The notes under the pieces are model-generated. The model was given only the letters and a program-made list of their open reading frames with translations, made no database searches and was not told the DNA's origin. A DNA stretch of 41,520 nt from a virus, in the IMG/VR virus record IMGVR_UViG_3300027852_000078, positions 1 through 41,520 of that record; one strand, 5' to 3'. Positions 1-41,520 of this stretch are shown here, one piece after another (the first letter of the stretch is position 1; each line of letters begins with the position of its first letter). The position numbers and the translations under genes were made by a program.

Positions 1-101
1 GCTTCGGGAGGAGACGACGACATGGACCTGGAAGAGGCTATGCAAGCTATCGAAGATTTAGAGGCCGACAAAGCGGAGGACGCTTTAGAAATAAAAGCCC
101 T
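1..101. repeat. Left copy of terminal overlap
   Basis: These bases repeat 41410-41513 identically except that this copy has three GAC codons where the right copy has four. The match runs from GCTTCGGGAG to AAAGCCCT; beyond it the last seven bases of the window (AATCGGA) do not match the continuation here. The reading frame is the same in both copies. This is what an assembler leaves at the ends of a circular or circularly permuted molecule; a real short terminal repeat is the alternative. Confidence 0.9.
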
Positions 102-267
102 TAAAAAAGAGCTTAAGGCTAAAAACAAAATAGTTGCCCGTATCAAAAAGGTACAAAGTAAGTTCGACGACAAAGGAGGCAAAGACCGTCAAGGCGGACG
201 TAAGGGTAAGAAAAATAAAAAGAAGTCTGACTTTGCGCAGGCAATGTCTAACATACCTAAAAACTAG
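1..267 (+). CDS. C-terminal end of capsid protease-scaffold fusion (partial)
   Basis: This is the 3' end of the gene that begins at 40579. Codon 1 (GCT) is in the frame that reaches the right-hand overlap, so joining the ends gives one protein of about 365 residues. The part here is highly charged and helical: an acidic stretch (SGGDDDMDLEEAMQAIEDLE), then an alternating Glu/Lys coiled-coil-like segment, then a very basic Lys/Arg/Gly tail. That composition is typical of phage scaffolding domains, which fill the procapsid and are cleaved off by the protease. It ends 3 bases before the capsid gene. The ATG at 22 is internal and is not the true start. Confidence 0.85.
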   Translation, partial: ASGGDDDMDLEEAMQAIEDLEADKAEDALEIKALKKELKAKNKIVARIKKVQSKFDDKGGKDRQGGRKGKKNKKKSDFAQAMSNIPKN

Positions 268-270
268 AAA

Positions 271-1362
271 ATGAGTTATACAGATAATTTTGTATCATAC
301 CTTTTACCATTAGTTACGGACTTAGTGTCTGCAGAAAAAATGGAAATGAGCGAAATGCTTTACAGTAAGGCCTTTATGGACTCTCCTATCGGAGAACAAA
401 ACGAAATAGTAACGGGAGTACGTAACGGTAACGTTATGCCTGTTTTAAAAGACACTCCTCAGCCGGAGTCGTTCCCTTTTGTGGATGCGTCTAGCTGCGA
501 CGAGACAGATTGCGATTTGTCGCATGAGTTCTCTAGCCATAAGTGGGAGATAGGTCTAATAGAGTGCCGTGTAGGTATTTGTCTTAGAACGTTTAACGAG
601 AATTTCCTAAAATTCTTTAACGCCGTAAGACAAACACAGACGGGAGACATAGACGTAAACACTGCTTTACTTATGTTTATCTCGGATAAATTTACAGAGA
701 ACTTGAACCTCTCTACTTGGAGAGTAGCGTACTTCGGCGACAAGTCGAGCGGTTCTGTTTTCTTTAGTGGAGTAGATGGTATCTTTACTCAAATGGAAGC
801 GAACGCGGCCCAGGTAATAGATATTACTCAAAACGACGGAGGAACGTTTGCTCTACAAGCTATCACAGGCGAGGAGGTATATGACTACTTAGTAGCTATG
901 TACGAAAAAGCAGCGGAGCAACCTTGGTTTGATCCTTCTATTATGCAGTACAAAGTTACTCGTAGTATGTCGATTAAGTTAGTATCTTGGTTAAACTCTC
1001 TAGGTAAAAAAGCACCTAATAACTGTGAATGTATCGACCCTGCTGCGGCAGTCGCTCGTAACGTTTATATGCTAGAAGGGTTAAGTATTAACGGAGTACC
1101 AGTTAATACCCATAACGAGTTCGATAGTGTTATTAATTTCTCTACCGAATTGAACGGAGGAGGAGGCGTTAACGCGAGAGTTAACCCACACAGGGCTATA
1201 CTTACATACCGTGAAAACGTATTAATAGGAACGTCGGAAACTGAGGCGCTTAATAGCTTCGACATTTGGCACTCTAAAGACGACAACAAGGTTTACCTTA
1301 AAGGTAGTTCTTACGTTGGAGGAGGAGTTCCACTTACAGACGAGTATATCCTAGGTATTTAA
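271..1362 (+). CDS. Major capsid protein
   Basis: The 363-residue product is called the major capsid protein mainly from position, directly after a ClpP-like protease-scaffold gene, and from its length, which is usual for HK97-fold capsid proteins. The N-terminal 70 residues look helical, as an N-arm would, and the rest is mixed alpha/beta. Cysteines cluster at about residues 75-110 (DETDCDL, ECRVGICLRTF) and again at NCECID around residue 252. A strong intrinsic terminator follows within 30 bases of the stop, as expected for the most highly expressed gene. No catalytic motif is visible. The family assignment is inferred from context, not from a recognised signature. Confidence 0.75.
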   Translation: MSYTDNFVSYLLPLVTDLVSAEKMEMSEMLYSKAFMDSPIGEQNEIVTGVRNGNVMPVLKDTPQPESFPFVDASSCDETDCDLSHEFSSHKWEIGLIECRVGICLRTFNENFLKFFNAVRQTQTGDIDVNTALLMFISDKFTENLNLSTWRVAYFGDKSSGSVFFSGVDGIFTQMEANAAQVIDITQNDGGTFALQAITGEEVYDYLVAMYEKAAEQPWFDPSIMQYKVTRSMSIKLVSWLNSLGKKAPNNCECIDPAAAVARNVYMLEGLSINGVPVNTHNEFDSVINFSTELNGGGGVNARVNPHRAILTYRENVLIGTSETEALNSFDIWHSKDDNKVYLKGSSYVGGGVPLTDEYILGI

Positions 1363-1388
1363 GAAGTACCCAGGTAATAAATAATAGG

Positions 1389-1417
1389 AGCCGTACCCTT
1401 AGACGGTACGGCTTTTT
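1389..1417 (+). terminator. Intrinsic terminator after capsid gene
   Basis: A perfect 9-bp stem, AGCCGTACC (1389-1397) with GGTACGGCT (1405-1413), closes a 7-base loop and is followed by TTTTT. It would insulate or attenuate the capsid transcript from the downstream connector genes. Confidence 0.85.
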
Positions 1418-1432
1418 AACTTTTTAACTTTT
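1417..1432 (+). promoter_or_regulatory. Tandem TAACTTTT, weak promoter candidate
   Basis: Two back-to-back copies of TAACTTTT lie between the terminator and the next start codon. TAACTTTT resembles the Bacteroidota -7 element TAnnTTTG with the last base wrong, and a similar TAACTTTT sits before the gene at 8405. Some transcription start or read-through is needed after the terminator, but no clear -33 element is visible. Confidence 0.3.
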
Positions 1433-1448
1433 TAATAAAAATAATACT

Positions 1449-2039
1449 ATGGCTATTGAAACCATTTGCGCCTTACTAAGCGGAGGCAACGACGCAAGCT
1501 GCCTGGCTCCAGCTAGAAAATACCACCAGCAGGCGGTACTTATTAATAAGAGCGACATAGATCCAGCGACCGTAACTATATCTAGTCCTGCAGGAGTTAC
1601 GTGTAACTATAATGTAGAATTTAGTTTAAAAGCAGGTAAAACAGGATATAAATTTTTAGGACCTGCAGCAGGTAGTAATTTCCTTGGGAGTTATGATAAG
1701 TCCCGCAGCGATTTAGGTTTCCCTCAGTATAAACAAAACGCACAGATTTTAATCGCTGGCGTTACTGAGGCAGCTAAATGTATCCTAGATAGTTTAGACA
1801 AAGGTAGTTTTGTTGTGGCGCTGCAACTGTTAGACGGTACTGTAGAGATCTACGGTATAGGAAACGGCCTTACTACTGGAGACTATACTTATGATATCCA
1901 AGGAGGCGGAGGAGGTACTCCTGTCTTGTTGTCTAGTTTAGACGACGCGCCAGAAAACTACCTACCTTTTGTATACAATCCTGGAGTAGGAGGAGACGCT
2001 AACGCTGATTTTGACGACAATTTTAACAACCCTATTTAA
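1449..2039 (+). CDS. Virion structural protein, paralogue of 5205-5846
   Basis: This 196-residue protein is unrecognised as a family but is clearly homologous to the product of 5205-5846. Both share VLINK(S/P)D near the N terminus, a block F-LK-G--GY-F-GP--GS, a block LD-G-F--A with an EIYG motif, then GLTT-DY-Y. Both end in a tail rich in Asp, Asn and Phe (DFDDNFNN here). A two-copy, mostly beta protein beside capsid and portal genes suggests a major tail tube or head decoration protein. It has Gly-rich loops (GGGGG near residue 153). The role is inferred from context only. Confidence 0.6.
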   Translation: MAIETICALLSGGNDASCLAPARKYHQQAVLINKSDIDPATVTISSPAGVTCNYNVEFSLKAGKTGYKFLGPAAGSNFLGSYDKSRSDLGFPQYKQNAQILIAGVTEAAKCILDSLDKGSFVVALQLLDGTVEIYGIGNGLTTGDYTYDIQGGGGGTPVLLSSLDDAPENYLPFVYNPGVGGDANADFDDNFNNPI

Positions 2040-2055
2040 TTACATAATTTTTTAG

Positions 2056-2063
2056 TACTTTTA
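2056..2063 (+). promoter_or_regulatory. TACTTTTA, near-consensus -7 element
   Basis: TACTTTTA matches TAnnTTTG except for the last base and lies 24 bases before the ATG at 2088, in a 48-base AT-rich gap between genes. It could drive the repeat-protein and portal genes. Confidence 0.35.
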
Positions 2064-2087
2064 CTTACTGAGAAAAGCACCTAAAAA

Positions 2088-3170
2088 ATGACCGTACAGG
2101 ACATAGTAAAGTTAAATCCGACACAGGTTAGAAACGATAAAGACCTTATGCCTCTGTATATTGAAATGTATACGGAGGTTTTTGGGTCTAAACCAAACTG
2201 TGCAGGATGCACCTTTAAGAAGGATTTTAATAAACTCAAAAAAGCAATATTAACCGGCACGACACTACGAACGAGTGCCAAAAACTTTAATAAGATGGCA
2301 CCAGTAGCTAGAAAGTACAAACTAAACAGAGCACATGAAAATCGCATTTTAACTTATCGAACAAAAAGTAATCGACCAGTAAGAACTTACGGGTACGGAA
2401 TGTCCGACGAGTTCGCCGAAAATTTCCTAAAACACGGAACTAAAAAAGAACTTGCCGAGCGCGCAAAACTTTTTGATGTTATCGACGGAGAACCGCAAGG
2501 TAAAAAAGGCGAGGCCCATGTAAAAGACGACAAGGACAAAGGAACTGACGACGACAAGGACAAAGGAACTGACGACGACAAGGACAAAGGAACTGACGAC
2601 GACAAGGACAAAGGAACTGACGACGACAAGGACAAAGGAACTGACGACAAGGACAAAGGAACTGACGACGACAAGGACAAAGGAACTGACGACGACAAGG
2701 ACAAAGGAACTGACGACGACAAGGACAAAGGAACTGACGACAAGGACAAAGGAACTGACGACGACAAGGACAAAGGAACTGACGACGACAAGGACAAAGG
2801 AACTGACGACGACAAGGACAAAGGAACTGACGACAAGGACAAAGGAACTGACGACGACAAGGACAAAGGAACTGACGACGACGAGGACAAAGGAACTGGC
2901 GACAAGGACAAAGGAACTGACGACAAGGACAAAGGAACTGACGACAAGGACAAAGGAACTGACGACGACAAGGACAAAGGAACTGACGACAAGGACAAAG
3001 GAACTGACGACGACACCCCCGAGGCAGGTACTCCTATTTACGATCCTAAAGTAGTTAAATATTTAAGCCAGGCAAAAGTAAACGGTTTCCTAACCGATAA
3101 TCTTTTAGACCCTAAAGACTACAAAGACCTTAAGGCAGGTAAAGAGGCCTTACTTGCTCTTAAACATTAA
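2088..3170 (+). CDS. Virion-region protein with 21 acidic DDDKDKGT repeats
   Basis: This 360-residue protein has three parts. Residues 1-145 are a folded, basic domain with a CAGC pair (NCAGCTFKKDFNKLKKAI) that could bind metal or form a disulfide. Residues about 147-309 are 21 units of DDDKDKGT or DDKDKGT. The last 50 residues form a small domain ending KDYKDLKAGKEALLALKH. It sits between a structural gene and the portal, so a head completion, internal or decoration role is plausible; the two ends recall small domains seen next to portals. The repeat is strongly acidic, probably disordered, and is shared with the gene at 11785. The function is unknown. Confidence 0.6.
   Translation: MTVQDIVKLNPTQVRNDKDLMPLYIEMYTEVFGSKPNCAGCTFKKDFNKLKKAILTGTTLRTSAKNFNKMAPVARKYKLNRAHENRILTYRTKSNRPVRTYGYGMSDEFAENFLKHGTKKELAERAKLFDVIDGEPQGKKGEAHVKDDKDKGTDDDKDKGTDDDKDKGTDDDKDKGTDDDKDKGTDDKDKGTDDDKDKGTDDDKDKGTDDDKDKGTDDKDKGTDDDKDKGTDDDKDKGTDDDKDKGTDDKDKGTDDDKDKGTDDDEDKGTGDKDKGTDDKDKGTDDKDKGTDDDKDKGTDDKDKGTDDDTPEAGTPIYDPKVVKYLSQAKVNGFLTDNLLDPKDYKDLKAGKEALLALKH
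2526..3015 (+). repeat. Coding tandem repeat, 21 units of 24 or 21 bp
   Basis: The unit is GAC GAC (GAC) AAG GAC AAA GGA ACT. Long (24 bp) and short (21 bp) units are arranged in a higher-order pattern: three 8-residue units followed by one 7-residue unit, repeated identically at units 7-10 and 11-14. Units 16 (DDDE) and 17 (GDK) carry the only coding substitutions. This indicates recent expansion by slippage or unequal recombination. Confidence 0.95.
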
Positions 3171-3190
3171 TTTATTTACATTAGTTAATA

Positions 3191-4645
3191 ATGGCAGAAT
3201 CTAAAAATAAAGCGGGTAAGATCCGGGCTAAGGCAATAGAGCTTTGGTCCCGTCTTACCAACTTTAACGAAAAGTTAGACGTTTACCTAAACGGCGAAGA
3301 CAACCAGTACCCTATCGAAATAGAGCGCGTGGTTAACAACGCCCCTACGGGCAAACGTTCTGCCAATATGTTAAGTAAGTTTGTAGCGGGGGCAGGAGTA
3401 ACAGACGACGGTGTTATAAACAAAAAAAAGAACCTTAAAAAGTCGGACCTGGTTAAAAGTATCGCGGACGACGTATCTGTACACTACGGGGCTTGGATAC
3501 ACGTAGGTTATGAGTTTACTAAGGACGCCAAACTGAAACCAGTAAACCCGCAAGTACTGGACTATAAAAAGTGCCGTATCTCTAAAGAGGACGCAGAGGA
3601 CAACAAAGGCAAGATTTATTATGCAGACTATTCTACCGAAAAAAAACAAGGTAGACTCAGTAAAAAACAAAAACAACCCTGGTACTACCCTTTCAACTCC
3701 GACGAGAACGTAGTTATAGCGCAAATAAAAAAAGACGCTAAGGATGCAAAAATAGCAGGAGATAAAATAGAAGACCTCCTCCCTAGTTACCGAGGACAGG
3801 TATACTATTTAAACTTAACGCCGCAACACGTTTATGCCGTTAGTCTTTACGATGGGGTGTTCAACGATTGCGACACGGAGTACCGTATGTCTTTATACAC
3901 AAATAGCGTAACCCGTACAGGTTTCTTAGGTAAAGTCGCAGTAATTACTCAAGGACTGGACCCGGAGGACGAGGACCAGGTAGACGAAGACGTAGAGAAC
4001 TGGTTAGGGGCAGAAGAGGCCAGCACCGTATGGAGATTAAGTATAGGAGAAACTGCCGACATAGATAAGGTTGTAAAAATAATACAGGTTAAAAGTCAAT
4101 ACGACGAGAAACAATTTACGGAAACCCGTAAAAATTGTAGAATGAATATTTTAGGGGCTGCAAACAATATACCCGAGGCCTTAGTATTCAACTCCGGGGG
4201 CTTGTTTAGTCAAAGCGGAGAGGCCTATCAAAAACTTAAAGAGTTTTATAACGAGCAAACCGAGTACGAACGGGGTAAAGTAGAGCAAACTATGGTACTT
4301 TTAGGTTTCCCTTGTTCGATAATACCTATAATAAAATTAGACGATACTGGAGACTCCGGTACCGACGACGAAACTAAAAAAGCCCAGGCCGCTCTACGAG
4401 GTAGTGTAGAAGGAGTACAGGGTATTTTAGGCATACAACAGTCCGTTAGTCAACAGCTTACCGACTTCGAGAGTGCTATCACTATCTTAATGGAGATATA
4501 TGGTTTTAGCAGATCAATAAGTGCAGCCTTGTTAGGGCAGCCGGAGATAGAAGTAAAACAAGTAGTAAAAATGTTAACTAAAAAATACGGAGTTAAAAAG
4601 AAACTGAGTGTCCTACTTACTAGGGATCTAAAAAATACTACGTAA
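3191..4645 (+). CDS. Portal protein
   Basis: This 484-residue protein is the best candidate for the dodecameric portal at the capsid vertex. The length is right, an alpha/beta N-terminal region is followed by a helical segment (ETRKNCRMNILGAANNIPEALVF), and the motif FSQSGEAYQKLKEFYNEQTEYERGKVEQ resembles the stem and wing helices of Bacteroidota phage portals. The C terminus (ETKKAQAALRGSVEGVQGILGIQQSV) is typical of portal proteins that continue into a helical crown. It follows the capsid genes rather than preceding them. It overlaps the next gene by one base (TAATG), indicating translational coupling. Confidence 0.75.
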   Translation: MAESKNKAGKIRAKAIELWSRLTNFNEKLDVYLNGEDNQYPIEIERVVNNAPTGKRSANMLSKFVAGAGVTDDGVINKKKNLKKSDLVKSIADDVSVHYGAWIHVGYEFTKDAKLKPVNPQVLDYKKCRISKEDAEDNKGKIYYADYSTEKKQGRLSKKQKQPWYYPFNSDENVVIAQIKKDAKDAKIAGDKIEDLLPSYRGQVYYLNLTPQHVYAVSLYDGVFNDCDTEYRMSLYTNSVTRTGFLGKVAVITQGLDPEDEDQVDEDVENWLGAEEASTVWRLSIGETADIDKVVKIIQVKSQYDEKQFTETRKNCRMNILGAANNIPEALVFNSGGLFSQSGEAYQKLKEFYNEQTEYERGKVEQTMVLLGFPCSIIPIIKLDDTGDSGTDDETKKAQAALRGSVEGVQGILGIQQSVSQQLTDFESAITILMEIYGFSRSISAALLGQPEIEVKQVVKMLTKKYGVKKKLSVLLTRDLKNTT

Positions 4646-5205
4646 TGGCAATAGAGTTAAGTATAGAAGACTACGCTAAAATCGGTAAGGTGGCAACCCA
4701 CTGCGATAACGACAAACTGGAGATAGCAGAACAAGAGGCGATCGAGTTCGACCTTATGCCTATTCTATGTAACTTATTTGCTGCCGTAGATACTAACTGG
4801 GGCCAGGAGAGCGGAGTCTACGCGGATTTAATAAACCCTACTACTTACGAAAACTGCGCAGGTTTTGAAACAAAACACACAGGCTTAAAAAACGTATTAG
4901 CCTACTACTCTTACGGGAGGTACCAAATGCTTAACGGTTTCGACGACACCGCAAACGGAGCAGTAACCAAAACGAACAATTTTAGTATTCCGAAACCTTT
5001 AGCAGAGGTAAAACAGTTTAGTAGTAAGTATCGCCAAATGGCAAAGGCCTCTTTTATAAAAGTGGAGGCTTTTATTTTACAGAACATAGACGACTATGCG
5101 GGATACGATTGCAGTAACCTAAAAGGATGCGGGTGTAACGGAAGCTGCGGAAAGACCGCGAACGTAAAAGGTTACGGTCTAAAGTCTAAAAACATTCGAA
5201 AATAA
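4645..5205 (+). CDS. Head-tail connector, DUF6712-like
   Basis: The 186-residue product matches what I know of the DUF6712 / gp6-like connector family of Bacteroidota phages: a helical N-terminal half, then the diagnostic block FETKHTGLKNVLAYYSYGRY, followed by VTKTNNFSIPKPLAEVKQFSSKYRQMAKA. Such proteins form the ring beneath the portal. An oddity is a Cys-rich C-terminal stretch (CSNLKGCGCNGSCGK), which could bind metal. The gene is coupled on both sides by single-base overlaps, with the portal gene upstream and the structural paralogue downstream. Confidence 0.75.
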   Translation: MAIELSIEDYAKIGKVATHCDNDKLEIAEQEAIEFDLMPILCNLFAAVDTNWGQESGVYADLINPTTYENCAGFETKHTGLKNVLAYYSYGRYQMLNGFDDTANGAVTKTNNFSIPKPLAEVKQFSSKYRQMAKASFIKVEAFILQNIDDYAGYDCSNLKGCGCNGSCGKTANVKGYGLKSKNIRK

Positions 5206-5846
5206 TGGGGTGTATAAAACTTATAAAAGGCCACGACATTGGATGCGACTCGATATATACTAAATATTATCAAAATATTGTACTTATCAATAAGCCGGAC
5301 GTTAAAGACTTCTTTATAGATAGTAGTAACACTCGTAACCGTATAAATTTTAATTTAAAGCCTGGACTTAAAGGATACTTATTCCGAGGACCGGAGGTAG
5401 GTAGTGCGCTATCTGCATCGTTTTCTAAGACTACAGTTAAAGGAATACCTCTCTATACCCATAACATAAAACTCCCTGTAGTAGGAGCGAGCGAAGATTC
5501 CAAAACTTTGTTAAAACAACTAGACTCCGGAGATTTTTTTGCAGCGATACATTTTAAAAGCGGGGAGGTAGAAATATACGGATTTAATTACGGTTTGACT
5601 ACGCAAGACTACGACTACCAGTTACAGAGTACCGCTGGAGGTGCTTCTATTCCTATGAAGAGTGCATACCGAGAATATGATCCTCCTTATGTTTTTCTCC
5701 CTAACGTTAAGCAAGTAGATCCAGGGAGCTCTGTCTCTCAAAAAGCAATAGAAGACTTCGACAATTTATTTTTAGATCTTACTGAAATTTTTACAGGAGA
5801 TTTTAACGACGATTTTAATAATGATTTTAACATAGACACTCCTTAA
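5205..5846 (+). CDS. Virion structural protein, paralogue of 1449-2039
   Basis: This 213-residue protein is the second member of a paralogous pair. It keeps VLINKPD, F-LKPG-KGYLFRGPEVGS, LDSGDFFAAIHFKSGEVEIYGFNYGLTTQDYDY and the Asp/Asn/Phe tail (DFNDDFNNDFN). Against 1449-2039 it has a different N terminus (CIKLIKGHDIGCDS) and an extra segment of about 30 residues before the tail. Position just after the connector and before the fibre genes suggests a tail tube or tail-end role. It starts inside the stop codon of the connector gene. Confidence 0.6.
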   Translation: MGCIKLIKGHDIGCDSIYTKYYQNIVLINKPDVKDFFIDSSNTRNRINFNLKPGLKGYLFRGPEVGSALSASFSKTTVKGIPLYTHNIKLPVVGASEDSKTLLKQLDSGDFFAAIHFKSGEVEIYGFNYGLTTQDYDYQLQSTAGGASIPMKSAYREYDPPYVFLPNVKQVDPGSSVSQKAIEDFDNLFLDLTEIFTGDFNDDFNNDFNIDTP

Positions 5847-5849
5847 GAC

Positions 5850-6491
5850 ATGGCAGCCGACACAGCACAAGACGTAAGAGACCTTATAAACTCGGAGATA
5901 GACGATAACGGTAACAACGAAATAACCGCGGCCGTACTACGTCCTGTACTCTTAGCGATGGTAGACCAAACTAACGACCTTATAGGAGATCCTACAGAAA
6001 TAGCTGCCGACACCGTTATCGACGAAATTAACGACGTAGCAGAAAACCAACCGAGCGGAGTAACAATTTACACCGGAACGGCAGACCCTAACGTAACTCC
6101 TCCTCCGTCCTTCGACATTGGGGATTTTTACCAGCAGACACTAGCCTCGGTAACGGTTGGATTTTACCAATACAACGGAGTGAAATGGGCAAGAGTAAAT
6201 ACTGTGGAAGACAACTACAGAAAAGCCACGGCTCCTGCTTCTGCAAGTTACGTAGTAAGTACAGGAGACCATACGATAGTGTATAGTGGTTCGAACGCCG
6301 CAGACACAATAGACCAACCCCTGGCAGCAGATAACGCCGCCAGGATACTAAAAGTAGTAAACCAGTCCGCTAACGATATAAACTTTACTATAAATTACGT
6401 AAGTTTAGACGGTACTAGTGTTTCTACTATCCCCGCAAACTCTATAGTAGAAATACAGAGCGACGGGGCTAACTGGAATAGAACAAACTAA
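5850..6491 (+). CDS. Tail/fibre-like structural protein with NGNNEITA adaptor
   Basis: The 213-residue protein opens with a helical adaptor (DVRDLINSEIDDNGNNEITA, then VLRPVLLAMVDQTNDLIGD) that is repeated at the start of the next gene. Similar NGN-EIT-LRPVL-M modules begin many fibre or appendage proteins in Bacteroidota phages. A Pro-rich linker (DPNVTPPPSFDIGDFYQ) leads to a small WARVNTVEDNYR segment and then a beta-rich domain of about 80 residues ending IVEIQSDGANWNRTN, which looks like a carbohydrate-binding or fibre-tip type fold. The role is inferred from architecture and location. Confidence 0.6.
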   Translation: MAADTAQDVRDLINSEIDDNGNNEITAAVLRPVLLAMVDQTNDLIGDPTEIAADTVIDEINDVAENQPSGVTIYTGTADPNVTPPPSFDIGDFYQQTLASVTVGFYQYNGVKWARVNTVEDNYRKATAPASASYVVSTGDHTIVYSGSNAADTIDQPLAADNAARILKVVNQSANDINFTINYVSLDGTSVSTIPANSIVEIQSDGANWNRTN

Positions 6492-6500
6492 TATACAAAA

Positions 6501-8366
6501 ATGGCAAATTTAACTTCCGTACTGAATACAATAAATACCGTCGTACTTGCGAACGGTAACAATGAAATAACTGCCGATACTCTACGACCAGTACTTATCG
6601 AAATGGCTAACTTTGTAGAGGATAAAGGAGGCCCTTTTGTTGATCTTAACACCGTAGCAAAAGGCAACTTAGTAGAGGCGATTAACGAGGCATTGACTTT
6701 AATAAACCAAATATCTGCCGCGGGTATAGCTTTGTACGCGGGGAGTTTTGACACTTACGCAGATTTAATTACCGCCATACCTACAGGAACGGAAGGGCAG
6801 TACGCTTTTTTAGCACAGGACGAACTCCTAAACGATGGTTTTTTCGAATACGACTGGGACACTGTGTCGGAAACCTGGAAAAAAGAAACGTCTACCCCCC
6901 AGAGTGCTATACTTATGAAAGTAAGCGGTAGCGACTTCGAAGGACAAACATCTTTAAAATTTCATTTCGACCACACCGATTTTATAGTAGAGGAGTTAGT
7001 AGGAGGAGGTATCGCCGTAGGAGTCAATAAAGATTTACTTTTCGAAGGATATTACGAAGAAGGTACGATAGCAGGAGGAGACCTATACCAAATACTGGGA
7101 GACTACGCAGAGGCCAACATAGAAATAGACAACCGAGGAGGAGTTAGTTACATTGCCCTTAATAGTGAGGTAGTTAACTTAACAGGAGGGTACAACCACC
7201 AAAATATAGCACCCGACACCTCTAAAGTAGCGTTCCAAAGTGGAGGGGATAACATAGGAGGACACCTACCTATCCCTCTACCTCCAGGAGCAGTATCGGG
7301 AACTTTCGGGGAGTATTACGACGACCCTAATTACACGGGCTTACGAGCTTTTTTATTATACGGTAGGTTTGACAATGCGGGCGCGCAGAAAAATTTTACT
7401 TTTACTTCCGGGATAGCGAATACAGGAGCGGTGCTTAAGTACGCAATGATTATCGCCATGCCTTTAATAACTAACAATTCGGACGAATTTAAGTTAAAAA
7501 TGAAGGCCTTAAACGCTAATACGGATTTTGCCACAATACATCTAAACACTAAAGGATCAGAAGACGACGGAGTAACTCCTATAATGCCCGGACTAGAACT
7601 GGAGGCCTGTATAGATATTAGAGTACAAAACAACGAAAACGAACGTGTACAGATATTTATATCTCCGCACTGGACTTATATAACTAAGGCCATTACAGAG
7701 GCAGATTATGGCTTCGGTTATTATATAAAAGGACAGGGACTGGGCGACACCTTGGCTAAAACAGGAACGGCTGAGACTATAATAGGAGCCCCTACTCAGT
7801 TGGCTTGTTGGGACGCTGAGGGCAACCGTTCGGAGTTACCCGTATCTCTACTATATCGTAGAGCCTCCCTTACAGGACAGTACCAAGTACCAACGTCTAA
7901 TGCCTGGGTAACACAGGATAATTTACAAGGTATGTTCGATGCAGTAAAAACAGCTATAGCAGGTACAGCAGCTACTCCCGTCTACCATTGGGGCAATATG
8001 GGGGTAGGTTATTTTAAAGCAGGCACAGTATTAAAAGAGTTACGTATGTTTAACAGGCTTAGATTTGACGACAGAGGAGTAGACGATATACAGGTAGATG
8101 TTAGTTACATGAAAGAGGCGGTACCTGGTGTAGGATGGAACATCACAGTAGGAGAAACTATAGTGAACGTTTTACCCCCTACAAATTTAAAAGGGGTGCA
8201 GGCTTTGGGTCTAAGATTAGAATATATAGTAAGTTTATCCGATTTTGTGCTACCGGTAGATTGTGTAGTAATGGTGGCTTTTAAAGGTATCGGGACTATA
8301 ACCTCTACCGACGACTGGTCGGTAAATGGCGATTTAATATACCAAGATCCTTTCCCTGAAATATAA
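6501..8366 (+). CDS. Large tail fibre / receptor-binding candidate
   Basis: This 621-residue protein shares its N-terminal module with the preceding gene (NTVVLANGNNEITADTLRPVLIEMANFVED). This is followed by a segment (GSFDTYADLITAIPTGTEGQYAFLAQDELLNDGFFEYDWDTVSETWKKE) typical of domains that link a fibre to the virion. The remaining 450 residues are beta-rich with many Gly, Asn and aromatic residues and no recognised enzyme motif. A shared attachment module with an unrelated distal part is the usual layout of alternative fibres. It is the largest protein of the distal tail group and a good candidate for host recognition. Confidence 0.6.
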   Translation: MANLTSVLNTINTVVLANGNNEITADTLRPVLIEMANFVEDKGGPFVDLNTVAKGNLVEAINEALTLINQISAAGIALYAGSFDTYADLITAIPTGTEGQYAFLAQDELLNDGFFEYDWDTVSETWKKETSTPQSAILMKVSGSDFEGQTSLKFHFDHTDFIVEELVGGGIAVGVNKDLLFEGYYEEGTIAGGDLYQILGDYAEANIEIDNRGGVSYIALNSEVVNLTGGYNHQNIAPDTSKVAFQSGGDNIGGHLPIPLPPGAVSGTFGEYYDDPNYTGLRAFLLYGRFDNAGAQKNFTFTSGIANTGAVLKYAMIIAMPLITNNSDEFKLKMKALNANTDFATIHLNTKGSEDDGVTPIMPGLELEACIDIRVQNNENERVQIFISPHWTYITKAITEADYGFGYYIKGQGLGDTLAKTGTAETIIGAPTQLACWDAEGNRSELPVSLLYRRASLTGQYQVPTSNAWVTQDNLQGMFDAVKTAIAGTAATPVYHWGNMGVGYFKAGTVLKELRMFNRLRFDDRGVDDIQVDVSYMKEAVPGVGWNITVGETIVNVLPPTNLKGVQALGLRLEYIVSLSDFVLPVDCVVMVAFKGIGTITSTDDWSVNGDLIYQDPFPEI

Positions 8367-8383
8367 AAAAAAAAACAAATTAT

Positions 8384-8391
8384 TAACTTTT
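8384..8391 (+). promoter_or_regulatory. TAACTTTT, weak promoter candidate
   Basis: The gap of about 38 bases before 8405 is almost pure A+T, with a run of ten A and a TAACTTTT element like those at 1417-1432. It could be a minor promoter or only an A-rich leader that helps translation start in Bacteroidota. Confidence 0.25.
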
Positions 8392-8404
8392 AAATATATT
8401 AATC

Positions 8405-9145
8405 ATGGCTTTAAAAATATACGTATCCGGTAATTATCTCTACATAGAAGACGTAGCAGGTAAGGTACTCAATGAAGGAAATAAAGGGGTTTTTGAGTTC
8501 TTAAAAGACTATTCAGACAGTACAGAATATTCTGTATTTAAAAATCAAAAAAAGATATTTCCTAAAAAAATATCGATAAACGACATACAGAAACAAAACG
8601 GAGACCCTTATACTCTACAGGAGTTTGATACTTTTAAAGAACAGAATACGGCTTTTAGCTCCGCCCCAGGGAGAGGGGCGCATGGGTTTTTCGATTACAA
8701 CGATTTAGCTACCCAAACTACGCCCCTATCCGTAGTAGGAGGTACAGGTTTTACAAATCTTACTAATGACGAGGCCGGTCCTTTCACTAATAAAAATTAC
8801 CCTCCTAATGGTGTTACCGACGTATGGGATGAGGTCTCTCAAAGTTTTGATTTTTCGGAGCTGCCTCTAGGATCTAAAATACATTTCAGAGTAGATTTAG
8901 ACGTAACCACAGCAGGAGCTAACGCCGAGGTAGACTTAGCGTTAGAGTTAGGGGGGTCTGCGTATACTCTAGGTATAGCTAGACAGACTTTTAAAAATGC
9001 TGGAACGTATAACATGGCAGTAGGTACTTATATTTATATAGGGGACTTAAATACCAAAAATAACGCCGCTAATTTTAAAATAGAGTCGACTAATAATATA
9101 GACGTAGTCGTAAACGGCTGGGCGTGTCACATAACTTTATATTAA
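8405..9145 (+). CDS. Tail spike or fibre-tip protein, probable jelly-roll C terminus
   Basis: The 246-residue product is unrecognised by name. Residues 1-85 look like an attachment or collar part (IYVSGNYLYIEDVAGKV, ISINDIQKQNGDPYTLQEFDTF). A short glycine linker (SSAPGRGAHGFFDYND) leads to a C-terminal domain of about 140 residues with alternating beta strands (SKIHFRVDLDVTTAGANAEVDLAL and so on), ending WACHITLY, consistent with a trimeric jelly-roll head. It lies between the large fibre and the lysis genes, where Bacteroidota phages often keep appendage proteins. Confidence 0.5.
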   Translation: MALKIYVSGNYLYIEDVAGKVLNEGNKGVFEFLKDYSDSTEYSVFKNQKKIFPKKISINDIQKQNGDPYTLQEFDTFKEQNTAFSSAPGRGAHGFFDYNDLATQTTPLSVVGGTGFTNLTNDEAGPFTNKNYPPNGVTDVWDEVSQSFDFSELPLGSKIHFRVDLDVTTAGANAEVDLALELGGSAYTLGIARQTFKNAGTYNMAVGTYIYIGDLNTKNNAANFKIESTNNIDVVVNGWACHITLY

Positions 9146-9149
9146 CGAT

Positions 9150-9371
9150 ATGAAAAGACTTTTAAAAAGCAGTAAATACTGGGCAGCCATAACCGGGTCG
9201 GCCGTAGGACTATTGGCCTGGCACTTAACTAAAGACGTAACTGTAACCGTAACTATTATAGGTTTGTTCGGAGTAGGAATAGGGGGCACCGCCATAGAGG
9301 ATGCAATGTCTAGGACTGGAGGAGAACTTCCGCCAGACGACGACGAACATAAACCACAAGGGGAGATATAG
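9150..9371 (+). CDS. Small membrane protein, holin candidate 1
   Basis: This 73-residue protein has a basic N terminus (MKRLLKSSKYW), two predicted membrane segments (about residues 12-25 and 29-45) separated by a short turn, and a charged, acidic C-terminal tail (PPDDDEHKPQGEI). Size, topology and place directly upstream of two other membrane genes and the endolysin suggest a holin or accessory pore protein. Holin families are too diverse to name from sequence alone. Confidence 0.5.
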   Translation: MKRLLKSSKYWAAITGSAVGLLAWHLTKDVTVTVTIIGLFGVGIGGTAIEDAMSRTGGELPPDDDEHKPQGEI

Positions 9372-9373
9372 AA

Positions 9374-9751
9374 ATGGGTCCAAAAACTAAAAATATTATC
9401 TTATTCTCGGTAGTACTACTAGCGCAGTTGCCTTCTATTTTCTACGGACTGGAGAACTTAAACGAGCAAAGGATATGGCTCTCTATAACACACGCTCGGC
9501 CAAAAGAGACACGTATAGATTTTTTTACTATGTACTATGCTAACGCTATTAGTTTTATAATAATGGCCTCTATGTTACACTACCCTAAATACCTTAACAA
9601 AGGGGTAACTAGATTTATATTGATCGTATGTTATTTAGACCTACTACATTTAGTCTTATTTGCTAAACAGGGTTTCGGTATGGCGAAAATAGGAGGAGCG
9701 ATAGTACTGTGGATAGGATACGAAATAGTTAAAAAATTAAGGAATGGGTAG
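9374..9751 (+). CDS. Membrane protein with about four TM segments in the lysis cassette
   Basis: This 125-residue protein has hydrophobic stretches at about residues 7-26, 50-70, 81-96 and 104-118, separated by short charged loops. No family is recognised. It overlaps the next gene by 8 bases and sits between two smaller membrane proteins, so it probably belongs to the lysis cassette as a holin, antiholin or membrane-targeting partner. It is larger than most holins, so another inner-membrane function is possible. Confidence 0.5.
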   Translation: MGPKTKNIILFSVVLLAQLPSIFYGLENLNEQRIWLSITHARPKETRIDFFTMYYANAISFIIMASMLHYPKYLNKGVTRFILIVCYLDLLHLVLFAKQGFGMAKIGGAIVLWIGYEIVKKLRNG

Positions 9752-10028
9752 ATTGAAATTAATATATAACATAGTGGATACTTTTCTCGTTGGAATTTGG
9801 GGGTTAACCGCTATCGAAATTATAACACTTTTGAACGCTAATTCTTTCGACTGGGTAGACGACTCTATAAAAACGGCCTTGGCCTTTGGAGGACTCGTAT
9901 ATCTTTTTGGTATTAAGATCCCTAGAGACTATCGTATGGGTAATTTAAACCGTAAAAACAAAGAGCTAGAAAACGAGCACCTGCGACTAGAGAACGAGAA
10001 ACTAAAAGACGAGCAAGAAAATAACTAA
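9744..10028 (+). CDS. Holin candidate 2, two TM segments plus C-terminal coiled coil
   Basis: This 94-residue protein has two membrane segments (about residues 9-29 and 42-59) and then a charged heptad-like helix (NRKNKELENEHLRLENEKLKDEQE) predicted to be a coiled coil. Two TM segments followed by a charged cytoplasmic tail is a common holin layout. The stop codon is 2 bases before the endolysin start. I favour this gene as the holin because it is nearest the amidase, but 9150-9371 is equally short. Confidence 0.55.
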   Translation: MGRLKLIYNIVDTFLVGIWGLTAIEIITLLNANSFDWVDDSIKTALAFGGLVYLFGIKIPRDYRMGNLNRKNKELENEHLRLENEKLKDEQENN

Positions 10029-10030
10029 GT

Positions 10031-10549
10031 ATGAGAACGATAAAAAACATAGTTATACACTGCTCAGCAGGCCATACGGACGCTGCAGCTATACAAAGAT
10101 ATTTTTTAAGACCTAAAAACCAGGGAGGACGAGGCTGGCACACCGGAGGGTATCATATAATAATAGAAAAAGACGGGACCCTGGTACAAATGTATCCTTT
10201 TGACAAAGTTACTAACGGAGTTCGAGGACACAACCTCTCTACTATCCATATATGTTATGTAGGAGGAGTAGATCCTAAAAATGTACGTAAAGCGAAAGAC
10301 ACCAGGACCGCCGCACAGAAAAAAGCAATACCTAGGGCGGTACAACTTGCAAAGGATTGGATCTGTACTAACGGACAAGACACCGACAAAGGTCTAGGGG
10401 TCGTAGGACACAGAGACTACAGTCCGGACAAAAACCATAGCGGTTTGATAGAACCGTACGAACGTATTAAGGAGTGTCCTAGTTTCGACGTAATGAAGGA
10501 ATACTCTAAACTCTTGGCCTCAAAAGACAGATATTTAAAACTCCCGTAA
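10031..10549 (+). CDS. N-acetylmuramoyl-L-alanine amidase (endolysin)
   Basis: This 172-residue protein is an Amidase_2 (T7 lysozyme-like) zinc enzyme that cuts the bond between muramic acid and L-Ala in peptidoglycan. Zinc ligands are visible as His10 (IVIHCSAG), His127 (VVGHRDYSPDKN) and Cys149 (KECPSFDV). Tyr41 (GGYHIII) and Lys147 fit the catalytic Tyr and Lys of T7 lysozyme. There is no signal peptide or separate cell-wall-binding domain, so export depends on a holin. It overlaps the spanin gene by one base (TAATG), a standard lysis operon. Confidence 0.93.
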   Translation: MRTIKNIVIHCSAGHTDAAAIQRYFLRPKNQGGRGWHTGGYHIIIEKDGTLVQMYPFDKVTNGVRGHNLSTIHICYVGGVDPKNVRKAKDTRTAAQKKAIPRAVQLAKDWICTNGQDTDKGLGVVGHRDYSPDKNHSGLIEPYERIKECPSFDVMKEYSKLLASKDRYLKLP

Positions 10550-11046
10550 TGAGAAAAGTAATTTTTATATTTTTGGTATTGATACTATTTACTGGTTGTA
10601 AAACTTCTAAGAGTTTAGACCTAGAAGACAAAACAGTGTCCGCCACAGAGACCGAAAAAAAGGAGACCGTAAGACAAGGGGATACCACCTCGCTATACAT
10701 GCCTTACAATATTAGGCACAAAGATACTACTATCTACTCCTATAGTTATGAAACAAAGCAACTGATACGAGAAACTTACGACGAACAAGGCAACCGACAG
10801 ACTGACTGCATATCCGACGAACTCCGCGAAATGGTAGAGCGTACTAAGACCTTAATAGAGAATAGCATAGCTTTATCGGAACAGAAAACAACAGAGTTTA
10901 ACCCTGCAGGACTTATATGGGCAATAGTTGCTCTAGCGGCCGTTATGCTTTTAGCTTTAATTTTCGGAATGTTTGCCTTTATGAGTTTAAAAAAGGCTAT
11001 ACCTGGTATAGTAGCTGACGCCGTAGCTGCTGCAGTAAACAAGTAG
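10549..11046 (+). CDS. Unimolecular spanin (u-spanin) candidate
   Basis: This 165-residue protein starts with a lipoprotein signal whose lipobox is LFTGC, with Cys17 as the lipidated residue. A periplasmic stretch of about 100 residues follows, then a long C-terminal TM segment (about residues 121-145) and a short basic cytoplasmic end. An outer-membrane lipid anchor and an inner-membrane anchor in one chain is the definition of a u-spanin (type example: phage T1 gp11), which fuses the two membranes at the last step of Gram-negative lysis. Its place right after the endolysin fits. It also supports a Gram-negative host. Confidence 0.75.
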   Translation: MRKVIFIFLVLILFTGCKTSKSLDLEDKTVSATETEKKETVRQGDTTSLYMPYNIRHKDTTIYSYSYETKQLIRETYDEQGNRQTDCISDELREMVERTKTLIENSIALSEQKTTEFNPAGLIWAIVALAAVMLLALIFGMFAFMSLKKAIPGIVADAVAAAVNK

Positions 11047-11110
11047 CAACGATAATAAACTATACTTGTTTACTTATCTGCTCCTCGTCTGTGTTGGTCT
11101 CAGCCATAAC

Positions 11111-11128
11111 GTAAACTATGTAAACTAT
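11111..11128 (+). promoter_or_regulatory. Tandem 9-bp site GTAAACTAT x2
   Basis: Two head-to-tail copies of GTAAACTAT are followed by an A-rich block ending ACTATAATAG. The same arrangement occurs at 30215-30232 and, less perfectly, at 40505-40522. It is probably an operator or activator site for the regulator encoded just downstream or for another DNA-binding protein. Confidence 0.6.
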
Positions 11129-11297
11129 AAAAATACTATAATAGTAGTTGTTTATAAAAATAGTATTTAATCGAAAAATATAAAATCTATATACACTTAT
11201 ACAGGTTACAGGGATCTTTGTTTCTTTTGTTCCTTTGTTTCTATCATATTTATAACTGTTTGAATATTACCGTTTTATAAAATAGTTATAAAAATAC

Positions 11298-11331
11298 TTT
11301 GTTTATTTTTTAAAATTCTTTTTTACTTTCG
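11298..11331 (+). promoter_or_regulatory. Putative early promoter
   Basis: TTTG at 11298-11301 and TACTTTCG at 11324-11331 are separated by 22 bases. They resemble the Bacteroidota -33 (TTTG) and -7 (TAnnTTTG) elements, with one mismatch in the -7. The position, 47 bases before the regulator start codon, suits a promoter for the replication operon. Confidence 0.45.
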
Positions 11332-11378
11332 ATAAAACTCTTTAACTTAGCAAAAAATAAATTAAACTCTTTTTTCTA

Positions 11379-11795
11379 ATGAAGACTATAGACCTAGGTA
11401 AAATTATTGAGGATCGCGGACTAGACACCAAAGAGGTGGCCGAGCTACTGTTTCCTAAGAACTCCTACCCTAAACTAGCCTTAAATCGAATACTGTCCGG
11501 AGAGGCAGTACTAGATGCGAACCAAATATCGAAACTTGCACTTTTTACTGGGATAAGTATAGGAGATTTATACGGAGTCGGAGACTGGAAATACAAAATA
11601 GATCCGAAAGGAGTCTACACCTTAACCTCCGGAACTTTTAAAGCCGTATTGAATACAGAAAACTGGCAAACAAAAATATTCGATAATAACACTTTACTGC
11701 ACGAGGAGGTAATACACGCAGGCACTACTGCGCTAAGAGAGTATGTAACGAAACTTAATGATATAATAACTAAATATAAATCTAATGAACAATAA
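11379..11795 (+). CDS. XRE/HTH-type transcriptional regulator
   Basis: The 138-residue protein has an N-terminal helix-turn-helix of the HTH_3/Cro-CI type: LGKIIEDRGLDTKEVAELLFP, then YPKLALNRILSGEAVLDANQISKLALFTGISIGDLYG. Residues 70-125 form a small beta domain (YTLTSGTFKAVLNTENWQTKIFDN) common in Bacteroidota phage regulators. It is the only clear repressor-like gene in the genome and the first gene after the motif-rich gap, so it probably controls early genes and perhaps binds the RTAAACWRT sites. It overlaps the next gene by 11 bases. Confidence 0.75.
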   Translation: MKTIDLGKIIEDRGLDTKEVAELLFPKNSYPKLALNRILSGEAVLDANQISKLALFTGISIGDLYGVGDWKYKIDPKGVYTLTSGTFKAVLNTENWQTKIFDNNTLLHEEVIHAGTTALREYVTKLNDIITKYKSNEQ

Positions 11796-12459
11796 CGTAG
11801 AGATTAAGGTAGTAATAGACCCTACCCAAGTAGACCAGGTAGCCGCTTTAGCCACATTTTTAAATGTCGTAGGAGGAAACCTCCAAGACATTAAAAATTT
11901 ATCCGTTAAAGACGCGGAGCACGTACTACACAAAGTAGAGCACGTACTACACAAAGTAGAGAACGACGACAAGGACAAAGGATCTGACGACGACAAGGAC
12001 AAAGGATCTGACGACGACAAGGACAAAGGATCTGACGACGACAAGGACAAAGGATCTGACGACGACAAGGACAAAGGATCTGACGACCCGAGTACCTGGA
12101 CGGACGCCTACATGCGTACGGATAAAAAACCGGACGAACTTAAAAAGACTTGTACGGAGCTAGGTATCGATTTTGACGCAGTAGACGGTCTTAACACAAA
12201 CGCCAAACTAAGACGCTTAATACTAAACTACTATAAGACGGGGGGAGGAGAGACAGTTAAAGAAACAAACGCCGACAAAGACAAAGGAACTGACGGGGAC
12301 GCCCCTACTATTGACGAAGTACGTAAGGCGGTGCAGGCGAACGCAGGCGAACACAGGGACGCAATGAAAGCCGAACTAAAAAGACTGGGAGCAAGCAACG
12401 TAACATCGTTAGACGAGTCTAAATACCAGGAGTTTTTAGATTTTGTAGAGCTTCTATAA
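11785..12459 (+). CDS. Replication-region protein with acidic repeats and HeH/SAP-like module
   Basis: This 224-residue protein is mosaic. Residues 1-50 are a small helical domain; a 7-residue duplication (EHVLHKV twice) follows; then five DDDKDKGS units; then a module TDKKPDELKKTCTELGIDFDAVDGLNTNAKLRRLIL that resembles HeH/SAP-type small helical DNA- or protein-binding domains; then a lone DKDKGTD linker. The C-terminal domain (IDEVRKAVQANAGEHRDAMKAELKRLGASNVTSLDESKYQEFL) looks like a small helical module often attached to phage replication or recombination proteins. It is followed at once by the DUF2800 nuclease, so it may be a recombination partner. The function is not established. Confidence 0.6.
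   Translation: MNNNVEIKVVIDPTQVDQVAALATFLNVVGGNLQDIKNLSVKDAEHVLHKVEHVLHKVENDDKDKGSDDDKDKGSDDDKDKGSDDDKDKGSDDDKDKGSDDPSTWTDAYMRTDKKPDELKKTCTELGIDFDAVDGLNTNAKLRRLILNYYKTGGGETVKETNADKDKGTDGDAPTIDEVRKAVQANAGEHRDAMKAELKRLGASNVTSLDESKYQEFLDFVELL
11917..11958 (+). repeat. 21-bp direct duplication within coding sequence
   Basis: Two exact 21-base copies starting GAGCACGTACTACACAAAG encode EHVLHKV twice. The identical codons indicate a recent in-frame duplication just before the acidic repeat tract. Confidence 0.95.
11965..12086 (+). repeat. Coding tandem repeat, five DDDKDKGS units
   Basis: Five units of GACGACGACAAGGACAAAGG plus ATCT encode DDDKDKGS. The unit differs from the 2526-3015 repeat only in its last codon (TCT for ACT), although the two genes are 9 kb apart and in different functional modules. 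A single related unit (DKDKGTDGD) lies at about 12276-12302. Confidence 0.95.
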
Positions 12460-12460
12460 A

Positions 12461-13690
12461 ATGGCAGAACCAAAAACAGACCACTCGAAGAGAGCCCATG
12501 CACTACTAAGTGCTTCGGGTGCTTCGAGGTGGTTAAATTGTACCCCCAGTCCTAGATTAGAGGATAAGTTTAAAGATCCAGGTACTAGTAGTTATGCGGC
12601 CGAAGGTACTTTGGCACACGAACTGGCGGATATAGGGTTGCGCCTGGCAGCAGGACAACTAGATAAAAAACAATACGACGCTTTACGTACCGAACTATCC
12701 GATACCAAAGACTATAAGGACTACTACTCTCCCGAAATGGATACGGAAGTACAAAAGTATATCGATTTTGTTATGGAACAGTACGCCATAGCTAAAAAAA
12801 ATACTCCGGGAGCCCTTTTATCCGTAGAGGAGGCAATAGATTTAACTCACTACATACCGGAAGGGTTTGGAACCGACGACGCTATAGTAGTAGGCGACGG
12901 AATACTGGACGTAGACGACCTTAAGTACGGTAAAGGACTACCTGTCTATGCGAAGGACAACCCCCAGTTAAAACTGTACGGACTAGGAGCCTTAAGAATA
13001 CACGAACTTAACTACGATATTCACACCGTTAGGTTAAGTATAATACAACCTAGGTTAAATCACATAGACACCTGGTCCATAAGTGTAGAGGAGTTACTTC
13101 TTTGGGGACAAAAAGTAGTAAAACCAACGGCAACGAAGGCCTTTGCGGGTAAAGGAGTCCAAAAAGCAGGAGATTGGTGTAGGTGGTGTAAGGCTAAACA
13201 CAACTGTGCTACCTTGGCAGCTAACATGGTTAAGATAGCGGCTAACGATTTTAAAGATAAGCCTACGTTAAAGACCGACGTAATGTTACTTAGCGACGAC
13301 AAGGTACTAGAAATATACAACAAACTCCCTATTTTTAAGTTTTGGGAGGAGGCAGTAAAAGGATACGTACTACAACAAGCAAAAGACGGTAAAAAATGGA
13401 AGGGGTATAAACTGGTTTCCGGTAGATCTTCACGACGATGGAAAGACGAGGAGGCAGTTAAACAAGTTTTAAAAGACGAACTTTTCGAAGAAGAGGAGTA
13501 CACTAATTTAAAACTAGAAGGTATAGGAAACGTAGAAAAACTGGTAAAAAAAGCCAATTTCGATGCGATCCTGGGTACTCTTGTAATTAAACCACAAGGA
13601 GCCCCTACTTTAGTGCCTGAGAGCGATAAAAGACCCGCGTTAGGAATTGAACAAGCAAAAGAAGACTTTAAGGAAAATTTAGAAGATTAA
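12461..13690 (+). CDS. DUF2800 family PD-(D/E)XK nuclease
   Basis: This 409-residue protein matches the DUF2800 family, RecB/Cas4-like nucleases found beside phage DNA polymerases. The N terminus LLSASGASRWLNCTPSPRLE and the segment YAAEGTLAHELADIGL are the conserved family opening. The nuclease core is seen as GFGTDDAIVVGDGILDVDDLKYGKG (acidic metal ligands plus Lys), then NPQLKLYGLGAL. A Cys group, WCRWCKAKHNC, near residue 240 may bind zinc or an Fe-S cluster. The likely role is processing DNA ends in replication or recombination, working with the DUF2815 protein that follows. Confidence 0.85.
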   Translation: MAEPKTDHSKRAHALLSASGASRWLNCTPSPRLEDKFKDPGTSSYAAEGTLAHELADIGLRLAAGQLDKKQYDALRTELSDTKDYKDYYSPEMDTEVQKYIDFVMEQYAIAKKNTPGALLSVEEAIDLTHYIPEGFGTDDAIVVGDGILDVDDLKYGKGLPVYAKDNPQLKLYGLGALRIHELNYDIHTVRLSIIQPRLNHIDTWSISVEELLLWGQKVVKPTATKAFAGKGVQKAGDWCRWCKAKHNCATLAANMVKIAANDFKDKPTLKTDVMLLSDDKVLEIYNKLPIFKFWEEAVKGYVLQQAKDGKKWKGYKLVSGRSSRRWKDEEAVKQVLKDELFEEEEYTNLKLEGIGNVEKLVKKANFDAILGTLVIKPQGAPTLVPESDKRPALGIEQAKEDFKENLED

Positions 13691-13725
13691 AACAATTTTT
13701 TATTTTTTATGTAAAATATTTTTTA

Positions 13726-13733
13726 TAATTTCG
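13726..13733 (+). promoter_or_regulatory. TAATTTCG, promoter candidate for ssDNA-binding gene
   Basis: In a 71-base AT-rich gap, TAATTTCG fits TAnnTTTG with one mismatch, the same TTCG variant as at 11324-11331. It lies 28 bases before the ATG at 13762. Confidence 0.4.
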
Positions 13734-13761
13734 TTAAATATTAATATCTAAATAAATTTTT

Positions 13762-14295
13762 ATGAGTACAAAAGTAGTAACAGGTAAAGTACGATTCAGC
13801 TATGCGCACGTATTTACACCTACAGCAATCGACGAGGGGGCAGACCCTAAATATAGTGTTAACCTTATCATATCGAAAGACGATACGACGACTATAGAAA
13901 AAATCGAGGAGGCCGTGGAGGCAGCCAAACAACTAGGTAAGACCTCAAAATGGAACGGTAAACTACCACCAAAATTAAAACTACCTCTAAGAGACGGAGA
14001 CGAAGAGAGACCGGACGACGAGAACTACGAAAACTGCTATTTCATTAATGCCAGTAGCCGCAACAAACCCGGTATCGTAGACCGTAACAGGGACGAACTA
14101 ATGACAAAAGAAGAGTTTTATAGTGGTTGTTTCGGTAGAGTCTCTATTAACTTCTATCCTTTTAATGTTTCCGGTAATAAAGGAATAGCCGCAGGTCTTA
14201 ATAATCTACAGAAACTAGAAGACGGAGAACCACTAGCAGGAGGGACTTCTGCGGCAGAGGACTTCGCCGAAGACTTCGACGACGATTTAATGTAG
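13762..14295 (+). CDS. DUF2815 family ssDNA-binding-like protein
   Basis: This 177-residue protein belongs to DUF2815, small OB-fold-like proteins replacing SSB in this type of replication cassette. Recognisable parts are the opening TGKVRFSYAHVFTP, KYSVNLIISKDD, the basic RNKPGIVDRN loop, FYSGCFGRVSINFYPF and GIAAGLNNLQKLEDGEPLAGG. It ends in an acidic tail (EDFAEDFDDDLM) like the tails of SSB proteins that recruit partner enzymes. It lies between DUF2800 and DNA polymerase, the usual order. Its own promoter and a downstream terminator suggest higher expression than its neighbours. Confidence 0.85.
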   Translation: MSTKVVTGKVRFSYAHVFTPTAIDEGADPKYSVNLIISKDDTTTIEKIEEAVEAAKQLGKTSKWNGKLPPKLKLPLRDGDEERPDDENYENCYFINASSRNKPGIVDRNRDELMTKEEFYSGCFGRVSINFYPFNVSGNKGIAAGLNNLQKLEDGEPLAGGTSAAEDFAEDFDDDLM

Positions 14296-14336
14296 AAACA
14301 ACTCTTTATTTTTAGAGGAGGTATTCTCTCCTCGAT

Positions 14337-14379
14337 AATAAGCCGGAGTTTTGTACCGTATTACTCCGGCTTATTTTTT
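14337..14379 (+). terminator. Strong intrinsic terminator after DUF2815 gene
   Basis: A perfect 13-bp stem, AATAAGCCGGAGT (14337-14349) with ACTCCGGCTTATT (14363-14375), is followed by a T run to 14379. A smaller GAGGAG/CTCCTC hairpin (14315-14333) lies just upstream. The tRNA-like element begins on the next base, so either transcription reads through or the RNA locus has a start not recognised here. Confidence 0.85.
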
Positions 14380-14466
14380 GGCACTATAAGCTCAGCAGGT
14401 AGAGCTAACGCGTATCCCTTTTGTGAGGTTAGTCGTTGGTCCTTGGTTCGATTCCGAGTAGTGCTA
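14380..14466 (+). tRNA. tRNA-like element with over-long anticodon arm
   Basis: Three tRNA parts fold well. The acceptor GGCACTA (14380-14386) pairs with TAGTGCT (14459-14465), followed by A as discriminator. The D arm is AGCTC (14389-14393) with GAGCT (14402-14406) around a GG-containing loop. The T arm is CTTGG (14442-14446) with CCGAG (14454-14458) around loop TTCGATT. The anticodon arm (14408-14436) has 29 bases instead of 17, best drawn as an imperfect 10-bp stem (ACG/CGT, mismatches, TATCC/GGTTA) with a 9-base loop CTTTTGTGA. No normal anticodon can be assigned. It may be a tRNA relic, a decoy, or an RNase P processing signal for the RNA that follows. Confidence 0.6.
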
Positions 14467-14709
14467 CTTAGATACTCTACTGGGATACAAATATCTTAAC
14501 ATTTTAAGTTAACCACAGGCCTGGCACTATGCGTGCTGGATATTGAAGCCTGGTAGAGTACAGAAATACGGCAACCTCTTGGACTAGGGTAACTGGGCAA
14601 GAGACCGTAGACTGGAGGGCAAGCGGAAGCCACAATACAGATAGAGGTATCGATAACCTGTAACGTGGACGAGGTAGACGAATACAATAAGCTACCGCCC
14701 TCTTTTTTT
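14467..14709 (+). ncRNA. Structured non-coding RNA upstream of DNA polymerase
   Basis: No reading frame with neighbour-like codon use fills this stretch, but it is dense in complementary segments. Domain 1: a 12-bp helix 14473-14484/14549-14560 encloses AATATC/GATATT (14490-14495/14539-14544) and hairpins TTAAC/GTTAA (14496-14512) and GGCAC/GTGCT (14523-14537). Domain 2: TACGG/CCGTA (14567-14571/14605-14609) stacked on CTCTTG/CAAGAG (14576-14581/14598-14603). Domain 3: GAGGGC/GCCCTC (14615-14620/14697-14702) encloses CCAC/GTGG (14630-14633/14665-14668) and TACAG/CTGTA (14636-14640/14658-14662). A run of seven T (14703-14709) ends it like a terminator. I do not recognise the family. Confidence 0.6.
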
Positions 14710-14728
14710 AAACTAACTTAATAGATAT

Positions 14729-16717
14729 ATGACCGAAGTACTCCATATCGACGTAGAAACCTTCAGTAGTGAAGACATAAGAACTGCAGGAGCATATAGG
14801 TACTGTCAATCGATAGACTTTGAAATTTTAATGATCGCCTACTCTTTTGGTAAAGGACCTATAAAAATGGTAGATCTATGCCAAGGAGAAAAAATACCCT
14901 TAGAATTTATAAACGCCCTTACCTGTGCATCGGTATTGAAAAAAGCACATAACGCAAACTTTGAACGTAACGCTTTTAAGGCCTACGGATACGACGTACC
15001 TATCCAGGAGTGGGAGTGTACCGCGGTAAAAGCAGGATATTGTGGTCTACCTATAGGCCTGGACGCTTTATCTAGGGTACTCCAGTTAGCCGATAAGGGT
15101 AAACTCGCTACAGGTAAGGCACTTATAAGGTACTTTTGTAGGCCTTGTAAACCAACAAAAACAAACGACCAAAGGTTAAGGAACATGCCCCACCACGACA
15201 CCGAAAAATGGGAGGAGTTTAAACTTTACTGTATAAACGATGTCGAGGCAGAGCGCACCGTCTCGGAGACAATAAAAGACTACTCGTTGACGGACGCAGA
15301 AGCAGATAACTATGTACTGGACCAGGAGATAAACGACCGAGGTATAGAGATAGACCTTATAATGGCTGCAAACGCCTACGAAATGGACCAAAAACACAGC
15401 GCCGTATTACTACAACAAATAAAAGAAATAACAGGTTTAGATAACCCTAATAGTCCTGCCCAGTTAAAAAAGTGGTTGAGCGAAGAGCTAGGACAAAACG
15501 TAACATCTTTAGCTAAAGGAATGATGCCGACACTTATCGAAACAGCTGGGGAAGGACTAGCAGGGGACGTATTGGCGTTAAGAGGTAAAGCATCTAAGAC
15601 TTCTATAAAAAAATATTTGGCGATGTTAAACTGTGTAGGGTCTGACGGCAGAGCAAGAGGTCTCCTGCAGTTCTACGGAGCGAACAGGACCGGACGATGG
15701 GCAGGCAGACTCGTACAACTACAGAACCTACCGCAGAACCACCTAAAAGAATTGGCAATGGCTCGCCAAGTTTTCGCGGCAGGGGACTACGACCTGGCGA
15801 AATTACTATACGATAATATCTCCAGTACCTTATCCCAGTTAATTCGTACGGCCTTTGTAGCTAAAAAAGGACATACTTTCGGAGTCGCAGATTTTAGTGC
15901 GATAGAGGCTCGTGTAATTGCTTGGCTTGCCAACGAAGTTTGGAGACTGGAAGTATTTAAGACTCACGGTAAAATATACGAAGCCTCCGCCTCTATGATG
16001 TTCGGAGTACCCCTGGAAGAGGTAACTAAAGGTAGCGACTACAGAGCCAAAGGTAAAGTAGCGGAGTTGGCCCTAGGATACCAGGGAGCGGTAGGTGCCC
16101 TTAAACAAATGGGAGGAGAACGTATGGGACTCTCTGAAACAGAAATGAAAACGATAGTTAAAAAATGGAGATCCAAAAACCCTGCTATCGTCGAAATGTG
16201 GAAGAAAATCGAAGCGGCCGCAATAAGAGCCACAAAAAACAAAAGAACTCCCGTACGATTAAGTAGGTACAAAGGGGTTACTTTCCTGCACGACGGACGA
16301 GTATTAACTCTTACTCTACCCTCGGGACGTAAACTTTTTTACCAAGAGGCGCAAGTGTATTCGAAAACTACTAAAAGTACCTACGGTCCCTGGACTAGAG
16401 ACGCGATAAGATACAAAGGTATAAGACAAGAGACCAAACAGTGGGGCTGGATAGATACGTATGGAGGTAAGTTAACGGAGAACATTATACAGGCCATTGC
16501 CAGGGACATTCTAGCGGATGCGATGTTACGCATAGATCGAAATGAGTACGACATAGTTATGCACGTACACGATGAAGCCGTATGCGAGCTCCCTATAGAA
16601 GACGCGGAGGACGATTTAAAAATAATAGAGGATATAATGTCTACTCCTATAGAATGGGCAAAGGGACTCCCCCTAGGAGCCGATGGATACATAACTCCTT
16701 TTTATAAAAAAGACTAA
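14729..16717 (+). CDS. DNA polymerase I (family A) with 3'-5' exonuclease domain
   Basis: This 662-residue replicative polymerase has an N-terminal DEDD exonuclease domain starting HIDVETFS (Asp8, Glu10), with HNANFERNAFKAYG and a later INDVEAERTV. The polymerase domain shows motif A at about residue 388 (DFSAIEARVIAWLA), motif B near 440-450 (RAKGKVAELALGYQG, with the conserved Lys and Tyr) and motif C near 614 (VMHVHDEAV). There is no 5'-3' exonuclease domain. It fits the short phage Pol I type found with DUF2800/DUF2815 and VapE. The start ATG follows the structured RNA by about 20 bases. Confidence 0.97.
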   Translation: MTEVLHIDVETFSSEDIRTAGAYRYCQSIDFEILMIAYSFGKGPIKMVDLCQGEKIPLEFINALTCASVLKKAHNANFERNAFKAYGYDVPIQEWECTAVKAGYCGLPIGLDALSRVLQLADKGKLATGKALIRYFCRPCKPTKTNDQRLRNMPHHDTEKWEEFKLYCINDVEAERTVSETIKDYSLTDAEADNYVLDQEINDRGIEIDLIMAANAYEMDQKHSAVLLQQIKEITGLDNPNSPAQLKKWLSEELGQNVTSLAKGMMPTLIETAGEGLAGDVLALRGKASKTSIKKYLAMLNCVGSDGRARGLLQFYGANRTGRWAGRLVQLQNLPQNHLKELAMARQVFAAGDYDLAKLLYDNISSTLSQLIRTAFVAKKGHTFGVADFSAIEARVIAWLANEVWRLEVFKTHGKIYEASASMMFGVPLEEVTKGSDYRAKGKVAELALGYQGAVGALKQMGGERMGLSETEMKTIVKKWRSKNPAIVEMWKKIEAAAIRATKNKRTPVRLSRYKGVTFLHDGRVLTLTLPSGRKLFYQEAQVYSKTTKSTYGPWTRDAIRYKGIRQETKQWGWIDTYGGKLTENIIQAIARDILADAMLRIDRNEYDIVMHVHDEAVCELPIEDAEDDLKIIEDIMSTPIEWAKGLPLGADGYITPFYKKD

Positions 16718-16726
16718 ATAAATAAC

Positions 16727-19123
16727 ATGGATATAAAGTATAACGGTACAATAGACTTAGCGGTAGGGATGTCCGCCCGTTCTAAGGTTTGGAAAAACAA
16801 AAAATATACTTGGTCGGAACTGATAGACCGATTAATGGAGGAGCATAAAACCACGGAAACCTATAAGGAGTACATAGGTGCAAGTAAACCCGAACAACTT
16901 AAAATAAAAGACGTAGGAGGATACGTGGGAGGGTATCTACGAAATGGTAGGAGAAAACCAGGGAACGTGCAACATAGACAACTAATGACCCTAGATATAG
17001 ATTTTGCACACAAAGATTTTTGGGTCGACTACCTTCTGCAGTTCGAAAATGCTGCTCTTTTACACGCTACACACCGACACACCGAGACTAGTCCTAGGTA
17101 CAGACTTATAATACCTCTATCGAGAGAAACCACTCCGGACGAATACGTAGCGGTTTCCAGGGCGATAGCAGGAGCCTTAGGTATAGATTTTTTCGATAAT
17201 ACTACTTTTGAAACTAACCGTCTTATGTTTTGGCCTTCTAGTCCAAAAGACGTAGAATATTATGCAGTGTACCAGGACGGTCCCTGGATAGATGTAGACG
17301 AGGTCCTGGATACTTACATAGACTGGAGAGATACAAGTCTATGGCCTACAGCAGAGAGTAAATTCCAAGACGTTAAGGACTCAGTAGACAAGCAAGAAGA
17401 CCCCGAAAATAAAAAGGGGGTAGTAGGCGCGTTTTGTAGGGCTTTTACAATCGACGACGTTATAGAGAATTTCTTAAGTAAGGACTATGTAGACGCAGGC
17501 AAAGACCGATATACTTATACCAAAGGTAGTGCGGCGGCAGGACTTATAGTTTACGACAATAAATTCGCCTTTTCGCACCACGGCACAGACCCTACAGGAG
17601 GTAAACTATGTAACGCCTTCGACTTAGTTAGAATACATAAATTCGGACATTTAGATCCCGACGACGTAAAACGGAGTAGTATCCCTAAAAGTTTTAAAGC
17701 CATGGAGGACTTCGCTACTGGACTAAAAGAGGTTAAGTCTGTGATAGCTACCGAAAAGATAAGCGAAGCACGTTACGACTTTGCAGAGGAGATAGAAAAT
17801 GTCGAGGAGGATTTAGGCTGGATGCAAGAGCTAGACGTAGACGCAAAGGGGAAATACTTAAGTACAGCGACTAATATAAATACGATTTTCGGAAATGATC
17901 CGAGACTGAAAGGTATTTTTAAACATAACAGTTTCGATAATAAGAGGTATGTTTTTAAGAGTTTACCCTGGAGGAGGGTAGATAAACCCGAACCAGTAAA
18001 GAATGTAGATTATGCAGGCGTCCGAAATTACATAGAGAGTATCTACGGTATAGTCGGTAACTTAAAAATAGAGGACTCGATGTCCTTAGAGTTTGAGAAA
18101 CACCTCTACCACCCCGTACAGGACTACCTACAGGAGTTAGAATGGGACGGTACAAAAAGAATAGATACTCTACTTATTGATTTTTTCGGAGCAGAGGACA
18201 ATCTATACACTAGAGAGGCGACACGTAAAACCCTCGTAGGAGGTGTAGGACGCATACTAAGACCCGGAATTAAGTTCGATCTAGTACTAACGTTAGTAGG
18301 GGGACAAGGTGCAGGTAAAAGTACTCTAGTAAAGAAATTAGGTAAAACATGGTATAGCGATACTTTTATGACCGTACACGGTAAAGAAGCCTTAGAGCAA
18401 ATACAAGGTGCCTGGCTTATAGAAATGGCCGAACTATCCGGAGTACGTAAGTCCGAAGTAGAGGCAGTTAAGCATTTTATATCTAAACAAGAGGATACTT
18501 TTAGGCCTGCCTACGGTCGTAACTCCGAGACATACCTAAGGCAATGTATCTTTATAGCCACCACAAACAACAAGGATTTTTTAAGAGATCCGTCGGGTAA
18601 CAGGAGATTTTTACCCATAGACCTAAACATACCTAACTCGAATAGGAGTATATTTAAAGACCTCAGCGAACAAGAGGTCGACCAACTTTGGGCAGAAGCA
18701 GTACACCTGTTTAAAAAAGGAGAACCTCTGTACCTAAGTAAAGAAGCAGAGGGTATGGCGAAAGAAGAGCAGAAAAACCACAGCGAAACGGACTACCGTA
18801 AGGGTATTATAGAGACGTATCTAAACACCGAACTTCCCGAAGACTGGGGTAAAATGGACTTGGACGCGAGACGTAGTTACTTAACAGATCCGGAGGGGGA
18901 CGAACTATCTCCTATTAAGAAAACGACGATTAAGTCTTTCGTATGTGTTGCAGAGATTTGGTGCGAATGTCTAGGTAAAAATAAGGAGGACATGGACCGC
19001 TATAAAACCCGAGAGGTTAACGATATCTTACGAAGCCTGGACGACTGGGAACAGTCTACCTCTACTAAGAATTTCAAAATATACGGTAAACAAAAATACT
19101 ATTCTAAAAAAAATATAAAATAA
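16727..19123 (+). CDS. Primase-helicase, VapE family
   Basis: This 798-residue protein joins two replication activities. Residues about 75-190 look like an archaeo-eukaryotic-type primase domain: TLDIDFA (metal-binding DxD), RHTETSPRYRLIIPL and FETNRLMFWPS. The C-terminal half is a VapE (virulence-associated E) superfamily 3-like helicase: Walker A LVGGQGAGKST near residue 524, Walker B WLIEMAEL, sensor FIATTNNKDFLRD and the arginine-finger motif GNRRFLPID. It probably makes primers and unwinds DNA for the adjacent polymerase. It ends with an overlapping TAATG into a small gene. Confidence 0.92.
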   Translation: MDIKYNGTIDLAVGMSARSKVWKNKKYTWSELIDRLMEEHKTTETYKEYIGASKPEQLKIKDVGGYVGGYLRNGRRKPGNVQHRQLMTLDIDFAHKDFWVDYLLQFENAALLHATHRHTETSPRYRLIIPLSRETTPDEYVAVSRAIAGALGIDFFDNTTFETNRLMFWPSSPKDVEYYAVYQDGPWIDVDEVLDTYIDWRDTSLWPTAESKFQDVKDSVDKQEDPENKKGVVGAFCRAFTIDDVIENFLSKDYVDAGKDRYTYTKGSAAAGLIVYDNKFAFSHHGTDPTGGKLCNAFDLVRIHKFGHLDPDDVKRSSIPKSFKAMEDFATGLKEVKSVIATEKISEARYDFAEEIENVEEDLGWMQELDVDAKGKYLSTATNINTIFGNDPRLKGIFKHNSFDNKRYVFKSLPWRRVDKPEPVKNVDYAGVRNYIESIYGIVGNLKIEDSMSLEFEKHLYHPVQDYLQELEWDGTKRIDTLLIDFFGAEDNLYTREATRKTLVGGVGRILRPGIKFDLVLTLVGGQGAGKSTLVKKLGKTWYSDTFMTVHGKEALEQIQGAWLIEMAELSGVRKSEVEAVKHFISKQEDTFRPAYGRNSETYLRQCIFIATTNNKDFLRDPSGNRRFLPIDLNIPNSNRSIFKDLSEQEVDQLWAEAVHLFKKGEPLYLSKEAEGMAKEEQKNHSETDYRKGIIETYLNTELPEDWGKMDLDARRSYLTDPEGDELSPIKKTTIKSFVCVAEIWCECLGKNKEDMDRYKTREVNDILRSLDDWEQSTSTKNFKIYGKQKYYSKKNIK

Positions 19124-19269
19124 TGGGACAGAGAATAGAAACCGATGCCCCCCTAGAGCAAAGAATATACATAGTAAGAGGCAGATACTATAAAGAGGGC
19201 AACGAAGTTAAGCCTGCGCCTTATTATGATGTTGAAAAAATGCAATATTATTATATAAGGAGCAAATAG
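19123..19269 (+). CDS. Small hypothetical protein (48 aa)
   Basis: The ATG overlaps the primase-helicase stop (TAATG) and the stop abuts the next start, so this reading frame exactly fills the gap. The peptide begins MGQRIETDAPLEQRIYIVRG and contains YYKEGNEVKPAPYYDVEKMQYYYI, rich in Tyr and charged residues. Codon use resembles the neighbours. No family is recognised. Confidence 0.6.
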   Translation: MGQRIETDAPLEQRIYIVRGRYYKEGNEVKPAPYYDVEKMQYYYIRSK

Positions 19270-19779
19270 ATGGTAAATAAATACACGCAACAATTATTCG
19301 GAGAATGTACGCAAGTATGTTTAGCTAATATTTTTAACCTAAAAAATATAATAACCGAGACCACGAAAAAACAAAGAGAAGAGGGCACTAGTTGGCTACA
19401 GTCTCGGAGACTAATAGAGAGACACACCTCTTTTACTTCTCAAAATTTACTTTTTTCACCTACCCCTGTTAAATCTTACTTACCTATTTTTGAAGTAGAC
19501 CACGACTTTAACAATGGTAAAGACCTGTATTGTGTTTTTCTTCTATCTGTTAAATCTAACATAGAGGGCTACACGCATTGCGTACTAGCTATAAAAGAAA
19601 ATTTTAACCCTACTTTAAATATATTAGACCCCTTAAATAAAAAATGTAAAAAGATACACCTAAATAAGTTTTTCAAGGAGTACGACTGTAGTGCAGTAGA
19701 GAGTATATGTTCTGCAGAACACGGAGGCACTATGTTTTTTGAAGCCTGCCACTTTAAACATTTACAACTGCCTCAATGA
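19270..19779 (+). CDS. Predicted papain-like (C39-type) cysteine peptidase fold protein
   Basis: The 169-residue product carries a likely Cys-His-Asp triad. Near the N terminus QQLFGECTQVCLANIFNL parallels the C39 peptidase signature (Gln, then -DCG-ACLA-), placing Cys13 as nucleophile with Gln7 or Gln8 in the oxyanion hole. THCVLAIKEN gives His103 and NILDPLN gives Asp120. No signal peptide is visible, so it acts in the cytoplasm. It lies between primase-helicase and VRR-NUC genes and overlaps the latter by 4 bases. It could be a protease, a transamidase or an inactive relative; a counter-defence or host-takeover role is speculation. Confidence 0.55.
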   Translation: MVNKYTQQLFGECTQVCLANIFNLKNIITETTKKQREEGTSWLQSRRLIERHTSFTSQNLLFSPTPVKSYLPIFEVDHDFNNGKDLYCVFLLSVKSNIEGYTHCVLAIKENFNPTLNILDPLNKKCKKIHLNKFFKEYDCSAVESICSAEHGGTMFFEACHFKHLQLPQ

Positions 19780-20072
19780 TGAAAATAGAAAGTGAGAAAA
19801 ACCTAGAACGTAAACTCCGAGAAGAGACTAAAAAACTCGGAGGATGGTGCCTTAAACTTTTGTGTAATCACATAAGCGGGCTCCCCGACAGACTGGTACT
19901 ATTGCCTGGGGGTATCGCTATTTTTGCAGAGATCAAAACAACAAAAAAGAAACCTACCCGGATACAAACTCTAGTACACAACAAGATAGAAAAACTAGGT
20001 TTCGAGGTACATATTATAGATACGACAGAAAAAATACACACTTTATTAAATGAACGAAAAAGACCTACATAA
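19776..20072 (+). CDS. VRR-NUC domain nuclease
   Basis: This 98-residue stand-alone VRR-NUC protein is a PD-(D/E)XK nuclease of the type that accompanies SNF2 helicases in phage replication modules. The core is ISGLPDRLVLLPGG (catalytic Asp) and IAIFAEIKTTKKKPT (E-x-K), with RIQTLVHNKIEKLGFEVHIID completing the fold. VRR-NUC enzymes cut branched or flap DNA structures. It starts within the previous stop (ATGATGA) and overlaps the helicase start by 23 bases, so expression is probably coupled. Confidence 0.9.
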   Translation: MMKIESEKNLERKLREETKKLGGWCLKLLCNHISGLPDRLVLLPGGIAIFAEIKTTKKKPTRIQTLVHNKIEKLGFEVHIIDTTEKIHTLLNERKRPT

Positions 20073-21447
20073 CTACCAAGTAGCTACCGTGTCCCATATT
20101 ATAGACTTTCCTCATTGCGGAGTATTCCTGGACATGGGACTAGGTAAGACTATTAGTTCCTTAACCGCCATAGACATACTTATCTATAAAGAGCTCGCCA
20201 TATCTAATGCTTTAATAGTAGCTCCTAAAAGAGTAACGGAGAGCGTATGGGACGTAGAGGCCGCAAAATGGGACCACGTAAAACACTTAAAAATAGTCAA
20301 GATTATAGGCAACGAAAAGAAACGTAAGGCTGCACTAGCACAGGAGGCAGACGTGTATATGATAAGTAGAGACAACTTGGTTTGGCTCTGTGGACTTTAT
20401 GGAGGGTCTATGTTGCCCTTCGATATGTTATTTATAGACGAGTCTAGTAGTTTTAAAAATAGTAAGTCTAAAAGATTTAAGGCATTAAGATTCGTACAAC
20501 CTTCTTTTGACAGAGTAGTGTTACTTACAGGAACTCCTGCCCCTAATAGTTATATGGATCTTTGGTCGCAGATATACCTACTAGACAGAGGCGAACGACT
20601 AGAGAAGTTTATAACCAGGTACCGAAAAAAATACTTTAGTCGTTCCTATAACGGGTTTAGTTACGACATAAACGAGGGACAGGACGAAGTTATAAATAAT
20701 AAAATAAAAGATATTTGTATAAGCATGAAGTCGGAGGACTACCTAGACCTACCTGGAACTATAATTAACCCAGTAGAGTTAGTTATGTCTCAGTCTCTAC
20801 GTAGAAAATACCTAGATTTTGAAAAGGAGAAAGTCTTACAACTGTTCGAAGAGAGAGACGAAGAGAGAGACGAAGAGAGAGACGACGAGAGAGACATAAG
20901 TGCAGTAAATGCGGCCGCTTTATCTACTAAGCTCCTACAGTTCGCGAACGGAGCCATATACGACGAGGACAGAAACGTACACCATATACATAACTTAAAA
21001 ATAGAAGCCGCTAAGGAGATAGTAGAGGATGCCAATGGTAAACCAGTAATAATCGCCTGGACGTTTAGACATGACAGAGACCGCCTTCTTAAGGCACTCA
21101 AAGACTACAACCCTGTGGCTTTAAAAACGGACCAAGACATAAAAGACTGGAACGCTAAAAAAATACGCGTACTCCTAATGCACCCCGCAAGTGGAGGACA
21201 CGGGTTAAACTTACAGCACGGAGGTAATATACTTATATGGTTCGGACAGACCTGGAGCCTGGAACTCTACCAACAACTTAACAAACGTTTAGACCGACAA
21301 GGGCAGGAGGAGATAGTAGTCCTACATAAGTTGCTCCTGCAGGGATCTATCGACCTGGACGTACTTAAAGCGATAGAACGTAAAGCAAAAGGGCAGGACG
21401 CTTTAATGGAGGCCGTTAAAGCACGTATAGATAAATATATGAAATAG
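20050..21447 (+). CDS. SNF2-type DEAD/DEAH helicase
   Basis: The 465-residue protein is a superfamily 2 ATPase. It has a Q-like motif (LHNYQVATVSHI), Walker A DMGLGKT (residues 28-34), motif Ia VAPKRV, Walker B-like DESSSFKN near residue 130, motif III LTGTPAPNSYMDLW, and the C-terminal motifs HPASGGHGLNLQHGG and QQLNKRLDRQGQ. A four-unit acidic/basic repeat (EERD, EERD, EERD, DERD) is inserted between the two lobes. Such helicases with VRR-NUC are thought to remodel replication or recombination forks. It is the last gene of the replication operon. Confidence 0.93.
   Translation: MNEKDLHNYQVATVSHIIDFPHCGVFLDMGLGKTISSLTAIDILIYKELAISNALIVAPKRVTESVWDVEAAKWDHVKHLKIVKIIGNEKKRKAALAQEADVYMISRDNLVWLCGLYGGSMLPFDMLFIDESSSFKNSKSKRFKALRFVQPSFDRVVLLTGTPAPNSYMDLWSQIYLLDRGERLEKFITRYRKKYFSRSYNGFSYDINEGQDEVINNKIKDICISMKSEDYLDLPGTIINPVELVMSQSLRRKYLDFEKEKVLQLFEERDEERDEERDDERDISAVNAAALSTKLLQFANGAIYDEDRNVHHIHNLKIEAAKEIVEDANGKPVIIAWTFRHDRDRLLKALKDYNPVALKTDQDIKDWNAKKIRVLLMHPASGGHGLNLQHGGNILIWFGQTWSLELYQQLNKRLDRQGQEEIVVLHKLLLQGSIDLDVLKAIERKAKGQDALMEAVKARIDKYMK
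20848..20895 (+). repeat. 12-bp coding tandem repeat in helicase
   Basis: Four units of GAAGAGAGAGAC (the last with one substitution) encode EERD repeats. Units are nearly identical at the DNA level, so the number of copies may vary between isolates. Confidence 0.9.
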
Positions 21448-21461
21448 TTAAATTTTTTTAC

Positions 21462-21469
21462 TACCTTTG
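21462..21469 (+). promoter_or_regulatory. TAnnTTTG promoter element (TACCTTTG)
   Basis: TACCTTTG is an exact match to the Bacteroidota -7 consensus, in a 59-base AT-rich gap, 37 bases before the ATG at 21507. With the terminator at 22032 it defines a single-gene unit. No clear -33 TTTG is seen at the usual spacing. Confidence 0.6.
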
Positions 21470-21506
21470 GATCAACAGTTTAACAAACACCTAATATTTT
21501 AAGAAC

Positions 21507-22004
21507 ATGAAAAGATTTTTATTCGCGATCCTTTTGCTATTTACAGCATCGACGCTACTAGGGGCAGCACCTCCTAGTTACGACGTAGGACCAGACCAAG
21601 TGCAAGTATTTTTAGATTCCCCTACAGGAGACCTAATGCAAGTAGCAACCGTTAACCTAGATACTGCCGAGGTAGTACATACGACAGATTGCGGAGCGAA
21701 CGTAACAGCAAACAAAATTGTCGGTAATTTAATTGTTATTGTAACATCTGTAAAAGGAGAGGACTACGCGTACGTAGCCAAGACCAGGCACTATGTTACT
21801 CCCGAAAATATCGAAAAACATTTAACTGGAAACGACTTTTTATATAAACAGAATTACAGACCCGGATATAACGGAGAACCCGAAACGGAGTTAATAAGTT
21901 ATCGATCCCAGTACGTAGAAACCTACGAACCCTATTATACCGAAAAAGCACTTTTTACAGAGACGGAGTTCATAGAACCGCCTTTAATTAAAGTACGTTG
22001 TTGA
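21507..22004 (+). CDS. Secreted or periplasmic protein of unknown function
   Basis: This 165-residue protein has a typical Sec signal peptide (MKRFLFAILLLFTASTLLGAA) with likely cleavage after the Ala pair near residue 21. There is no lipobox Cys. The mature part is beta-rich (VQVFLDSPTGDLMQVATVNL, IVGNLIVIVTSV) and ends with an unpaired Cys at the last residue; a second Cys is near residue 70. It is transcribed alone, between its own promoter and terminator, in the accessory block. That is the layout of a moron-type gene, so superinfection exclusion or envelope modification is possible, without direct evidence. Confidence 0.7.
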   Translation: MKRFLFAILLLFTASTLLGAAPPSYDVGPDQVQVFLDSPTGDLMQVATVNLDTAEVVHTTDCGANVTANKIVGNLIVIVTSVKGEDYAYVAKTRHYVTPENIEKHLTGNDFLYKQNYRPGYNGEPETELISYRSQYVETYEPYYTEKALFTETEFIEPPLIKVRC

Positions 22005-22031
22005 TTTAAGTTTTATAAATTTTATTTAGTT

Positions 22032-22063
22032 AAAAGCCGTTTTTTAAGTAAGACGGCTTTTTT
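22032..22063 (+). terminator. Intrinsic terminator after secreted-protein gene
   Basis: AAAAGCCGT (22032-22040) pairs with ACGGCTTTT (22053-22061) around a 12-base loop and is followed by more T. The A-rich 5' side could also make it work weakly on the opposite strand. Confidence 0.85.
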
Positions 22064-22073
22064 ATTTAAAAAT

Positions 22074-22108
22074 AAGTTTCGATATTTAATAAAAGTTTTT
22101 TATATTTG
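22074..22108 (+). promoter_or_regulatory. Promoter, copy A of a duplicated early promoter
   Basis: TATATTTG (22101-22108) is a perfect TAnnTTTG, with GTTTC at 22076-22080 about 20 bases upstream as a -33-like element. The whole segment AAGTTTCG to TTTATATT is nearly repeated at 24365-24399. The ATG at 22116 is only 7 bases after the element, so the transcript could be almost leaderless. Confidence 0.7.
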
Positions 22109-22115
22109 TCGTCCT

Positions 22116-22418
22116 ATGATAGATATAAAAATAGAGATTCTGGACGAGGACGAACTAGAGTTAATAGAAATACATAAAACGTTCGGTAATGACGAAGAGG
22201 CGAACTTGTTTTTACAAAAAACATACGACTCAAAAATGCAAAATATTTTCAATAAGATAGGCGCAGGAAAGTTTAGACCTTCTGAAATTATGAAAGGTAG
22301 TAGCAGCTCCTATAATACCTCTAATCCTAACGGCCGCGTAGATAAGAAACCTCTATACGATATTGCAGCAAAAGCTTGTTACCAACGAAGTAAAATAAAA
22401 ATAGTTAACTCTTTTTGA
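22116..22418 (+). CDS. Hypothetical protein (100 aa)
   Basis: No family is recognised. The N-terminal half is acidic and beta/helix mixed (MIDIKIEILDEDELELIEIHK). The C-terminal half has a Ser-rich turn (KGSSSSYNTSNPNGRVDKK) and ends in a basic helix. It is the first gene after a strong promoter in the accessory block, so it is probably made early. Its TGA stop overlaps the TTG start of the next gene. Confidence 0.65.
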   Translation: MIDIKIEILDEDELELIEIHKTFGNDEEANLFLQKTYDSKMQNIFNKIGAGKFRPSEIMKGSSSSYNTSNPNGRVDKKPLYDIAAKACYQRSKIKIVNSF

Positions 22419-22609
22419 AAGTATTAGAACTTTTTGCGGGTAGTAGGTCTATAGGTAAGATAGCGGAGACAAAAATTGCCACCACGAACCCGCCCCTAGA
22501 GGAAGCAGAACAGGCACTTAGAAATAATTACGAACGAAGCAAACTACCCGAACAACTATGTACAGAGATAATAGACTGTACGGCTTTTAAAATAGAGATA
22601 GCAATATGA
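22415..22609 (+). pseudogene. Internally deleted DNA methyltransferase relic 1
   Basis: The 64-codon frame (TTG start overlapping the previous stop) begins KVLELFAGSRSIGKIAE, the AdoMet-binding motif I of phage DNA methyltransferases. By residue 20 it changes abruptly and ends NNYERSKLPEQLCTEIID, which resembles the C-terminal end of the same enzyme type (-YERSKLP--LC-EII-). The target-recognition and catalytic parts (for example any PC or DPPY-type motif) are missing. It looks like an in-frame deletion that joined the two ends of a once full-length gene. It overlaps the next relic by ATGA. Enzyme activity is not expected. Confidence 0.6.
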
Positions 22610-22695
22610 GGGAAATAAATGTACTTAGCCTTTTCGTAGGTAACGGATGGACGGTAGATGCGATAGTACACTTTTTTAAATTTATGAAATTCTAA
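22606..22695 (+). pseudogene. Internally deleted C5-cytosine methyltransferase relic 2
   Basis: This 29-codon frame reads REINVLSLF, then VGNGWTVDAIVHFFKFMKF. NVLSLFDGM is the usual N terminus of phage C5-cytosine methyltransferases and GNGWTVD-IAHI is their usual C-terminal motif, so the peptide appears to be the two ends of one enzyme fused with everything between deleted. The start overlaps the stop of relic 1. Two neighbouring methyltransferase genes collapsed in the same way is unusual. A chance resemblance cannot be excluded for so short a peptide. Confidence 0.5.
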
Positions 22696-22699
22696 AACT

Positions 22700-23152
22700 A
22701 TGAAAACAGACAACAATACAAAAGCAAAGGAGATACCAGATAATTTTGTGGCTAAAGAATACAACGAAGAGACCGACAAAATAGCAAAGAAAAATTTAGA
22801 CTTATCTATGAAACTATCGGGATTACTGAGTATGTTAGAGGCGTACTTCACGGAGTACCACCAAAACCGTAGGGAGATTATAGGTATAGCAAAAAGTATG
22901 GTTTTACAGGACGCAGAGTCCGACCACCAAAAAAGCGAAATAAATCGCAAGACTAAGAACCAGTTAAATAAACTAGATAACCAGGCCGATACCTTCTATA
23001 AATTTACTAAAAGATTCTCTAAAGAGTTTAACGAGATTTTCGGACAAACCGAACTGGAGGATAACCTTATAGACGCAATGGAGCGTTTTTGGTCCCAGAA
23101 TGTAAAGATAGACGCTAACACCGTAACGATAAAAGAATTTAAACACAACTAA
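22700..23152 (+). CDS. Hypothetical helical protein (150 aa)
   Basis: The product is almost entirely helical and charged (EETDKIAKKNLDLSMKLSGLLSMLEAYFTEYHQNRREI, KSEINRKTKNQLNKLDNQADTFYKFTKRFSKEFNEIF) and probably forms a coiled coil or helical bundle. No enzyme motif or membrane segment is visible. It belongs to the co-directional group 22.1-24.3 kb ending with the SPFH gene. Confidence 0.65.
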   Translation: MKTDNNTKAKEIPDNFVAKEYNEETDKIAKKNLDLSMKLSGLLSMLEAYFTEYHQNRREIIGIAKSMVLQDAESDHQKSEINRKTKNQLNKLDNQADTFYKFTKRFSKEFNEIFGQTELEDNLIDAMERFWSQNVKIDANTVTIKEFKHN

Positions 23153-23164
23153 ATAATTATAACA

Positions 23165-23572
23165 ATGAGAGCACTAAAATTTATAGGACATAATCAAATT
23201 TTTGCCAAAGACCAACAAGAATACAAACAGCTACCCGCCTACGTAGACGATAAGGGTATGGTAACGACCTGCTGGGAACTTACCGACGCAGAGGTCGCAA
23301 AGATAAAAGAGACCAGTACAGTAAAGTTAACAGTCCTTACTTTCAATAGACCGGCGCAACCTATAAGCGTTAACGCGACGAGACCGTCCTTCCCCATAGA
23401 TCCTAAAATACGACTAATGGTTAACCCCCACTCCTGGGACGGAGATACGGCCACTTTTAAGATAATGGTAATTCCTACCGCCCTCCAGGAGATCATTAAA
23501 AACAAAACTTTTTGGATAACTACCGTAACCTACGGAGGACCTTTGCAACCTATACAGGGTAAAATAAACTAG
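23165..23572 (+). CDS. Hypothetical protein (135 aa)
   Basis: No family is recognised. The sequence alternates beta strands and turns (MRALKFIGHNQIFAKDQQEYKQLPAYVDD, TVKLTVLTFNRPAQPISVNATRPSFPIDP, FWITTVTYGGPLQPIQGKIN). A conserved-looking CWELTDAEVAKIKET stretch near residue 35 could be a short helix. It is soluble, without signal peptide, and lies 6 bases before the next gene. Confidence 0.65.
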   Translation: MRALKFIGHNQIFAKDQQEYKQLPAYVDDKGMVTTCWELTDAEVAKIKETSTVKLTVLTFNRPAQPISVNATRPSFPIDPKIRLMVNPHSWDGDTATFKIMVIPTALQEIIKNKTFWITTVTYGGPLQPIQGKIN

Positions 23573-23577
23573 AACCT

Positions 23578-23790
23578 ATGCCTATAACTATAAATCATCA
23601 CAGTTTCGACGAACTGTGTAACGAACACAGCGAAATAGTAATATCTTTTACTAACGGTAGGGAGATTCATATAACCGAACGAGGAGAGGCCGTATATATT
23701 CAAAGCCCTACAGGAGACAAAATACAATTTAAAGACAACCAGGATAACGTACTGCAGAATAAACACGGAGTAATAACTATTAAAAAGTAG
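23578..23790 (+). CDS. Small hypothetical protein (70 aa)
   Basis: A compact beta-rich protein (EIVISFTNGREIHITERGEAVYIQSPTGDKIQFKD) ending in a basic strand (KHGVITIKK). No family is recognised. It sits 3 bases before the SPFH-domain gene and is probably co-translated with it. Confidence 0.6.
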   Translation: MPITINHHSFDELCNEHSEIVISFTNGREIHITERGEAVYIQSPTGDKIQFKDNQDNVLQNKHGVITIKK

Positions 23791-23793
23791 GGT

Positions 23794-24339
23794 ATGGGAC
23801 AATTTAAAGAGTTTTTAGAATATATCGCCCAGGCTTTTAAGATTTGGGTAATAGTACAGCCCTGGGAACAGGCCTTAATAGTTAGAAACGGTAAGAAAAT
23901 CCGTAAGAAAGGAGGAGGTATCTACTTTAAACTCCCTTACTTCGATAGTGTATACGTCCAGGAGGCCCGACTCCGTGTAGTGGAGATAGCTATACAAACC
24001 TTAACCACCTCCTGCGGTAAGACCATAACCTTAAATAGTTCCTTTGGGTACACCATAGCGGACCTGGAGAAACTATACGATACTCTGTACCAACCGGAGA
24101 GAACCTTATCTAATGTAGTAAGCGGGACCACGGCGAATATAGTATTTAGTCAAAAGGTCGAAGACATTACGCCGCAGAACATAGAGGAGAAAGTGTTAAA
24201 AGAACTACAGGAGGGTAACGACTACGGCCTGGACTTCCAGTATTTTAAACTTAATAACTTCGCCATAGTTAAAACTTTCAGGCTTATACAAGACCAGTCC
24301 TGGACGGATCACGGGCTCGATATGGAGGCTAAGAAATAG
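23794..24339 (+). CDS. SPFH/band-7 (stomatin-prohibitin-HflK) domain protein
   Basis: The 181-residue protein begins with an amphipathic or membrane-binding helix (FLEYIAQAFKIWVIVQPWEQ). It continues into the SPFH core: ALIVRNGKKIRKKGGGIYFKLPYFDSVYVQEARLRVVEIAIQTLTTSCGKTITLNSSFGYTI, followed by LYDTLYQPERTLSNVVSGTTANIVF. It ends after the SPFH domain without the long coiled coil of typical family members. SPFH proteins form membrane rings and, as HflKC, control FtsH proteolysis. A phage copy might interfere with host HflKC/FtsH or exclude other phages; this is inference. Confidence 0.75.
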   Translation: MGQFKEFLEYIAQAFKIWVIVQPWEQALIVRNGKKIRKKGGGIYFKLPYFDSVYVQEARLRVVEIAIQTLTTSCGKTITLNSSFGYTIADLEKLYDTLYQPERTLSNVVSGTTANIVFSQKVEDITPQNIEEKVLKELQEGNDYGLDFQYFKLNNFAIVKTFRLIQDQSWTDHGLDMEAKK

Positions 24340-24429
24340 ACCTTTTTATAAAATAATATAAAAAAGTTTCGGTTTATATTAAAAAAAAGTTTTATATTGC
24401 GGTATATTAATCTTTAAAATGTAATTCAA
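24340..24429 (+). promoter_or_regulatory. Promoter, copy B of a duplicated early promoter
   Basis: AAGTTTCGG (24365-24371) and TTTATATTGC (24391-24400) repeat the layout of the promoter at 22074-22108; here the -7 is TATATTG, one T shorter than TAnnTTTG. The last 20 bases form a start region, AAATGTAATT-AAATGCAAAC, that occurs again just before 24765. Confidence 0.5.
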
Positions 24430-24537
24430 ATGCAAACACAAAGAGAGAAAAATAGGTTAACAGTTAAAAAAAATGGAATTAGATTATTTAGAAAAAAAAA
24501 TATAGTTAAAGCAATTACTGAAAGCTCTGTTTTTTAA
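24430..24537 (+). CDS. Small basic peptide (35 aa)
   Basis: The frame starts at an ATG in a context almost identical to that of the gene at 24765 and encodes a Lys/Arg-rich peptide (MQTQREKNRLTVKKNGIRLF, then RKKNIVKAITESSVF). No family is recognised. It is retained because of the duplicated start context and the tight link to the next small frame; it could also be a leader peptide. Confidence 0.4.
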   Translation: MQTQREKNRLTVKKNGIRLFRKKNIVKAITESSVF

Positions 24538-24702
24538 TTGTTTAGAACTACCTTAAAACATCGAGCCCTAACAGAGTATCTAAAACTCTGTATAAGACTA
24601 AACGAAATACCGAGAGAGTCTCTCTTGACCCTTATAAATGGTTGCGGAGATCCCGAAGCACTACTAAAAACCATAGAAATTATAAAGAAGGGCGAAATAT
24701 AA
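24538..24702 (+). CDS. Small hypothetical protein (54 aa), TTG start
   Basis: This frame begins with TTG directly after the TAA of the previous small gene. It encodes a helical protein, FRTTLKHRALTEYLKLCIRL followed by NEIPRESLLTLINGCGDPEALLKTIEIIKKGEI. Codon use is like that of the neighbours. TTG is also the best start of the relic at 22415. No family is recognised. Confidence 0.45.
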   Translation: MFRTTLKHRALTEYLKLCIRLNEIPRESLLTLINGCGDPEALLKTIEIIKKGEI

Positions 24703-24764
24703 GTCCTCACAGGAGACGCCGAAAACCTGGGACAGAGTAGGCAATACTTTTAAATGTAATTAAA

Positions 24765-25031
24765 ATGCAAACCACAATCGACAAAAACAAAGAAGAGACC
24801 AAGGCCAAAGGCAAAAAATTAGAAACTTTAAGAGATGCACTAGTACGTGCCCTCTCTGAAAAGTCTATAATTTTAAAAGCCCGAATAATAAGAGGGTGTG
24901 TTCATTTACACGTAGACGGACTTAACGGAGGACAGATAGATAAACTACATGCTTTTAAGGACGAGTACAAACCCTCGGAATTGAACTTAAAAAGATCCGG
25001 GACAGGAATAACTATAATAGTTAAAATATAA
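24765..25031 (+). CDS. Hypothetical protein (88 aa)
   Basis: The protein has a charged helical N terminus (DKNKEETKAKGKKLETLRDALVRALSEK) and a C-terminal alpha/beta part (ILKARIIRGCVHLHVDGLNGGQIDKLHAFKDEY, TGITIIVKI). No family is recognised. The ATG context AAATGTAATTAAAATGCAAAC nearly duplicates that of the 24430 frame. A terminator-like hairpin follows the stop. Confidence 0.6.
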   Translation: MQTTIDKNKEETKAKGKKLETLRDALVRALSEKSIILKARIIRGCVHLHVDGLNGGQIDKLHAFKDEYKPSELNLKRSGTGITIIVKI

Positions 25032-25041
25032 TTAACTCCCT

Positions 25042-25072
25042 AGGGTGTACTCCTCCGCTGCACCCTTCTTTT
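25042..25072 (+). terminator. Terminator-like hairpin
   Basis: AGGGTG (25042-25047) pairs with CACCCT (25061-25066) around a 13-base pyrimidine-rich loop, followed by TCTTTT. The stem is short, so termination may be partial. Confidence 0.55.
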
Positions 25073-25085
25073 AAATCTTATCGAC

Positions 25086-25217
25086 ATGAAAAAACTAAGA
25101 CAAATACTCTACTGTGTTTGGTTATATCTTACTTGTAACCATGAAGGAGCAACTCTAAATACTGGAGAAACTACGATACACTGCACAAAGTGTAAGAGTA
25201 ATTTTAAGATATATTAG
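25086..25217 (+). CDS. Small zinc-ribbon-like protein (43 aa)
   Basis: The peptide reads MKKLRQILYCVWLYLTCNHE, then GATLNTGETTIHCTKCKSNF. The C-H pair (TCNH) and the later CTKC are spaced as in short phage zinc ribbons of one CxH and one CxxC. A partly hydrophobic start (LYCVWLYLTC) is probably part of the fold rather than a membrane segment. It lies between a terminator and the next gene 2 bases downstream. Confidence 0.5.
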   Translation: MKKLRQILYCVWLYLTCNHEGATLNTGETTIHCTKCKSNFKIY

Positions 25218-25219
25218 TT

Positions 25220-25453
25220 ATGGCTATTAACAGAGAAATGATAGAGGCCATGCTGGTAGATTTTAAAAAAGAGAAAAATCGAGAGGCAGAACTAATACTA
25301 ATACACCCTAGTAGCTCAGCCACATTAATTAGATCCCTTACTGGGTCGACTAATTATGGCGGCATAATGGCACCGGACTTTAAAATGATTGTTAAAGGAG
25401 TTCCTATAAAAAGAAGTTACGACGTACTAGAAGGAACAACAGAAATATACTAA
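25220..25453 (+). CDS. Small hypothetical protein (77 aa)
   Basis: An alpha/beta protein starting with a charged helix (INREMIEAMLVDFKKEKNRE), then AELILIHPSSSATLIRS and a glycine turn (TNYGGIMAPDFKMIVKGVPIK). No family is recognised. It is 3 bases upstream of the pentapeptide-repeat gene. Confidence 0.6.
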   Translation: MAINREMIEAMLVDFKKEKNREAELILIHPSSSATLIRSLTGSTNYGGIMAPDFKMIVKGVPIKRSYDVLEGTTEIY

Positions 25454-25456
25454 ACT

Positions 25457-26305
25457 ATGAAAACAAAAATCACAATTAAGACCGTTTTTGGAAAAATAAT
25501 TTTTCAATACGAAAAAGAAAGTAACACTATAAAAGAAACTCTTTTAAAAGCCATCAAAGAAGGGGCTAACCTACGAGGGGCTAACTTAGAAGGGGCTGAC
25601 CTAGAAGGGGCTAACCTACGAGGGGCTAACCTACGAGGGGCTAACCTACGAGGGGCTAACTTAGAAGGGGCTGACCTAGAAGGGGCTAACCTACGAGGGG
25701 CTAACCTACGAGGGGCTAACCTACGAGGGGCTGACCTACTACGGGCTGACCTACTACGGGCTGACCTACTACGGGCTAACCTACGAGGGGCTAACCTAGA
25801 AGGGACTAACTTAGAAGGGGCTAACTTAGAAGGGGCTGACCTACTACGGGCTAACCTACGAGGGGCTAACTTAGAAGGGGCTAACCTACGAGGGGCTAAC
25901 TTAGAAGGGGCTGACCTACGAGGGGCTGACCTACGAGGGGCTAACCTACGAGGGGCTGACCTAGAAGGGGCTGACCTAGAAGGGGCTAACCTACGAGGGG
26001 CTAACTTAGAAGGGGCTGACCTACTACGGGCTGACCTACTACGGGCTAACCTACTACGGGCTAACCTACGAGGGGCTGACCTAGAAACTTCTATAAAAGT
26101 CCCTATTTTTTGTAAATGGGGTGTAGGTATTACCGATGATAAAATACATATAGGGTGCGAAAAAAGAACTATCGAGGAGTGGGATAGATTTTTTGTATCT
26201 AAAGAAGAGTTAGAAACTGCACGCGACACAAAAGAATTTAAACAGATAGAGGCCTGTTATTTAGCTTTTAAGGCCTACTACCTTCATATAAAAGACAATG
26301 GTTAA
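25457..26305 (+). CDS. Pentapeptide-repeat protein
   Basis: The 282-residue protein has a short N-terminal domain (about 36 residues), then about 35 pentapeptides of the A(N/D)L(R/E/L)(G/R) type. These should form a right-handed quadrilateral beta helix with Leu at the buried centre. The C-terminal domain (VPIFCKWGVGITDDKIHIGCEKRTIEEWDRFF) is a conserved module of phage pentapeptide proteins. Family members such as MfpA and Qnr mimic DNA and bind gyrase; whether this one does is unknown. The highly repetitive DNA implies copy-number variation. It overlaps the exonuclease gene by 8 bases. Confidence 0.9.
   Translation: MKTKITIKTVFGKIIFQYEKESNTIKETLLKAIKEGANLRGANLEGADLEGANLRGANLRGANLRGANLEGADLEGANLRGANLRGANLRGADLLRADLLRADLLRANLRGANLEGTNLEGANLEGADLLRANLRGANLEGANLRGANLEGADLRGADLRGANLRGADLEGADLEGANLRGANLEGADLLRADLLRANLLRANLRGADLETSIKVPIFCKWGVGITDDKIHIGCEKRTIEEWDRFFVSKEELETARDTKEFKQIEACYLAFKAYYLHIKDNG
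25564..26090 (+). repeat. 15-bp coding repeats of the pentapeptide gene
   Basis: Tandem 15-base units such as GGGGCTAACCTACGA, GGGGCTGACCTAGAA and GGGCTGACCTACTAC encode pentapeptides. Several adjacent units are identical at every base, including synonymous positions, which points to recent expansion and conversion. Confidence 0.95.
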
Positions 26306-26876
26306 AATATTCTACGATACGGAAACTACAGGCGTAAAGCCTTTGCGGCACAGCATACACCAACTGGCAGGATTGGTCGAGGTAAACGGTAAAGTAGTAG
26401 AGGAGTTCGATATTCGTATGGCTCCACACCCGAAGGCCTTAATAGATATCCAGGCCCTCCGTATCGCGAAAGTAACACGAGAGCAGGTTCTAGGATACCA
26501 ACCTATGTCGCACGCCCTAAAACAGTTTGTTAACATCGTAGGAAAGTATGTAGATCCTTACGACAAAAACACCCGGGCGTATTTAGTTGGTTTTAATAAC
26601 CGTTCTTTCGACGACGAGTTTCTAGTTATACTGTTCGCTATCTGTGATAACGATGCCCTGTTTAGTTACTTTTGGCACAATACTTTAGACACCATGGTTT
26701 TGGCCTCTCAGTATTTAATCGACAGACGGACTAGTATGCCCTCCTTTAAACTTAAAAGGGTGGCGACTGAGTTAGGTATCGAATACGACAAAAACGGTTT
26801 ACACGACGCTTTATTCGATGCCAGGCTAACTAGAAAAATATACCGTATTGTTACGGGACTAGATTTTGAATTATGA
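26298..26876 (+). CDS. DnaQ-like 3'-5' exonuclease (DEDDh)
   Basis: This 192-residue enzyme shows all exonuclease motifs: Exo I FYDTETTG (Asp7, Glu9), Exo II GFNNRSFDDEFL near residue 105, and Exo III GLHDALFDARLT near residue 170, with His-x4-Asp as in DEDDh enzymes. The order and length fit RNase T/DNA polymerase III epsilon-type exonucleases (exodeoxyribonuclease I-like LGFNN motif). It may proofread, degrade host DNA or trim single strands. It overlaps the next gene by ATGA. Confidence 0.9.
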   Translation: MVKIFYDTETTGVKPLRHSIHQLAGLVEVNGKVVEEFDIRMAPHPKALIDIQALRIAKVTREQVLGYQPMSHALKQFVNIVGKYVDPYDKNTRAYLVGFNNRSFDDEFLVILFAICDNDALFSYFWHNTLDTMVLASQYLIDRRTSMPSFKLKRVATELGIEYDKNGLHDALFDARLTRKIYRIVTGLDFEL

Positions 26877-27070
26877 AACGAAAAAAGAAAAAAGTAGTAT
26901 TAACTAGATACTCCATTCCAGTAAAAGTATTTAAAGGGGTTAAACAGATGGCGGACTATATCTCCGACGTTTTGAAACTGGACGAGACCAACGTAAGTAA
27001 AGAAGGGTACGACTTTTATTACGTTAGCAATGTACGTGCCTTTTTAATAAAATTAATACATAATATTTAA
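26873..27070 (+). CDS. Small basic hypothetical protein (65 aa)
   Basis: The protein begins with a strongly basic run (KRKKKKVVLTRYSIPVKVFK) and continues as a small alpha/beta domain (MADYISDVLKLDETNVSKEGYDFYYVSNVRAFL). It might bind nucleic acid. No family is recognised. It is coupled to the exonuclease by a 4-base overlap. Confidence 0.6.
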   Translation: MKRKKKKVVLTRYSIPVKVFKGVKQMADYISDVLKLDETNVSKEGYDFYYVSNVRAFLIKLIHNI

Positions 27071-27074
27071 TACC

Positions 27075-27746
27075 ATGTTAAAAAATCTAGATCAACACTA
27101 CACAGCGAACGCGATAAGAACCTACACAGGTAAAGCCTTCGACATAACTATATTAGATCCGAAAACCATTTGTATAGAGGATATAGCACACGCCCTTAGT
27201 CGTACCCCTAGATGGTCCGGACATACTGAGAAAATATTTACGGTAGCCCAGCACAGCGTCTTAGCTTGTTTACGTGCAACAGAAAAAAATAAACTTGCAG
27301 CGTTACTACATGATGCGTCCGAGGCATATCTACAGGATATTGCTAAACCTATCAAAGTACTACTTCCCGACTATCAAAGACTGGAGGCTAACCTTATGGA
27401 TGCTATAGCTTTTAAATTCGGATTCGATTTACCTCTCGATGAAGAAGTAAAACTCATAGATAGAGAACTTTTGCAAGTAGAATGGGATATGTTTGTGATA
27501 CCGTCTAAAGAAGAAATAGAAGACCCTTATAGTGTTCTTCCCGATTTTTGGAGTCCGGACTATGCAAAAGAATACTTTTTGGGTATGTATCAGCAATTTA
27601 AAAAATACTGTGATTGTGGCAGGATACACGAAAATGTACCACAAGACGGTTACGAGCACTACTGTTCCGATTGCCACAAAGTTATACGAGACTGCCTAGG
27701 ACCAAAACCTATGGACGATAACGATTATAATTGCTCTACGTTATAA
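27075..27746 (+). CDS. HD-domain phosphohydrolase with C-terminal zinc ribbon
   Basis: The 223-residue protein has an HD fold of the phage YfbR-like type: metal ligands His60 (VAQHSVLA), His79-Asp80 (LLHDASEAYLQDIAKP) and a distal Asp in LIDRELLQVEWD. The opening (YTGKAFDITILDPKTICIEDIAHALSRTPRWSGHT) is typical of this phage group. Such enzymes act on nucleoside monophosphates or dNTPs. Residues about 180-210 add a separate four-Cys zinc ribbon (CDCGRIHE, CSDCHKVIRDC). It probably alters nucleotide pools or hydrolyses a signalling nucleotide; the substrate is unknown. Confidence 0.85.
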   Translation: MLKNLDQHYTANAIRTYTGKAFDITILDPKTICIEDIAHALSRTPRWSGHTEKIFTVAQHSVLACLRATEKNKLAALLHDASEAYLQDIAKPIKVLLPDYQRLEANLMDAIAFKFGFDLPLDEEVKLIDRELLQVEWDMFVIPSKEEIEDPYSVLPDFWSPDYAKEYFLGMYQQFKKYCDCGRIHENVPQDGYEHYCSDCHKVIRDCLGPKPMDDNDYNCSTL

Positions 27747-27756
27747 AATAGGAGAA

Positions 27757-27789
27757 ATGGTACACAATAAATATACCTCTGTAAAGTGA
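27757..27789 (+). CDS. Possible 10-codon leader peptide
   Basis: An ATG with GGAG three bases upstream opens a 10-residue frame (MVHNKYTSVK) whose TGA overlaps the GTG start of the next gene (GTGA). It would couple translation of that gene. It is too short to judge by codon use. Confidence 0.3.
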   Translation: MVHNKYTSVK

Positions 27790-28355
27790 AAAGCTACGAA
27801 CATATAAACGCCAGGCACGGACTACCGATAGATAGCCCTACAGGAGTTAAGATCCTGGGAGGTTGCTTTTACGTCCTAACAGATGGAGACGGTAAGGTAG
27901 TAGGACAAACAAACTACACCCTGGTCGATATAAAACAAGGCAAGGCACAACTGGAAGACTCCGAAGGTTTTAGGTTCTTATGTAAATACGAAGGACTGCA
28001 ACTAGCCAACAACTACGAAAACGATATGCGACTTAAGGAGTACGAGACGGAAGAGTTTAAATACCTGCATACTCTTAAGACCGTACTACCGACAATCGAT
28101 CCGGAGACAGAGGAGTTTATAAAAGACGTACAGGAGAACGGTACACCCCTGTTAGAAAACATAGCGGTGCCTGTTACTAAGAAGGTAAAAATAGTAGGCG
28201 ACTACGAACTCAAAGGAATAGAGACTCCCGAGAACCAGTTAGCGGCGTTTTTAAAAAGTCCGGAACATAACAGAACTGGATACCCCGAAAACCCTAGAGA
28301 GATAAAATATTCCGCTAAAGACATGATAGCACTAATTAAATTTATAAATAAATAA
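27786..28355 (+). CDS. Hypothetical protein (189 aa), GTG start
   Basis: No family is recognised. The N-terminal 70 residues are beta-rich (LPIDSPTGVKILGGCFYVLTDGDGKVVGQTNYTLVDI); the middle is acidic and helical (EYETEEFKYLHTLKTVLPTID); the C terminus (PENPREIKYSAKDMIALIKF) is an alpha/beta end. The GTG at 27786 is preferred because the conserved-looking N-terminal domain starts right after it and it overlaps the stop of a 10-codon leader. Confidence 0.6.
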   Translation: MKSYEHINARHGLPIDSPTGVKILGGCFYVLTDGDGKVVGQTNYTLVDIKQGKAQLEDSEGFRFLCKYEGLQLANNYENDMRLKEYETEEFKYLHTLKTVLPTIDPETEEFIKDVQENGTPLLENIAVPVTKKVKIVGDYELKGIETPENQLAAFLKSPEHNRTGYPENPREIKYSAKDMIALIKFINK

Positions 28356-28359
28356 GACT

Positions 28360-28779
28360 ATGGCAAAAACGATATTTAACGGAGGAGACCCTTTAGAAGG
28401 ATGTCCTACTGATTGGGAACAAGCAAGAACCTGGACTAAAGAAGCAAACGGCGATGCCGAAGACTACGAGCAGCCCGTATGGAGTTTCGACTGTGGGTTT
28501 AAATTAGACTATGACGGTCCTATAATGAACATAAATAGTAGATTCTACCCACCTAAAAAACACTACGGACCAAACTGGGACGGGAGTGTAACTCTCCATA
28601 TAATGGGCAGAGAGATAAGCTCCTGTAAATTCGAATGTGGAACCTTAGACGATCTAAAAATAGAAGTCGAAAAACACACTGAAAAACTTAGAGGCAAAGT
28701 ACTAGGACTGTTCCATGTACCGAAAAAAGAGGAGGCTAAACCTAATACAAAAAGGACGGTAATTTATGGCGCTGGATAA
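28360..28779 (+). CDS. Hypothetical protein (139 aa)
   Basis: A soluble beta-rich protein with many aromatics and Gly (VWSFDCGFKLDYDGPIMNINSRFYPPKKHYGPNWDGSVTLHIMG), three Cys residues and a basic, probably disordered C terminus (KKEEAKPNTKRTV). No family is recognised. It overlaps the next gene by 14 bases. Confidence 0.65.
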   Translation: MAKTIFNGGDPLEGCPTDWEQARTWTKEANGDAEDYEQPVWSFDCGFKLDYDGPIMNINSRFYPPKKHYGPNWDGSVTLHIMGREISSCKFECGTLDDLKIEVEKHTEKLRGKVLGLFHVPKKEEAKPNTKRTVIYGAG

Positions 28780-28993
28780 AACCAAAAAGGACGAAAGATA
28801 CCTGCTTTTTGCGTACAGAGGATACCAAATGCAGGGAGGACTAGACGACCTAGAGAGCAGCTACGCCACTATATCCGAAGCAATAAAGGAGGCTAAAAGC
28901 ATGAGCATAGGAGACGATCTATACGTACAAGTATACGACCGACTAATAGGCAAACAGATTAATTTAGAACAATACGAAAATATATCGATATGA
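28766..28993 (+). CDS. Small hypothetical protein (75 aa)
   Basis: An alpha/beta protein (RYLLFAYRGYQMQGGLDDLESSYATISEAIKEAKSM, then DDLYVQVYDRLIGKQI) whose layout resembles small ferredoxin-like phage proteins. No family is named. It starts inside the previous gene and overlaps the next by ATGA. Confidence 0.6.
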   Translation: MALDKTKKDERYLLFAYRGYQMQGGLDDLESSYATISEAIKEAKSMSIGDDLYVQVYDRLIGKQINLEQYENISI

Positions 28994-29265
28994 AAAAATA
29001 CTATATAATTTACAGACTAATAGTCGTACTGGTTATGCTATCCCTTTTTATTATGGTACTCTGCGCAATGGCCTGGCTTTTATCCGACCCTCTGAACGGA
29101 CGGGGAACTCCCGCACCTGTTTGGTTAAATAATTGGTTTATAGTGAACATAACAGGAGTTACCGTAGTAGCACTAATGTCGGTACCAGGAATATTAAAGT
29201 ATCTAAAAAAGATAGGGTTTAAACTCCTAGGTAGAATATTAATATTTATAATGAGAGGCAAGTAA
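28990..29265 (+). CDS. Small membrane protein, two TM segments
   Basis: Residues about 8-31 (YRLIVVLVMLSLFIMVLCAM) and 49-68 (FIVNITGVTVVALMSVPGIL) are hydrophobic, and the C terminus is basic. Positive ends suggest both termini are cytoplasmic. It sits directly upstream of the MT-A70 methyltransferase (TAATG overlap), far from the lysis cassette, so a holin role is unlikely. Confidence 0.6.
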   Translation: MKKYYIIYRLIVVLVMLSLFIMVLCAMAWLLSDPLNGRGTPAPVWLNNWFIVNITGVTVVALMSVPGILKYLKKIGFKLLGRILIFIMRGK

Positions 29266-29852
29266 TGAAGTACAATGTAATTTATGCCGATCCTGCTTGG
29301 GATCAAAAAGCAGGCAGGCCTTTGAGCGGAGGATATAAAAAAGAAAACGGAGTACAAGTTTTTAACCCTAAAAGTAACAAATCTGCAGACTTACCTTATA
29401 ACGTTATGAAGTTTGAAGACATCGTAGCACTGCCTGTAAAAAAACTAGCCGACGCTAACTGCCATCTATATCTATGGGTTACGAATAAATACCTACTGAG
29501 AGCCGAACAGGTAATAAAATCGTGGGGGTTTAAATACTCTACGACTTTAGTATGGGTCAAAAAACCCATAGGGGGAGGCATGGGAGGTACGTTTAAGGTG
29601 TCTACCGAGTTTCTAATATTCGCTACAAAAGGCAAAGTTAACGACCTGGTAATAGAGAAAGTAAACGGTACTTGGTTCGATATAAAAAGACAATACGTAA
29701 ACGGCTCTCCTTGCCACTCTAAAAAACCCGAATTTTTCTACGAGTTAATAGAGAAAGTATCCAACGGAAATAAAATAGAATTGTTCGCAAGAGAGAAACG
29801 TAGCGGGTGGGACTCGTGGGGAGACGAAATACCGGACTCTATTAATTTTTAA
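29265..29852 (+). CDS. MT-A70 family adenine-N6 methyltransferase, DPAW variant
   Basis: This 195-residue enzyme opens with YNVIYADPAW, the catalytic motif IV of MT-A70 methyltransferases (usually DPPW; here the second Pro is Ala). It continues with MKFEDIVALPVKKLADANCHLYLWVTNKYLL, WGFKYSTTLVWVKKP and the family C terminus KPEFFYELIEKVSNGNKIELFAREKRSGWDSWGDEI with the AdoMet-binding segment. It should methylate N6 of adenine in phage DNA, possibly protecting it from restriction. It is the only intact methyltransferase here, alongside two relics at 22.4-22.7 kb. Confidence 0.88.
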   Translation: MKYNVIYADPAWDQKAGRPLSGGYKKENGVQVFNPKSNKSADLPYNVMKFEDIVALPVKKLADANCHLYLWVTNKYLLRAEQVIKSWGFKYSTTLVWVKKPIGGGMGGTFKVSTEFLIFATKGKVNDLVIEKVNGTWFDIKRQYVNGSPCHSKKPEFFYELIEKVSNGNKIELFAREKRSGWDSWGDEIPDSINF

Positions 29853-29856
29853 CAAT

Positions 29857-30099
29857 ATGAAAACAGCAGACAATTTAGAACAAGCTATCCAAATAGCCAC
29901 AGACCAACTACCGAAAGCCCGAGCAGGAGGTAAGCGTACCATAGTAACCCCAGTAAAGATAGGAGCGCCTGCACGACACGAAAGCGGAGGCACGAGACCT
30001 AGAACGTTATTAGACCGTGAATATTTTACGGTGGTTTTTCGTCTAAGATACAATCCTACTACCTGGACCTATTTCTACGAGAATACAGGATCTAATTAA
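29857..30099 (+). CDS. Small hypothetical protein (80 aa)
   Basis: A basic protein with a helical start (ADNLEQAIQIATDQLPKARAGGKRTIV), a Gly/Arg-rich middle (KIGAPARHESGGTRPRT) and a beta C terminus (YFTVVFRLRYNPTTWTYFY). No family is recognised. It is the last gene before the large regulatory gap. Confidence 0.55.
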   Translation: MKTADNLEQAIQIATDQLPKARAGGKRTIVTPVKIGAPARHESGGTRPRTLLDREYFTVVFRLRYNPTTWTYFYENTGSN

Positions 30100-30159
30100 C
30101 TCACATACCTAAAATCTCCTGGCGGCCGCCGAGTCCTGGGTAAACTATAAGGAACAAAG

Positions 30160-30178
30160 GTAAACAATCATTGTTTAC
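30160..30178. promoter_or_regulatory. 19-bp perfect palindrome GTAAACAAT-C-ATTGTTTAC
   Basis: Nine-base arms separated by a single C form an exact inverted repeat built from the same 9-mer as the tandem pair at 30215-30232. An inverted pair suits a dimeric DNA-binding protein. Confidence 0.7.
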
Positions 30179-30214
30179 TCCTTATGTCCTATTAGTCCTG
30201 CGTTGAGGTACGAT

Positions 30215-30232
30215 GTAAACAATGTAAACAAT
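30215..30232 (+). promoter_or_regulatory. Tandem 9-bp site GTAAACAAT x2
   Basis: Two exact head-to-tail copies of GTAAACAAT, followed by an A-rich stretch ending ACTATAATAG, match 11111-11144 at all but three of 34 positions. Confidence 0.7.
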
Positions 30233-30499
30233 AAAAAGACTATAATAGGTTAAAGATAATAAACAGTATTTATATGTAAGAATATACGTACATAAAAACG
30301 TACATATACGCATAGGACTATATAGGAATCATTGTTTATATCGTTTCTTTGTTTACCTTTACTCTTAATGTTCTAATACTCAGAGAATTAAAAGGGAACA
30401 ATACCTCCAGGAGACCCCCGACAACTTTATAACTTATTAATACTTAGCGGTTTATAAATTATTTACCTAGGCGGCTATGGTATTTTGAACGTTTTATCG

Positions 30500-30507
30500 T
30501 AGATTTG
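30500..30507 (+). promoter_or_regulatory. TAnnTTTG promoter element (TAGATTTG) of terminase operon
   Basis: TAGATTTG is an exact match to the Bacteroidota -7 consensus and lies 22 bases before the terminase small subunit ATG. A TTTTG at 30483-30487 is too close (12 bases) to be a standard -33 element. Confidence 0.6.
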
Positions 30508-30529
30508 TCGTATAATTCTACCGGTAGAT

Positions 30530-31048
30530 ATGTACACACCCGACGAGATAAAACAGTTTAAAGCCTTCATAATCAACGAGGTAATAGGGGGTAAAAGCCT
30601 GGAGTCTCTTATACGAAACGACGTAGACATGAACCTGCCCTCTAGTCCTACGATATACGGCTGGCTCAGAGAGACCACCAGTACAGGGGAGGCTAATAGT
30701 AAATACGACGCCGAGTTCTTTAGCGACTACGCGCATGCGCGCGCAATAAGAGCTAGTAAGATATTCGACGATATGTTAACAATAGCCGACGACGGGAGTA
30801 ACGATACTTATGTCGATCCCGAGTCCGGTAAAACCTTCACAGACTACGACGTAGTACAGCGATCTAAACTGAGAGTCGATACTCGAAAATGGATACTCGC
30901 CCGCATGGATTCTAAACGATTTGGAGATAAGATAGAGACCACTCTCCAGGGAGGAGATAAACCTATACAGACCGTAGACTACTCCAAACTAAGCGACAAC
31001 GCCCTGGAAGAGATAGCGAAACTAACGTCCTCGAAGCATGGGAGTTAA
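30530..31048 (+). CDS. Terminase small subunit
   Basis: The 172-residue protein has an N-terminal helix-turn-helix (KSLESLIRNDVDMNLPSSPTIYGWLRE) for binding the packaging site. A conserved small-terminase block follows: DAEFFSDYAHARAIRASKIFDDMLTIADD, then VQRSKLRVDTRKWILARMDSKRFGDKIE. These blocks are characteristic of the terminase small subunit-like family of Proteobacteria and Bacteroidota phages. It overlaps the large subunit by 11 bases. Confidence 0.88.
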   Translation: MYTPDEIKQFKAFIINEVIGGKSLESLIRNDVDMNLPSSPTIYGWLRETTSTGEANSKYDAEFFSDYAHARAIRASKIFDDMLTIADDGSNDTYVDPESGKTFTDYDVVQRSKLRVDTRKWILARMDSKRFGDKIETTLQGGDKPIQTVDYSKLSDNALEEIAKLTSSKHGS

Positions 31049-32447
31049 CCTGGACCCTAATAAGGCCTTAGGAGAACTGTGCCGCAGGAGGTTCTATAGG
31101 TTTCTACAGGAGTTTTGGTCGGTAATAATAGCAGAAGACCCTGTCTATAATTGGCATATCGAGTACCTGTGCGACGAACTACAGGAGGCCGTCGAGAGAG
31201 TAATACGTGGGGAGGCCAAACTATACGACATTTTAATAAACATACCCCCAGGGACCACAAAGTCCACTATTGCCTCGGTAATGTTGCCCGCCTGGGTATG
31301 GACGATCGAACCGTCTATCCGAACACTAAGCGCAAGTTATGGGGCGACTCTATCTACCGCCCTCAGCGTAAAGTCCAGGGACATAATAAAATCCGCCAAG
31401 TATAAAGAACTCTTCCCCGAGGTAGTTATAAAATACGACCAGGACAACAAAACGTATTACAAAAACACTAAAGGAGGGGAACGTATGGCGACCTCCGTAA
31501 AAGGAGCGGCAACTGGTTTCCACGCCCATATAATAACAGTCGACGACCCTATCGACCCTAACGGGGCCGAGAGTGAACTAGACCGAGAGACGGCAAATAA
31601 CTTTATGAATGTTACTCTTTCGACCAGGAAAGTAGACAAGGCCGTAACTCTCACAATACTAATAATGCAACGACTACACCAGGAGGATCCTAGCGGTATC
31701 TGGTTAGATAACCATAAGAAACTTAAGCATATTTGCCTGCCTGGTGAATTAAGCAAGGAGGTAAAACCCGAACACCTACGAGAGTTATACGACGAGGGAC
31801 TTTTAGATCCTGTACGACTAGACCGCGAAGCCTTGGACGAACTGGCCGACCGCCTAGGTAGTTACGGGTATGCAGGGCAAATAGGGCAGACTCCTACTCC
31901 AAAGGACGGAGGTATATGGCAAAAGTGGATAGTACCTATAGAGGCCAAGGATATCCCTAAACTGAGTAACGTAGGGTCCGACTGGGATTTAGCCTATACC
32001 AAGGATCAAAAGAACAGTGCCTCCGCATTTATTACGGCAGGTAAAAATGGTCCGGATATGTATATAACTGACCTGGGGTACGTATACAACGAGTTCCCGC
32101 AGTTAATTAAATACATGAAGGTCAGAACTTTCCCGCACTACATAGAGGCCAAAGCTAGTGGCAAGAGTGCCAAACAAACGTTAAAACAACAAGGTATCCC
32201 GGCCATAGAGGTACAGGTAGACGGAGGAGGAGATAAGATAGGGAGGACTAAATTAGCTACACCCTACGCAGAGAGCGGCCTGGTCTATTGTGATAGAAAA
32301 ATATTACCTTTGTTGTACGACGATAAAAAACAGGGTATCCTAACGTTCCCAAATACGGGAACAGATCTTAACGACGCCCTGGTCCAGTCAATTAACCGAC
32401 TGTTAAAATATAAACGTACTAAACTTAGGAGGAGTAGTGTACGTTAA
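31038..32447 (+). CDS. Terminase large subunit
   Basis: The 469-residue packaging motor has an ATPase with Walker A NIPPGTTKST (residues 68-77, Lys75), a Walker B-like segment HIITVDDPID near residue 165, and a coupling-type motif around LTILIMQRLHQEDPSG. The C-terminal RNase H-like nuclease begins at GSDWDLAYTKD (catalytic Asp near residue 314), with acidic residues later near FPNTGTDLNDALVQ. It cuts and packages concatemeric DNA with the small subunit. Confidence 0.95.
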   Translation: MGVNLDPNKALGELCRRRFYRFLQEFWSVIIAEDPVYNWHIEYLCDELQEAVERVIRGEAKLYDILINIPPGTTKSTIASVMLPAWVWTIEPSIRTLSASYGATLSTALSVKSRDIIKSAKYKELFPEVVIKYDQDNKTYYKNTKGGERMATSVKGAATGFHAHIITVDDPIDPNGAESELDRETANNFMNVTLSTRKVDKAVTLTILIMQRLHQEDPSGIWLDNHKKLKHICLPGELSKEVKPEHLRELYDEGLLDPVRLDREALDELADRLGSYGYAGQIGQTPTPKDGGIWQKWIVPIEAKDIPKLSNVGSDWDLAYTKDQKNSASAFITAGKNGPDMYITDLGYVYNEFPQLIKYMKVRTFPHYIEAKASGKSAKQTLKQQGIPAIEVQVDGGGDKIGRTKLATPYAESGLVYCDRKILPLLYDDKKQGILTFPNTGTDLNDALVQSINRLLKYKRTKLRRSSVR

Positions 32448-32464
32448 TCATAAATTCTAAAACT

Positions 32465-32647
32465 ATGACAGAACTAGAAAAAGTAAAAACGGTTTTCGCG
32501 GAGCTCGTGTCTTCCGCTAAACGTTTAAAAAAAGCAATGCAAGAAATGGAGGCCTTAGTGGAAGTGATAGATAATAACGAAACTTTCAATGACGACCCCG
32601 ACATAAAAAGAATGTTAATCGAACTAGACAAACTAGACGTATTCTAA
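32465..32647 (+). CDS. Small helical hypothetical protein (60 aa)
   Basis: A short charged coiled-coil-like protein (LEKVKTVFAELVSSAKRLKKAMQEMEALVEVIDNNE). No family is recognised. It lies between the terminase and the neck genes. Confidence 0.55.
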   Translation: MTELEKVKTVFAELVSSAKRLKKAMQEMEALVEVIDNNETFNDDPDIKRMLIELDKLDVF

Positions 32648-32653
32648 AAACCT

Positions 32654-32827
32654 ATGAAACTAGAAACAAGAGTAATTAACTGGCGGGGAGTTAAACCCTT
32701 TAAAGTTTTTCATTTCGCAGTCTCGTACAGATCTTATACGGATATTGACGAGAAAACATACCATGTCCAGGTCGGATATTGGGAGTTTCGTTTCTCGATA
32801 GTAGGTAAGGGTGCTTTAAAACTTTAA
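32654..32827 (+). CDS. Small hypothetical protein (57 aa)
   Basis: The frame fills the gap between two genes (6 bases before, 4 after) and encodes a basic, aromatic-rich beta protein (MKLETRVINWRGVKPFKVFH, then FAVSYRSYTDIDEKTYHVQV). Codon use is like that of the neighbours. No family is recognised. Confidence 0.55.
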   Translation: MKLETRVINWRGVKPFKVFHFAVSYRSYTDIDEKTYHVQVGYWEFRFSIVGKGALKL

Positions 32828-32831
32828 ACTT

Positions 32832-33395
32832 ATGAGTCTTGCCACGTTTATATCTAAAATAACTAATATCGATATGGTACAGAAATACAGCGAGAGGGTG
32901 TCTTCTCTCTGCGGTGTTTCTCTTGAAAACCTACTACATACTCCTTACGTAACCCTTAAGCACGATATCCCTGGACTTATCGATAAAGGACAATACGACC
33001 AGGCACTTACGGAGGTACTTTGGGCCGCAGTGGAACCAAAAATAAAAAGGTTCTCTAACTTTAAACATAGATACCTCAGCATAAAAGTTCGCAGAACGAA
33101 CAACTATAAAAAACTTAAATTCCTATTCTGGATACAAGACCAATATAAGGCCATAAATAAACTGGAGAGAGACTATTTAGCCAATCCTCCCGACCCTAAA
33201 CTGGTGGCTGCAGGGATTGATAAACTTAATATTCTAGGAGATAGAAATATAATAGACTCCCTGGCAGGAGGAGATATCCTTAAGTGGTCGAAAATAGAGA
33301 AACTGCCGTATAGTCTTATCTTTGACAAGCAGTTAAAAGTAGTTATCGAGAGCCGAATTAACAAAGAGTTAGTTATTCTAAATAAAAATTCTTAG
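32832..33395 (+). CDS. Hypothetical late protein (187 aa)
   Basis: A helical, basic protein. Recognisable blocks are LKHDIPGLIDKGQYDQALTEVLWAAVEPKIKRF, YKAINKLERDYLANPPDPKLVAAGIDKLNILGDRNIIDSLAGGDILKWSKIEKLPY and a C-terminal helix. It lies between terminase and neck genes; I suspect a virion assembly or structural role. No specific family is named. The promoter for the next operon lies inside its last codons. Confidence 0.6.
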   Translation: MSLATFISKITNIDMVQKYSERVSSLCGVSLENLLHTPYVTLKHDIPGLIDKGQYDQALTEVLWAAVEPKIKRFSNFKHRYLSIKVRRTNNYKKLKFLFWIQDQYKAINKLERDYLANPPDPKLVAAGIDKLNILGDRNIIDSLAGGDILKWSKIEKLPYSLIFDKQLKVVIESRINKELVILNKNS

Positions 33396-33400
33396 CTTTG
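33393..33400 (+). promoter_or_regulatory. TAnnTTTG promoter element (TAGCTTTG)
   Basis: TAGCTTTG is an exact -7 consensus match, overlapping the previous stop codon and lying 4 bases before the ATG at 33405. It would give a nearly leaderless transcript of the neck and tail genes. Confidence 0.5.
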
Positions 33401-33404
33401 TAAG

Positions 33405-33908
33405 ATGGATATAGTCGCATTTTTTAAACTAGTAGTAGAGGCCTGGCAAGCCGAACAGAAATGCGGTTTTTGTTGGGAGTTTGCCGCACCACTTACTGAG
33501 GCAGCAGCAAATAAACAGGAACTCCGCGACCCTTGTTGTGCACAGATATTTCTTACCGATTATACCCTAAACGAGGTACGAACTTTTGCGGATACTGGTT
33601 TCCAAAACAGTCGCGCAGATAACCACAGCTTTACTCTTTGGGCACTTAAACAGGACGATATAGGGACTAATAACTATAACGAAATTAAGAACCACCCGAT
33701 AGAGGAGAGTAAATGGGAAACGATATTAAAACCTCTTAAGGATTGTTTAACCCAGGAGAACCTCTTGTCCTTCTGTATAGAATCCGGGAGAGTCGTTACC
33801 GAGTATCCCGTACAGATAACTAACTGGCAGATGTCTACTAAGATACAATACCTAGAAGGGTACACAGGTTGGCAGACCCGAGTAACTTTTAAAGAGATAA
33901 TACAATGA
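33405..33908 (+). CDS. Late protein with conserved Cys, probable neck or minor structural protein
   Basis: This 167-residue protein begins FFKLVVEAWQAEQKCGFCWEFAAPLTEAAANKQELRDPCCAQIFLTDY, with four Cys in CGFC and PCC pairs that may bind metal or form disulfides. The C-terminal half is beta-rich (VTEYPVQITNWQMSTKIQYLEGYTGWQTRVTFKEI). It is placed where tail-completion or connector proteins usually lie. No family name can be given from sequence alone. It overlaps the next gene by ATGA. Confidence 0.6.
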   Translation: MDIVAFFKLVVEAWQAEQKCGFCWEFAAPLTEAAANKQELRDPCCAQIFLTDYTLNEVRTFADTGFQNSRADNHSFTLWALKQDDIGTNNYNEIKNHPIEESKWETILKPLKDCLTQENLLSFCIESGRVVTEYPVQITNWQMSTKIQYLEGYTGWQTRVTFKEIIQ

Positions 33909-34111
33909 TATACGTATACATACTTTTAGGGATATTTATTTTTTTCTTAGCCGTCTATTTATACAAGAGGCGACTTACAGACTGGAGAGATAACGCCGAC
34001 TTTACCACGGTACAGGGGCAGGCCTTAATAAAAGCATGTAACCGAAAACTCGATTTTATAAATGGCTACCGAATATTTAACCGACGCACAAAAAGAGGAC
34101 ATAGTAGCTGA
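33905..34111 (+). CDS. Small single-TM protein (68 aa)
   Basis: An N-terminal membrane segment (MIYVYILLGIFIFFLAVYLY) is followed by a basic, soluble part (DWRDNADFTTVQGQALIKACNRKLDFINGYRIFNRRTKRG). It is coupled upstream by ATGA and overlaps the next gene by 50 bases in another frame, which is unusual in this genome, so the C terminus may be less constrained. A membrane protein among neck genes has no obvious role. Confidence 0.55.
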   Translation: MIYVYILLGIFIFFLAVYLYKRRLTDWRDNADFTTVQGQALIKACNRKLDFINGYRIFNRRTKRGHSS

Positions 34112-34520
34112 GGTTATAACTAAGTTCTTAATACCTCACTTTACCGACTTGGGCATGAATGCCTCGGGCAACTGGGTAGAGAAAACGGAGGCAGTAGTAG
34201 ACGTTATAAGAGGACCTAAATACACGGAGCAACTTATATACGGGAGGAGTCCTGGGACTTTCGCCCCTATCCAACCTCTAAAGGAGTGGGCTATGGTTAA
34301 ATTCGGGTACGACGAGCAGAGAGCTACCAGTATGGCCTACGCAGTTAGTAATAGTCTTAAGCAAAAAGGGAGCACCTGGTACCAGCAGGGAGGCACCGAC
34401 TTAATAGAAATACTGCGCAGCCAAGAGGTAGCGGATTTTATAACAGAGAGGGCCTCCAGTTTTATAGTACAGCAAATACAGCTAGAGATAGAACGAGACC
34501 TAAAACAAACTTTTAAGTAA
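34062..34520 (+). CDS. Neck/tail-completion-like virion protein
   Basis: The 152-residue product resembles virion proteins of the gp10/neck type: a helical start, a beta hairpin (GNWVEKTEAVVDVIRGPKYTEQLIYGRSPGTFAPIQPLKEWAMVKFGYDEQRATSMAYAVSNSLKQKGS) with the L-YGR-PG--P---L--W---K-G pattern, and a long C-terminal helix. This pattern recurs in Bacteroidota phage connector proteins. It overlaps the next gene by one base (TAATG). Confidence 0.6.
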   Translation: MATEYLTDAQKEDIVAEVITKFLIPHFTDLGMNASGNWVEKTEAVVDVIRGPKYTEQLIYGRSPGTFAPIQPLKEWAMVKFGYDEQRATSMAYAVSNSLKQKGSTWYQQGGTDLIEILRSQEVADFITERASSFIVQQIQLEIERDLKQTFK

Positions 34521-35494
34521 TGGCAGGACCTACCCAAACAATAAGCGGACTAAATAACGACCGATATATGGTTAACAACCCTATTTGGGTAGATATTAAA
34601 TACATAGCTAACGACGTTAAGTACGTACTTATCTCTATTGTACCTATTTTAGATCCTGGAGAACCGCAAAATACTATACCGACGAGACTAAGACTATACC
34701 CGGATTTTAATAGGTCTCTTTACTTTGACCTGTCCGAATGTATTAAGGCTTTTTTTAAAAGACCTAACCACCCGGAGAGCATAGCCAACGGCCAGTCTTT
34801 AGGGACTAATTATATAAAAGCACAAATAACGTTAACAGGAGTTAAAAACGACGGACAGACACAGACGTATCTAACCGTGGCCCGTAATTTCATAAGAGGA
34901 GGAGAGGAGAGCTACCGAACGAACGTAACTGCCGCCCACGGACAAGTATTAAAAGAGAGTACCAAGATACCTCGCTGGCCTGGCTATCCTGTAGCGAAAT
35001 ACATAATAGATAAAGCCCTAATACAATACTACTCCATTATACCTGCGTCGGAAACGGTACAGCGAAAAGTAGTAGGGTGTAACCCTGTTTATATTAGGTT
35101 TCTTAATACCCAAGGAGGTTACTCTTTTTGGTTATTTGAACAATATACAATCAATAAGAAGAGCGCTAAACCTAAGATATTAACGGGGAGAGAAGGATTT
35201 ACCAGCCTAGGACATAAAATAGACTGGACGTTAAACGTAGAGAGCAGGGTAGATAGTGAGTACTTCCAAACATTTAGGGCCTTATGTGAAAGTCCCGAGG
35301 TACACGTTTGGGGGCTAGTAGCTAAAGCCTTTGCGGATCTACAGACAGCAGGTAAAACTGCACAAATAAAATATACCTGGGACAGAGTTATAAATCCCGG
35401 TAATACTGTGAATACTAACAGTTACGAAGCCGTACAGGATTTTAAATTAAAATTCGATTTATTAATGCCGCATAACTCCCTACTGACATGGTAA
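34520..35494 (+). CDS. Tail structural protein (324 aa)
   Basis: A beta-rich protein without enzyme motifs. Features include a Pro/Arg-rich loop (NTIPTRLRLYPDFNRSLYFDLSECIKAFFKRP), KAQITLTGVKNDGQTQTYLTVARNFIRGG and a C-terminal domain ending LKFDLLMPHNSLLTW. Location between neck genes and a large baseplate-like protein, ahead of the tape measure, suggests a distal tail or tail-tip component. It overlaps the next gene by 7 bases. Confidence 0.55.
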   Translation: MAGPTQTISGLNNDRYMVNNPIWVDIKYIANDVKYVLISIVPILDPGEPQNTIPTRLRLYPDFNRSLYFDLSECIKAFFKRPNHPESIANGQSLGTNYIKAQITLTGVKNDGQTQTYLTVARNFIRGGEESYRTNVTAAHGQVLKESTKIPRWPGYPVAKYIIDKALIQYYSIIPASETVQRKVVGCNPVYIRFLNTQGGYSFWLFEQYTINKKSAKPKILTGREGFTSLGHKIDWTLNVESRVDSEYFQTFRALCESPEVHVWGLVAKAFADLQTAGKTAQIKYTWDRVINPGNTVNTNSYEAVQDFKLKFDLLMPHNSLLTW

Positions 35495-37347
35495 GAGTAG
35501 TAATAGAGGGAACAGGTAAAGAACTGGAGATCCTAGGGACTAAAATACGTTACGTTAAACAGGTGGCGGACATAGGAGAGGTTACTAAAGTTAACACCTC
35601 TTACAGTTGGTCTATGAAGTTTCCAAAGACCGCCGCTAACACCGAGATACTAGAAGGTCTCGGAATAGTAGGAGACACTTCTACTATTCCGTACCGCAAA
35701 ATATATTGTAACATAATCGACAACGGACTAACTGTCGTTAATAAAGGTTTGTTAAAAGTGCAAAGCACAGACGACGAGTATAAGGCTTTTATACAGGACG
35801 GTATCATAGAGTTTTTTACCGACATATCGATAGATAAAGTTAGCGACGTCATAGACCTATCTAACTTAGACCACGAGAATACGGTAGCCAACATAATAGC
35901 TAGCTTTACTAATATAGAGTACCGCTACATTATAGCCAGCTACAACGGTCCGCCTCTTGCAAATTTGTTCGACACAACGAACTTAAACCCTTTCGCGTTG
36001 ACTCCGAGCATAAATGTTGAGTATTTGTGGAATAGAATTTTTGAGCATTACGGATGGGGCTATTCGGGAGATATAAATATGGAGGGGCTATGGATGACGT
36101 ACCCCAACGCTATAGGGTTCTCAGAAGAGGGTAACATAGAAGTATTAGGCGCCAACGCTAAGCCTATTACGTACGACACGGCCAACGACAACGACGAGCA
36201 CCGCGCGCAGTGGAACGTAGTTAGCATAGATGCTGCTCACGTATCTATAGGCCCAGTAGGACAGGAGCACTCTATAGTATTTGCGCAGGCAGGTAACTAC
36301 CGCATTAAAATTAAAATGTTTGGTCTTTGGGTACGCACATTTCCGCCCGACTCACAAGCCTATAAAAATTATGTAAAATTAAACGGCGTAGCTATTAGCG
36401 ACATTTTCTACAGTAATACCGACGACGAGATAGTACTAGATATTATAGCTTTTAATAATTCTCTGCTACAGCTAATAGTTAAAAACCCCGATAACGCAAC
36501 AGGACTTATATATGTGCTGCCTAGTAGCTACATGAAAATAGAGACGCTAGGCGTACAGACTATAAGTTTTAGCAAAGCACTTATAAAGTATAAAGTAGCA
36601 GATTTTTTTAAAGAGATTTTAGTAAGGCAGGCACTTATACCCTTTGCGGACATAGACAATAAAACTATCAATTTTATAAACCTTAGTAACTTATTAAACG
36701 CCGACGCTATCGACTGGTCGGATAAGTATATACGCCGCAAAAAGGAAAGCTACGTATACAAAAGCTACGCTAAGAGTAACTACCTCCGCCATAAGTATGA
36801 CGACAAAGAAAGCGACTACAAAGACGGCATACTAACGGTAGAGAATGAAAACCTTAAAATAGCGAAAACCATATACAAGTCTAAAACCTATGCGCCCGAG
36901 GAGGAGCTGCAGGAGTTTTTAAACGCAGGTACGTCTTACTTTGTTAATATATTTAAGATGTTCAGCGTAGAGCTAAAAGAAGACCCAGACACGGGCGACC
37001 TATTAGCCGACTATAAAACTCTTAAGGATAGATTTTTTATATTTAGTGCTGAGGTAGTAGACAGGGATTTATATATTTTGAGCAACTTAGTAGAGTCTTT
37101 TCCTCTAGCGTCGCTAAATGGTAATACGTTCGACGACATAGTGCAGGATAACTATGCAGAGATTAACGCCATACTAAACGAAACTCGCCTGCACCTTATA
37201 GAGCTCGCACTAACTAAGTGGGACGTAGCTACTTTAGACCTCAGTAAGCGCTATTATTTTAAGCAGGAGAAAAATTACTATTTACTAAACAAACTAACCT
37301 GGGAGAGCGGCAACGTATGTACAGGGGAGTTCGTAAGACTTTTATAA
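35488..37347 (+). CDS. Large tail/baseplate hub-like protein (619 aa)
   Basis: The N-terminal 120 residues (VVIEGTGKELEILGTKIRYVKQVADIGEVTKVNTSYSWSMKFPKTAANTEIL) recall the start of tail-tip proteins in Bacteroidota phages. The middle is beta-rich, with a possible carbohydrate-binding segment around residues 230-340. A helical region near 370-420 (SKALIKYKVADFFKEILVRQALIPFADIDNKTINFI) follows. From about 36000 the codon choice changes: Arg is mostly CGC, which is rare in both neighbours. This suggests that the distal part was exchanged by recombination, as happens in host-contact proteins. It lies directly upstream of the tape measure gene. Confidence 0.55.
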   Translation: MVRVVIEGTGKELEILGTKIRYVKQVADIGEVTKVNTSYSWSMKFPKTAANTEILEGLGIVGDTSTIPYRKIYCNIIDNGLTVVNKGLLKVQSTDDEYKAFIQDGIIEFFTDISIDKVSDVIDLSNLDHENTVANIIASFTNIEYRYIIASYNGPPLANLFDTTNLNPFALTPSINVEYLWNRIFEHYGWGYSGDINMEGLWMTYPNAIGFSEEGNIEVLGANAKPITYDTANDNDEHRAQWNVVSIDAAHVSIGPVGQEHSIVFAQAGNYRIKIKMFGLWVRTFPPDSQAYKNYVKLNGVAISDIFYSNTDDEIVLDIIAFNNSLLQLIVKNPDNATGLIYVLPSSYMKIETLGVQTISFSKALIKYKVADFFKEILVRQALIPFADIDNKTINFINLSNLLNADAIDWSDKYIRRKKESYVYKSYAKSNYLRHKYDDKESDYKDGILTVENENLKIAKTIYKSKTYAPEEELQEFLNAGTSYFVNIFKMFSVELKEDPDTGDLLADYKTLKDRFFIFSAEVVDRDLYILSNLVESFPLASLNGNTFDDIVQDNYAEINAILNETRLHLIELALTKWDVATLDLSKRYYFKQEKNYYLLNKLTWESGNVCTGEFVRLL

Positions 37348-37348
37348 C

Positions 37349-39976
37349 ATGGAACAGATAGACCTAGCCAAATTTAACTTTGACGTAGACGACATAGTAA
37401 AGGGAGCGGCCGAACTTAAGAAGGCGATAAACGATATTAAGAAGGACCAGGACATACTAAAAAAAGCAGGCAAAGGATCTTCTATTGCCTTCGTAGAGAA
37501 CGAAGCGACTTTAAAAGCACTTAATAAGGAATATAACCTCCATATAAAAACGCTGGCCGATAGTCAAAAAGAAGCCCAAAAAGCCGCCATAAAAGAGCAA
37601 CTCCTGGAGGCAGTACTGGGTAAAGAAGTAAAGACTATAAAACAGGCACGAGAACAAAATAAGCTATTAAACGAACTACGAAACGATGCGGACCTGGAGG
37701 AGCAGACCGAGCTACTGGGACAACTCAACGACCAATTAAATAGAAATAACGACCTAATAAGGGAGAACGTAGACGCTTATACCCAGCAAAAAATAAACGT
37801 AGGTAACTACAAAGACTCTATAGTGGAGGCCTTCGAGGAGGTAAACATATTTAGCGGAGGACTACAAAACCTAGGAGGTAATTTGTTGAGAGTGGCCGGA
37901 AATTCTAAAGAGGCGGGAGGATCTTCTAAACTTATGGGTAATGCCCTAGGAGGTGCGGCCAAAGGAGTTTGGGGACTTACTAAGGCGTCTCTTGCTTTTA
38001 TCGCTACTCCTGTAGGTGCAGTTATCGCCGTACTAGTGGGGGCGTTCCTACTTATTAAAAACGCGATGAATCGCTCGGAGGAGAGCACTAATAAACTTAC
38101 TAAGGCCTTTGCTCCTCTACAGGGCATAATTAACGGGGTACTAGCCGTATTAGAACCTCTCGGAGATTTTCTTATAGATGGGATAGTCGGAGCAATGGAG
38201 TTGGCTACGGCGGCCATATTCGAGATACAAGAGGCCTTTGCGGACTTACTATCGTTTTTAGGTTTCGAAACTGCCGCAAACAATGTACGAGACTTTAACG
38301 ACAGTCTAAAAAGTGCCGCCGCGGGAGCCGCTTCTCTTGCCGAGGCAGAGGCCGAGTTAGTCAAAATGCAACGTAAAGCCAGACTAACACAACTGGAGTA
38401 CCAAAAAGACGCGGAGAAACTAAGACAGGAGAGAGATAACGAGCAGTTAAGTATCACCAAAAGAATCGAAGCAAACGAGAAACTAGGAGTAGTACTGGAA
38501 CAACAACTACAGGACGAACTAGCCATCGCACAAACAGCGTTAAAGGTTGCTAATTTGAGAGCAGCAGCAGAGGGAGAAAGTGCCGCAGTATTGGACGAAC
38601 AGGCCGCTGCCTTGGAAACTATAGCCGACATAGAAGAGCGTATAAACTCCCAAAGATCCGAACAACTTACGAACAGAGTATCCCTTCTAAAAGAAGCGGA
38701 GGAGAAGCGCCAGGAGGCGATAGATAAGACCCTTAAGAAAATGGAGGAGGAGCTCGCCTTATTTGTAGCACAACAAGGAATAAGAGCCAAAACTTTAGAA
38801 CAGGAGATTGCCCAAGAGAAGGCCGTATCTGAGTTACGTAAGAAAATACTAGACGAAGAGTTAGCAGCGAAAAGGATATCCCAACTAGAGTACGAAACCG
38901 AAATAACAAACATGCGTAACGAGTTCGGAGCGAAACAAGCCGAACTCTTTATCGAGAACGCCGCACGAGAACTAGAGGCCTACAAACAGGTCGTAACAGA
39001 AAAACTAGAAGCAGAGGAGTTCTTAAGCGACGAAGTACTGGCCCAAAGAATCGCACAGAACGATGCGATACTCGCACAAGAGAGAGAGTTCCACGAGCTC
39101 AGACTAGAACAGGGGGTAATAGATCAAAACGAATTTGATGCCATTATAAGAGAGGCAAAGGAGACAAACCGACTAACCAACAAGGCCCTAGACGAAGAGA
39201 GAGAGGCGGTAGAAAAAGAGGAGAGATTAGCCCTTCGTGCGATAGAGTTCGAGGAGGAGATTGCCCGTATGTTAGAAGAGAAGGCGACCCAGTTAGAGAT
39301 AGAGAACGAGGTAGCCACACAAAACAAAGAAATTGCCTTAACGAGGTTGGAGGAGGAACGTATCGACGGACTGATAAGTGAGGAACTCTACCAAAAGAGA
39401 CTGGCACAGATAGACCGAAAATACAAAGAGGGAGAAAAACAAAGAGCCGAGATACTAAGAGATCAAAAAATAGACGCAGTGGCAGGAGTGTTCAATGCTG
39501 CCGCGGGTATCATAGATAAGAACTCCGCCGCAGGTAAAGCCATAGCCTTGGCACAGGCAGGTATTAATACTTACCAAGGAATATCTGCAGGAGTTAAATT
39601 AGGATACCCCGCCGCCCTACCTGCCGTAGCTTTTGCCTCTCTTACTGGTTTTAAAGCCGTAAAGGACATAGCTAAAAGTAAAGTACCTAGTGCCAAAGGT
39701 TCGGGGTCTGTAGGTGGAGGTGGTGCCGTAGGATCTAGCGGAGGCGGAGGTGGTATAAATCTAACCGGGTCCGGGATAAACCTAACCGAGATCGCCTCCA
39801 GTAATAATCGAGCCGTACAAGATCAAATAGAGAGCAACTCGAACGGACGAAACATAGAGGAGGCAGTGGAACGAGGTGCGGCCGCAGGAGCAAGAACAGG
39901 TACAGAACAAGGAAGCCAGGTAGGGATAGAAAACCTAACGGACAATCGAGATATACAACAACAAAGCAGTTTTTAA
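37349..39976 (+). CDS. Tape measure protein
   Basis: The 875-residue product has the typical tape measure layout. It has an N-terminal coiled coil (to about residue 150), a hydrophobic helical region near 205-240 (LAFIATPVGAVIAVLVGAFLLI) and a further hydrophobic stretch near 255-305. A long charged coiled coil runs from about 330 to 710, then a helical Ala-rich part, a Gly/Ser-rich linker (GSVGGGGAVGSSGGGG) and a Gln/Asn-rich end. By the usual rule of about 0.15 nm per residue it would set a tail of roughly 130 nm. It strongly supports a siphovirus or myovirus over a podovirus; no sheath gene is visible, favouring a siphovirus. Confidence 0.85.
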   Translation: MEQIDLAKFNFDVDDIVKGAAELKKAINDIKKDQDILKKAGKGSSIAFVENEATLKALNKEYNLHIKTLADSQKEAQKAAIKEQLLEAVLGKEVKTIKQAREQNKLLNELRNDADLEEQTELLGQLNDQLNRNNDLIRENVDAYTQQKINVGNYKDSIVEAFEEVNIFSGGLQNLGGNLLRVAGNSKEAGGSSKLMGNALGGAAKGVWGLTKASLAFIATPVGAVIAVLVGAFLLIKNAMNRSEESTNKLTKAFAPLQGIINGVLAVLEPLGDFLIDGIVGAMELATAAIFEIQEAFADLLSFLGFETAANNVRDFNDSLKSAAAGAASLAEAEAELVKMQRKARLTQLEYQKDAEKLRQERDNEQLSITKRIEANEKLGVVLEQQLQDELAIAQTALKVANLRAAAEGESAAVLDEQAAALETIADIEERINSQRSEQLTNRVSLLKEAEEKRQEAIDKTLKKMEEELALFVAQQGIRAKTLEQEIAQEKAVSELRKKILDEELAAKRISQLEYETEITNMRNEFGAKQAELFIENAARELEAYKQVVTEKLEAEEFLSDEVLAQRIAQNDAILAQEREFHELRLEQGVIDQNEFDAIIREAKETNRLTNKALDEEREAVEKEERLALRAIEFEEEIARMLEEKATQLEIENEVATQNKEIALTRLEEERIDGLISEELYQKRLAQIDRKYKEGEKQRAEILRDQKIDAVAGVFNAAAGIIDKNSAAGKAIALAQAGINTYQGISAGVKLGYPAALPAVAFASLTGFKAVKDIAKSKVPSAKGSGSVGGGGAVGSSGGGGGINLTGSGINLTEIASSNNRAVQDQIESNSNGRNIEEAVERGAAAGARTGTEQGSQVGIENLTDNRDIQQQSSF

Positions 39977-39978
39977 CT

Positions 39979-40278
39979 ATGGGTCCTATAGAATCGATGT
40001 TTAAAAAAATAAAGTCTATTGCTCAGAACGGACTAGAACCTTACGAAATAGGTAAAAATAACCTGGAGACAGGAGATAAAGAAGCGGAGGATAAAGCCCG
40101 AGATAGGGCGACCGTTTGCGGAGACTGCGACTTAATAACGGACGAACCTATCGATATGTTAAAAGTAAAAGACACCTCTATACCGATACTAGACAGTAAA
40201 ATGTGCGGCGATTGTTGTTGCAGCCTACCCTATTTATTAAGACAAGACCTTAAGATTTGTAAAAAATGGCAAGAGTAA
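39979..40278 (+). CDS. Small Cys-rich zinc-binding-like protein (99 aa)
   Basis: Cysteines form VCGDCDLI and, 26 residues later, MCGDCCCSLPYLLRQDLKIC, the pattern of a small zinc ribbon or knuckle. Short proteins with a C--C, C--C-C, C order are found between tape measure and capsid genes in Bacteroidota phages. The role is unknown. Its stop lies 13 bases inside the next gene. Confidence 0.6.
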   Translation: MGPIESMFKKIKSIAQNGLEPYEIGKNNLETGDKEAEDKARDRATVCGDCDLITDEPIDMLKVKDTSIPILDSKMCGDCCCSLPYLLRQDLKICKKWQE

Positions 40279-40508
40279 CACCCGTACAAAAACACCTTTT
40301 CGTCTCTGAGAATATGGATCTAGTCCGCAGACTAGTAAAAAGCGGAGACCTCAGCGGTAAGATACTGGCCGATTATAAAATGTATACTACTTATAACTCT
40401 CTTCCAGGAGAGTCCAAAATGACCGACTACGAGACGGCAGGAGAGGTCTGCGGTTGTGGTTCTCGTACAATAATGAACGCTATAAAAAGCATGGAGTCGG
40501 TAATATAA
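40266..40508 (+). CDS. Small HTH-like protein (80 aa)
   Basis: The C-terminal half (YETAGEVCGCGSRTIMNAIKSMESVI) has the spacing of a helix-turn-helix recognition unit, and the rest is helical (VRRLVKSGDLSGKILADYKMY). It may be a transcriptional regulator of the head operon that begins 70 bases downstream. It overlaps the preceding gene. The stop codon lies inside the tandem RTAAACWRT site. Confidence 0.55.
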   Translation: MARVTPVQKHLFVSENMDLVRRLVKSGDLSGKILADYKMYTTYNSLPGESKMTDYETAGEVCGCGSRTIMNAIKSMESVI

Positions 40509-40522
40509 ACAGTATAAACAAT
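40505..40522 (+). promoter_or_regulatory. Tandem 9-bp site ATAAACAGT/ATAAACAAT
   Basis: A third tandem pair with the 9-bp period of 11111-11128 and 30215-30232, fitting RTAAACWRT twice. It overlaps the stop codon of the HTH-like gene and lies 57 bases before the protease start. Confidence 0.55.
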
Positions 40523-40524
40523 AA

Positions 40525-40544
40525 TTTGTAAGACTTCTTACAAA
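40525..40544. promoter_or_regulatory. 20-bp palindrome TTTGTAAGA-CT-TCTTACAAA
   Basis: Perfect 9-base arms with a 2-base centre lie directly after the tandem site and 21 bases before the promoter element. No T run follows, so an operator is more likely than a terminator. Confidence 0.65.
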
Positions 40545-40565
40545 CGAGCTACCTTGTTTTATTTC

Positions 40566-40573
40566 TACTTTTG
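40566..40573 (+). promoter_or_regulatory. TAnnTTTG promoter element (TACTTTTG) of capsid operon
   Basis: TACTTTTG matches the -7 consensus exactly and lies 5 bases before the ATG at 40579, so the mRNA may be leaderless or nearly so. The palindrome and tandem motif just upstream make this the best-defined regulated promoter of the genome. Confidence 0.6.
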
Positions 40574-40578
40574 TAGTA

Positions 40579-41520
40579 ATGGAAGGTAAAATCTACATTA
40601 TAGGCCACATAGGCGACATAGACGGAATTATAGGAGTTACTCTTATAGACGTTCTATCCCAGGTTAAAAACCAGGAGACGGCCACTTCCTTTACGGTCTA
40701 CATAGATAGTCCAGGCGGAGAGGTCGAAGTAGGAGAGAGTATCTACAAATATCTTAAAGCCTTGAAAATACCGGTAAAAACGGTAGGATCTAATATGGTT
40801 GCAAGTATAGCAACTGTAATTTTTATGGCTGGAGATACCCGTGTAATAAATGAAGGTTGCGAGTTTATGATCCATTTACCAATGGGAGGGATAGACTACG
40901 CTACTGCCGACGAGTTAGAAAACTACAGTAAGGTTATAAAGAATATCGAAAATAGAATGATTAAATTCTACTCGGACGTTACTGGTATGGAGAGAGAAGC
41001 GGTAGAACCTTTACTAAAAAATGAAACTTGGCTAACGCCCGAACAGCTTAAGAGCTTCGGATTTATAACAGGAGACACTCCTCTAAAAATCACTGCGAAG
41101 GCACGAGTATCTAAATTTAATACTAATAAAAAAAATAGAAAGATGGCAAAGTCAAAAAAGACTAAAAATAAGTTTTGGGCCAAAATGGAGGCCCTGCTAG
41201 ACGATTTTAGTAAAGCGGGTAAAGCGACAAATTTAATTTTGTTAGCTGCCGACCAGACAGAGGTAGACTTCTTCGAACTAGAAGAGGGTACGGACATTAG
41301 CGAAGGTGCTAGAGCCCGTATAGACGGTAAAGATGCAGAGGGGGAGATAACGATGGCCGACGGTCGTGTAATCACTTTCGAAGCAGGAGCAGTTAAAACA
41401 ATCGTAGAGGCTTCGGGAGGAGACGACGACGACATGGACCTGGAAGAGGCTATGCAAGCTATCGAAGATTTAGAGGCCGACAAAGCGGAGGACGCTTTAG
41501 AAATAAAAGCCCTAATCGGA
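40579..41520 (+). CDS. ClpP-like capsid maturation protease fused to scaffold (runs off the window)
   Basis: The frame stays open from this ATG to the last base and continues at position 1. Residues 1-170 are a ClpP/SppA-type serine protease: FTVYIDSPGGEVEVGESIY (oxyanion region), NMVASIATVIFMAGDTRV with nucleophile Ser76, and FMIHLPMGG with His99. The third residue is Glu149 (KNETWLTPEQLKSFGFI) where ClpP has Asp, as in related phage proteases. A basic linker (NKKNRKMAKSKKTKNK) leads to a scaffold-like domain. The complete product, about 365 residues, would assemble the procapsid, cleave scaffold and perhaps the capsid N-arm, and precedes the capsid gene. Confidence 0.9.
   Translation, partial: MEGKIYIIGHIGDIDGIIGVTLIDVLSQVKNQETATSFTVYIDSPGGEVEVGESIYKYLKALKIPVKTVGSNMVASIATVIFMAGDTRVINEGCEFMIHLPMGGIDYATADELENYSKVIKNIENRMIKFYSDVTGMEREAVEPLLKNETWLTPEQLKSFGFITGDTPLKITAKARVSKFNTNKKNRKMAKSKKTKNKFWAKMEALLDDFSKAGKATNLILLAADQTEVDFFELEEGTDISEGARARIDGKDAEGEITMADGRVITFEAGAVKTIVEASGGDDDDMDLEEAMQAIEDLEADKAEDALEIKALIG
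41410..41513. repeat. Right copy of terminal overlap
   Basis: Matches bases 1-101 except for one extra GAC (four Asp codons instead of three). The final seven bases (41514-41520) diverge from the sequence that follows the left copy, which suggests low-quality end sequence or mixed variants. Confidence 0.9.

Follow-up and report, generated by a model that had tools for sequence, protein, structure and literature searches.

The window, i.e., the whole stretch of DNA analyzed, is a 41.5-kb virus record in which the plus strand carries all large genes. Between the ssb gene and the gene for a family A DNA polymerase lies a gap of 433 bases without a plausible gene. The gap consists, in order, of a hairpin with a T run, a cloverleaf, a structured RNA and 19 bases preceding the ATG of the polymerase (Table 1). 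An earlier reading made from the letters alone (hereafter, the sequence-only reading) had described the RNA as a gene-free stretch that ends in seven T about 20 bases before the polymerase, and this description agrees with our results. The longest ORF inside the stretch comprises 63 aa, starts with TTG and is read from the minus strand, the T run occupies 14703–14709, and the ATG at 14729 is 19 nt past it.

Table 1. Coordinates of the ssb–polymerase gap, its elements and the flanking genes in the window.
Feature	Position	Strand	Basis or remark
ssb, Enc34-type ssDNA-binding protein (upstream gene)	13762–14295	+	Pfam PF10991, E 1.4e-72
Terminator-like hairpin AAGCCGGAGT/ACTCCGGCTT with T run	14340–14379	+	Sequence; z -5.2; ends one base before the tRNA-like element
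tRNA mimic	14380–14466	+	Rfam tRNA 37.3 bits; cloverleaf MFE
Mimic, acceptor	14380–14386/14459–14465
Mimic, D arm	14389–14406
Mimic, altered anticodon arm	14407–14437		31 nt
Mimic, T arm	14442–14458
Structured RNA, putative cargo	14467–14709	+	Fold and z-score; 243 nt
Domain 1, two hairpins within a 12-bp helix	14473–14560	+	z -3.4
12-bp helix of domain 1	14473–14484/14549–14560		Includes two G-U pairs
Domain 2, stem stacking TACGG/CCGTA on CTCTTG/CAAGAG	14561–14614	+	z -2.9
TACGG/CCGTA pairing of domain 2	14567–14571/14605–14609
Domain 3, inner hairpins under a GAGGGC/GCCCTC closing stem, then U7	14615–14709	+	z -3.0
GAGGGC/GCCCTC pairing of domain 3	14615–14620/14697–14702		CCAC/GTGG and TACAG/CTGTA also present
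Family A DNA polymerase (downstream gene)	14729–16717	+	Pfam PF00476, E 3.7e-27

Based on the Rfam tRNA model (RF00005), the cloverleaf scores 37.3 bits against a cut-off of 29 (E 2e-6) and ends directly before 14467, so the tRNA-like element mentioned in the sequence-only reading does exist. Its anticodon arm is altered: it lacks the 5-bp stem and 7-nt loop and, compared with the Rfam model, contains 23 bases instead of 9 in the anticodon-arm insert. When the features of a functional tRNA (5-bp stem, 7-nt loop, U33 and purine 37) were sought, no canonical anticodon arm was found in this element, and ARAGORN reports no tRNA at its position. A search of both strands revealed no other such element in the window. 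The discriminator is A14466, and the next base, C14467, is the first base of the reported RNA. The tRNA-like element is real but is not a normal tRNA, and it is referred to here as a tRNA mimic.

The MFE of the 243-nt RNA is -72.0 kcal/mol (z -3.25), a value equaled by 2 of 200 dinucleotide shuffles. All helices that had been named in its three domains were located, and all of them belong to the MFE structure; the comparison with shuffled sequences, which had been named as a possible refutation, placed the RNA ahead of nearly all of them. It should be noted that 14467–14709 is a single sequence, whose own structure is predicted from folding. Folded as one 332-nt molecule, the mimic and the cargo gave a z of only -1.3, little better than shuffles, while some other tiles of the genome reached z -4 to -5 (few shuffles); for this reason, folding alone is moderate evidence. 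Given the weak joint fold and a z of -0.6 for the cargo of the related locus L173, folding energy by itself would not carry the claim. The terminal U7 is preceded by a long-range closing stem that spans about 80 nt, not by a compact terminator hairpin, and terminator scans of the window found no such hairpin before the polymerase.

The RNA had been said to belong to no known family, and an RNA family search gave no Rfam match for 14467–14709 even at E values up to 10. The covariance models of GOLLD and ROOL likewise had no match to the region, whether the gathering score or a limit of E 10 was applied. No homologues were detected among 50,697 phage records (word size 11) or among 89 other gaps (nhmmer --max and short-word BLAST), and one exact 17-mer had no match in IMG/VR. 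The central statement of the sequence-only reading, a structured RNA upstream of the phage DNA polymerase, is therefore retained as an Rfam-unmatched RNA directly upstream of the family A enzyme. In the whole-window scan, the sole Rfam match at the gathering score was a DUF805b RNA (RF02914, 24709–24743, plus strand, 38.8 bits). The right half of the window also has genes for a pentapeptide-repeat protein (25457–26305) and an MT-A70 methyltransferase (29265–29852). A 430-nt gap (30100–30529) that precedes the gene for the terminase small subunit contains GTAAACA/TGTTTAC words repeated in both orientations (fold z -2.8) and is a candidate origin or operator region.

What the sequence-only reading had missed is that the tRNA-like element, which it did see, recurs in the same gap of related phages. 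Related polymerase and ssb loci were collected from IMG/VR, and the gap was extracted from 182 of them; a scan of genome contigs gave one distant polymerase. Using a descriptor consisting of a T stem, a TTCRA loop and a 7-bp acceptor, we found an acceptor plus T-arm element in 33 of 43 distinct related gaps (at least 90 nt long, polymerase identity at least 53%, a cut chosen after seeing the data). In mononucleotide shuffles of 71 gaps, it occurred in 1.7 on average. Below 53% identity only 5 of 28 gaps score, although the element is also present in L143 and L144 (51–52%). At least 3 of the 10 misses show the element by eye or in ARAGORN (L159, L171 and L202). Near-identical gaps were counted separately (L148/L152/L153, L160/L161 and L034/L035), which somewhat reduces the effective number.

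The element is confined to one place and one strand. All 25 matches to a strict descriptor fell within the gaps (14.0 kb in total); the flanks yielded no match on the same strand (252.9 kb), and neither did the opposite strand (266.9 kb). The Rfam tRNA model, applied to 15 whole phage records, gave nine matches, all of this mimic kind. A hairpin with a T run precedes the mimic in 13 of these 33 gaps, whereas shuffles gave 2.2. Downstream, terminators show only a slight enrichment overall (11 of 19, compared with 7.0 in shuffles), with strong ones ahead of the polymerase in L148, L152, L153, L175 and L178. In 14 of the 33 gaps, the last mimic lies 9–38 nt before the polymerase and leaves no room for cargo, which indicates that the locus does not depend on cargo.

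Most mimics escape standard annotation: ARAGORN reported nothing in 44 of 58 gaps. In L160, L161, L164 (P2559Y type), L196, L208, L178 and L159, it read anticodons of 4 nt (gcaa, actg, ggtc, taaa) or 2 nt (gc). Several other arrangements were observed. L165, L168, L175 and L197 carry cargo-sized inserts of 102–166 nt within the mimic, between the acceptor and the T arm, and not after it. The gap of L028 (L235) contains three consecutive tRNA-like pieces, the third of which appears by eye to be circularly permuted, with the T arm right after the 5′ acceptor strand (TTAGGGGTAAGGTTCGAGTCCTT...ACCCCTAA).

Comparison with the real tRNAs of crAss001 reveals which parts of the mimics are lost. A canonical anticodon arm was found in 5 of 47 mimics versus 19 of 20 crAss001 tRNAs (Fisher p 3e-11), and a D arm in 33 of 47 versus 18 of 20. 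The distance from the acceptor to the T stem is 8–166 nt in mimics and 39–44 or 55–63 nt in crAss001 tRNAs; only 6 of 42 mimics have a distance of 39–44 nt. L148, L152 and L153 are acceptor–T minihelices and nothing else, in L111 and L177 the D and T arms are present and the anticodon arm is absent, while L183 (tRNA-Cys) and L176 (tRNA-Ser) resemble intact tRNAs. The base after the discriminator is nearly always C (N73-C74) in mimics, as in crAss001 tRNAs, in which CCA is likewise mostly not encoded. An N73-C[AT]A trailer was considered as a special mark of the mimics and rejected, being normal for crAss001 tRNAs too.

Since the anticodon arm is lost while the acceptor, the T arm and mostly the D arm stay, the parts read by maturation enzymes are kept and the codon-reading part is not. 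As judged from sequence, what is kept is the acceptor and the elbow, the parts used by RNase P, RNase Z and CCA-adding enzymes (PMC4810234). RNase Z matures pre-tRNAs without CCA and recognizes the elbow (PMC4810234). A fixed slot that keeps these parts and drops the codon reader is a natural experiment on what the enzymes need.

A second RNA was found in the gaps of relatives. A motif centered on GTTAATC is present in 15 loci, and we modeled it as an H-type pseudoknot (model R1, NNUUUU-GGUUUAW-AAANN-GUUAAUC-WUAGRCC). The model was built manually over 45 columns before being tested, and it fits 14 distinct sequences with 100% of cells paired and 17 changed on both sides. Its covariation score of 0.376 exceeds by far that of every slid version; shuffles scored 0.112. 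MAFFT and RNAalifold applied to 265-nt segments of these RNAs recovered the central hairpin only. There was no Rfam match for the pseudoknot RNA in the loci tested, and a sensitive Rfam search of the examined relatives gave tRNA only, together with a sub-threshold RAGATH-7 match in L137. The predicted pseudoknot RNA is a new family, absent from Rfam.

In several loci, the pseudoknot lies between two tRNA mimics. A further copy is located in a 52-kb phage record (L137/L245), where it adjoins a mimic without an anticodon arm and is divergent from the terminase small-subunit gene. No homologue of this polymerase was detected in that record, and the pseudoknot RNA is hence not tied to the polymerase and is not simply its leader. 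The window itself has no match to the R1 covariance model in 14290–14730 (the best window-wide hit, E 0.54, lies elsewhere), and a resemblance of 14501–14523 to the motif, noticed by eye, was rejected by the same model.

Based on the above results, we suggest that the locus consists of two halves, the mimic and its cargo, and may operate as a small RNA factory. The observations from which this proposal starts are the structures, their recurrence, the strand and place specificity and the loss of the anticodon arm; cleavage, release and trans action are what we infer from them. Cleavage would be by host RNase P on the 5′ side of G14380 and by host RNase Z on the 3′ side of A14466, giving the 5′ end of the cargo at C14467. 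The product would be a free 243-nt RNA that begins with C14467 and ends in the U run at 14709, with most transcripts ending ahead of the polymerase gene. The released RNA would probably act in trans on a host factor. We give an even chance to this scheme of mimic maturation by host RNase P and RNase Z, with the consequent release of a probably trans-acting RNA. The persistence of the slot while close relatives swap cargo fits a host-facing trans role, and because the cargo sequence is wholly replaced between related phages, a role in an arms race with the host is likelier than control of the polymerase. More tentatively, and at somewhat less than an even chance, the mimics may represent an undescribed and widespread class of phage RNA genes. 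In this class, anticodon-arm-deficient mimics would occupy one fixed slot in Bacteroidota-type phages, and host tRNA maturation would release exchangeable trans-acting cargo, such as the 243-nt RNA or the pseudoknot family. Croceibacter phage P2559Y, an isolate whose genome is sequenced (NC_023614), has a related gap at 26621–27339 that carries no annotation, which makes the idea directly testable in the laboratory.

The main rival is an action in cis. Mitochondrial transcripts are punctuated by tRNAs, and the mimic could similarly be a processing signal that splits the ssb–polymerase transcript, the ssb mRNA ending at the hairpin and the polymerase mRNA starting near the ATG, with the 243-nt RNA as a spacer or as a 5′ leader tuning polymerase expression. 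The place and strand fixed across the clade, the 14 of 33 gaps with a mimic alone 9–38 nt before the polymerase and the hairpin with a T run ahead of the mimic in 13 of 33 would all suit such punctuation. However, it leaves unexplained the conserved pseudoknot cargo, its copy in the L137 record, where no homologue of this polymerase was detected, and the terminators between cargo and polymerase, and we consider it unlikely, though deserving of attention. Among the four roles listed in the sequence-only reading, the polymerase leader is accordingly weakened by the pseudoknot and mimic of L137, while a trans-acting RNA is still the most likely. It is improbable that the locus is a relic, in which tRNA genes captured repeatedly at the gap decay without function and the folded RNA is a chance structure. 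The scaffolds do vary between phages, L183 and L176 look like intact tRNA-Cys and tRNA-Ser, and a z of about -3 is moderate. Decay, however, is expected to be equal on all arms, whereas the acceptor and T arm stay paired and the anticodon arm alone is lost; N73-C74 is retained, and the pseudoknot shows 100% pairing along with 17 double compensatory cells.

The other two roles named in the sequence-only reading fare worse. Defenses that act by cleaving tRNAs are known to be overcome by phage tRNAs (PMC11555353), and in this highly variable locus the mimic might titrate a host tRNA-targeting defense factor or replace a depleted tRNA. Yet the known targets are mostly in the anticodon loop, which is missing here, and a mimic that has no anticodon cannot stand in for a tRNA. 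The decoy role that had been suggested is unlikely with respect to anticodon nucleases, since the anticodon arm is the very part that these elements lose; a variant in which the factor reads the acceptor or elbow may be considered, and the counter-defense role as a whole seems quite improbable. The position between ssb and the polymerase would also suit a replication primer or origin RNA for the adjacent enzyme. When the complement of the mimic 3′ end was searched for in the window (up to three mismatches), only the mimic itself matched, so that a retrovirus-like tRNA primer is unsupported. The GC skew shows no switch at the gap, the repeats at 30100–30530 are a better origin candidate, and we regard a primer or origin RNA as very improbable.

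Plant RNA viruses, together with one mouse herpesvirus, provide well-known cases of tRNA mimicry. We found no report of it as a regular trait of tailed phages among the open-access papers searched, and novelty was judged by Rfam and ARAGORN as well. The tRNAs encoded by phages such as T5 and crAss001 share cloverleaf parts and the N73-C74 trailer with the mimics but differ in possessing the canonical anticodon arm (5 of 47 in mimics) and in a spacing from acceptor to T stem of 39–44 (or 55–63) nt instead of 8–166. GOLLD and ROOL are large structured phage RNAs of unknown function that are often near tRNAs or contain them (PMC12286853). They are much larger than the RNA of the window (GOLLD often exceeds 800 nt), which has no Rfam match, and the tRNAs of the phage gaps, unlike theirs, are abnormal and confined to one fixed gap. 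Some recently evolved long noncoding RNAs recruit RNase P by tRNA mimicry for the maturation of their ends (PMC4810234). The use of a tRNA mimic to process the end of another RNA is common to both, being predicted here, but in the phage locus the cargo is downstream of the mimic. The TMER RNAs of MHV68 have 200–250 nt, consist of a tRNA-like element directly followed by hairpins and are processed by tRNase Z (PMC4838037). They differ in belonging to a mouse herpesvirus, in being Pol III transcripts and in involving Dicer; there is no homology, and processing in the phage is predicted. With 87 nt of tRNA-like element followed at once by 243 nt of structured RNA in the phage, the TMER RNAs appear to be the closest working analogue of the locus.
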